Assembly (NCBI RefSeq): GCF_019649055.1
Contig: NW_026570250.1
Coordinates: forward strand, 1 to 64,000
Reading direction: 5' to 3'
Length of the DNA: 64,000 nucleotides
From: Paramacrobiotus metropolitanus
Taxonomy: Eukaryota; Tardigrada; Eutardigrada; Parachela; Macrobiotidae
Position numbers and translations under genes: made by a program. Below the pieces are notes generated by a model. It was not told the origin of the DNA. It was given only the letters and a program-made list of their open reading frames with translations, and did not search any database. Shown piece after piece: positions 1 through 64,000 of the stretch (position 1 is the first letter of the stretch; each line of letters opens with the position of its first letter).

Positions 1-190
1 TCAGCAGTGACAGACACTGCCAATGGTGGAAGTAGGCTGAGTTGCTCAGTGATGACAGCCGCTGCTTCAATGGTGGGTAGGCTAGGTTGCTCAGTGATGA
101 AAGACACTGCCAATGGTGGAGTAGGCTGAGGTGGCTCAGTGATGACAGCCGCCGGCAAGGTGGAGGAGTAGAGGCTGAGCTGGCTCAGAG
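1..190. repeat. 45-bp tandem repeat, about four copies
   Basis: Units begin near 2, 47, 92 and 137, each opening with CAGTGATGA or a close variant (CAGTGACAGA in the first) and ending near GGCTNAG-TTGCT. Odd and even copies resemble each other more than their neighbours (GACACTGCCAATGG in copies 1 and 3; GCCGC in copies 2 and 4), so the real period may be 90 bp. The array continues off the left edge. Confidence 0.7.
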
Positions 191-520
191 AAAGACATGT
201 GGCGATGGTTGGGGGTGGGCTCCGCTGCCGGGTGAAATCGTAACCGCCAAAGTCCGGGGTTGGAGAACGGCTTGACGGTGGAGAGGGTGTTGGTGATTGG
301 ATTACACGCTTAGCTGGGTTCTGCTTCTTCTTCTTCGGCTTGGCCTTGAAGTGGATGGCTTCACTGATGATGAAGACTTGGCCTTCAGCTTCTCTTTCTT
401 CTTTCGGTCACGCTCCACACTGCCTGCCATTATGATGGGGACCGTATCCAGTTGTAAGTTGGTACGACGCGGATCGGGAACAATGTCACAACTCAGAAGG
501 CAACCGACCACTAAACACAT
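1..520 (-). CDS. Possible partial coding segment with 15-residue repeats; runs off the window edge
   Basis: I do not recognise this gene. One minus-strand frame is open from about 407 to base 1. It is rich in Ser, Pro and Lys at first, then contains repeats of 15 residues sharing the core VITE or FITE followed by a Pro/Leu-rich stretch. The DNA repeat unit is 45 bp, so the frame is kept. A second minus-strand frame (302-520) has a charged, protein-like stretch (ERDRKKKEKLKAK). The two frames overlap at about 304-407 and do not join without a splice or a frameshift. This may be an exon pair, a broken gene or chance. The true start and end are not visible. Confidence 0.3.
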
Positions 521-539
521 TATACAGATGTAACATTAT

Positions 540-1250
540 TTTTGTGAAATTAAATAAAATCAATATACCTCCAACCGGTTGACCGCATGTTGCAAACGGT
601 CTACCTCCTTTCAACACTCCATCTACAGCTTTCGACAAACTTCTTGACACTTGCACACAGATCTAATAAATTAAATTTTCATTGTTAAAGTTCAAACCTT
701 TTAACAAATAATAACGAAAACGTACCGATATTATACTGGGCACACTCCGTTGCTCTTGCTCGAAAAAACCATCCCACTGGGTTTTCAACCCCTTGATTAT
801 AGCTACAAATATTTTTCTCTTAGAACAATACTATTAGATAATTTCGATAATAAAAAATTAAAAAATTATAAAGATTTTTTAAAAAAAATGGATAAGACTT
901 ACCACATTGCTGGCGGCACCACTCGATAATCCGCAAGATACTTGAAGGAGCCATGGAGCAAAGATAAACTGAACTAACTGAAAATATGAGGGATCCAGGC
1001 AGGTATTCCAAGGTAAGTGGATAGGATTAAAAAAACTTTGGAATGAAAAAAATTTGCTTGGCCGCTGAGGTTTATACTCAAAAAAAGTGTAGGTTTCAAA
1101 CCTCAAAATTTAAAACAACGTATTAACTATTGTTTTAATTACTTGTACTACGCCACCCGTTAACTGAACTCTGTTGACCAGACTAAAATTGACGTTTAGA
1201 CTAGTAACCAACCGTAACGTTTCACTGAACAATACCACCATTACTTGTAA
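540..1250. other. AT-rich stretch with no recognised gene
   Basis: I see no coding signal, RNA gene or conserved motif here. The short open frames on the minus strand (820-1106) have low-complexity, AT-driven composition and no family resemblance. Confidence 0.5.
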
Positions 1251-1254
1251 TACC

Positions 1255-1480
1255 GAAAGTAACTGGAACGTGCTAATATCAGAGAGAAACCTACGTGGGC
1301 GTACTGCAGTTTCAATCAACCAGTAAAAATCGTTCCTAAAACAATGAGTGACTGAAACGCGCTAATATCAGAGAGAAACCTTTGGGGTCGTACTTCAGTT
1401 TGGAATCAACCAGTAAAACCGTTCCAAAACAATGAGTGACTGAAACGCTAATATCAGAGAACTCATGTGGGCGGGCTTAA
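1255..1480. repeat. Tandem repeat of about 87 bp, 2.5 copies
   Basis: The block GCTAATATCAGAG recurs at 1272, 1361 and 1447. Each copy is followed by an (ACG)TGGG-type stretch, AATCAACCAGTAAAA and ACAATGAGTGACTGAAACG. The spacing is 89 and then 86 bp. A weaker, diverged copy may precede it at about 1190. It is non-coding. Confidence 0.7.
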
Positions 1481-2320
1481 ACTAATACATCCATACTGAT
1501 ACAACAACCATCTAAAATACACAGACTTGAAGTTGGGCATCGGCTTCGCGCACACACCGAGGAGGCGCGCGTGGTCCTCTTCGCTCGGACCACTGTGTTA
1601 CGTCACTATCTTATTAACCGGATACTAATGAAATCTATGTTCATAAAAGGCTTTTGTTTTATTGACCCATAGACCGCTAGTGTATAATTTGATATACAAT
1701 AAACTCCAGACTACAAACACGTTGAACCCGGTTGAAAGCATTTAATATTCAAAGAACGATGCCACTCATCTCATAAAACAATACGATAGTTCCGTATTCG
1801 TGGAAAGCTAACCGGAGCTAATTGTGACATTCTTTTACTTAATGAATGGGTACAAAATGTAATAGTATGTTAACCTCTACAGCCGGACCTATCATTGTTA
1901 CAATTATACCAATACAGATAGACTAAAAACTTGATTTAATGACTAAGCTGAACAGAGCTTCTTCGTGCTTATAAACAAGCTAGTCAGCATAGTTTAATAC
2001 ATGGCACCACACACTCTGTTTAACGTAGTTTAATACAAATCGCCACCCACTACAACATAACACAGTTGGCTAGTACAACATTAGTACAACAGTAGTACAA
2101 CATACCACAACATTAGTTCCAGGCTAAACCTCTACCACAAAGACACAAGACAGTGACCAATAGTTCAGTCTAATACTCCAAATGCTGTACTTGGAACCTT
2201 AGGAATCCAACCCATACGATAATCTTACAGTATAACTAGGGGTTGGGCTAAACGGTGATGAACCAATAGCTGGCGAGCGCACTGTACTAGGGGTTTTGCC
2301 TTGAGTTGTCACGCCTGATA
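1481..2320. other. Intergenic, no recognised gene
   Basis: I see no gene. A short simple-sequence patch built on TAGTACAACA lies at about 2070-2110, and a GC-richer patch with CGCGCGTGG lies at about 1565-1575. Neither has a recognised function. Confidence 0.5.
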
Positions 2321-2325
2321 GATAC

Positions 2326-2333
2326 TATATAAA
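2326..2333 (+). promoter_or_regulatory. TATA box upstream of the IAP pseudogene
   Basis: The sequence TATATAAA lies about 30 bp upstream of a TTCAGTTGG element at 2357-2365 that fits an arthropod-type initiator (TCAGTY). The first ATG of the decayed gene follows at 2373. The spacing fits a core promoter for a gene with a very short leader. Its survival upstream of a broken gene is inference from sequence only. Confidence 0.5.
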
Positions 2334-2372
2334 CCCTAGCATTTCAGTTCGGTTGTTCAGTTGGTAGCCAAA

Positions 2373-3100
2373 ATGGATATGACTGAGCAATCGCTTCGAG
2401 TTTTGAAAACTGGGCGGATCAGTCCCTTGCCCCTGAAGAACTGGCAAGCCAAGGGTTCTTTATCAATCAAGGGCAGCATGACGAAATCAATGCGCATACT
2501 GTGGCCTTTATTATGGGTGACTGGTGAACTCACGGTATAAACCATACTACCGACACCGTTTAGCACGTCCAGACTGTGTTAGGGCTAAGGAGGTTCCGAA
2601 TCAGAAAACACATTCCGCACTCACCGGCAATGAACACAAGACACGCTTTGCTACTTGCTGAATGGCCTGTTAACAAACACCAGCATCAGGGATATGGCTG
2701 CAGCCGGCTTTATTATGAAGGCCGGGATGACTGTGTACGCTGCTTTCACTGTGGTGGTGCACTTTATGCTGGGACAAGATGATGTTCCGTGGAAGAGCAC
2801 GCTTGGACTTACCCGAAATGTCGCATCTTGTACAAACAAAGGGCTCATTCATCATCGATGTTCGTAAAAAGCAAGAAGCCGAAACAACATGTTGTGGACT
2901 AACGCGAAAAGCTGCAGCACCTACAACTTCCGAAGACCCCAAAGAGAAATTACGCTGTAAAGTATGCTGTAAGAAAGTGATTCGAAATGTTCGAACCATG
3001 CGGTCATTTAGTTTGCTGTGCGAAATGTTCAAGCAGGCTGCTGATGTGTCCGATTTGTCGGGGTGTCATTTTTCATAAGTGCTGGGCTTTCTTCTGTTAG
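2373..3100 (+). pseudogene. Frameshifted inhibitor-of-apoptosis (BIR-BIR-RING) pseudogene
   Basis: The pieces of an IAP-family protein lie in the right order but in all three frames. The first BIR begins with SSFENWADQ at about 2399 and keeps CAYCG at 2491-2505. RLARPDC, at 2557-2577, fits the end of that BIR. The second BIR keeps MAAAGF near 2694, VRCFHCGGAL at about 2737-2766, and EHAWTYPKC near 2795-2821. The RING keeps LRCKVC near 2950, CGHLVCCAKC near 2999, and CPICRGV near 3040, and ends at a stop at 3098. At least six frame changes and several stops separate the pieces. IAPs with this layout inhibit caspases and act as E3 ubiquitin ligases in animals; related genes also occur in insect viruses. 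No introns are visible, so a retrocopy is possible. Neighbouring genes have intact frames, which argues against sequencing error. Confidence 0.8.
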
Positions 3101-3180
3101 TTTTACTGTCTGTATCATGCATGTTCATTCATGTTCATAGAAAAAAGAGGGTGGGGAAAAATAAACCAAAGAAAGGGGAA

Positions 3181-3262
3181 CAACCGGTTCAAACCGGCTC
3201 CAAACCGGTTCGACTGAAAACCGGACCGAAACCGAGCCGAACCGGACCGAAACCGAGTTGAC
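3181..3262 (+). repeat. Degenerate ACCGG-rich short tandem repeat at the satellite border
   Basis: AACCGG or GACCG recurs roughly every 10-13 bp (AACCGGTTC, AAACCGGCTCC, AAACCGGTTCG, AAACCGGACCG). The block lies just before the large satellite, whose monomers also carry ACCGGT. It may be a degenerate relic of the same sequence or a coincidence. Confidence 0.6.
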
Positions 3263-5464
3263 CGTAAACTAGCGCTATATCTTCTTACGGGGATCATTAG
3301 GTGAGCTGGTCACCAAGCTACCGGTACTGTCCAGTGCACGGTGATCATTTGGTGAGCTGGTGACCGAGCTACCGGTACAGTCCATTGTGCGGCGCACGTT
3401 AGGCGAACGAGTGACCAAGCCGCCGGTACTGTCCAGTGCACGGGGATCATTTGGTGAGCTAGTGACCGAGCTACCGGTGCTCCAGCGTGCGGGACCCGTT
3501 AGGTGAGCGGGTGACCCTAGCTCTTGGTTCTGTCGAGTACACAGAGCCCTAGCTGCCGGTACTGTCCAGTGCACGGGGATCATTTAGTGAGCTGGTGACC
3601 GAATACCGGTACAGTCCACCATGCGGCGCCCGTTTTGGCGACCGAGTGACCAACTGGTACTGTCCAGTGTACGGGGATCATAGGTGAGCGAGTGACCTAA
3701 GTACCGGTGCTCCAGCGTGCGGGACCCGTTAGGTGAGCGGGTCACCCTAGCTCTTGGTTCTGTCGAGTACACAGAGCCCAAGCTGCCGGTACTGTCCAGT
3801 GCACGGGGATCATTTGGTGAGCTGGTGACCGAGCTACCGGTTCTCCAGCGTGCAGGACCGTTAGGTGAGCGGGTGACCCCTAGCTCTTGGTTCTGTCGAG
3901 TACACAGAGCCCAAGCTGCCGGTACTGTCCAGTGCGGGGATCATTTGGTGAGCTGGTGACCGAGCTACCGGTGCTCCAGCGTGCGGGACCGTTAGGTCAG
4001 CGGGTGACCCTAGCTCTTGGTTCTGTCGAGTGCACAGAGCCCAAGCTGCCGGCACTGTCCAGTGCACGGGGATCATTTGGTGAGCTGGTGACCGAGCTAC
4101 CGGTACAGTCCATGTGCGGCGCCCGTTAGGCGAACGAGTGACCAACTACCGGTACTGTCCAGTGTACGGGGATCGTTAGGTGAGCTGGTCGCAAGCTACC
4201 GGTACTGTCCAGTGTACGGTGATCATTTGGTGAGCTGGTGACCGAGCTACCGGTACAGTCCATTGTGCGGCGCACGTTAGGCGAACAGAGTGACCAAGCT
4301 ACCGGTACTGTCCAGTGTACGGGGATCATTAGGTGAGCGAGTGACCTAGCTACCGGTGCTCCAGCGTGCGGGACCCGTTAGGTGAGCGGGTGACCCTAGC
4401 TCTTGGTACTGTCGAGTACACAGAGCCCAGCTGCCGGTACTGTCCAGTGCGGTGAATAATCGGTGAGCTGGTCACCAAGCTACTGGTACTGTCCAGTGTA
4501 AGGGGATCATTAGGTGAGCGGGTGACCGAGCTACCGGTACGGTCCATGTGCGGCGCCCGTTAGGCGGAGCAGAGTGACCAAGCTACCGGTACTGTCCAGT
4601 GTACCGGGATCATTAGGTGAATCTAGCTCTCGGTACTGTCGAGTACACAGAGTTCAAGCTGCCGGTACCGTCCAGTGCACGGGGATCATTTGGTGAGCTG
4701 GTGACCAAGCTACCGGTTCTCCAGCGTGCGGGACCCGTTAGGTGAGCGGGTGACCCTAGCTCTTGGTTCTGTCAGTACACAGAGCCCAAGCTGCCGAGCT
4801 GTCCAGTGCACGGGGATCATTTGGTGACTAGTGACCGAGCTACCGGTGCTCCAGCGTGCGGGACCCGTAAGTTGAGCGGGTGACCCTAGCTCTTGGTTCT
4901 GTCGAGTACACAGAGCCCAAGCTGCCGGTACTGTCCAGTGCACGGGGATCATTTGGTGAGCTGGTGACCGAGCTACCGGTACAGTCCATGTGCGGCGTTA
5001 GGCGACCGAGTGACCAAGCTACCGGTACTGTCCAGTGTGCAGGGATCATTAGGTGAGCGAGTGACCTAAGTACCGGTGCTCCAGCGTGCGGGACCCGTTA
5101 GGTGAGCGGGTCACCCTAGCTCTTGGTTCTGTCGAGTACACAGACCCCAAGCTGCCGGTACTGTCCAGTGCACGCGGATCATTTGGTGAGCTGGTGACCG
5201 AGCTGCCGGTGCTCCTTCGTGCGGGACCCGTTAGGTGAGCGGGTGACCCTAGCTCTTGGTACTGTCGAGTACACAGAGCCCAAGCTACCGGTACTGTCCA
5301 GTGCACGGTGAATAATCGGTGAGCTGGTCAGCAAGCTACTGGTACTGTCCAGTGTGGGGATCATTAGGTGAGCGGGTGACCGAGCTACCGGTACAGTCCA
5401 TGTGCGGCGCCCGTTAGGCGAACGAGTGACCAAGCTACCGGTACTGTCCAGTGTACCGGGATCA

Positions 5465-8400
5465 TTAGGTGACCCTAGCTCTCGGTACTGTCGAGTACAC
5501 AGAGCCCAAGCTGCCAGTACTGTCCAGTGCACGGGGATCATTTGGTGAGCTGGTGACCAAGCTACCGGTTCTCCAGCGTGCGGGACCCGTTAGGTGAGCG
5601 GGTGACCCTAGCTCTTGGTTCTGTCGAGTACACAGAGCCCAAGCTGCCGGTACTGTCCAGTGCACGGGGATCATTTGGTGAGCTAGTGACCGAGCTACCG
5701 GTGCTCCAGCGTGCGGGACCCGTAAGTTGAGCGGGTGACCCTAGCTCTTGGTTCTGTCGAGTACACAGAGCCCAAGCTGCCGGTACTGTCCAGTGCACGG
5801 GGATCATTTGGTGAGCTGGTGACCGAGCTACCGGTACAGTCCATGTGCGGCGCCCGTTAGGCGACCGAGTGACCAAGCTACCGGTACTGTCCAGTGTACG
5901 GGGATCATTAGGTGAGCGAGTGACCTAAGTACCGGTCCTCCAGCGTGCGGGACCCGTTAGGTGAGCGGGTCACCCTAGCTCTTGGTTCTGTCGAGTACAC
6001 AGAGCCCAAGCTGCCGGTACTGTCCAGTGCACGCGGATCATTTGGTGAGCTGGTGACCGAGCTGCCGGTGCTCCTTCGTGCGGGACCCGTTAGGTGAGCG
6101 GGTGACCCTAGCTCTTGGTACTGTCAGTACACAGAGCAAGCTACCGGTACTGTCCAGTGCACGGTGATCATTTGGTGAGCTGGTGACCGAGCTACCGGTA
6201 CAGTCCATTGTGCGGCGCACGTTAGGCGAACGAGTGACCAAGCTACCGGTACTGTCCAATGTACGGGGATCATTAGGTGAGCGAGTGACCGAGCTACCGG
6301 TACAGTCCATGTGCGGCGCCCGTTAGGCGAACGAGTGACCAAGCTACCGGTACTGTCCAGTGTACCGGGATCATTAGGTGACCCTAGCTCTCGGTACTGT
6401 CGAGTACACAGAGTTCAAGCTGCCGGTACCGTCCAGTGCACGGGGATCATTTGGTGAGCTGGTGACCGAGCTACCGGTGCTCCAGCGTGCGGGACCCGTT
6501 AGGTGAGCGGGTGACCCTAGCTCTTGGTACTGTCGAGTACACAGAGCCCAAGCTGCCGGTACTGTCCACTGCACGGGGATCATTTGGTGAGCTGGTGACC
6601 GAGCTACCGGTGCTCCAGCGTGCGGGACCCGTTAGGTGAGCGGGTGACCCTAGCTCTTGGTACTGTCGAGTACACAGAGCCCAAGCTGCCGGTACTGTCC
6701 AGTGCACGGGGATCATTAGGTGAGCGGGTGACCGAGCTACCGGTACAGTCCATGTGCGGCGCCCGTTAGGGGAACGAGTGACCAAGCTACCGGTACTGTC
6801 CAGTGTACCGGGATCATTAGGTGACCCTAGCTCTCGGTACTGTCGAGTACATAGAGCCCAAGCTGCCCGTACTGTCCAGTGCACGGGGATCATTTGGTGA
6901 GCTGGTGACCAAGCTACCGGTTCTCCAGCGTGCGGGACCAGTTAGGTGAGCGGGTGACCCTAGCTCTTGGTTCTGTCGAGTACACAGAGCCCAAGCTGCC
7001 GGTACTGTCCAGTGCACGGGGATCATTTGGTGAGCTAGTGACCGAGCTACCGGTGCTCCAGCGTGCGGGACCCGTAAGGTGAGCGGGTGACCCTAGCTCT
7101 TGGTTCTGTCGAGTACACAGAGCCCAAGCTGCCGGTACTGTCCAGTGCACGGGGATCATTTGGTGAGCTGGTGACCGAGCTACCGGTACAGTCCATGTGC
7201 GGAGCCCGTTAGGCGACCGAGTGACCAAGCTACCGGTACTGTCCAGTGTACGGGGATCATTAGGTGAGCGAGTGACTTAAGTACCGTTTCTGCAGCGTGC
7301 GGGACCCGTTAGGTGAGCGGGTCACCCTAGCTCTTGGTTCTGTCGAGTACACAGAGCCCAAGCTGCCGGTACTGTCCAGTGCACGCGGATCATTTGGTGA
7401 GCTGGTGACCGAGCTGCCGGTGCTCCTTCGTGCGGGACCCGTTAGGTGAGCGGGTGACCCTAGCTCTTGGTACTGTCGAGTACACAGAGCCCAAGCTACC
7501 GGTACTGTCCAGTGCACGGTGATCATTTGGTGAGCTGGTGACCGAGCTACCGGTACAGTCCATTGTGCGGCGCACGTTAGGCGAACGAGTGACCAAGCTA
7601 CCGGTACTGTCCAATGTACGGGGATCATTAGGTGAGCGAGTGACCGAGCTACCGGTACGGTCCATGTGCGGCGCCCGTTAGGCGAACGAGTGACCAAGCT
7701 ACCGGTACTGTCCAGTGTACCGGGATCATTAGGTGAATCTAGCTCTCGGTACTGTCGAGTACACAGAGTTCAAGCTGCCGGTACCGTCCAGTGCACGGGG
7801 ATCATTTGGTGAGCTGGTGACCGAGCTACCGGTGCTCCAGCGTGCGGGACCCGTTAGGTGAGCGGGTGACCCTAGCTCTTGGTACTGTCGAGTACACAGA
7901 GCCCAAGCTGCCGGTACTGTCCACTGCACGGGGATCATTTGGTGAGCTGGTGACCGAGCTACCGGTGCTCCAGCGTGCGGGACCCGTTAGGTGAGCGGGT
8001 GACCCTAGCTCTTGGTACTGTCGAGTACACAGAGCCCAAGCTGCCGGTACTGTCCAGTGCACGGGGATCATTAGGTGAGCGGGTGACCGAGCTACCGGTA
8101 CAGTCCATGTGCGGCGCCCGTTAGGGAACGAGTGACCAAGCTACCGGTACTGTCCAGTGTACCGGGATCATTAGTGACCCTAGCTGTCGGTACTGTCAGT
8201 ACACAGAGCCCAAGCTGCCCGTACTGTCCAGTGCACGGGGATCATTTGGTGAGCTGGTGACCAAGCTACCGGTTCTCCAGCGTGCGGGACCCGTTAGGTG
8301 AGCGGGTGACCCTAGCTCTTGGTTCTGTCGAGTACACAGAGCCCAAGCTGCCGGTACTGTCCAGTGCACGGGGATCATTTGGTGAGCTAGTGACCGAGCT

Positions 8401-9255
8401 ACCGGTGCTCAGCGTGCGGGACCCGTAAGGTGAGCGGGTGACCTAGCTCTTGGTTCTGTCGAGTACACAGAGCCCAAGCTGCCGGTACTGTCCAGTGCAC
8501 GGGGATCATTTGGTGAGCTGGTGACCGAGCTACCGGTACAGTCCATGTGCGGCGCCCGTTAGGCGACCGAGTGACCAAGCTACCGGTACTGTCCAGTGTA
8601 CGGGGATCATTAGGTGAGCGAGTGACCGAGCTACCGGTGCTCCAGCGTGCGGGACCCGTTAGGTGAGCGGGTGACCCTAGCTCTTGGTACTGTCGAGTAC
8701 ACGGAGCCCAAGCTGCCGGTACTGTCCAGTGCACGGGGATCATTAGGTGAGCGGGTGACCGAGCTACCGGTACAGTCCATGTGCGGCGCCCGTTAGGGGA
8801 ACGAGTGACCAAGCTACCGGTACTGTCCAGTGTACCGGGATCATTAGGTGACCCTAGCTCTCGGTACTGTCGAGTACACAGAGCCCAAGCTGCCCGTACT
8901 GTCCAGTGCACGGGGATCATTTGGTGAGCTGGTGACCAAGCTACCGGTTCTCCAGCGTGCGGGACCCGTTAGGTGAGCGGGTGACCCTAGCTCTTGGTTC
9001 TGTCGAGTACACAGAGCCCAAGCTGCCGGTACTGTCCAGTGCACGGGGATCATTTGGTGAGCTAGTGACCGAGCTACCGGTGCTCCAGCGTGCGGGACCC
9101 GTAAGGTGAGCGGGTGACCCTAGCTCTTGGTTCTGTCGAGTACACAGAGCCCAAGCTGCCGGTACTGTCCAGTGCACGGGGATCATTTGGTGAGCTGGTG
9201 ACCGAGCTACCGGTACAGTCCATGTGCGGCGCCCGTTAGGCGACCGAGTGACCAA
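5465..9255. repeat. Higher-order repeat block with offsets of about 1.35 and 2.03 kb
   Basis: Blocks of monomers recur in the same order at a distance of 1352-1355 bp (for example 6038-6583 against 7390-7938, and 5465-5674 against 6817-7026) and again at about 2027 bp (6817-7228 against 8844-9255). They share private variants such as GTTCAAGCTGCCGGTACCG (6414 and 7769). This is duplication of multi-monomer segments, as in unequal crossing-over. Confidence 0.75.
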
Positions 9256-12200
9256 GCTACCGGTACTGTCCAGTGTGCAGGGATCATTAGGTGAGCGAGT
9301 GACCTAAGTACCGGTGCTCCAGCGTGCGGGACCCGTTAGGTGAGCGGGTCACCCTAGCTCTTGGTTCTGTCGAGTACACAGAGCCCAAACTGCCGGTACT
9401 GTCCAGTGCACGGGGATCATTTGGTGAGCTGGTGACCGAGCTACCGGTACAGTCCATGTGCGGCGCCCGTTAGGCGACCGAGTGACCAAGCTACCGGTAC
9501 TGTCCAGTGTACGGGGATCATTAGGTGAGCGAGTGACCTAAGTACCGGTGCTCCAGCGTGCGGGACCCGTTAGGTGAGCGGGTCACCCTAGCTCTTGGTT
9601 CTGTCGAGTACACAGAGCCCAAGCTGCCGGTACAGTCCAGTGCACGGGGATCATTTGGTGAGCTGGTGACCGAGCTACCGGTTCTCCAGCGAGCAGGACC
9701 CGTTAGGTGAGCGGGTGACCCTAGCTCTTGGTTCTGTCGAGTACACAGAGCCCAAGCTGCCGGTACTGTCCAGTGCACGGGGATCATTTGGTGAGCTGGT
9801 GACCGAGCTACCGGTGCTCCAGCGTGCGGGACCCGTTAGGTCAGCGGGTGACCCTAGCTCTTGGTTCTGTCGAGTGCACAGAGCCCAAGCTGCCGGTACT
9901 GTCCAGTGCACGGGGATCATTTGGTGAGCTGGTGACCGAGCTACCGGTACAGTCCATGTGCGGCGCCCGTTAGGCGAACGAGTGACCAAGCTACCGGTAC
10001 TGTCCAGTGTACGGGGATCATTAGGTGAGCTGGTCACCAAGCTACCGGTACTGTCCAGTGCACGGTGATCATTTGGTGAGCTGGTGACCGAGCTACCGGT
10101 ACAGTCCATTGTGCGGCGCACGTTAGGCGAACGAGTGACCAAGCTACCGGTACTGTCCAGTGTACGGGGATCATTAGGTGAGCGAGTGACCTAGCTACCG
10201 GTGCTCCAGCGTGCGGGACCCGTTAGGTGAGCGGGTGACCCTAGCTCTTGGTTCTGTCGAGTACACAAAGCCCAAGCTGCCGGTACTGTCCAGTGCACGG
10301 GGATCATTTGGTGAGCTGGTGACCGAGCTACCGGTGCGCCAGCGTGCGGGACCCGTTAGGTCAGCGGGTGACCCTAGCTCTTGGTTCTGTCGAGTGCACA
10401 GAGCTCAAGCTGCCGGTACTGTCCAGTGCACGGGGATCATTTGGTGAGCTGGTGACCGAGCTACCGGTACAGTCCATGTGCGGCGCCCGTTAGGCGAACG
10501 AGTGACCAAGCTACCGGTACTGTCCAGTGTACGGGGATCATTAGGTGAGCTGGTCACCAAGCTACCGGTACTGTCCAGTGCACGGTGATGATTTGGTGAG
10601 CTGGTGACCGAGCTACCGGTACAGTCCATTATGCGGCGCACGTTAGGCGAACGAGTGACCAAGCTACTGGTACTGCCAAATGTACGGGGATCATTAGGTG
10701 AGCGAGTGACCTAGCTACCGGTGCTCCAGCGTGCGGGACCCGTTAGGTGAGCGGGTGACCCTAGCTCTTGGTACTGTCGAGTACACAGAGCCCAAGCTGC
10801 CGGTACTGTCCAGTGCACGGTGAATAATCGGTGAGCTGGTCACCAAGCTACTGGTACTGTCCAGTGTAAGGGGATCATTAGGTGAGCGGGTGACCGAGCT
10901 ACCGGTACAGTCCATGTGCGGCGCCCGTTAGGGGAACGAGTGACCAAGCTACCGGTACTGTCCAGTGTACCGGGATCATTAGGTGACCCTAGCTCTCGGT
11001 ACTGTCGAGTACACAGAGCCCAAGCTGCCCGTACTGTCCAGTGCACGGGGATCATTTGGTGAGCTGGTGACCAAGCTACCGGTTCTCCAGCGTGCGGGAC
11101 CCGTTAGGTGAGCGGGTGACCCTAGCTCTTGGTTCTGTCGAGTACACAGAGCCCAAGCTGCCGGTACTGTCCAGTGCGCAGGGATCATTTGGTGAGCTAG
11201 TGACCGAGCTACCGGTGCTCCAGCGTGCGGGACCCGTAAGGTGAGCGGGTGACCCTAGCTCTTGGTTCTGTCGAGTACACAGAGCCCAAGCTGCCGGTAC
11301 TGTCCAGTGCACGGGGATCATTTGGTGAGCTGGTGACCGAGCTACCGGTACAGTCCATGTGCGGCGCCCGTTAGGCGACCGAGTGACCAAGCTACCGGTA
11401 CTGTCCAGTGTACGGGGATCATTAGGTGAGCGAGTGACCTAAGTACCGGTGCTCCAGCGTGCGGGACCCGTTAGGTGAGCGGGTCACCGTAGCTCTTGGT
11501 TCTGTCGAGTACACAGAGCCCAAACTGCCGGTACTGTCCAGTGCACGGGGATCATTTGGTGAGCTGGTGACCGAGCTACCGGTACAGTCCATGTGCGGCG
11601 CCCGTTAGGCGACCGAGTGACCAAGCTACCGGTACTGTCCAGTGTACGGGGATCATTAGGTGAGCGAGTGACCTAAGTACCGGTGCTCAGCGTGCAGGAC
11701 CCGTTAGGTGAGCAGGTCACCTAGCTCTGGTTCTGTCGAGTTTACAGAGCCCAAGCTGCCGGTACAGTCCAGTGCACGGGGATCATTTGGTGAGCTGGTG
11801 ACCGAGCTACCGGTTCTCCAGCGTGCAGGACCCGTTAGGTGAGCGGGTGACCCTAGCTCTTGGTTCTGTCGAGTACACAGAGCCCAAGCTGCCGGTACTG
11901 TCCAGTGCACGGGGATCATTTGGTGAGCTGGTGACCGAGCTACCGGTGCTCCAGCGTGCGGGACCCGTTAGGTCAGCGGGTGACCCTAGCTCTTGGTTCT
12001 GTCGAGTGCACAGAGCCCAAGCTGCCGGTACTGTCCAGTGCACGGGGATCATTTGGTGAGCTGGTGACCGAGCTACCGGTACAGTCCATGTGCGGCGCCC
12101 GTTAGGCGAACGAGTGACCAAGCTACCGGTACTGTCCAGTGTACGGGGATCATTAGGTGAGCTGGTCACCAAGCTACCGGTACTGTCCAGTGCACGGTGA

Positions 12201-12292
12201 TCATTTGGTGAGCTGGTGACCGAGCTACCGGTACAGTCCATTGTGCGGCGCACGTTAGGCGAACGAGTGACCAAGCTACCGGTACTGTCCAA
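8844..12292. repeat. Higher-order repeat block with an offset of about 2.13 kb
   Basis: Segments at 8844-10142 match 10979-12292 in monomer order with an offset of 2132-2135 bp. For example 8941-9255 corresponds to 11076-11390, and 9675-10142 to 11807-12292. Small indels account for the change in offset. Confidence 0.75.
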
Positions 12293-12326
12293 TGTACGGG
12301 GATCATTAGGTGAGCGAGTGACCTAG

Positions 12327-12840
12327 CTACCGGTGCTCCAGCGTGCGGGACCCGTTAGGTGAGCGGGTGACCCTAGCTCTTGGTTCTGTCGGGTACACAA
12401 AGCCCAAGCTGCCGGTACTGTCCAGTGCACGGGAATCATTTGGTGAGCTGGTGACAGAGCTACCGGTTCTCCAGCGTGCGGGACCCGTTAGGTGAGCGGG
12501 TGACCCTAGCTCTTGGTTCTGTCGAGTACACAGAGCCCAAGCTGCCGGTACTGTCCAGTGCACGGGGATCATTTGGTGAGCTAGTGACCGAGCTACCGGT
12601 GCTCCAGCGTGCGGGACCCGTTAGGTGAGCGGGTGACCCTAGCTCTTGGTTCTGTCGAGTACACAGAGCCCAAGCTGCCGGTACTGTCCAGTGCACGGGG
12701 ATCATTTGGTGAGCTAGTGACCGAGCTACCGGTGCTCCAGCGTGCGGGACCCGTTAGGTGAGCGGTGACCCTAGCTCTTGGTTCTGTCGAGTACACAGAG
12801 CCCAAGCTGCCGGTACTGTCCAGTGCACGGGGATCATTTG
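12327..12840. repeat. Uniform run of 133-bp modules
   Basis: Here the 82-bp and 51-bp monomers alternate with little interruption, and identical landmarks repeat at 12327, 12460 and 12593, exactly 133 bp apart. This is the clearest view of the basic higher-order module. Because 133 is not divisible by three, the reading frame rotates with each module. Confidence 0.85.
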
Positions 12841-12974
12841 GTGAGCTGGTGACCGAGCTACCGGTACAGTCCATGTGCGGCGCCCGTTAGGCGACCGAGT
12901 GACCAAGCTACCGGTACTGTCCAGTGTACGGGTATCATTAGGTGAGCGAGTGACCTAAGTACCGGTGCTCCAGC

Positions 12975-15900
12975 GTGCGGGACCCGTTAGGTGAGCGGGT
13001 GACCCTAGCTCTTGGTTTGTCGAGTACACAGAGCCCAAGCTGCCGGTACTGTCCAGTGCACGGGGATCATTTGGTGAGCTCGTGACCGAGCTACCGGTGC
13101 TCCAGCGTGCGGGACCCGTTAGGTGAGCGGGTGACCCTAGCTCTTGGTACTGTCGAGTACACAGAGCCCAAGCTGCCGGTACTGTCCAATGCACGGGGAT
13201 CATTTGGTGAGCTGGTGACCGAGCTACCGGTGCTCCAGCGTGCGGGACCCGTTAGGTCAGCGGGTGACCCTAGCTCTTGGTTCTGTCGAGTGCACAGAGC
13301 CCAAGCTGCCGGTACTGTCCAGTGCACGGGGATCATTTATTGAGCTGGTGACCGAGCTACCGGTACAGTCCATGTTCGGCGCCCGTTAGGCGAACGAGTG
13401 ACCAAGCTACCGGTACTGTCCAGTGTACGGGGATCATTAGGTGAGCTGGTCACCAAGCTACCGGTACTGTCCAGTGCACGGTGATCATTTGGTGAGCTGG
13501 TGACCGAGCTACCGGTACAGTCCATTGTGCGGCGCACGTTAGGCGAACGAGTGATCAAGCTACCGGTACTGTCCAATGTACGGGGATCATTAGGTGAGCG
13601 AGTGACCTAGCTACCGGTGCTCCAGCGTGCGGGACCCGTTAGGTGAGCGGGTGACCCTAGCTCTTGGTACTGTCGAGTACACAGAGCCCAAATTGCCGGT
13701 ACTGTCCAGTGCACGGTGAATAATCGGTGAGTTGGTCACCAAGCTACTGGTACTGTCCAGTGTAAGGGGATCATTAGGTGAGCGGGTGACCGAGCTACCG
13801 GTACAGTCCATGTGCGGCGCCCGTTAGGCGAACGAGTGACCAAGCTACCGGTACTGTCCAGTGTACCGGGATTATTAGGTGACCCTAGCTCTCGGTACTG
13901 TCGAGTACACTGAGCCCAAGCTGCCGGTACTGTCCACTGCACGGGGATCATTTGGTGAGCTGGTGACAGAGCTACCGGTTCTCCAGCGTGCGGGACAGGT
14001 TAGGTGAGCGGGTGACCCTAGCTCTTGGTTTGTCGAGTACACAGAGCCCAAGCTGCGGGTACTGTCCAGTGCACGGGGATCATTTGGTGAGCTCGTGACC
14101 GAGCTACCGGTGCTCCAGCGTGCGGGACCCGTTAATTGAGCGGGTGACCCTAGCTCTTGGTACTGTCGAGTACACAGAACCCAAGCTGCCGGTACTGTCC
14201 AGTGCACGGGGATCATTTGGTGAGCTGGTGACCGAGCTGCCGGTGCTCCAGCGTGCGGGACCCGTTAGGTGAGCGGGTGACTTTAGCTCTTGGTACTGTC
14301 GAGTACACAGAGCCCAAGCTGCCGGTACTGTCCAGTGCACGGGGATCATTTGGTGAGCTGGTGACCGAGCTACCGGTACAGTCCATGTGCGGCGCCCGTT
14401 AGGCGAACGAGTGACCAAGCTACCGGTACTGTCCAGTGTACGGGGATCATTAGGTGAGCTGGTCACCAAGCTACCGGTACTGTCCAGTGCACGGTGATCA
14501 TTTGGTGAGCTGGTGACCGAGCTACCGGTACAGTCCATTGTGCGGCGCACGTTAGGCGAACGAGTGATCAAGCTACCGGTACTGTCCAATGTACGGGGAT
14601 CATTAGGTGAGCGAGTGACCTAGCTACCGGTGCTCCAGCGTGCGGGACCCGTTAGGTGAGCGGGTGACCCTAGCTCTTGGTACTGTCGAGTACACAGAGC
14701 CCAAATTGCCGGTACTGTCCAGTGCACGGGGATCATTTGGTGAGCTGGTGACCGAGCTACCGGTACAGTCCATGTGCGGCGCCCGTTAGGCGAACGAGTG
14801 ACCAAGCTACCGGTACTGTCCAGTGTACCGGGATCATTAGGTGAATCTAGCTCTCGGTACTGTCGAGTACACAGAGTTCAAGCTGCCGGTACTGTCCAGT
14901 GCACGGGGATCATTTGGTGAGCTGGTGACCGAGCTACCGGTACAGTCCATGTGCGGCGCCCGTTAGGCGAACGAGTGACCAAGCTACCGGTACTGTCCAG
15001 TGTACGGGGATCATTAGGTGAGCTGGTCACCAAGCTACCGGTACTGTCCAGTGCACGGTGATCATTTGGTGAGCTGGTGACCGAGCTACCGGTACAGTCC
15101 ATTGTGCGGCGCACGTTAGGCGAACGAGTGATCAAGCTACCGGTACTGTCCAATGTACGGGGATCATTAGGTGAGCGAGTGACCTAGCTACCGGTGCTCC
15201 AGCGTGCGGGACCCGTTAGGTGAGCGGGTGACCCTAGCTCTTGGTACTGTCGAGTACACAGAGCCCAAATTGCCGGTACTGTCCAGTGCACGGTGAATAA
15301 TCGGTGAGTTGGTCACCAAGCTACTGGTACTGTCCAGTGTAAGGGGATCATTAGGTGAGCGGGTGACCGAGCTACCGGTACAGTCCATGTGCGGCGCCCG
15401 TTAGGCGAACGAGTGACCAAGCTACCGGTACTGTCCAGTGTACCGGGATTATTAGGTGACCCTAGCTCTCGGTACTGTCGAGTACACTGAGCCCAAGCTG
15501 CCGGTACTGTCCACTGCACGGGGATCATTTGGTGAGCTGGTGACAGAGCTACCGGTTCTCCAGCGTGCGGGACAGGTTAGGTGAGCGGGTGACCCTAGCT
15601 CTTGGTTTGTCGAGTACACAGAGCCCAAGCTGCGGGAACTGTCCAGTGCACGGGGATCATTTGGTGAGCTCGTGACCGAGCTACCGGTGCTCCAGCGTGC
15701 GGGACCCGTTAATTGAGCGGGTGACCCTAGCTCTTGGTACTGTCGAGTACACAGAACTCAAGCTGCCGGTACTGTCCAGTGCACGGGGATTATTTGGTGA
15801 GCTGGTGACCGAGCTGCCGGTGCTCCAGCGTGCGGGACCCGTTAGGTGAGCGGGTGACTTTAGCTCTTGGTACTGTCGAGTACACAGAGCCCAAGCTGCC

Positions 15901-18900
15901 GGTACTGTCCAGTGCACGGGGATCATTTGGTGAGCTAGTGACCGAGCTGCCGGTGCTCCAGCGTGCGGGACCCGTTAGGTGAGCGGGTGACCCTAGCTCT
16001 TGGTACTGTCGAGTACACAGAGCCCAAGCTGCCGGTACTGTCCAGTGCACGGGGACCATTTGGTGAGCTGGTGACCGAGCTACCGGTACAGTCCATGTGC
16101 GGCGCCCGTTAGGCGAACGAGTGACCAAGCTACCGGTACTGTCCAGTGTACGGGGATCATTAGGTGAGCTGGTCACCAAGCTACCGGTACTGTCCAGTGC
16201 ACGGTGATCATTTGGTGAGCTGGTGACCGAGCTACCGGTACAGTCCATTGTGCGGCGCACGTTAGGCGAACGAGTGACCAAGCTACCGGTACTGTCCAGT
16301 GTACCGGGATCATTAGGTGAGCGAGTGACCTAAGTACCGGTGCTCCAGCGTGCGGGACCCGTTAGGTGAGCGGGTCACCCTAGCTCTTGGTTCTGTCGAG
16401 TATACAGAGCCCAAGCTGCCGGTACTGTCCAGTGCACGGGGATCATTTGGTGAGCTGGTGACCGAGCTACCGGTTCTCCAGCGTGCAGGACCCGTTAGGT
16501 GAGGGGGTGACCCTAGCTCTTGGTTCTGTCGAGTACACAGAGCCCAAGCTGCTGGTACTGTCCAGTGCACGGGGATCATTTAGTGAGCTGGTGACCGAGC
16601 TACCGGTGCGCCAGCGTGCGGGACCCGTTAGGTCAGCGGGTGACCCTAGCTCTTGGTTCTGTCGAGTGCACAGAGCTCAAGCTGCCGGTACTGTCCAGTG
16701 CACGGGGATCATTTGGTGAGCTGGTGACCGAGCTACCGGTACAGTCCATGTGCGGCGCCCGTTAGGCGAACGAGTGACCAAGCTACCGGTACTGTCCAGT
16801 GTACGGGGATCATTAGGTGAGCTGGTCACCAAGCTACCGGTACTGTCCAGTGCACGGTGATGATTTGGTGAGCTGGTGACCGAGCTACCGGTACAGTCCA
16901 TTATGCGGCGCACGTTAGGCGAACGAGTGACCAAGCTACCGGTACTGCCAAATGTACGGGGATCATTAGGTGAGCGAGTGACCTAGCTACCGGTGCTCCA
17001 GCGTGCGGGACCCGTTAGGTGAGCGGGTGACCCTAGCTCTTGGTACTGTCGAGTACACAGAGCCCAAGCTGCCGGTACTGTCCAGTGCACGGTGAATAAT
17101 CGGTGAGCTGGTCACCAAGCTACTGGTACTGTCCAGTGTAAGGGATCATTAGGTGAGCGGGTGACCGAGCTACCGGTACAGTCCATGTGCGGCGCCCGTT
17201 AGGCGAACGAGTGACCAAGCTACCGGTACTGTCCAGTGTACCGGGATTATTAGGTGACCTAGCTCTCGGTACTGTCGAGTACACTGAGCCCAAGCTGCCG
17301 GTACTGTCCACTGCACGGGAATCATTTGGTGAGCTGGTGACAGAGCTACCGGTTCTCCAGCGTGCGGGACCCGTTAGGTGAGCGGGTGACCCTAGCTCTT
17401 GGTTCTGTCGAGTACACAGAGCCCAAGCTGCCGGTACTGTCCAGTGCACGGGGATCATTTGGTGAGCTAGTGACCGAGCTACCGGTGCTCCAGCGTGCGG
17501 GACCCGTTAGGTGAGCGGGTGACCCTAGCTCTTGGTTCTGTCGAGTACACAGAGCCCAAGCTGCCGGTACTGTCCAGTGCACGGGGATCATTTGGTGAGC
17601 TAGTGACCGAGCTACCGGTGCTCCAGCGTGCGGGACCCGTTAGGTGAGCGGGTGACCCTAGCTCTTGGTTCTGTCGAGTACACAGAGCCCAAGCTGCCGG
17701 TACTGTCCAGTGCACGGGGATCATTTGGTGAGCTGGTGACCGAGCTACCGGTACAGTCCATGTGCGGCGCCCGTTAGGCGACCGAGTGACCAAGCTACCG
17801 GTACTGTCCAGTGTACGGGTATCATTAGGTGAGCGAGTGACCTAAGTACCGGTGCTCCAGCGTGCGGGACCCGTTAGGTGAGCGGGTCACCCTAGCTCTT
17901 GGTTCTGTCGAGTACACAGAGCCCAAGCCGCCGGTACTGTCCAGTGCACGGGGATCATTTGGTGAGCTAGTGACCGAGCTACCGGTGCTCCAGCGTGCGG
18001 GACCCGTTAGGTGAGCGGGTGACCCTAGCTCTTGGTTTGTCGAGTACACAGAGCCCAAGCTGCCGGTACTGTCCAGTGCACGGGGATCATTTGGTGAGCT
18101 CGTGACCGAGCTACCGGTGCTCCAGCGTGCGGGACCCGTTAGGTGAGCGGGTGACCCTAGCTCTTGGTACTGTCGAGTACACAGAGCCCAAGCTGCCGGT
18201 ACTGTCCAATGCACGGGGATCATTTGGTGAGCTGGTGACCGAGCTACCGGTGCTCCAGCGTGCGGGACCCGTTAGGTCAGCGGGTGACCCTAGCTCTTGG
18301 TTCTGTCGAGTGCACAGAGCCCAAGCTGCCGGTACTGTCCAGTGCACGGGGATCATTTATTGAGCTGGTGACCGAGCTACCGGTACAGTCCATGTTCGGC
18401 GCCCGTTAGGCGAACGAGTGACCAAGCTACCGGTACTGTCCAGTGTACGGGGATCATTAGGTGAGCTGGTCACCAAGCTACCGGTACTGTCCAGTGCACG
18501 GTGATCATTTGGTGAGCTGGTGACCGAGCTACCGGTACAGTCCATTGTGCGGCGCACGTTAGGCGAACGAGTGATCAAGCTACCGGTACTGTCCAATGTA
18601 CGGGGATCATTAGGTGAGCGAGTGACCTAGCAACCGGTGCTCCAGCGTGCGGGACCCGTTAGGTGAGCGGGTGACCCTAGCTCTTGGTACTGTCGAGTAC
18701 ACAGAGCCCAAATTGCCGGTACTGTCCAGTGCACGGTGAATAATCGGTGAGTTGGTCACCAAGCTACTGGTACTGTCCAGTGTAAGGGGATCATTAGGTG
18801 AGCGGGTGACCGAGCTACCGGTACAGTCCATGTGCGGCGCCCGTTAGGCGAACGAGTGACCAAGCTACCGGTACTGTCCAGTGTACCGGGATTATTAGGT

Positions 18901-21900
18901 GACCCTAGCTCTCGGTACTGTCGAGTACACTGAGCCCAAGCTGCCGGTACTGTCCACTGCACGGGGATCATTTGGTGAGCTGGTGACAGAGCTACCGGTT
19001 CTCCAGCGTGCGGGACAGGTTAGGTGAGCGGGTGACCCTAGCTCTTGGTTTGTCGAGTACACAGAGCCCAAGCTGCGGGTACTGTCCAGTGCACGGGGAT
19101 CATTTGGTGAGCTCGTGACCGAGCTACCGGTGCTCCAGCGTGCGGGACCCGTTAATTGAGCGGGTGACCCTAGCTCTTGGTACTGTCGAGTACACAGAAC
19201 CCAAGCTGCCGGTACTGTCCAGTGCACGGGGATCATTTGGTGAGCTGGTGACCGAGCTGCCGGTGCTCCAGCGTGCGGGACCCGTTAGGTGAGCGGGTGA
19301 CTTTAGCTCTTGGTACTGTCGAGTACACAGAGCCCAAGCTGCCGGTACTGTCCAGTGCACGGGGATCATTTGGTGAGCTGGTGACCGAGCTACCGGTACA
19401 GTCCATGTGCGGCGCCCGTTAGGCGAACGAGTGACCAAGCTACCGGTACTGTCCAGTGTACGGGGATCATTAGGTGAGCTGGTCACCAAGCTACCGGTAC
19501 TGTCCAGTGCACGGTGATCATTTGGTGAGCTGGTGACCGAGCTACCGGTACAGTCCATTGTGCGGCGCACGTTAGGCGAACGAGTGATCAAGCTACCGGT
19601 ACTGTCCAATGTACGGGGATCATTAGGTGAGCGAGTGACCTAGCTACCGGTGCTCCAGCGTGCGGGACCCGTTAGGTGAGCGGGTGACCCTAGCTCTTGG
19701 TACTGTCGAGTACACAGAGCCCAAATTGCCGGTACTGTCCAGTGCACGGTGAATAATCGGTGAGTTGGTCACCAAGCTACTGGTACTGTCCAGTGTAAGG
19801 GATCATTAGGTGAGCGGGTGACCGAGCTACCGGTACAGTCCATGTGCGGCGCCCGTTAGGCGAACGAGTGACCAAGCTACCGGTACTGTCCAGTGTACCG
19901 GGATTATTAGGTGACCCTAGCTCTCGGTACTGTCGAGTACACTGAGCCCAAGCTGCCGGTACTGTCCACTGCACGGGGATCATTTGGTGAGCTGGTGACA
20001 GAGCTACCGGTTCTCCAGCGTGCGGGACAGGTTAGGTGAGCGGGTGACCCTAGCTCTTGGTTTGTCGAGTACACAGAGCCCAAGCTGCGGGAACTGTCCA
20101 GTGCACGGGGATCATTTGGTGAGCTCGTGACCGAGCTACCGGTGCTCCAGCGTGCGGGACCCGTTAATTGAGCGGGTGACCCTAGCTCTTGGTACTGTCG
20201 AGTACACAGAACTCAAGCTGCCGGTACTGTCCAGTGCACGGGGATTATTTGGTGAGCTGGTGACCGAGCTGCCGGTGCTCCAGCGTGCGGGACCCGTTAG
20301 GTGAGCGGGTGACTTTAGCTCTTGGTACTGTCGAGTACACAGAGCCCAAGCTGCCGGTACTGTCCAGTGCACGGGGATCATTTGGTGAGCTAGTGACCGA
20401 GCTGCCGGTGCTCCAGCGTGCGGGACCCGTTAGGTGAGCGGGTGACCCTAGCTCTTGGTACTGTCGAGTACACAGAGCCCAAGCTGCCGGTACTGTCCAG
20501 TGCACGGGGACCATTTGGTGAGCTGGTGACCGAGCTACCGGTACAGTCCATGTGCGGCGCCCGTTAGGCGAACGAGTGACCAAGCTACCGGTACTGTCCA
20601 GTGTACGGGGATCATTAGGTGAGCTGGTCACCAAGCTACCGGTACTGTCCAGTGCACGGTGATCATTTGGTGAGCTGGTGACCGAGCTACCGGTACAGTC
20701 CATTGTGCGGCGCACGTTAGGCGAACGAGTGACCAAGCTACCGGTACTGTCCAATGTACGGGGATCATTAGGTGAGCGAGTGACCTAAGTACCGGTGCTC
20801 CAGCGTGCGGGACCCGTTAGGTGAGCGGGTCACCCTAGCTCTTAGTTCTGTCGAGTATACAGAGCCCAAGCTGCCGGTACTGTCCAGTGCACGGGGATCA
20901 TTTGGTGAGCTGGTGACCGAGCTACCGGTTCTCCAGCGTGCAGGACCCGTTAGGTGAGGGGGTGACCCTAGCTCTTGGTTCTGTCGAGTACACAGAGCCC
21001 AAGCTGCTGGTACTGTCCAGTGCACGGGGATCATTTAGTGAGCTGGTGACCGAGCTACCGGTGCGCCAGCGTGCGGGACCCGTTAGGTCAGCGGGTGACC
21101 CTAGCTCTTGGTTCTGTCGAGTGCACAGAGCTCAAGCTGCCGGTACTGTCCAGTGCACGGGGATCATTTGGTGAGCTGGTGACCGAGCTACCGGTACAGT
21201 CCATGTGCGGCGCCCGTTAGGCGAACGAGTGACCAAGCTACCGGTACTGTCCAGTGTACGGGGATCATTAGGTGAGCTGGTCACCAAGCTACCGGTACTG
21301 TCCAGTGCACGGTGATGATTTGGTGAGCTGGTGACCGAGCTACCGGTACAGTCCATTATGCGGCGCACGTTAGGCGAACGAGTGACCAAGCTACCGGTAC
21401 TGCCAAATGTACGGGGATCATTAGGTGAGCGAGTGACCTAGCTACCGGTGCTCCAGCGTGCGGGACCCGTTAGGTGAGCGGGTGACCCTAGCTCTTGGTA
21501 CTGTCGAGTACACAGAGCCCAAGCTGCCGGTACTGTCCAGTGCACGGTGAATAATCGGTGAGCTGGTCACCAAGCTACTGGTACTGTCCAGTGTAAGGGG
21601 ATCATTAGGTGAGCGGGTGACCGAGCTACCGGTACAGTCCATGTGCGGCGCCCGTTAGGCGAACGAGTGACCAAGCTACCGGTACTGTCCAGTGTACCGG
21701 GATTATTAGGTGACCCTAGGTCTCGGTACTGTCGAGTACACTGAGCCCAAGCTGCCGGTACTGTCCACTGCACGGGAATCATTTGGTGAGCTGGTGACAG
21801 AGCTACCGGTTCTCCAGCGTGCGGGACCCGTTAGGTGAGCGGGTGACCCTAGCTCTTGGTTCTGTCGAGTACACAGAGCCCAAGCTGCCGGTACTGTCCA

Positions 21901-22820
21901 GTGCACGGGGATCATTTGGTGAGCTAGTGACCGAGCTACCGGTGCTCCAGCGTGCGGGACCCGTTAGGTGAGCGGGTGACCCTAGCTCTTGGTTCTGTCG
22001 AGTACACAGAGCCCAAGCTGCCGGTACTGTCCAGTGCACGGGGATCATTTGGTGAGCTAGTGACCGAGCTACCGGTGCTCCAGCGTGCGGGACCCGTTAG
22101 GTGAGCGGGTGACCCTAGCTCTTGGTTCTGTCGAGTACACAGAGCCCAAGCTGCCGGTACTGTCCAGTGCACGGGGATCATTTGGTGAGCTGGTGACCGA
22201 GCTACCGGTACAGTCCATGTGCGGCGCCCGTTAGGCGACCGAGTGACCAAGCTACCGGTACTGTCCAGTGTACGGGTATCATTAGGTGAGCGAGTGACCT
22301 AAGTACCGGTGCTCCAGCGTGCGGGACCCGTTAGGTGAGCGGGTCACCCTAGCTCTTGGTTCTGTCGAGTACACAGAGCCCAAGCCGCCGGTACTGTCCA
22401 GTGCACGGGGATCATTTGGTGAGCTAGTGACCGAGCTACCGGTGCTCCAGCGTGCGGGACCCGTTAGGTGAGCGGGTGACCCTAGCTCTTGGTTTGTCGA
22501 GTACACAGAGCCCAAGCTGCCGGTACTGTCCAGTGCACGGGGATCATTTGGTGAGCTCGTGACCGAGCTACCGGTGCTCCAGCGTGCGGGACCCGTTAGG
22601 TGAGCGGGTGACCCTAGCTCTTGGTACTGTCGAGTACACAGAGCCCAAGCTGCCGGTACTGTCCAATGCACGGGGATCATTTGGTGAGCTGGTGACCGAG
22701 CTACCGGTGCTCCAGCGTGCGGGACCCGTTAGGTCAGTGGGTGACCCTAGCTCTTGGTTCTGTCGAGTACACAGAGCCCAAGCTGCCGGTACTGTCCAGT
22801 GCACGGGGATCATTTGGTGA
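12975..22820. repeat. Large higher-order duplication with offsets of about 5.02 and 4.46 kb
   Basis: Segment 12975-14720 matches 17995-19740 at an offset of 5020 bp, including the private variants CATGTTCGGC (13371 and 18391) and GATCATTTATTGAGC. Segment 14.9-18.3 kb matches 19.3-22.8 kb at an offset of 4455-4457 bp, including the variant GGTACTGCCAAATG (about 16940 and 21396). A shorter repeat of 1577 bp links 13611-13951 to 15188-15528. Sharing of private variants indicates recent duplication. Confidence 0.8.
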
Positions 22821-24758
22821 GCTGGTGACCGAGCTACCAGTACAGTCCATGTGCGGCGCCCGTTAGGCGAACGAGTGACCAAGCTACCGGTACTGTCCAG
22901 TGTACGGGGATCATTAGGTGAGCTGGTCACCAAGCTACCGGTACTGTCCAGTGCACGGTGATCATTTGGTGAGCTGGTGACCGAGCTACCGGTACAGTCC
23001 ATTGTGCGGCGCACGTTAGGCGAACGAGTGACCAAGCTACCGGTACTGTCCAATGTACGGGGATCATTAGGTGAGCGAGTGACCTAAGTACCGGTGCTCC
23101 AGCGTGCGGGACCCGTTAGGTGAGCGGGTGACCCTAGCTCTTGGTACTGTCGAGTACACAGAGCCCAAGCTGCCGGTACTGTCCAGTGCACGGTGATCAA
23201 TCGGTGAGCTGGTCACCAAGCTACTGGTACTGTCCAGTGTAAGGGGATCATTAGGTGAGCGGGTGACCGAGCTACCGGTACAGTCCATGTGCGGCGCCCG
23301 TTAGGCGAACGAGTGACCAAGCTACCGGTACTGTCCAGTGTACCGGGATCATTAGGTGACCCTAGCTCTCGGTACTGTCGAGTACACAGAGCCCAAGCTG
23401 CCGGTACTGTCCAGTGCACGGGGATCATTTGGTGAGCTGGTGACCGAGCTACCGATTCTCCAGCGTGCGGGACCCGTTAGGTGAGCGGGTGAACCTAGCA
23501 TTGGTACTTTCGAGTACACAGAGCCCAAGCTGCCGGTACTGTCCAGTGCACGGTGATCATTTGGTGAGCTGGTCACCAAGCTACTGGTACTGTCCAGTGT
23601 AAGGGGATCATTAGGTGAGCGGGTGACCGAGCTACCGGTACAGTCTATGTGCGGCGCCCGTTAGGCGAACGAGTGACCAAGCTATCGGTACTGTCCAGTG
23701 TACCGGGATCATTAGGTGACCCTAGCTCTCGGTACTGTCGAGTACACAGAGCCCAAGCTGCCGGTACTGTCCAGTGCACGGGGATCATTTGGTGAGCTGG
23801 TGACCGAGCTACCGGTTCTCCAGCGTGCGGGACCCGTTAGGTGAGCGGGTGACACTAGCTCTTGGTTCTGTCGAGTACACAGAGCCCAAGCTGCCGGTAC
23901 TGTCCAGTGCACGGGGATCATTTGGTGAGCTGGTGACCGAGCTACCGGTGCTCCAGCGTGCGGGACCCGTTAGGTGAGCGGGTGACCCTAGCTCTTGGTT
24001 CTGTCGAGTACACAGAGCCCAAGCTGCCGGTACTGTCCAGTGCACGGGGATCATTTGGTGAGCTAGTGACCGAGCTACCGGTGCTCTAGCGTGCGGGACC
24101 CGTTAGGTCAGCGGGTGACCCTAGCTCTTGGTTCTGTCGAGTACACAGAGCCCAAGCTGCCGGTACTGTCCAGTGCACGGGGATCGTTTGGTGAGCTGGT
24201 GACCGAGCTACCGGTACAGTCCATTTGCGGCGCCCGTTAGGCGACCGAGTGACCAAGCTACCAGTACTGTCCAGTGTACGGGGATCATTAGGTGAGCGAG
24301 TGACCTAGCTACCGGTGCTCCAGCGTGCGGGACCCGTTAGGTGAGCGGGTGACCCTAGCTCTTGGTACTGTCGAGTAGACAGAGCCCAAGCTGCCGGTAC
24401 TGTCCAGTGCACGGTGATCAATCGGTGAGCTGGTCACCAAGCTACTGGTACTGTCCAGTGTAAGGGGATCATTAGGCGAACGAGTGACCAAGCTACCGGT
24501 ACTGTCGAGTACACAGAGCCCAAGCTGCCGGTGCTGTCCACTGCACGGGGATGATTTGGTGAGCTGGTGACCGAGCTACCGGTTCTCCAGCGTGCGGGAC
24601 CCGTTAGGTGAGCGGGTGACCCTAGCATTGGTACTTTCGAGTACACAGAGCCCAAGATTCCGGTACTGTCCAGTGCACGGTGATCATTTGGTGAGCTGGT
24701 CACCAAGCTACTGGTACTGTCCAGTGTAAGCGGATCATTAGGAGAGCGGGTGACCGAG

Positions 24759-27700
24759 CTACCGGTACAGTCCATGTGCGGAGCCCGTTAGGCGAACGAG
24801 TGACCAAGCTACCGGTACTGTCCAGTGCACGGGGATCATTTGGTGAGCTGGTGACCGAGCTACCGGTACAGTCCATGTGCGGCGCCCGTTAGGCGAACGA
24901 GTGACCAAGCTACCGGTACTGTCCAGTGTACGGGGATCATTAGGTGAGCTGGTCACCAAGCTACCGGTTCTGTCCAGTGCACGGTGATCATTTGGTGAGC
25001 TGGTGACCGAGCTACCGGTACAGTCCATTGTGCGGCGCACGTTAGGCGAACGAGTGACCAAGCTACCGGTACTGTCCAATGTACGGGGATCATTAGGTGA
25101 GCGGGTGAGCTAGCTACCGGTGCTCCAGCGTGCGGGACCCGTTAGGTGAGCGGGTGACCCTAGCTCTTGGTACTGTCGAGTACACAGAGCCCAAGCTGCC
25201 GGTACTGTCCAGTGCACGGTGATCAATCGGTGAGCTGGTCACCAAGCTACTGGTACTGTCCAGTGTAAGGGGATCATTAGGTGAGCGGGTGACCGAGCTA
25301 CCGGTACAGTCCATGTGCGGCGCCCGTTAGGCGAACGAGTGACCAGCTACCGGTACTGTCCAGTGTACCGGGATCATTAGAAGACCCTAGCTCTCGGTAC
25401 TGTCGAGTACACAGAGCCCAAGCTGCCGGTACTGTCCAGTGCACGGGGATCATTAGGTGAGCGGGTGACCGAGCTAACGGTACAGTCCATGTGTGGCGCC
25501 CTTTAGGCGAACGAGTGACCAAGCTACCGGTACTGTCCAGTGTACGGGAATCATTAGGTGAGCGGGTGACCGAGCTACCGGTACAGTCCATGTGCGGCGC
25601 CCGTTAGGCGAACGAGTGACCTAGCTACCGGTGCCCCAGCGTGCGGGACCCGTTAGGTGAGCGGGTGACCCTAGCTCTTGGTACTGTCGAGTACACAGAG
25701 CCCAAGCTGCCGGTACTGTCCAGTGCACGGGGATCATTAGGTGAGCGGGTGACCGAGCTAACGGTACAGTCCATGTGTGGCGCCCTTTAGGCGAACGAGT
25801 GACCAAGCTACCGGTACTGTCCAGTGTACGGGAATCATTAGGTGAGCGGGTGACCGAGCTACCGGTACAGTCCATGTGCGGCGCCCGTTAGGCGAACGAG
25901 TGACCTAGCTACCGGTGCCCCAGCGTGCGGGACCCGTTAGGTGAGCGGGTGACCCTAGCTCTTGGTTCTGTCGAGTACACAGAGCCCAAGCTGCCGGTAC
26001 TGTCCAGTGCACGGGGATCATTTGGTGAGCTGGTGACCGAGCTACCGGTGCTCCAGCGTGCGGACCTGTTAGGTGAGCGGGTGACCCTAGCTCTTGGTAC
26101 TGTCGAGTACACAGAGCCCAAGCTGCCGGTACTGTCCAGTGCACAGGGATCATTAGGTGAGCGGGTGACCGAGCTACCGGTACAGTCCATGTGCGGCGCC
26201 CGTTAGGCGAACGAGTGACCAAGCTACCGGTACTGTCCAGTGTACCGGGATCATTAGGTGACCCTAGCTCTCGGTACTGTCGAGTACACAGAGCCCAAGC
26301 TGCCGGTACTGTCCAGTGCACGGGGATCATTTGGTGAGCTGGTGACCGAGCTACCGGTTCTCCAGCGTGCGGGACCCGTTAGGTGAGCGGGTGACCCTAG
26401 CTCTTGGTTCTGTCGAGTACACAGAGCCCAAGCTGCCGGTACTGTCCAGTGCACGGGGATCATTTGGTGAGCTGGTGACCGAGCTACCGGTACAGTAAAT
26501 GTGCGGCGCCCGTTAGGCGAACGAGTGACCAAGCTACCGGTACTGTCCAGTGTACGGGGATCATTAGGTGAGCTGGTCACCAAGCTACCGGTTCTGTCCA
26601 GTGCACGGTGATCATTTGGTGAGCTGGTGACCGAGCTACCGGTACAGTCCATTGTGCGGCGCACGTTAGGCGAACGAGTGACCAAGCTACCGGTACTGTC
26701 CAATGTACGGGGATCATTAGGAGAGCGGGTGACCGAGCTACCGGTACAGTCCATGTGCGGAGCCCGTTAGGCGAACGAGTGACCAAGCTACCGGTACTGT
26801 CCAGTGCACGGGGATCATTTGGTGAGCTGGTGACCGAGCTACCGGTACAGTCCATGTGCGGCGCCCGTTAGGCGAACGAGTGACCAAGCTACCGGTACTG
26901 TCCAGTGTACGGGGATCATTAGGTGAGCTGGTCACCAAGCTACCGGTTCTGTCCAGTGCACGGTGATCATTTGGTGAGCTGGTGACCGAGCTACCGGTAC
27001 AGTCCATTGTGCGGCGCACGTTAGGCGAACGAGTGACCAAGCTACCGGTACTGTCCAATGTACGGGGATCATTAGGTGAGCGAGTGAGCTAGCTACCGGT
27101 GCTCCAGCGTGCGGGACCCGTTAGGTGAGCGGGTGACCCTAGCTCTTGGTACTGTCGAGTACACAGAGCCCAAGCTGCCGGTACTGTCCAGTGCACGGTG
27201 ATCAATCGGTGAGCTGGTCACCAAGCTACTGGTACTGTCCAGTGTAAGGGGATCATTAGGTGAGCGGGTGACCGAGCTACCGGTACAGTCCATGTGCGGC
27301 GCCCGTTAGGCGAACGAGTGACCAAGCTACCGGTACTGTCCAGTGTACCGGGATCATTAGAAGACCCTAGCTCTCGGTACTGTCGAGTACACAGAGCCCA
27401 AGCTGCCGGTACTGTCCAGTGCACGGGGATCATTTGGTGAGCTGGTGACCGAGCTACCGGTGCTCCAGCGTGCGGGACCCGTTAGGTGAGCGGGTGACCC
27501 TAGCTCTTGGTACTGTCGAGTACACAGAGCCCAAGCTGCCGGTACTGTCCAGTGCACGGGGATCATTAGGTGAGCGGGTGACCGAGCTAACGGTACAGTC
27601 CATGTGTGGCGCCCTTTAGGCGAACGAGTGACCAAGCTACCGGTACTGTCCAGTGTACGGGAATCATTAGGTGAGCGGGTGACCGAGCTACCGGTACAGT

Positions 27701-28362
27701 CCATGTGCGGCGCCCGTTAGGCGAACGAGTGACCTAGCTACCGGTGCCCCAGCGTGCGGGACCCGTTAGGTGAGCGGGTGACCCTAGCTCTTGGTTCTGT
27801 CGAGTACACAGAGCCCAAGCTGCCGGTACTGTCCAGTGCACGGGGATCATTTGGTGAGCTGGTGACCGAGCTACCGGTGCTCCAGCGTGCGGGACCTGTT
27901 AGGTGAGCGGGTGACCCTAGCTCTTGGTACTGTCGAGTACACAGAGCCCAAGCTGCCGGTACTGTCCAGTGCACAGGGATCATTAGGTGAGCGGGTGACC
28001 GAGCTACCGGTACAGTCCATGTGCGGCGCCCGTTAGGCGAACGAGTGACCAAGCTACCGGTACTGTCCAGTGTACCGGGATCATTAGGTGACCCTAGCTC
28101 TCGGTACTGTCGAGTACACAGAGCCCAAGCTGCCGGTATTGTCCAGTGCACGGGGATCATTTGGTGAGCTGGTGACCGAGCTACCGGTTCTCCAGCGTGC
28201 GGGACCCGTTAGGTGAGCGGGTGACCCTAGCTCTTGGTTCTGTCGAGTACACAGAGCCCAAGCTGCCGGTACTGTCCAGTGCACGGGGATCATTTGGTGA
28301 GCTGGTGACCGAGCTACCGGTACAGTAAATGTGCGGCGCCCGTTAGGCGAACGAGTGACCAA
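24759..28362. repeat. Higher-order repeat block with offsets of about 1.98 and 1.83 kb
   Basis: Segment 24759-25314 recurs at 26738-27293 (offset 1979 bp). Segment 25621-25875 recurs at about 27450-27704 (offset 1829 bp) with the private variants GTGTGGCGCCC and GAGCTAACGG. A 284-bp tandem copy of the same variant is also present at 25298-25875. Confidence 0.75.
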
Positions 28363-29840
28363 GCTACCGGTACTGTCCAGTGTACGGGATCATTAGATAC
28401 TGGTCACCAAGCTACCGGTACTGTCCAGTGTAAGGGGATCATTAGGTGAGCGGGTGAGCGGGTGACCGAGCTACCGGCCCGTTAGGTGAGCGGGTGACCC
28501 TAGCATTGGTACTTTCGAGTACACAGAGCCCAAGCTGCCGGCACTGTCCAGTGCACGGTGATCATTTGGTGAGCTGGTCACCAAGCTACTGGTACTGTCC
28601 AGTGTAAGGGGATCATTAGGTGAGCGGGTGACCGAGCTACCGGTACAGTCCATGTGCGGCGCCCGTTAGGCGAACGAGTGACCAAGCTACCGGTACTGTC
28701 CAGTGTACCGGGATCATTAGGTGACCTAGCTCTCGGTACTTTCGAGTACACAGAGCCTAAGCTGCCGGTACTGTCCAGTGCACGGTGATCATTTGGTGAG
28801 CTGGTGACCGAGCTACCGGTTCTCCAGCGTGCGGGACCCGTTAGGTGAGCGGGTGACCGCATTGGTACTTTCGAGTACACAGAGCCCAAGCTGCCGGCAC
28901 TGTCCAGTGCACGGTGATCATTTGGTGAGCTGGTCACCAAGCTACTGGTACTGTCCAGTGTAAGGGGATCATTAGGTGAGCGGGTGACCGAGCTACCGGT
29001 ACAGTCCATGTGCGGCGCCCGTTACTGTCCAGTGCACGGGGATCATTTGGTGAGCTGGTGACTGAGCTACCGGTTCTCCAGCGTGCGGGACCCGTTAGGT
29101 GAGCGGGTGACCCTAGCCTTGGTACTGTCGAGTACACAGAGCCCAAGCTGCCGGTACTGTCCAGTGCACGGGGATCATTTGGTGAGCTGGTGACCGAGCT
29201 ACCGGTACAGTCCATGTGCGGCGCCCGTTAGGCGAACGAGTGACCAAGCTACCGGTACTGTCCAGTGCACGGGGATCAGAGCAAGCTACCGGTACTGTCC
29301 AGTGCACGGGGATCATTTGGTGAGCTGGTGACCGAGCTACCGGTTCTCCAGCCTGCAGGACCCGTTAGGTGAGCGGGTGACCCTAGCTCTTGGTTCTGTC
29401 GAGTACACAGAGCCCAAGCTGCCGGTACTGTCCAGTGCACGGGGATCATTAGGTGAGCGGGTGACCGAGCTACCGGTACAGTCCATGTGCGGCGCCCGTT
29501 AGGCGAACGAGTGACCAAGCTACCGGTACTGTCCAGTGTACCGGGATCATTAGGTGAGCTCGGTACTGTCGAGTACACAGAGCCCAAGCTGCCGGTACTG
29601 TCCAGTGCACGGTGATCATTTGGTGAGCTGGTGACCGAGCTACCGGTACTGTCCAGTATAAGGGGATCATTAGGTGAGCGGGTGAGCGAGCTCTCGGTAC
29701 TGTCAAGTGCACAGAGCCCGTTAGGCAAACAAGCTAGCGGGAGACCGAGCTAGCGGATTCACAGAGCCCATTATGCTATGAACAAGTTACCGGTACTGTC
29801 CAGTGCACAGAGCGTTAGTTGAAGGAGTGACCGAGCTTCC

Positions 29841-31195
29841 ACCCAGATTCGTCAGGTTGAGGTCCAATGAATCATGAATTCAATTGTGAAGATTTATGGT
29901 GGTTTGAGAGAATCATGAACAGATGAAAAAATTATAAAAGATTAAAATCCGTGTTTTTATGTAAAATCGGTTTTTTGCGTTAATACGATGTACCGATTAT
30001 GTTTCGAAGAAATACGTTATTCTAATAAATATTCATTGAAACTAAATAAAGTAGCCGTTGACCACAAGATTCACGGAGGCGAAGCCGAGGCTGTTTCTTG
30101 TATTATATTACGGCAATACACAGTTCAACAATATGCAGCAGTGGATCCACTGTGGATCTATTTTACACTTTTATTTCAATGTGGATCTTGTGCCGCTTTG
30201 TATTTTACAGATTGTTTTAAAATAAATTTTACAGATTGCGCCTGTATCGCTACCTGGTAAGTAAAAGCTTGAAAAAAGCTAATCGTAAATCAGGCCTAAA
30301 GCATAATAAAGCTAAATCAGGCCTTTGGAAATGTTTAGTCATCCATTATATCATAATATTACTAAATACTGTAATTTAGTTTAGTAATATTATGATTATA
30401 TTAAAGTTTCCAGCTAATACTAATTTAGATATTACCTTTTTACCTTTGTATTTACAACTTTTTTTAATACGAAATGTGTTGCACTTTGTGTTGCAGTAAT
30501 TGTGTTGTACGCTGTACGGAATCGTTTCTTAACCTGCTGGTTTTTACTATAAACTCCTTATGGTTAAAGTAGTCAGTGGTCACCGGTACCCAGTAAAATC
30601 TCTTCCTACATAATATATATACTGTAGAAGTGTATTAATTTTGTTTTACGCTTGTGCGAAATATATAACTACACAATGTTGCACAAGCTAAGGATTACTT
30701 GTGTAAGTACGCAAAACACTTCAAGTACACCTATCTATTTACTATATATATTGTTATTCTTTTGTATCAGATATTGTTTGCACTCCGTAGTTTTTAATAA
30801 AAGGGAAAGCTGCGTGCAGTGAAAACTTAAAGCAAATATTATTATTTTTAGTATTGTAGCACCGGCCTTATCAATTTATTGACACATCATCTCAACCTAT
30901 CGTGAGCCAACCCCCACCATTTCAGAACGTAGTTAGTAGTTACGAGTACATACATGTGCTGGTGATAAGGTTGATCGAGTCACCTAAAGAATGCAGACTT
31001 TGTAATGTCGAATGAAGAATCCTCCTCAAACGGCTAATTCCAAGTTCTAGCTTATCTCCAGCTTGTATTAGTTATGCAGTCAAAGTAACACAATCAGAAC
31101 TGTAACGATGAAATTGGTTGAGGAAACTACCCATGCAGCTCACAATCAGTGAGTACCTCGGGAATTTGACCAAAACCGATACAGAATAGCTGCGG
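29841..31195. other. AT-rich intergenic region between satellite and CAHS gene
   Basis: No gene was recognised. The region holds a short direct repeat (TAAATCAGGCCT at about 30287 and 30314), a strong inverted repeat listed separately, and A/T-rich sequence. The distal and proximal promoter of the CAHS gene should lie in its last several hundred bases. I see no recognisable stress-response element with confidence. Confidence 0.5.
30350..30396. repeat. Perfect 17-bp inverted repeat with 13-nt loop
   Basis: ATCATAATATTACTAAA at 30350-30366 is matched exactly by its reverse complement at 30380-30396. The loop is 13 nt. It could form a cruciform or hairpin, or be the core of an old miniature transposon. 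No target-site duplication was identified. Confidence 0.75.
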
Positions 31196-31199
31196 AACA

Positions 31200-31206
31200 T
31201 ATATAT
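31200..31206 (+). promoter_or_regulatory. Probable TATA box of the CAHS gene
   Basis: TATATAC within CATATATATACAC lies about 130 bp upstream of the CAHS start codon. This would place transcription start near 31230 and give a leader of about 100 nt. It is the only strong TATA-like element close to the gene. Confidence 0.5.
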
Positions 31207-31331
31207 ACACTAAGACTTTCCCTCCGAAATCATAATTCTGACAAACTAAATCTCTCTGAGCTACTTAGTTACGAATCTTACTTGCAACATTTAAGTAATT
31301 ATCTTTCTTCTGAATCTTGCGATATACAATC

Positions 31332-32162
31332 ATGACTACAGTCGAGAAGAAAGTCGTCGAAAAAGTGGAAGTGCGCACTACCGGCAACGCTGTCCCACCA
31401 GTGTGCTCCAACGTGACATGCACCACCGTATGTGATCCCAAATGCACGGAACGCCATGAACACCATCACCATTCCGGAGTAGCCTGCAATACAGTGTGTG
31501 CTCCCGCCTGCACCGAACGCCACGAACACCATCAGCACCACCATCACGAACACGATCGGACCTGTGAAACTCACGAGCACTCTACAAACTACACCCACAC
31601 CGAGGTCAAAGCGCCCGTTCTCAACCCGCCGGCGCCTTTCGTTGTCACATCCGCTTCCGGATTAGCCGAGGAGATCGTCTCCGAAGGATTCAGCGCATCG
31701 GCCGCCCGAGTCGCGGGAGAAGCGACGGCCACAGCGGTATGCGAGACGGCCGCCTCTTCGAAGCAGGCGGCGGTGGATCGCGAACGCTACGAACGGGAGA
31801 AGGCCGCCATTGCGCGTCAACACGAGAAGGAGCTGGAAAAGAAGACCGAAAGCTACCGCAAGCAGGCCGAGGCTGAAGCCGAAAAGATCCGCAAGGAACT
31901 GGAGAAGCAGCATGCTCGCGATGTGGAATTCCGCAAGGACATCCTGGAGACCACCATCGACCGTCAGAAAAAAGAAGTAGAACTCGAGGCCAAGATGGCT
32001 AAGAAGGAACTGGAGCACGAACGACAACTTGCCCTGGAAGCTCTGGAGCGCTCCAAGATGGCCACCAACATTGAGGTCAATTTTGAGTCGGCCGCCGGGC
32101 GCACGGTGTCCGAAGGCACGGTGGTGTCGGAGCATACGGACATCGTCCATCCCAGGATGTAA
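31332..32162 (+). CDS. CAHS: Cytosolic abundant heat-soluble (CAHS) protein with a Cys/His-rich N-terminal extension
   Basis: This is a 276-residue single-exon gene starting at ATG 31332, after a TATA box and leader. CAHS proteins are tardigrade disordered proteins that form gels or filaments in the cytosol and protect cells during desiccation. The C-terminal two thirds (about 149-262) is the family's charged helical region, with [20 protein letters not shown] and the end motif [15 protein letters not shown]. The stretch at 86-133 (THTEVKAP, then [11 protein letters not shown]) is also typical of the family. Residues 25-78 are unusual. They hold eight cysteines and a tandem 22-residue repeat with the pattern C-x3-C-x3-C-x3-H followed by His runs (C30/C34/C38/H42 and C52/C56/C60/H64). 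A ninth Cys is at 137. Metal binding or redox cross-linking is inference. An in-frame TTG at 31317 is not a plausible start. Confidence 0.95.
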
Positions 32163-32311
32163 GGGTCATTGGTCGATTTGATTCCTCGTGCAGCTATGTC
32201 CAACGATTTTATGGTTGACGCGTAATTATTGATCTGTTACATGTGTGTGCATTATCTACCATAATATATCCACTGCACCTGCAGAGCTGTTTAGCATTAA
32301 TTTTTGTTATA

Positions 32312-32317
32312 AATAAA
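32312..32317 (+). terminator. Polyadenylation signal of the CAHS gene
   Basis: The sequence is AATAAA, 150 nt after the CAHS stop codon, in an AT-rich stretch. It is the first canonical hexamer after the gene. Confidence 0.6.
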
Positions 32318-32399
32318 TTACCGTCATAATGAATAAGTCTCCGGGCGCTTGTCTGCTGAACACTGGACCGTATTTCATGATTATTTATTCAACAACGCT

Positions 32400-32759
32400 T
32401 TAACAAAATAAGTAGCTCCACTCTGTTGCAAAGCCACTACGTAGTAGGTACAAATTAAAGTGGTTCAAGACTTCAAGCCATAAAACTCCCAAAAGTGCTA
32501 ATCTCTGAAAACTAAAAATTTTCGAAAATTGATTTTTAGGCGATACACGATTTGTTGTCATTGCTGGTTGTTTTCGACTGGCAAAGGTCACAGTATATGT
32601 GTCTGTATTGAAACACAGCTGGAATGGCACAGGCACGTATTTACATCCGCTGGAGTTAACACATGTTTTTCCCTGCAGTGGCTGCCCTGCGTACACAATT
32701 AGGTAACTGCAAAGTACTATCAGAACTAAAACAGTGCGGCGAAATAATCTCCACCATTT
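32400..32759 (-). CDS. Candidate exon of a small secreted protein (unrecognised)
   Basis: A minus-strand frame is open for 119 codons and ends at a stop at 32400. Its first part reads as basic residues (RLFRR) and then a hydrophobic run (TVLVLIVLCSYLIVYA) like a signal peptide. A cysteine-containing stretch follows (KTCVNSSGC, FQLCFN). No in-frame ATG is present before the upstream stop at 32760, so a start would need an upstream exon. The C-terminal part looks less protein-like. There is no family match I can name; this may be chance. Confidence 0.22.
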   Translation of the reverse strand, partial: KWWRLFRRTVLVLIVLCSYLIVYAGQPLQGKTCVNSSGCKYVPVPFQLCFNTDTYTVTFASRKQPAMTTNRVSPKNQFSKIFSFQRLALLGVLWLEVLNHFNLYLLRSGFATEWSYLFC

Positions 32760-34307
32760 CTAGCGGCTGGCCCCCATTATTTCTAGCCACATCACAGCTG
32801 TCCACATAATTATTACAGTATGTGTTGTACAATATTCATACGTTATTAGTACAATACTGTGTGTAACAGTACAAAATGCAAATATCGTTTGCTTTTATAG
32901 GAAACTTGTGACTGTACTATACCGCCAATCTCAATAAAATAAGTACAATACAATACCTGTATGCACATACAAACATCAGCTCAATTCGGTTATTCCCTAC
33001 AGACGGTCATTTCTTACTGTAATCTCGTAACGGTAAATTAAAGCTGCATCGCGCTGTGAATTGCGGCGTCGTTTTTGTTTACCAACATCTGCATCAGCTA
33101 ACATGATAAATAATCATGAAGTACAGTAACAGAACATACTGGTAACGAATATTTTACCACTCGTACGATTGCGATCAAGAATCCTTAAATACTTGTATTT
33201 ATAACTTTAAATATAGATATGTGAGATTACACCATTGAGTAGCCTGGATATTCCCATTTCCCACTACCCTGACACCACCTTTGGCCAAAATTAGAAAACG
33301 GTTCTTTTCGTAACAAATACGGATTCCAAATTCTGGTTCGATTCGCATGTGGGGTTCAAATTTTCGATTCGATACCGTGCAGTGGCCAGGATGAGCGGCA
33401 TTCCGTTTGCAATCGACACAAGATCGCATTATTCGCATGGAAAGTTTGCAGGCATCGAAAAATCGAGCTTTTTGAAACCGGAATTTCTGACACAGGAAGT
33501 AATGCAACCAGATTCTGGACTAGTTGTACCCTTCGGCCAATGCAGCAGTCATTAACATAAGCCGTGCCAAACGTATTTAAAATAAAACACATTTCAGGGA
33601 TCCAGTAACACCTCACACTATCGCAAGCAGGGCAAGAATCAGACTTGTGCGACTGGACACTTCCGGTCGGTGATGGCGAGCCGTATTCGTAAGAAAAGGC
33701 GCAACTTAAGCAGCGTCAATACAGGTACGGCGAAGTTGCTCCTGTAGTCCTGTTACTTCATCAATCAATCAACCACGCAATTTCTCAAGCACGCTATAAA
33801 AAGGGGAGAATTTCTTCCAGACTGAAAACCTGGTGACAACAATGAGTCAGAACAAGTTACGTCTATACAGATACTTCTGTAAAAGGTAGTAGGGAGTAAC
33901 AGCCCAAAAGTGGTGCGACGTGGTGGCAATATTCACATCCTATATAAGTACGATAGCCCATTAAAACTGCTTAAAAAAAGCGAAAAAAATGTCATCGGTA
34001 TTCAAAAGCGATTGGAAGACACAGATATCCAAATGTGAATGCGCGCATGATCACACGAACTGGATACGGAACACAATTTTCAAAGCAGTCAGTGTACACT
34101 GGTAACCAGCAACGGGTTACCCAGAGCCGACAAAGTGCAACACTAACAAGTAACAACAGAAATCGCAGCAAACCATATGATCCAAATCCACAAACCTTTC
34201 ATATGTTTTTCTTAGCAGAAACGTCTTAAATAATTTAAATCTGGAACGAATGCCGTCTGCACTTATTAAACCATGTCCCCGCAAAGGTTCAACTTCCTCC
34301 AACGAAT
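32760..34307. other. AT-rich intergenic region
   Basis: I see no gene that I can support. A short ATG-initiated basic reading frame (MASRIRKKRRNLSSVNT) begins near 33674 and meets a GT dinucleotide, but it has no partner exon that I could find. Other open frames here lack family resemblance. Confidence 0.4.
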
Positions 34308-34313
34308 TTTATT
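34308..34313 (-). terminator. Polyadenylation signal of the OSCP gene
   Basis: TTTATT on the plus strand is AATAAA on the minus strand. It lies about 75 nt after the OSCP stop codon. Confidence 0.6.
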
Positions 34314-34385
34314 ATTAAAACATACTAACTGTAAAGAACGCGTACATCATGACACTAACACGATACGTCGCACTTAAAAGACTAT

Positions 34386-35021
34386 TTAAATAGTTTCTTC
34401 CACAATCTTCGAGTACATCTTAATCTTCGAAGCTGTTGACATATCCACATAGCGGTCACCTACACTGACCACCATTCCACCAATAATGTTCGGATCCACT
34501 TTCGTCTCGACCTTCAGCTTCTGTCCCTTTTTGGCAAAATTCTGCAGGGCCGAATTCAAATTCTTTCGCTGACTCTCATCCAGTTCCTTAGCCGTGGTGA
34601 CAACAGCCAGCACTTCTCCGCGTGCAGCGCTCATAATGTTACCGAACGTCTTCATAAACTTGGGCAAAAGGGATAAGCGACCGTTATCACTCATAGCGGA
34701 GAACACATTGAGTGTTAAGGGATTCAAGTTGTGCTCGCGAGCCAGACTCTGCAGCATTCCCTGCTTGTCCTGCTTAGAAACGATAGGATTTTTCAGTGCA
34801 TCAGCAACGCGGGCGTTCTGCTGAAATAGCTCGCCCATCAAATTTATATCCCGCTCCACATGATCCAGTTGGTTTTCCTTGGAGGCAGCTGAAAACAACG
34901 CCGTCGCATATCGACCATCAATGCCAAAGACCTGAATGGGAGGACGCACAAGCTGCTGCTGCTGCTGGTTAACTGCAGCACTTGTGGCTAATTTCCGAAT
35001 GGCCATGCGCAAGGAGGCCAT
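34386..35021 (-). CDS. ATP5PO: Mitochondrial ATP synthase subunit O (OSCP)
   Basis: This 211-residue protein is close to the 213 of the human subunit. OSCP sits on top of the F1 head and joins it to the peripheral stalk of the mitochondrial ATP synthase. The N-terminus (MASLRMAIRKLATSAAV) is an Arg/Ser/Ala-rich mitochondrial presequence. The helical core begins at PPIQVFGIDGRYATALFSAA, the classic OSCP opening. The C-terminal part carries the family signature (VDPNIIGGMVVSVGDRYVDMS). The whole coding region is one exon. The ATG at 35021 is preferred over an upstream in-frame start because a splice acceptor lies directly upstream (AG at 35025-35026), with a matching donor at 35078. This gives a 54-nt intron in the 5' leader. 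The gene is divergent from the V-ATPase gene. Confidence 0.95.
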   Translation of the reverse strand: MASLRMAIRKLATSAAVNQQQQQLVRPPIQVFGIDGRYATALFSAASKENQLDHVERDINLMGELFQQNARVADALKNPIVSKQDKQGMLQSLAREHNLNPLTLNVFSAMSDNGRLSLLPKFMKTFGNIMSAARGEVLAVVTTAKELDESQRKNLNSALQNFAKKGQKLKVETKVDPNIIGGMVVSVGDRYVDMSTASKIKMYSKIVEETI

Positions 35022-35024
35022 TTT

Positions 35025-35078
35025 CTGTAAAAGCCCCAACGTAACGCATAAGTCATACACACTTGAACAAAAACTTAC
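35025..35078 (-). other. Intron in the 5' leader of the OSCP gene
   Basis: On the minus strand, GTAAGT follows a CG exon end at 35079, and TTTTACAG precedes AAAATGG. The 54-nt length is near the short end of the introns seen in the other genes here. Inferred from sequence only. Confidence 0.6.
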
Positions 35079-35079
35079 C

Positions 35080-35625
35080 GAATAATTGTAGGAAAACCCA
35101 AATAATTAACAACCCTAATAGTAAATTCTTTTGACTTTTCACAATTGATACACAGCCTTACAGGCCCTCGCTTTAAAAAATCCGAAAAGCGATTTATTTC
35201 TGTGCGCCCTGGCAAATCGCAGTCCATGTCGCACAGCTGGTGCGTAGAACGCACCTGCGCAGTGCGCGTTATGCACGGTTCAGTTATTCATATTCCAGAC
35301 TCTTGGACCGGGTTGTACATCCCGTCGGTGTGAAGCGTTCGCTTTGGGCTTCCACGTTCTTCCCCCATCAAAGTATTGATCGTTTGGTGGCTTATCATGC
35401 GCAGCTTTACGGAAACACAAGACATTTGCAGCAAATGATTTGCTGTTTGTGTTCCATCCTGCGGAATAATTTCCTCCCTTTTTGTGGACTCGTTCCCTTC
35501 TTGCGAAGCTCGGCGAGGACATGGTTTTGGGATAGCGTGTAGAAAACCATATTTTCCTGTATCGTGGACGAATTTCTCTATACGTCTTTAATCTTTCGAT
35601 TTGATTGAAAGATTCCACCAGCAAG
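35080..35625. promoter_or_regulatory. Divergent promoter region between OSCP and V-ATPase c''
   Basis: The two genes are head to head, with about 600 bp between start codons (35021 and 35626). The leader exon of OSCP begins somewhere above 35079. A GC-rich patch (CTGCGCAGTGCGCG at about 35250-35265) resembles, but does not match exactly, the NRF-1 type palindrome found in promoters of respiratory genes. Long open frames on the minus strand here are antisense and lack family resemblance. Confidence 0.45.
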
Positions 35626-37068
35626 ATGGGTGCAGGATCCGCAATCAGTTTGATGATTCTGTTATGGGCTGCCATATTTGTTGCTTTGGGTAAGTGCTTT
35701 TGGAACTCGTTCCAGAGCAATTTTCTGACGCGATTTCTCGCAGGTGTGTATTACTGTCTTTCCGGACAAGGGCAGCGAATCGACTTTGGATGGTATGTTA
35801 TCACCGTCCTAAGCTTATGACCAAATTTAATGTTAATCAGCTAAATGCTGCAGTCCTTCCATTATGATCCATATGTTCTCATTCGTCTCATTTACATTTT
35901 TCGCATTTGTGATTGTTTGCAAGTTTTTGCTGGATGTGAAGTATGCTCTTTGCAGGTTTTTGGCCGGACTTGATCCCCATATTTGGGCTGCCACGGGCGC
36001 TGCTGCTGCAATCTCGCTCTCGGTTCTTGGCGCTGCATGGTAAGTTAATGTTTTTGAATTTTGCGAGTTTTTTTTAGCTCGATGCTGTTGATTTTTTTGG
36101 TTACTCGAAGTGCAGCAACGGAGTTTTAGCGCATGTATTTAGAAGTTTTCCAAATTATTTAGGGGTATTTTCTCCACGGGCTCGTCGATCATCGGTGGTG
36201 GTGTGAAGGCTCCCAGAATCAAGACCAAGAATTTAGTCAGCATCATCTTCTGCGAAGCCGTTGCTATTTATGGGATTATTATAGCCATTGTCATCACAAA
36301 TCTGATCGAAGTGAGTGGGAAAGCGCCTGCATTACTTATACCAGTCGTAATCGTTTATTTAAAAATAAGTACACTCAGTATAGCTTGTGATGGTCACGCG
36401 CTGTGAGCCTGTGACAGCACACATTCTGAGCAGAGTATTCACGATTGAGATTTACTGACAGCAATTTAGGAACAGTATTAGGAACAAGATGATAGTTTAT
36501 TCAAATTATGTACAAATTACCTGAAAATTTCGTTGCTTTGTTCCGTACTCTACGCCAGCCGTCTTTTCGCAGGACTTCAAGCTCAGCCAACTAAACTTCA
36601 AAACATTGTCCGATACCGTGCGTGCTGGCTACGCCTTATTTGGCGCTGGTTTGACAGTGGGATTCTGTAATGTTTTTTGTGGCATTGCCGTGGGAGTTGT
36701 TGGATCGGGTGCAGCACTGGCCGATGCCCAGAATCCCTCCCTCTTCGTCAAAATTCTCATTGTGGAGATTTTCGCATCGGCCATTGGGTTATTCGGCGTA
36801 ATCGTCAGCATCATTCAAGTAAGGAAAATTCTGCGGTCTTGCACTAGTGCGTACACTTTGTTGTTCGACTTATTATGCTATATACCGCTACCATCAGTTC
36901 TGGCTTTCCACCATGTGGCCTGTACGATAATTTTGGTAGAGCATATCATGCTGGTTGCAGTTCTTGCGTATTGCAACTTAGACGGAAGACTAGATAATTC
37001 CTTGCAAGAATTTGAAGCGGAAAATTGTCTTTCAGGTTTCCGGTGTGAGAATGGGAGTTAAAGGCTAA
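35626..37068 (+). CDS. ATP6V0B: V-type proton ATPase 21 kDa proteolipid subunit c''
   Basis: The protein has 207 residues from six exons: 35626-35689, 35744-35792, 35956-36039, 36163-36310, 36573-36818 and 37036-37068. The phases agree at each junction and all introns are GT-AG. This subunit is part of the membrane rotor ring that carries protons through the vacuolar ATPase in lysosomes and endosomes. Five hydrophobic segments are visible. The proton-carrying glutamate lies in [11 protein letters not shown] (Glu97), and a second membrane glutamate is in [11 protein letters not shown] (Glu180). Glycine-rich helix faces appear in [13 protein letters not shown] and [16 protein letters not shown]. 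The ending [10 protein letters not shown] is short, as in animal homologues (about 205 residues). The length and motifs separate it from the 155-residue subunit c. Confidence 0.95.
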
Positions 37069-38373
37069 CAGAGGTTTAAATACTTAAAAATATTATGACT
37101 GTCAATTTAATCACTGACTTCGTTTGTGATCCGTGTGGCAGCATTCATGTTGCGATTCTTGTGTTTGCTTTTTATCCTCAGTATGCATTCCTGTGAATTG
37201 GTGTGGATGTTGTATGGGTTTTGAATGGTACAGCAGAAACTTTTAATTGTTTTATTTCGGTTGTAAATCGCAGACTGGAAACCATAAATGTACTTCCCGC
37301 TGCGGAAGAAATGTGAAGGTGTGTAATTTTGTTTCTGCGAATTATTTTTTGAGTAACTTCATTAAACCCCCAGTACGTATTACTCGGCTGATTTGCAAGG
37401 ACATTCGTTTTTCCGTTACAACACATAAACTTCTAGAACGTTTTGAGTTATGTCATAGTTGTGGAATAAGCGAACGAAAAGAATTGTTTTTGCCAGACTT
37501 TACTACGTGTACAAACACCTATAATTCAAATAACAATAACCAACAGTTAATCAGTACACGATTAAAACACTCTCTACAAAAAACTCTCAAAACTAGCGGC
37601 ACTTTTATTCCTCCCTCTTGTCTTCCTTTCTCCTCTTTGCCAAGCACCCTTGAACTCCCATCTTTAAGTTTCCATCCGAATCGGCGCTTCCAGTACCAAA
37701 TCATATGCTACTAGGCAGTTAAAATTCACTCCATAACAAAAAGATAAAAACATTTAAGCCAACACCGAATGGATTACCACAGAACAAAATGCCAAACCGG
37801 ATCAAAACAACCAACAAGGAAAAATTACCGGACGCGCTATCACTTCTTTTCCCTTCCCCCTGATCCCGTGCACAAACCAAATAAACTAGTGCAGACAGTA
37901 AAAATTTTACATTTAAAATAACTAAAATACATACAAAGTGACGAAAAATAAAACTTCCGTTTTATCCACAATTAATGGGCAACGTAAAAAGGACAAAAAA
38001 CATACATCGAAGATAAAAGCGACACCATAAGGGAGAATGGACTGTTCCTGACGAAATTCTAATGGTCCAAAATATCGCCTCAGTTTTTAAATCTGCCATA
38101 TCAGAACCTCATTTTGACCGGGATTGATTCAAAACATCCATTAAAGGCTTAGATTTACATAGCAGGACCAGATAACTTTTGTGGAATGGAGAAAAAAGCG
38201 GTGTGCCACCGTTTTGAAGATCACCAGGAACAATGATGAAGAATTTCGTCTTGAAGATTAAGAGTTGGAACAAAATATATCCATTTTCCGAAAAATTCGT
38301 AAACGCATGGGCTCACAATACACAACGAATAATAAGGGATAATCCAATGCATCATGGACAGGTATCTGTACTT
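37069..38373. other. 3' flank of V-ATPase c'' and of muscleblind (convergent genes)
   Basis: This holds the 3' untranslated regions of the two convergent genes and no recognised coding sequence. AATAAA on the plus strand occurs at 37880-37885 and again near 37947, and either could serve the V-ATPase gene. Open frames at 37247-37714 look like translated AT-rich DNA. Confidence 0.5.
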
Positions 38374-41300
38374 TCATGAAGAAGACGGGGCTGAAATTTA
38401 TGGAACAGACCTTAGGTAACTCCCGCGCAACCCAACAAACCATTCCCACAGGTGTGATTATGTTATGACAATTTGTAAAATTTTGCACTTACGATCCTCA
38501 TTAGGCGATTCCTGGTCCTGGCTGGATTCTGGCTGTCCTTCGATTCCCGAACCGCCGCCCGGACTGACACCACCCAGACCAACGCCAGGAATAGAGGGGT
38601 GATGTAGAGGTGTGTAATGCTGCATGGATAGACTGTGTTGAAAATTGGAGAGTAGCGGACCAATACCATACATTGCTGCTGCTGCTGCTTGTAACGACTG
38701 CTGATGCTGCTGTTGTTGGTAAAGAGCGAGAGAGGGGGCCGAGAGAGGTGAGGTTGTCTGCCTTTTCACAGATGCTGCTAAGCCATGAAAGACCTGAAAA
38801 AACAACTTCGCTAATCCGGCAGAACGTCGCATGCACTCGCCAAGCTGAGCGATGACCGGAAACGGAGATACAGAACATGTTCCGGCTTAAAAAATTCTAC
38901 TGGAAAATGCTTCCAAACAGTTCCATAATCTCGTATGCAACTTCAAACTAGCTTGTTAGTACGTCTTACAGTGATTTCCTACAGACTAAATAAATTCATA
39001 TGAAACAAAGATATTAAACTATAATAACAACGATAAAAATCAAATCTTATGTGAAGCATTCCCTTGATGACCGAGCAAAGCAGGATTTACAACATACACT
39101 ACAGCTCAGCAGTGATAATTACTCTCAAGAATTGCACAAAAAACAACAAATGCAATAATGCAACAACCAACCAGCTCATTGTCCTGCTCATAGGAGGCTT
39201 TCCTTTTCAAGCCCTTTTGCCCTTGCGAGACAAAATCGGACCAGCCAGCAGCGGCCAAGGCATTCAACGACGGGGTTATAGCTGCAGCGGTGGCAGCCTG
39301 GTTGACAGCGGACGAATGCGCATAAACAGACGGCAGAGAAGCAGCAGCGGCGGCCTGCATTTGCGCTTGGACCTGCTGAGTAGCCGCCGCCATGAGAGCG
39401 GCCATCGCCTGCTTCTGATTGAGCATAGCAGCGGCAGCCAACAACGGTGAGGCGGAAACAGCCTGCGCAGCCATCGCCGCCTGAAAGGCCTGCTCATACT
39501 CTGAATTATTGCCCATTGAGGGAGCAGCGGCAGCAGCCACGTTAACCGGCACGGATACGGCGGCTGGAAGAGCCACGGGCACTGGTACGGCAGCCACGCT
39601 AGCAGCACTGGGCGCATAAACATTAAGGCCAAGAGCAGCATTAGCGGCAACAGCACTGCTACTGTTACCGGTAGCCTAGATAATGGGGAGAAAAGAAGAA
39701 TAGCCGTGTGTAAGCAACAAGCGGACAAATGTACACATAATCACAATCAAACACAAAACACTCGCTAAACATCCAATTATCAACAGCAAAACATGCTCAA
39801 CAAGCGGAGATGAGACGCTATAACGGTCCTACATTAATTAGACCCTTTCAGCGAAGAATGTTCACATCCAGTTCGATCAATCAATGGAAACGCACTGAAC
39901 TTACCGGTGTATTCACAGATTGGCGAGATTTCAGTTGCTGCACGAGGTGGGCCGGTGGGTGGAAATAACGACAAGCGTCCCGCCCGCATTTCCCTAACGT
40001 GCCGAAATTGACGCGTTAACCCACGAGAATCAGTTAATTTCATAACGTGAGACATATGCTCCGTCAAACCCCGTCACCGGAGATCACCGCCTTACCTTTC
40101 AGAGAGTCCATGCATACAACAACCATATTATCAGTAACTTGCACATGCTCAGCCGGATGAGCATATTTGCATTCTTGCTCGGATCGCCGGCAAGAACCCC
40201 GCGAAAACTCGCGACACACTTCCAGTCTGTCCATTCGACTTTTACTACCGGAGTGCTGTTGCTGTTGTTGCTGCTGCTGTTGCATCTGTTGCTGCAGCAG
40301 TGAGCTGGTCAAATTGGACATGGACGTGCTCGCCGATGTCGTGTCGGAATGACTGGATCCCGACGGGCCCGGACTGGATGCCGAAGCTAAAAATGCAGGT
40401 GTAGAACCAAGATAAGCGTTGGCGCCGGTGGAGAAGGCGGGATTATAATAAGGTGCCATAAGGGAAAGCTGAGGCTGCATTTGCAGTTGGGGTTGCAAGG
40501 CGATGGACTGCATCTGCATCTGCTGTACAAGAATGTTCTTCATAGCTAAATGATTTCGTCCATTAATAAGCAGTTGATCTTTCAGGTGCTGCGGTGGATG
40601 GTAGTATTTGCAAGGAGGATTTTCACGATTACAGCGTCCCTGCAAACAACACACTCATATTTAACCGGCGAAAAATGCACTGAAAAACTAACGGTATAGC
40701 ATCAATTTCAAAATAAGTTTCACGTTTATCGTATCAAATAGGCACAATTACATAAGGTTTGCGTCATATGAAATAATCGAAAACAACACGTATCATATCT
40801 GGATTAACTATCACTCGCCCTATCGGATAAAGTACAGGTGTGTCGTGCCCGGCAATAAGCGAATTCTGTCACATTTTCAGAATTCCTGGCAATAATAAAC
40901 CTAATACGGTAGTTAACGAAGGCCTTTATAGTCAGATTTGCTCTAACGATAAGAATTAAAATCTATGGATACAAGGTATACAACGGAAAATATATGTTCC
41001 AGTAAAAAGCTAGCATTTTTATCGTACAACAGTAAGTACTGGGTAATTATTATACCGTGCAAGTCATCAAGGTCAAGGTAGCAATCTTGCACCGCTTCTA
41101 CGGTTCTACCATAATTTTGGTTAAATTGCATAAATTCACAAATTCGCACCATACAAACTTTCAATTTTCGAAAGCTCAAAAATCGCTGTTTGTGCCATAC
41201 CTAAGATTAAGCTTAAAATTACTAATGCGCCCTTCCACAGAATTGGAATTAATAAGAATGTAAATTGTAAAAACACAAACTGCGTGCATACAATAAAAGC

Positions 41301-42101
41301 ACACCTCGATTATTCTGGAACGAATTTCGGCAAATCAAGACACATGTAAACAAGGAGATAAATTAAATGATTGCCATCTCTTCGTGGTAAGCCGATTGGG
41401 AAGTACGTAGTCTACTAAAAACTGATGGTATCATCAAAACTCCCTTACGCACTGAAATTAAGCTTTCTTGCAAAATACCGCAGCGTCGTTCACAGAAATG
41501 CTTTAATTATGCCTGAGTACCTTTGTTATTAAGGACAAGTGCCAGGCAATACACATACCTTAATAGAATCATAGCACGCAACCACCCGTCCATTTTGGAT
41601 CTCAACATGAGGAGGTGGGTGAGCGAATTTGCATTCTTCGTCGCTTCTCGTGCATTTATTGCGCTGTGCCTCGCGGCAAACCTAGAAAATACACATACAT
41701 GCTTTCCAGGGTCGGAGATAAATAGTACTCGCAGTCGCTGAACAAAAAAAACTGGCTAAACGAATCGTAGCAGCTAGAGGGCAATCAAGTTTCCAACGAT
41801 ACATGGACGAAAAGGACTAATGAGACATTCCAGTGAAAGTTATATTTTTAAACACCCATTGTGTTTACCCAGCGACAATAAACTGTGAAATAAGTAGATC
41901 AAACTGCACGAAATTCCTTTCACATTAACGGATTAACACTATGCAGTAATGTCAACCTATAGCTTCTATCCTTATTTTAGACAGCACAACGATATCGCTG
42001 ACGTGCTGGACAGATTCCCAACCGACAGAAAATGCCAAGAGTACCTCTAACTGAAGCCATCGCGAATCTTTCATATGATGGGGAATATTGATATTTGCCA
42101 T
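38374..42101 (-). CDS. mbl: Muscleblind-like RNA-binding splicing regulator
   Basis: Seven coding exons on the minus strand give 544 residues in one frame: 42045-42101, 41559-41681, 40096-40639, 39905-39993, 39172-39675, 38493-38793 and 38374-38390. The start [20 protein letters not shown] matches the family opening. Muscleblind proteins bind YGCY motifs in RNA through paired CCCH fingers and control alternative splicing. Fingers are at C21/C29/C36/H40, C55/C63/C70/H74, C202/C210/C217/H221 and C236/C244/C249/H253. Finger 2 has six residues between its second and third Cys instead of the usual four (NRENPP). A Gln-rich tract (about 176-190) precedes finger 3, and an Ala/Gln-rich region fills exon 5. 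The exon 5 donor (CTG followed by GTTGGT) is weak, and the last 17-nt coding exon is the least certain part. Read-through of exon 5 or 6 would give alternative ends. Confidence 0.92.
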
Positions 42102-43921
42102 AGCCAAAGCCAACCGACCAATAAGCGAACATAAAGCGTGGCTAAAATTCTGCAAATATTTCGAAGGAGAAAATTATGATTACAAGATGACTGAAGCGGT
42201 TCTGTAATCACATACCAAAAACTAAAAATGTGTAGAAGCGCGCTTCGTAGCCAGTAAAGTGATGCGACGTCCCGGTGTAAGGTTCATCCGTCTATCTGCC
42301 GTCGTGCGCGGATATCCGTATAACAATAAAACAATTAACAAAATCCAGAGAGACCACTGCGTCTGTGCTCTGGAATTCCATGAATAAATTCCGTCACCCA
42401 GTGTAGATCCAGTCAGGACTTCCACGGTCAACTTCTAATGATCATTTCGCGAAAGTAATGCGCACTGGCTAAATTGCCTCAAAACCGAGGAATTCTGCCA
42501 GAACCACGCGCACGTCGATCCCCACAGGGATCTATCACAGTTAACAGCAGTCGGATTGCGAGGCAGACCTCCAATGCTACTGCTGTTCATCGAACACAGA
42601 CGACGATAGACAGGTAGTTCAGGGTATGCAGTGTAAATGAACGATGCCAGCCATCAAAAGCGTTCAGTAATCCATGTGGAGATGGGCCTCTACTGCAAGA
42701 CAGCCACAGACGACAGTAATGAATGAACGATGACAACAACAACACCAACACAGTCTGTCCTGACTTGTTCAACTAGCTCTCAATCCATGCTACATAAGAT
42801 TATGCTGCTCAAGCAACAAGAAACCATCTGGTCCAGTTAACTCAGACAATCACGTTCTACTAATTTCCACTGAGCATGTCTTTGTCAACTCTTTCTCGCA
42901 ACTGGATCGCCCATAGACGCCAGACACTCATTGTTACGCTGTGTGACCTCACTTACCTGAGTGTTTAAATCGATACATACGCATAGTACGCTCAATAAAG
43001 CAAGAAGCCCCGCGATTGGGATAATAATTGTTTTAACCACAAAACAGTGCAGAAGAAAACACTTCCATAATGCTCGGAGTCGCTGCAATCCGCTGCTATT
43101 GTGAATAAGAAGAAAAACAAAACCATCAATGAAATATTACATGCGTGCTACGGCTGAGAATGAGCACGTTTAAAGGGAAGCCCATGCAAGAAAAACTTAT
43201 TAGACGAGAAAACCAAAAAAGAAACCCAATACAAGTGCAGCAGACGCAGCGCAGACAGTCGAGGCGCACTGCACTGTCTGCCAACTTGAAACTTCAATGC
43301 CACCCCACCCCTAACGCTCTAGCACTTAAAATGCATAATGTTGCAAAAATACTTTAAATGCTGTGCTTCTGCGCACTAACACGTACTGCTTTATCAATTT
43401 CGATACGGCATAACAGGGGGTTCTTTATTCGGCCGCATTGCAGCCTCAAACACGTTCCGGAAGCGTTTAGTCACGCGGTACAGCCTTGTGTCTGTGCTAC
43501 TGCGACCGCTTAGTCGTAAACTCTCAGCACACGACGGGCACGTGAGTAATAACGATCACGATTCGTAAATCCAATTTTTTACGAACACTTTCATAATTTA
43601 ACCGTGCTGCGTGGTAAGCAAAAATGGCACCAGAAGTATATATAGATACGCAACTTTCAAAGTAAACGATAACACCATCATTGTTCGCTTCCTTTACATG
43701 TACACGGGTCACTTGGTTTTTATAACGCTTTCCGTATCCATGTACCGTACACTGCAAACGTACATAAAGTACAGAAAGCATTTTATGGAGAGATAATGAT
43801 TTCCATGAATTTATAAATCTTACTGTTATAATTAGCTTCGAAACTGACCACACTTTCGTAAAAAATCCATCAAGGCAATAAAAAAGTTTACATAACGCTA
43901 TGTCTTAACACATCAGCAGGG
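42102..43921. other. 5' region of muscleblind and 3' region of ATG4
   Basis: No further coding exon was recognised. An in-frame ATG upstream of the muscleblind start (42155) adds MQNFSHALCSLIGRLALA, which is unlike the family N-terminus. Non-coding leader exons of muscleblind probably lie here but cannot be placed. The ATG4 3' untranslated region occupies the upper end. Confidence 0.45.
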
Positions 43922-46488
43922 TTAACCGAGTAATTCGTAATCGGAATCAGTTTCCGATTCATAATCGTATGCACCGCGCTTGCTTTTTCCATTGTTACTC
44001 CTTACACCCGAGTCGCCGGAAACTGAAACACTACTGGGCACCTTAACCGTCTTGATTCCATCCCATCCAGCAGGGGCTTTCTCGCACAATTCGAATAACA
44101 TGGGTTGCTTGTCCAATACCGTTGAGCGTAAAATTTTACACAGATTTTCAAACTGCCCTTCGGTATGACAATAAAAACCTAAATTAAAATCATAATTATA
44201 ATCAGAACTGCACGGTAGGATAACATTAAAACCGTGAGAGTGCACTGCTTCTTCACAGTAAAAAGCATCAGATCAACAAAACCATGAAAATATATGTTTC
44301 TTTACTGGTAACTGGTAATTACAAGCTATCAACGTATCAGCAATTATTTAACTGTACTATATTTCTATATTTATATACTTCGCGTAATTAATTCTCAGTT
44401 TTGATAAGTGCCCAGCGTACCTAATGCCACAGAAGGATCTATCAGAGAAAAATCCATCCTGTTAACCATATTACAGTGGTAACTTTCATCTGGAATGCTC
44501 TTCACGGCGTCAACAATATCCTGGATCTCCATTTGACTAGTAAAATTCAGATTTGGCGCAGATTGCGTTTTGTGAGGATCCAGATAGAGCAATTCGTCTT
44601 CTGTATAATACACAAAAAACACATCGATGACATTCTGATGGAGCTAGTTTTTTACACAGCGCAGACATATATCGGTACGATCGCAGACAGCATCAGATAT
44701 TGTACTTTATTTTAATAGTTTATCGTAAATAGGATCAAGATGAAATACCAGTGACAGAATAAGCTGGCAGGAATTAAAACAAATTAAGCGTTTCAAAAAA
44801 CAAAACATCACAGTAGTATAAAACACGACAGCAGATTCGAAACTGTTCGACAGCAGACATACAAATATTGTAAATTAGTAATGCAGCCAACTTACCTACG
44901 AATCCTATGAAATAATAAGCATGATTTGGTTTTCCGCCGATAATACCCACAGATTCCCTCATAGAAAGACAACATTTCAATGCCCGTATGTACGCGGGAT
45001 TCATTTCAGTCAGGCCCAACCTGAAAACAAAATTATTTTTCACAGAACCAATAATGTCAGAACTCAGCAGCTACTATAATCTTGCAGTAAACACAATAAC
45101 CTATTAACCTAAACCGAGGCAGAACTACTACACAGCCTTGTAGGATCAGACATATAGAACAGATTCTCAAAATTTTCGGGATCATATTCCCGGAACCAAT
45201 GGAAGCATGTGGGAAAACCAATATGTAAAAAAAGAAAAATTTGATGTGAAATCGCAATCGCACAGAGCAGAGACTTTGGTGCAAAATGCAAAACAGCCAT
45301 CCCTTAACCATCTCTCATCGCATAGCACAAGGTTATGGTAAAATATTGGTACAAATCGTGATTGGGCTTAGTCATACCAAGGTGCATGCGACATGCTAGC
45401 GAAATGCAGAAGAAAGTCGCATTTCACGCAACTTTATAATAAGGTAGTGTGAATATCTCATATTTTCACTCTCGTGTATCTATCGCACAAACCTAAGCGG
45501 AATGAACAGAAGAAGCGGTGTCCAGAATCCACTGCTGTTTTTGCAGGCTTGCTGCACTTCTTCAACAATCAGCAAGTTGTCCATGGCGATATGGATCGCC
45601 AGTTTACTGATCTCATCGTAGAAACTCAATTTCTTCAACACTTGAGCAACCGTATTCGGTCCGAACCATTCGCCCAGCTTCTTTCCTTCGCTCTCACCCA
45701 TCAGCGCTATGAGATGGACACTGTAACAAGAGCGTTTGTGGTCCAGAAAACGAGCTAAAATGGAATTGTACGCCTGCTCCCGCACGGCGCCTTCCACCCA
45801 GCGCCATTCACGTCCCAGGGTCTGCAACACCAGGGCTTGAGCCAACATCATCTGTCCACATCTGAAATTACAAAATCAATCATTTATAATGATTTCTTAT
45901 TCGATAAGATTACGCTTCCACTAACAGTCACAACAACTGCAATTTCTTATTTTTATCGGTTACGGTAACCAATAAACGAAAGCGAATACGAAATCAGGCC
46001 TGAACAGCTCTGTATAGTACTGAATGAATGTTCAAAACTTTTAAGGTATCTCGAGATGCATATATTTACGTACCGTAGCATACAGCCCCAGCCCGTGTCT
46101 GTAGTAAAACTGGTGCCTCCAATTGGGGGAAAGTTCTTACGGTAGCTGAACCAAAATCGCGTCCTTACATCGGATTTCAGTTCTTCCAAGTCATACAAAG
46201 CACTGTACGACCTCCCTGCAAAACGCGTACGTCGTCACATGAAGGCGAGTTTCAAAACCAAACTCTCATGAATCTATTATCAGTTAAAAGTCATAATCAA
46301 TTACGTAAGACACGGTACGAATCAGTTCTTTCTAGATTTCAGCGACAATCTGCCATAGTTATCTCAGTTCTCAGTGAAAACTGCATACCCAGAATCCATA
46401 CGGGTTCGGCAGTTTGTGGCAAGTCAAAAGAAGTGTCTTCTCCAAAAATGAGATCATGGCTCAAAAAATCATCCATATTCATATCCAT
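43922..46488 (-). CDS. ATG4: ATG4 cysteine protease of autophagy
   Basis: Six exons give 390 residues: 46389-46488, 46074-46215, 45493-45861, 44896-45020, 44421-44600 and 43922-44178. All phases match. ATG4 cleaves the C-terminus of ATG8/LC3 proteins and later removes them from lipid. The family motifs EPVWILG, WFSYRKNFPPIGGT and TDTGWGCMLRCGQMMLAQAL are present with the catalytic Cys78. GPNTVAQVLKKL, IPLRLGLTEMN, GIIGGKPNHAYYFIG and LLYLDPH follow, with Asp253 and His255 completing the triad. The loop before the IPLRLG strand is about 25 residues shorter than in vertebrate ATG4B. The C-terminus is acidic and ends DSDYELLG, a good LC3-interacting motif (Tyr386 to Leu389) at the place where ATG4B has its own. 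The start MDMNMDDF is the first ATG after an in-frame stop. Confidence 0.95.
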
Positions 46489-47180
46489 ACGCAGTGCAGC
46501 AAGGGAGGAAATTGTAAGTTGTACATAGAAACTGACAGCAATTCGTATCTGGCTTAACTACCTTCTACCAGGAATCCAAATCCTGTAATAAACGGGAAGA
46601 CTACCTTTTGAACTACAAAATAATCAGAAACAACTGTTCACCATAAAACAATCAAAATGGGACCATAGCATGTATTTGGGAATACGGCAAAATAGCAGTC
46701 CCGCGATGTTTTGGTTTTGGTTTGTCAACTTTGGCACAAATGACAAATCTGCAAGATCAGGTTTCAAAATTCTGTAAGTACCACACGATATGGCACAGTC
46801 CATCCACCACCCACGCTACGCAAACGCCCGAAGTGTCAAAAGTAAAGCACAGTTCAAACTTCGCTTGAATGTTTTGTTGTCCAACAATGAAAACTACTTT
46901 CTTATGCGAAACAATTCACCAAATTATATTCATGTATCATTTTACAGTTTGTGCAAGTTAGATTCAGATGTCCCGCATGTCGCGGCGGTATATTGTGAAT
47001 TGCAAGAATATTGTGAATCGGTAATACAATGGAAGTTGGGAAAACTTTGATACCGGCATAGTTGTATACGTTACTCTGGCCGCGACCACTGTCGTCAGCA
47101 TGACCTTAGTAGCATTATCAAGCGGGCGAGCGAAGCGAGCCCGCGTTTCTTTTAAGGTGATGCAAAGTGCAAAGTTCCTC
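46489..47180. other. Upstream region of ATG4, no gene recognised
   Basis: It should contain the ATG4 promoter and leader. I see no coding exon. A GC-rich patch with GCGGGC and GCCCGC as inverted arms lies at about 47123-47145, just before the palindromic repeat cluster. Confidence 0.4.
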
Positions 47181-47202
47181 ACGGGGAGAGCCAACGCTAA
47201 TG

Positions 47203-47435
47203 TGACCTTTAGGGTACTTGACACCTCAAAAGACGTGAGTTCCTCACGCGGCGAACCCGAAAGGTCACAGCGGTGACCTTTAGTGACCTTTAGGGTTCTT
47301 GACACCCTCGAAGACGTGAGTTCCTCACGCGGCGAACCCGAAAGGTCACAATGGTGACCTTTCGGGTTCTTGACACCCTCAAAGACGTGAGTTCCTCACG
47401 GGGCGAACCAGAAAGGTCCCTGTGGTGACCTTCAG
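47203..47435. repeat. Tandem array of self-palindromic units of about 71-81 bp
   Basis: Three units start with TGACCTTT at 47203, 47284 and 47355, and a partial one at 47424. Each unit begins TGACCTTTNGGGT and ends with the inverse, GAACCCGAAAGGTCA. The unit is thus an inverted repeat, with up to 15-bp arms (perfect in the 47355 copy relative to GAACCCGAAAGGTCA). The centre holds GTGAGTTCCTCAC, itself a small palindrome. Adjacent units meet as AGGTCAC-N4-GTGACCT. Confidence 0.8.
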
Positions 47436-47536
47436 CACCTATGGTTCACTTCGTACCACTTTATAAAATCAGCCGCTTTTAGTTCACCTTGTTTTCTTAT
47501 GCATCCCGCACTTATCCTGTGCGCCTTTACGTTGTA

Positions 47537-48112
47537 CAGTAAAACCTCTTAATACGAAACCTCTCGATATAATACAGACACGGTTCCATCGGTTCGTTTG
47601 TTATGACCGGGTTTATTTTATAGAGAAGGCAGCGTTGTTTTTAGGGGCAAGGACAGTAGTGTGAAGTGTTGGCGGGATGGCCACAAAAATTTTATTACTG
47701 CGGCAGTTAACAAGACATTAAAAACGTAATAAATACAATGCCAAATATAATTTTTGATGAAATTAACTGTTAACTAACTGTCTTTTAAGAAAGTTATAGA
47801 AAGCAATATAATGGGTTTGCTAAAATTATTTCCTTCAGACGTTAATGTAATGTGATTGCATCACATTACATACGCGTTACTGTATGTACCGTCAGAGTAT
47901 GCAGCTGCAGCTGAATGTAATACAGAGGTTCTCTTCACCCGTAAAACTGCATTTGGTTCCGCGGAAAGTGTATGTAGCTGTTATGAAGAGGTGAATTCTA
48001 TAAAGAGTATCTTCCGTATGTAAAAGTCTACGAGACTATCCAGTTCCTTACATTTTGAATGTTATAGACGAGTGTACCAAATAAAGAGTGTTTTTAAGGA
48101 GAGGTTTTACTG
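47537..48112. mobile_element. Pogo/Tigger-like miniature inverted-repeat element
   Basis: The left end CAGTAAAACCTCTTAATACG and the right end read inversely as CAGTAAAACCTCTCCTTAA. They share 13 perfect terminal bases of the CAGTNAAACCTC type typical of pogo-superfamily elements. The left flank is TA as expected; the right flank is CA, so one target base may have mutated. Length is about 576 bp with no transposase frame, so it is non-autonomous. Confidence 0.65.
47845..47871. repeat. Perfect 11-bp inverted repeat inside the pogo-like element
   Basis: ATGTAATGTGA at 47845-47855 faces TCACATTACAT at 47861-47871 across TTGCA. It would form a compact hairpin within the miniature element. Confidence 0.7.
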
Positions 48113-48114
48113 CA

Positions 48115-49200
48115 TTCTGCCTTTTGCAAGTGCATCTGACTTTGTCTTACTGTGTTGCATTAACGTACTCCCACGAATTCACCTGTATGCTGTCCATCAT
48201 CAACAGTCCATGTTGACAAAGTATTTTTTTAAATCTCTTTAGTTTTCTGCTGGAGCGGTGAATGCGTGTTGAACACAGACCGAATACGTGGGAATGCGCT
48301 AACATGCTGCAAGAAGCTGCAGTAAATCAGTCATGAAGGCGAGATAAGCGAGGGAAAATACTTTAGGAATAAAGGCAGAATACAGGTAGTGTAAGTGAGA
48401 GTACGCCGTACGGGCACACTCTGAAGGCATATCAATCTCGCCCCTATGACAAAGTACCTTTGGCATTCAGCAGTAATCCCAATTATTCCATCGGTATTCC
48501 ATATAGCTGTAGACATGACTGTAGCTTCCATTTAATGTGTTCCGGTATTCTCCGTATTCCGCATGTATTCACCAGCGTGTTCTTGGTTTTCATAAATAAA
48601 AAATTAGGAAACGCCTTGAATTCGGGCAGAGTGCTTGCGGAATACGTGATAATACCTCGATATTAAAGCGCATGAATGCTGTCTAAGCGGTTCACCATTT
48701 CTGTTCTGACCAGCTCACCACGAGCGTAGCATGACTAGACACATGTATCGGAAGATGCCCATTCATACATATTTCTAAACCTGATTTTAGTTTTTCGTCC
48801 GTTCGTACGGGACGTACTAATAAAGTTAAGCCTGCGATCCGGCCGCACAGTGAGTTTGTGTTTCTTTATTCTGGCAATCGTAATCATAGCTGCTTCGTGA
48901 CCTTACGTCTAGCTCCCTGGAAGTGCTGTATAAGCAATCCAGGTGAGATGCTTTAAGTGCATCGTCGAAACTACACTAAAAAAGACTGCAACAATACATA
49001 AATGTTAAATAATTAATAAGTTGTTAGTACGGTAGGAATGCAAGGGGAATAGGTATTAGGAAGGGATACCGGCTGATTGGCAGAGAACAGTGAAATCAAA
49101 TTATAGCGGACATAAGATTACAACCAAAATATTTACAGATACATGGAATACAGTAGCACAAAAGGGTATCGGTTTCTTCCGTGGTACGAACAGGGTGACA
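48115..49200. other. Intergenic region, no gene recognised
   Basis: No coding signal. A stretch at about 48815-48890, with AATAAAG and then TTTCTTTATTCTGG, looks like the end of a retroelement or a polyadenylated transcript, but no long terminal repeat partner is visible. Confidence 0.4.
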
Positions 49201-49202
49201 TC

Positions 49203-49420
49203 TAACCTTTAGTAATATTTAATGTTTTCACACCCCCAAAAAAACGTGAGTTCTTTACGCGGCGAACCTAAAAGGTCGCTGTGTTGACCTTTAATGACTT
49301 TAATTTTCTTCACCTACTCCAAGACCTGAGTTCAACCCGAGAAATCACTGTGGTCTGCACCCTCAGACCCCGGGGCATCTGACACCGCAAACCCGGAAGG
49401 TCACTGAGCTTTATTTTTCT
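49203..49420. repeat. Diverged second cluster of the palindromic repeat family
   Basis: The motifs ACGTGAGTTC, ACGCGGCGAACC, AAAAGGTCGCTGTGTTGACCTTT and later AACCCGGAAGGTCACTGAG repeat those of the 47.2 kb cluster with many substitutions. About three degenerate units can be traced. This shows the unit is dispersed as well as tandem. Confidence 0.6.
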
Positions 49421-51960
49421 CGGTTAACGCCGATTTCACAGCGAAAGCGGTTTGTAAACCTAGCTTACTTACCACTCCATATATTATACTATGTCGATGT
49501 ATTTTCTTTTACAACATGGTTTGTTTGGTCGTACAAGGAAGTGGGAGCAATTCAACCTAAACCTCAACAGTGGATAAAATTATATTACTGTCAATGCTAA
49601 TCATATTTTGTGGTAGCAGCATGATTTTAAAACCGCCGCCTTTGAAAAAATCAACATTTAAAATGCTTAATTAACGCTTTTTATGAGATAGCTTCTTTGG
49701 TTCCTTATGTAACGTTTCCCAAAATATGCGGTTTTCTATGTATTTTGATCTTTAAGTGATTTCAAGCATAATAATGATTTGCTGTATTTTGATAAAGTAT
49801 TAAGCGCACCTACTCTTCAACTACAAGTAAAAAAGATAAAACTTTAGGGTGCAAGAAATACTTCAACTTTGGTTCGCCCAAAAGGCTTAGGTTTTGTTCG
49901 TTGTAAAAAATATATTACATTCATCAGAATAATTGGATTTTCAAAAACTCAAGACGATGAACAAGTATTAAACCAAAGATAAGGGGCAGCTAAACACAGA
50001 ACGGCGCTTTAACCAGGATTTGATTTGCGTCAGGATGACATTCACAAACTATTTTCGTAGTATCGTAACAGGCCTGTATCGTTTGTCGACCAGCATCGTG
50101 TACAATTGAAAGTTTTATTGTACTGGTGACCATATCTTAAACTGTGCTGGTGCTACGTTACAAAGAATATATTCGTAAAATCCGAATTTAACGCCCATCT
50201 TTCTCTCAAAATCAATGTTAAAAGCGTCTCCCCGTGCGTACGAAATAGAAACGCTCACCCTCTTAGTTTATCACTCCGGGGCGTCAAATCAATTTCGGCG
50301 CACCCTGAATCATCGATTCTTGTCCTGATAATTTTAGTGTTTACAGATCAGTGCGTTTGATAACAATAATATCTTTCTCGTTTAAGCTGCGATATCATAG
50401 GCGCGTCACTTAAATATGTTAAATATGCCCCATCCCCTCGTACTAAATGCACATCGCGGCTTTAAGCATCCCTCTCCCGAAACTCGTAAAAAAATCAAAA
50501 CCCAATGCGTTTAATTTAGAATTTACAGCAACTGCATCTTTCGATACTTTATCATAAACTGCTTTCGCCGTACAAACTGTTAAGAAACGAGTACTATCAA
50601 CGCAGAGAATGCCGCGCTTACTTATTGAGTTACGATATTACTAGAAGTCCGCCGGCTTTTTAGGTTTAAAAATCTAGCCGCGATTTGTAAGGTACCGTAC
50701 AGCATGCGATTTTAACGATAAAACAATATAAAAAGTGTTATGAACACAACGCTACTCAGACAAACTCGCCGAACTCCTAAACCTGACTGACCCTGAGTTT
50801 AACTCCTGTTTCTGATGGAGGAGTTGTTCCTGTTTTTTTTGCTGTTCACCAATGCAACTTTCAGTGGCCCTATTTGACCAGGACAGGGAGAATCGAGACC
50901 CAACCCATCAAATTTTCGTAAAATCCACTGAGATCCGCTTAAAAGTAAATTTCCTTCAGTGCATTAGGAATTTATTTGGATCAAACTGGTTTCTGTAAGG
51001 ACAATACCTTGGCTACATTTTTCACTTAAGCCGGCATTTCGTGTTGCGCCTGTTGCGCAGCAAAACTGGTAACAAAACAGCGAAAAACGAAGTACGTAGC
51101 TAAAAAACTGTATTCTTACAGTAAGCTCTCAAAATTTGCTGACCTTATAGCTCAATCGGCGCAATCACCGTGCCAACTAACATTTTCCTGTTGGTAATAT
51201 GTAATGGCAATTTTCTTCCTGAACCAGTCAAAGGTATTCGAACATGACGCACGTAAAAAAATTACGAAAAGATTCTGACTTCATCAAGCTGGGATACAAT
51301 AATTACACAGTTTCATCTGGCCTTACTTTTATCAAGCACGGTTTGTTTTCCTGAAACAAGGTTTATTGTTTTGGTTAGTCACAAAGATTGCTTATCGAAG
51401 TGAGTCTGAACAATTCGCGATGCGATAAGTGATTCATGAGAAATAAACCGAAAACGAAGGCTGAGATTTTTTCAGCCACCCGTTCAACTCACTTTCCTTA
51501 AGCGCCTAAATTGACCAATTCACATATTAAACCACGTGGTAAGCTAGTCACGTGGTTTCCGTCTCGCATTCGCAGCAGGTGTAGATTACTGTATATTACA
51601 CAGCTGCATCAATGCTTTTGACACTACCGAAAATCGTTAGGATTCTGAATATTGTTTCATAAAAAATACTGTTTATTGCACTGTACTTAATAACTTGCTA
51701 GTTTCAACTAAAAATGTGAGTAGAGGAGTCAGCCAACCAGATCATTCGCGAGACAAAGATTTAAATGCGTCTACCAGCACGGACCATGCTGACTGCTGAC
51801 AACTACCACTTTCCAGTTTCCACATATCTGTCAAACAAAGTGCGATCACTATTTTTGATTGCCTCACGTTAATTAGCTGACTGCAAATTTATTTGCGAAT
51901 TACAAAACATTATTACAATTAAAGTATATCAGCTAAAGCAAAATCTGCTTTCATTTTTCA
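49421..51960. other. AT-rich gene-poor stretch
   Basis: No gene, RNA gene or repeat family was recognised over this interval. No open frame of note occurs on either strand. A phrase resembling a tRNA A box (TAGCTCAATCGG, about 51147-51158) has no matching B box. Confidence 0.45.
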
Positions 51961-52481
51961 TTTGTGCTCAGAAAAACGTTATGGGTATGGCTCGGTGTGC
52001 ACTGTGCAGTGTGGCGATGTGCAAGGCCCAGAAAAAAGATCCACTGCACGCTTCCATTGCTTTCCTGCTGTTCGCGGAAATTCGTCCGCGTACATTTTTG
52101 TAGATTTGTCCTGGGGTTTCAGATATAACGATAGCATAGCTAAATTGCCACCCCGCGATTCGGAACCTGCTGCATCCAGAAAAACAACAAATCCACCATG
52201 AGCAAGCTGCCTTACTCGACGAAACTCGGCTGTGGACGAATCAGGCGGTTCAAGCCTGTATATCAAACGAGAAAATTCCCTGATGCAGTTTCCAATAATA
52301 TCCAGCTATCAGGGCCCTTAACCATTTAAAAAAATCTAAAATCCCTTTTTAAGATCAGAAAGAAAAAGTGAAAAGCAGTAAAATACACAGCAAATGCAGG
52401 ATCAGTCCGCACAATCTACACCTGCTGGACGACAAGCGAACCACGTGACAATCGACCAATAGAATGCTAGTCCGTCCTATA

Positions 52482-52525
52482 TGTGAATTGGTCAATTATA
52501 TGTGAATTGAATTGGTCGGATTGTC
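52482..52525. repeat. Short tandem duplication of ATATGTGAATTG
   Basis: TATATGTGAATTGGTCAAT is followed by TATATGTGAATTGAATTGG, about 20 bp apart. It lies directly upstream of the retroelement fragment. Confidence 0.6.
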
Positions 52526-52534
52526 TGCACGCAA

Positions 52535-52950
52535 TAACAAGTGGCCAGACGGCATGACCTTGATTCCTGTGCGGGAGGGTAAAGCGCTTGTGTGGGACGC
52601 GACCTGCTGGGATACTGTGGCGGTGTCTCATGTGCATGCCAGCTCGAAGAAAGCGGGAAGTGTAGCACAACTGGCCGAAGCAAGCAAGCGTCGGACATAC
52701 GATTTCATCGAAGAAATGGGATATCTGTTTTACCCGCTGGCAGTCGAGACGTTCGGGACTTTCGGAATGCCTTTTGCCGAGCTGATCCGTTTCGTCGGCC
52801 GAAAGATCCGTGAAGTTACAGGCGAACCTCGATCTACCGCCTTTTTTAAGACAACGATTTAGTTTAGCTGTAATCCGTGGAAATGCTGCAGCTGTTTTTG
52901 GTACACTGCCTGCACGTCCGAAGGCCACGAGTGGCTATAACGATTTTGGA
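52535..52950 (+). pseudogene. C-terminal remnant of a reverse-transcriptase-type retrotransposon protein
   Basis: The frame at 52512-52862 holds WPDGMTLIPVREGKALVWDAT, then HASSKKAGSVAQLAEASKRR, YLFYPLAVETFGTFG, and VGRKIREVTGEPRSTAF. After a frame change at the run of T near 52845-52850, FLRQRFSLAVIRGNAAAVFG continues in the next frame. I recall this arrangement at the end of invertebrate retrotransposon polyproteins. The PD...D-x-T pattern resembles a PD-(D/E)XK nuclease core. The rest of the element, including the polymerase, is absent. The family name is from memory and is the least certain part. Confidence 0.5.
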
Positions 52951-53671
52951 TGCTTTTTTAATGTTTAAATTCGATCATTTTTATTAGTGTAAATCAGCGC
53001 AGGCATGTTGTTATGTATACTGGCTGTTGTCGATAAAGAAGAAAAAGCGAAAAAAAAAACAGCATCTACAGACCAATGATTTCAATTTCTCGTTTTTACA
53101 CATCCAAACCTTAACACCGCCGCCCGCTTGCCCTAAGGGCGGTTACGACCTTATACTAGTGTAACATTATGTACAAACTGCTTTTGTAACATTCATTCTT
53201 TTTATAGCTGAGCATATAAAACTTGGAAGTCTATCCAATTTTTCTTGAGAAACAGTAAAAAACGATAAAAAGTTGGATTTGCGGGTCAACGTATATATTG
53301 TTCAATACGCGTTGATTGGAAAGTGAACAGTCTCGCATGTCCGACTTCGCGGAACAGAATTCGAAGTGGCTTTTTTAAAAAGTCTAACCCGAATGAAATA
53401 CTGCAAAGACTGCCGAAATACGTCACAAGATGCATAAGCCTTTAAGAATAGAAACTTATTTGGTAATTTCTTAATGCATGATCGGCAGCAGCATCAGTAC
53501 GCGGCATGAACATTGAGTTTAAATATGAAACTTCACAGCAAGTCACAACTAAAAAGTAATACTGTTACAATCCGTCGGGGTTACAAACTTACAATATGCA
53601 TTGCAAACTCCTTTTAAGTATAAAGTTCATCAAAAACTTTAAGAAAGACTATGGAGCACGCTATCACAAAA
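52951..53671. other. Intergenic region, 3' of the GPCR gene
   Basis: It should hold the 3' untranslated region of the GPCR at its upper end. No other gene is visible. Confidence 0.45.
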
Positions 53672-56600
53672 TTAACAGATCGTGCTGACCGTTGTGCAAG
53701 CGCTACTATTGCTGCTAGTACTGGTGAGAGCGGCTAATGGCACTGCATTTCGGGATCTTTTTGGCCTGCGGAAGAAGCATAGGTTTATGCGTTCAACTGC
53801 CGCGCCGGTGCGTTCTTTAAGGGCCCGTAGTCGCTGTGGAATCAATCGGGATTGCTCACGGAATTTTCGCGACAGAGCATAATAGAGTAAAAAATTAATC
53901 GAATAGTTGGAGAATAGAATTATTCGTATGATGGGCCGAGCAATAAGCGCCGCATCTACTGTGAGAAAAAATGTGCAGTATGGTGAGGACGCAGCTAATC
54001 GGATGCACTGGTACACAACCTGCAATTGGGCAAAAACGAATAATATATGGATTGTATCGATAAATATAGATACAAGTAATATATACCTATGTATCTGTAC
54101 TGTATGTTGCCTCACGTGCACAATTAATTAATACATAATTATTGCAGTTCAGTAATATCGTTTTTTGGTGACATACTATATACGGTAGTGAGACTTACAT
54201 GTGGACAGTGTGTTAAAAAATACACTACAAGGCATCCAACCAACAGCCTTGTGCCTGTCCGTTCCTTACTGGAATGCCGCTTCCGGTGCGTACGAAGCTG
54301 CGAATCTTTTCCGTTGGAAAAATAGCCTGTTGCTTGTTGTTGAAACAATATTAAAATCAGATGTGCGTTGATCAGAAGAAGTGCCGCAAATTTTGCCACG
54401 GTCATGGCTACCTAAAAAACAACGGCGTAAGAAAGGCAATAAAATACTGCATAGTCACACAGAAGCAGATATTTTGCAATGATGCAGCAACCTAATGTAG
54501 TGATATGTGGTACCGTTGACTGCCTTCATTAAATTCTTTGGGTCAACAACAATAAACACTTCTTCATAACTGCAAACGAACAAGGCGATGGTGGCAGCAA
54601 TGCTGCAATACTATTGCAATATTACGCTACCCGAAGAAACCTAAATTCTCAGAAAATAATTTTTGTAATTTTATTATATAATTATGGAAGAGCGGAAGAA
54701 ACTCGATACTGATATCTCTACTTGTATGACTACGTGCTTAATGTTACGCTGTTGTACAGTAAAGTAGCGAGAAGAATCAAGTAGCAAAGTATATTATATA
54801 AATTTGTGGATTCTAGTTTTATGCATTAAAGTACTGGTACACTACTGCCTGTCAGCCACATTCTGTAAAAATTATATATTAAAAAATAATATTCTGACAC
54901 TGAAGGGTACCAGTTTAGCCGACGGAGTTCATCTTTCAGCCTGTTTTTGTCTTCAGGCAAAAGGATTTCTGCTTTTTGACATTGACCAAATACTTGTATG
55001 TGTTCTTTCACAGAAATTCGTTTTTACAAATGTTGCTATAAGGAATTCGACCAAACAGCCTGAAGCAGTATGAACATGCAGTTACCGATCCAAAAAACCT
55101 CAAGCAACGTAAACGCAGGTAATGGGCAGGGAGAACGTCCTCTAGTAAACATTATGACGAGTATAGTACCTAATGCCTAAATATTACGTACTATTACCTA
55201 CCGAAGAAGCGATAAGTTTGAAATTGAAAAAACAGACGTGTATGCTTTAAATTAGTGCAAAGTTTCAAAATTACGATTTATGGAATACTTGGGCTAGCAC
55301 ACGATGACGCCCATGTTGTAGCAATTTCATGTGCGACCCAAAAACATTAACGTACTGTGGAATTGCGGCGAGAAACGATAACTTGAAGTATTACCATCGG
55401 ACACCACTAGCAAAATCCGAGGAAAATAAAAAATTCAGCATTTTGTACTTGCATAATATGGGCAACCAGAATAGCGCTAAAACCGCGCTGTTATGTCGGT
55501 GAAAGCCTGACAGATCTCACCGAATACGGGATACCTCACGAGTCAGTATTCCCATCCCGTAGCTCCTTGCCACTAAAAAAGTTACAGTCAGCTAAGAGCG
55601 AAAGTTACTATTATTTTAAAATTCATATAATACCTAACTTCTTAATTCGCAGTATTATACACTGGTGTGCCATATGCCACCAAAGCGTAAGTGTACAGCT
55701 TGCATTAATTGTATAAGGTCACTCTACCTATTCTGATGCCTGTATAGGCTGTATTCTACTTCATTTCCTTTATTATATAAGGCGTCACTAAAGTATAGCG
55801 TAACAGAAATTTCACTATTCCTTTTTCGACCACCCCAACCTTTTTGTGACCTTTAGCCGTGTATTGTTCATGGACGGGCAACGCCAACCGGCCCCTTCCC
55901 TACTTCCTATACTCGCTATACGACCGGAATACTCGAATTACGCGTCGACGCTAATAACAATTTCCTTCGTTGCGTTTGCTCCATTTGCTCCTTAATTAAT
56001 AATTACTACTATGATTTTTACGATAGTTGTTACATTCTTAAACTTACATCGAGGATATTGTGATAGAAATGCCACAACGTAATCCATTCAGGGCGAAATT
56101 TGTGGTACGGTTGGCCGTCGTTGGGATCTTGAACACGCCAGTAGAAAAAATACACCGCATTCTCTACCGTAAAGGTGAGAGCCGCGATCAGTAAGCAGAT
56201 GACAATGATGACCGCTGTCCGCCGGCGAATAGCGCGCCCGCCATTCTCTCGGTCTTTGGAGGACTTTGTGCGAAGCGCTGCACCGGAAATGGTTTTCATG
56301 TCCAGTACCCTCGAAGTGCCGGATATGTTCCATGGCTGGTCATCGGACGATGTGGATGAGGTGGCTGATACCGGTTCATGGCTTTGACCGACTGACTCTT
56401 TGGCGACTGACTCTTTGGCAGTTCTGAAGGAGTAGGCCAAGTGTCGGAATGATCTCAGCCGTTCAATGGAAAAGGCGATCAGTACCCTAATAAATTAAAA
56501 AATTCCTTGTCTAGTCCACCCTAGACTATGATTATTGCAGGAGTACTTATTGTGTGAATCGGCAACTAATTTTTCAAGTAGGAAGCACTTCATGAAAAAT

Positions 56601-57730
56601 TAGATGTCAAGTACGACAATATACTGTTTCGACAGGTTGTTGGCAAAAGCACTGTTATAATAATGCCGTAACACTGACCAGTCCGAAAAGGTTATGGACG
56701 CATCCGACCACCACTGTTGTGCTCCATAGAAATTCTTGAATCCTAATGCAAGGTCACTGTTTTCTCCCCATTGTATGTTTTGGACGTATTCCGCTAGATA
56801 CCTGGGGACTTGCAACCACCTGCGTTGCAAAATTTGTATTTAACGTTAGTGGCAGAAAACTTCTGCACCTGTTGAATTATATTTGTTTGTAATAACTGCA
56901 TTTATAAAATTTGCATTGTTGTACTATTTGTATTTTCAAACATTAAAATAACCTCTGAAGGGATCGCACCCATCTGTAACAGCCTGTAAGCAGATCTAGA
57001 ATGCTCCTACAAGTGCAAATGTGCAATACGTGTCGCATACTAAATATACGAGTAGCTAATCGTAAGTCTTATTATTTACTTCTACTGTATATCAACAGTC
57101 ATTATTAACAGTACTCATTACGGTACGAAAGGAATCCGAATACTGTATCGTATTTTAACTATAAAAATATTATACGTGCTTACATACATCAGTATTAGAT
57201 CGGATATCGCCATCGCCAGAAGAAAAACTTTTGTGGCTTTGGAAACCATGTGGGCATTTCCCGTTCGAGGGGATGGCCGCTCGCAGGTCATTACAATAAT
57301 GTTCAACAAATTTCCAATAGTGCACACAACCACCAGGACCGGCAATCCTGTGGAAGTAGTAATACATTAATATTCGCAATACATTGATGCACTTTTTTCG
57401 CATGCAGGAAGAGATTCGAACCTGTACCGGTGCTTACTCGTGTTTAGTCGTGTATACGCACCACATGCATATGAAATTAAAGTCCTTTATAAACGCACAG
57501 TTCAATAACGCTACCAAAACTTTTGTAGCATTAAGCAGTGATGCTGTAGATGTAAAAAGCGATAAAAAAACAAAGGATAGAAAAGCAACTGTGCGTTTAA
57601 GCCATATAATTAAGTGCTAACATTGTAATGGTTTACTCAACTTACCGACAATTTCCAGCCAGAAAATGTCATCGGTTTTTCTGACTGTAACATTCTGTGT
57701 ACGATTGCAGGAATCGGTAAAACTGTACAT
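53672..57730 (-). CDS. Class A (rhodopsin-like) G protein-coupled receptor, peptide-receptor type
   Basis: Six exons give 476 residues in one frame: 57646-57730, 57188-57347, 56634-56819, 56048-56486, 54199-54411 and 53672-54019. The N-terminus MYSFTDSCNRTQNVT has two N-glycosylation sites. TM1 holds GNLLN (Asn41), TM2 LLAMAISDLILM (Asp78), TM3 ends SIERLRS (Arg153 replaces the DRY Arg), and TM4 is TAVIIVICLLIAALTF. TM6 reads RLLVGCLVVYFLTHCPH and TM7 FSNYSINFLLYYALSRKFRE. The TM7 form resembles invertebrate FMRFamide-type receptors; the ligand is unknown. Extracellular loop 1 (about 45 residues) and intracellular loop 2 (about 80 residues) are unusually long. No Cys occurs in extracellular loop 1/TM3 start or in loop 2, so the standard disulfide is missing. 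The exon 3 donor (GTCGAA) is weak, so that junction is the least certain. Confidence 0.85.
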
Positions 57731-59500
57731 AATATACAGGAAGGCTAATCCGAAGATTTATGACGCTACATTTATGCAGCTGTTTGCAACGAACGCCTTA
57801 TCGATTTCGAACTAAAGAACCGTTAAAAAACTTAAGGACCATGAGCACCGAGTTGGAGAAGTGAAATTCAAGTGAATGCGATTATTCAGTTGCTTATCAA
57901 ATGATGACTTTTCTGCTAGGAAATATCTCATGAAACAGACGGTGTGTGACTTATACAATTCGTCGTTGTATTAATTAACAGCCGTCTGCCGTAAACACGA
58001 AAGCAGCAGGTTTATAGTGCGGCAACTGAAATACTTGTATAATTCAATGACGAACGGAAATCGGCGCATAATGGCCGTAGCCAGTATTTTCGCAATTAAA
58101 CCACCATTGCCATAGGCAAAGATAAAATAAATTCTTTTATTTATGAAGTACATTACTCGGAAGGCTGTTCCCGCTATGAAAAAACCAGACCCGGAGTACA
58201 GTTCTATATTGGTCTAGAGCATTGCGTACTGCATGTGTGTATAATAACAAAAGGGTTATTGATGAACCTTTTCACACGGTGCTAACAAAACGTTCCCGGT
58301 CATTTCTTCCGTCTAATGAGCCCAGTTCATACAATACGTCTTGGGACAGCCAACCAGCACAAAAACGAAGACGCTATATTAACACCATCATAATCTTTTT
58401 CTTCATTCCTAACGTGACAGCAATAAGGACGTACGCAATCGTAACTTTTATATCACTTCGCCATTTTAATGTGCGTATTTTGCAAAGCATGTGGACGTAG
58501 TCGAAAACCGGTTTATTTTGCATGAATTCGCACCAGAGCAAAAGAAAGAAGACGTTTTGGTTAGATAGGCAGACGGGTTGTGATCTCAGAAATAATATTA
58601 TTATTGAATATATACAATGGCGAGAACGGTGAAATTATTATATAGTGAAAACATTGTTCAGACGCCGAGCCATACATGTACCGATTAGAAAACGATCTTG
58701 TGGTGATTCCTGATAACTGGCACAGACCTCGAACAATCGCACTACAGAACCAATCAAACCTCGGATTATGTACGAGTGTACGACACAGGAACAACGGAAC
58801 GCAGCAGACCGGTAGCAGTGTCCGCTCAGCACAGCCATTCAAGACAATTAAAATCAATAGTTGTAAGACAAGGAAGATTCCCGAGAATTCCCAGGATGGC
58901 TGAATTTTCAAGATTTCTGATTTGGCTGCCAAACAGATAACCATGCACATTAGTAAGCACTAAACAGCCAATACCAATGCCTGGAAAAATAGTGGTTTGC
59001 ATTCGTTTTACCGTCCACGCACGAGTACGCATAGTTCTATACCGTATCGGTATTTCGATTCTTGTACTACGACACACTTGAACACAGTATTCTTACCACC
59101 TGATAGTAAGATGCGCGAAGCTTTTCAAGGTCTCATCCCAGTTCAGTCAAGATTTTTTATGAATTAAATACGCGTACGTACGCCACGCACGCGTCAATTT
59201 TTTAACGTTGACCTTCTTTAATGTTAATAGACCTAAAATAGTTGTAGTTCTTTTGTAAAAAACATGGAATTGTAGAAGCCGGCCACTGATAAAAAAGATA
59301 CAGTACTCAACATCTATAAAAACGATCAAATATGGCTAAGCTGCAAAAAGAGACCACGTATAAAAATTATAAACTGCAATGCTTGACCCATAACAAACGC
59401 TTGAAAGGGCATTTGAAAGAATGAAAACAAAAATTCACAAAACGGCGGCAATTACGTATACGACGCGTAACGCTAACAGGACGAGGAAACTGAAGCAAGT
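57731..59500. other. Intergenic region between GPCR and PAK genes
   Basis: It holds the GPCR promoter side and the PAK 3' untranslated region. The 129-codon minus-strand frame at 58561-58950 has no domain or family resemblance, and splice signals do not join it to either gene. I do not call a gene here. Confidence 0.45.
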
Positions 59501-63434
<3,934 letters not shown>

Positions 63435-64000
63435 TTTTTATTGATGATTCATGCACGACCTCACGTCAGTACTTGAAGGTTGACACAGTTTTCCACCACT
63501 TAAGTTAACGACAGCAGAGGCTACAGCCCACAAAATCACAACAAATAAATATGAAAAGCAGTTAACATTAGCCAATAGAAGCTCAACCACGGTCAATCCG
63601 GTTGCGAAACAAACCTAATTACATGTAGTCAGTCAGTCGTGCTACAGATGGCCATCAGCGTACAAACGATGATTATTCAATAGGCACCACAGGCCACACT
63701 GTGGGCAGTAATTAATAATTATTATCAAAGTCAAGTTCAAAGCCAAATAAGAAAGCTGCCAAATTCGCAGGAAAATCTGAATAATTATCAATGTCAATTA
63801 GAGGGTCTCTAAAGCAGCAGCAGGAACTGAGGAACAAACGATAATAGGTAGAAGTAATTTACGTATCAGCAACTGTTAACAGATAACGGACCGCTTCCGT
63901 AGAAATCGACGATTTCATAGAACGGTACCAACATCGAACAGGACTGCACCAGATGAAAACCCACAAGTGAATCACACTTTTCACAGATCAAATGGCAAAT
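63435..64000. other. Upstream region of the PAK gene
   Basis: No coding sequence was recognised. It should contain the PAK leader and promoter. I see no clear TATA box at a suitable distance from the start codon at 63434. Confidence 0.4.

Follow-up and report, generated by a model that had tools for sequence, protein, structure and literature searches.

The cytoplasmic abundant heat soluble (CAHS) proteins have been studied as desiccation gels that are triggered by water loss. According to the available part of PMC9592077, 10 motifs are found among 40 CAHS proteins of three species, and filament formation is tied to the conserved C-terminal region; the tails differ strongly among 39 CAHS proteins of three species, as described in the accessible text of PMC12776492. 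The published count for Paramacrobiotus metropolitanus is 16 CAHS genes; repeated histidine substitutions are reported at a single site of the CAHS core, A201 of CAHS1, not in the tail (PMC13006486, available portion). Beyond this family, metal binding is reported for dehydrins, e.g., the disordered, His-bearing CaDHN from Cerastium, which binds Fe3+, Co2+, Ni2+, Cu2+ and Zn2+ (PMC9102250, in the part available), and CuCOR15 from citrus, which binds Zn2+, a property in which His dipeptides are implicated (PMC8961592, likewise in part). Neither PMC9592077 nor PMC10799326 uses the words “cysteine” or “histidine” in its main text, and “cysteine”, “histidine” and “metal” are all absent from PMC7640644. 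Among the titles and abstract openings listed in a literature search that reached few subscription papers and no supplementary sequence lists, none concerns a Cys/His array in a CAHS protein, and such an array may already have been published.

The CAHS gene analyzed here (31332..32162, plus strand) comes from the first 64,000 nucleotides of contig NW_026570250.1 of P. metropolitanus (hereinafter, the window). It is a single-exon open reading frame of 276 amino acids plus the stop codon, without introns and open throughout, with homology to CAHS 94063. Residues 140-247 align without gaps with PDB entry 9rkp (CAHS 94063, which we take to be a protein from H. exemplaris) with E=3.8e-38, confirming the CAHS identity that had been proposed in a sequence-only reading of this DNA. 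In an AlphaFold2 single-sequence model of the protein (mean pLDDT 66.7, pTM 0.35), the CAHS core is a long helix (residues 122-254; 31695..32093, plus strand) in which the ten-residue blocks within 151-240 average pLDDT 96-99, with both ends lower, and the tail up to residue 120 has block means of 38-58, so that it is predicted to be unstructured. The protein thus contains a conserved central and C-terminal helical core (read from the sequence, with the helix predicted) preceded by a variable disordered N-terminal tail (from the pLDDT of the model and the comparison of tails presented below), two of the features by which CAHS proteins are recognized, besides heat solubility, high abundance and the formation of gels or filaments on drying; judged by its sequence, it is an ordinary member of the family outside the Cys/His module. 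Against Pfam-A, the whole protein has no match up to E=1. In the genome (169,799,020 bases in 533 contigs), the same query yields 20 matches, its own place counted, that group into 15 loci. The GC content of the open reading frame is 58%, compared with 34-38% in the 1-kb flanks. The window gene and the paralog C4b (L002, C4:1315020-1315637) are uninterrupted where C18, C75, C73, C114 and C9 appear to be split by introns; intron loss or retroposition is a possible origin of this state.

The distinguishing part of this protein is a Cys/His-rich module at residues 25-78 (31404..31565, plus strand; 8 Cys, 13 His). The in-frame translation of this interval is exactly residues 25-78 of the 276-aa open reading frame, and the description given in the sequence-only reading, namely, eight Cys with two 22-residue copies of C-x3-C-x3-C-x3-H followed by a His run, is exact by translation. 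The cysteines occupy positions 25, 30, 34, 38, 52, 56, 60 and 78, the 13 histidines span residues 42 to 74, and a ninth Cys of the protein, at position 137, lies outside the module. The two motifs, C30-x3-C34-x3-C38-x3-H42 and C52-x3-C56-x3-C60-x3-H64, are 22 residues apart and belong to unit 1 (residues 28-49, 22 aa; 31413..31478, plus strand) and unit 2 (residues 50-71, 22 aa; 31479..31544, plus strand), respectively. When residues 24-84 are shuffled 200,000 times, at least one motif appears in 2.0% of the shuffles and at least two in 0.0015%; the best 20-residue internal match has 15 identical residues, a score that residues 20-84 never attain in 5,000 shuffles. The DNA of the two units is identical in 46 of 66 bases. 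The His codons of the module are a mixture of CAC and CAT, so that the module is not a pure trinucleotide expansion; recent triplet slippage is rejected in view of these mixed codons, the number of shared bases and the divergence of silent sites. Further downstream, a stretch of the tail common to paralogs (residues 86-110, 25 aa; 31587..31661, plus strand) has matches at C73 and C4, and similar sequences are present also in exons of C114, C18 and C9. In the structural model, the tail contains two weak short strands, 28-34 and 52-58, with block pLDDT of 51-58 there. An arrangement of the cysteines as a stripe on a helix (i, i+4, i+8) is unsupported, given that the model has weak strands in these positions, at a pLDDT of just 51-58. 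We infer that the CAHS core is a normal one to which the Cys/His array has been added.

Comparison of the two units at 20 aligned codons (28-47 against 50-69) shows that 8.5 of 12.3 silent sites differ (pS 0.69) but only 6.5 of 47.7 replacement sites (pN 0.14), an excess of silent over replacement change with a one-sided Fisher p=0.0004 on rounded counts. The dS of 1.88 is so high that it is a rough value only, and the dN of 0.15 and the dN/dS of 0.08 are biased low by the choice of 20 codons for protein likeness, the ratio being unable to say which constraint acts. Five amino acids differ between the units (T29/A51, T31/N53, D35/A57, K37/A59 and H46/Q68), four of these in spacer residues and the other being H46/Q68; all three Cys and the motif-ending His of each unit are identical. 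Because the silent sites are near saturation and yet the register of the cysteines is intact, the doubled array looks, as judged from its codons, old and selectively maintained; this combination is hard to explain without selection. An old duplication leads to the prediction that related species carry the array as well.

The N-terminal tails were compared for 11 CAHS genes of the genome, with the window gene counted and C9 partial. Four loci fall outside this count, namely, the divergent C25 and the fragments C15, C50 and C73:137051, to which no tail is assigned, and given the published count (16; available text of PMC13006486), some CAHS genes may be absent from the comparison. The window tail contains 8 Cys, C75 contains 3, C18 contains 2, and C73 and C4c contain 1 each; the tails of C114, C9, C4a, C4b, C60 and C58 (6 of 11) are Cys-free. 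Histidine accounts for 15% of the window tail, 9-14% in C73, C18, C114 and C4a, and 2-6% in the other six, so that five of the 11 tails, the window gene among them, contain at least 9% His. Smaller Cys/His clusters are present within the first 30 residues of C18 (L024; VCQEKHTHTEKC) and C75 (L019; VCRGGAYCPPNCAYH), with the spacing C8-x3-H-x-H-x3-C18 in the former (tail sequence MEHKTTVCQEKHTHTEKCRMESHGH) and C14-x5-C20-x3-C24-x2-H in the latter (tail sequence MSSRVERHMEAEVCRGGAYCPPNCAYHNRN). Unlike the window array, these clusters contain only 2 and 3 Cys and are unrepeated, and the likeness seen is one of clustering. A repeated Cys/His unit occurs in the window gene only among the 11 tails. 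The earlier assertion that CAHS proteins contain few Cys and have no module of this kind holds, among these 11 tails, for the doubled array but is too broad with respect to Cys, which five of the 11 tails contain; similarly, the absence of any Cys/His module elsewhere fits the six Cys-free tails but not the two paralogs with smaller clusters or the five tails with at least 9% His. Because two paralogs carry such clusters, the window gene, at the level of sequence, is the extreme of a trend of Cys/His clustering that recurs in CAHS tails.

With the 94-aa tail (residues 17-110) as query, the genome yields four matches at E<=10, namely, its own place, one in C73 and two in C4, and the three non-self matches are all at CAHS loci already found with the whole protein. 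These three matches begin at query residues 58, 66 and 49; the Cys of the array are at query positions 9-44 and the last Cys of the module is at 62. With this query no second copy of the doubled array is detected in the genome, where low-complexity filtering could mask some copies. On viral contigs, 15 stretches fit a pattern and none of them encodes a relative. In a tree of the CAHS cores (13 rows), C75, with 3 Cys in its tail, pairs with C114, with none, at a support of 100/99, and therefore Cys appear to have been gained and lost among the tails; the window gene is unplaced in this tree, in which five of the 10 inner branches are without resolution.

Several other features of the paralogs merit mention. 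The C75 tail (L019 2443-3162) consists of 185 aa, with a Gln-rich repeat, EMRRDSAGSRQQQQ, before the usual HTEIRAPL stretch. C18 (L024), C4b (L002), C73 (L012) and C9 (L017) start with MEH, MEH, M|SQH and M|SHH, respectively, so that the third residue of all four mature chains is probably His, which would create an ATCUN-like site for Cu or Ni. This reading follows from the ATCUN Cu/Ni motif and the rule for Met removal, and N-terminal acetylation would abolish such a site. C15 (L020), C50 (L021) and C73:137051 (L018) are decayed-looking CAHS-like fragments with divergent cores, and stops are found inside the CAHS-like matches of C15 and C73, on which introns may bear; the decayed fragments suggest birth-and-death turnover of the family. 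C25 (L006) encodes 533 aa with a CAHS-like C-terminal core of 37% identity, contains no Cys and has a branch of about 1.2 in the tree; it is possibly the same kind of outlier as the PmCAHS89226-like protein described in the available part of PMC12776492.

Upstream of the window gene, TATATATA (31200..31207, plus strand) is a possible TATA box 132 bases before the ATG, and AATAAA (32312..32317, plus strand), about 150 bases past the stop, is a possible polyadenylation signal; both are consensus matches only and, as such, fit a complete gene. The 1 kb upstream contains further TATA-like sites, with 3.4 expected by shuffle. Two metal-response elements are found in the same interval, a number reached by 8 of 200 shuffles, and there are three each upstream of the Cys-free paralogs C9 and C4b, so that these elements are rejected as a special mark of the window gene. 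Antioxidant and heat-shock elements are not found within 1 kb upstream. Most of the region 3287-29549 of the window is occupied by a long tandem satellite (periods near 51, 101, 133, 234 and 367 bases), the end of which lies some 1.8 kb before the CAHS gene. The neighboring genes on the other side encode the ATP synthase OSCP (34386-35102, minus strand), an ATP synthase c-type subunit (36525-37058, plus strand), a CCCH zinc-finger protein that is muscleblind-like by eye (40064-40651, minus strand) and an exon of peptidase C54 (45480-45872, minus strand).

By analogy with the metal-binding dehydrins, we give an even chance to the possibility that this protein combines a normal gel- or filament-forming helical CAHS core with a disordered N-terminal tail that would serve as a transition-metal-binding arm. 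In each unit, the three thiolates and one imidazole of C-x3-C-x3-C-x3-H would provide one tetrahedral site for Zn2+ (or Cu+), and the His runs after the motifs could add weaker sites for Zn, Cu or Ni; to our knowledge, C-x3-C-x3-C-x3-H is no known zinc-finger spacing. Since the predicted unstructured tail is joined to helix 122-254, the ligands could fold round a metal. Such an arm, in the cytosol, would buffer metals while the volume decreases and curb radical chemistry driven by them, and metal sites shared between tails might tie adjacent filaments; on oxidation, the tail thiols could form reversible disulfides, with release of the metal. Metal binding, cross-linking, redox switching and a role in drying are all functions that we infer for the tail and that it may have by analogy; metal binding or disulfide cross-linking by the module is plausible on the same grounds. 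A more specific version, under which the protein would represent a subclass of metal- and redox-switched CAHS gelators, with Zn2+ held by two Cys3His sites per chain in the wet state and an oxidative burst during tun formation freeing the metal and linking filaments through the tails until this is undone on rehydration, appears quite unlikely. If it is true, part of the reversible cysteine oxidation on which tun formation depends would have the CAHS network itself as its target.

CCCH zinc fingers follow the spacing C-x4-15-C-x4-6-C-x3-H, and small Tim proteins carry twin CX3C pairs that lie 11-16 residues apart. Recruitment of a structured domain, be it an RNA-binding CCCH zinc finger, a twin CX3C of the small-Tim type or a C_tripleX repeat, seems highly improbable for this tail. 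C34-x3-C38-x13-C52-x3-C56 satisfies the twin CX3C with its 11-16 spacing, a pattern that occurs once in the tail, starting at residue 34, and the C-x3-C-x13-C-x3-C is common to the small Tim chaperones, but the window units have an extra Cys, Pro and poly-His and no Pfam match. C25-x8-C34-x3-C38-x3-H42 is one step short of a CCCH finger, whereas the strict pattern has no match in the 109-residue tail, and Pfam searches give no CCCH or small-Tim match with either the protein (up to E=1) or the module (E<=10, where the HMMER filters discard most matches above about 0.1). The sole Pfam match listed for the 54-aa module is PF02363, C_tripleX (E=0.4), which, by its name and by this weak match, has spacing of the C-x3-C-x3-C type; however, at 11.4 bits the module stays below the curated cut-off of 22.9 bits, and C_tripleX finds no match in the genome at E<=10, a weak test in that the window module is missed too. 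The low-confidence model of the tail, with just two short strands, does not favor a structured domain either. A recruited Pfam domain was accordingly rejected, there being no match up to E=1 and a sub-threshold C_tripleX only, with none in the genome.

A redox cross-linker, in which inter-chain disulfides, formed as the cell becomes oxidised on drying, would stiffen the CAHS gel and be reduced on rehydration, metal binding being incidental, is a possible alternative to the metal-binding arm, albeit on the unlikely side. Reversible cysteine oxidation is required for tun formation in H. exemplaris, but this oxidation has no stated tie to CAHS, which the available text of PMC10793892 names once, in the Introduction. 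Thiol blocking lowers survival of osmotic stress by 38% but leaves survival of anoxia and high g unchanged (PMC13228310, available part), and a single Cys is enough to dimerise the disordered dehydrin CaDHN, although the Cys-free mutant beat the wild type under H2O2 and cold, the wild type being better in heat (PMC9102250, available part). Eight Cys on a flexible tail would be multivalent; however, disulfides need neither a fixed C-x3 spacing nor dense His runs, and the cytosol is normally reducing. Alternatively, composition might be all that matters: in fast-evolving, often His-rich tails, the Cys array would be a tolerated local expansion, or the His runs would provide charge that responds to pH or membranes. 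The intact Cys register at near-saturated silent sites and the occurrence of two motif copies in just 0.0015% of composition-preserving shuffles make this account unlikely, even though tails vary strongly among CAHS proteins (39 in the available text of PMC12776492; 11 here), the number of Cys is labile, with C75 (3 Cys) next to C114 (0 Cys) at 100/99, and His dipeptides matter to membrane binding of the dehydrin Lti30 (PMC8961592, in part).

Thus, in the protein that the window gene encodes, a Cys/His array that looks old and constrained might give the CAHS gel a second input, metal or redox, and the tail is a candidate target of the cysteine oxidation reported to be essential for tun formation. 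Even if the metal-binding arm does no more than buffer metals, the tails of the CAHS genes in this genome make up a natural series, their Cys numbering 8, 3, 2, 1 and 0. Compared with CAHS 94063, the window protein shares the core, gap-free at residues 140-247, and the predicted long helix; the solved chain of PDB 9rkp is the core alone, 110 residues, whereas the window protein has the doubled Cys/His array of the tail besides. Pfam has a dehydrin model that covers the K-segment; the window protein, which matches nothing in Pfam up to E=1, has no match to it, and the dehydrins are an unrelated family. The window protein nevertheless has, by sequence and model, the His- and Cys-rich disordered tail that is a dehydrin-like trait. 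Similarly to this tail, CaDHN and CuCOR15 are disordered and His-bearing and belong to a desiccation or stress setting, but the dehydrins bind metal, whereas metal binding by the window tail is a reading of its sequence, and CaDHN has one Cys, which makes disulfide dimers, where the window module has an ordered array of eight. If the window tail does bind metal, a family unrelated to the dehydrins would offer an animal counterpart to these metal-binding plant proteins.
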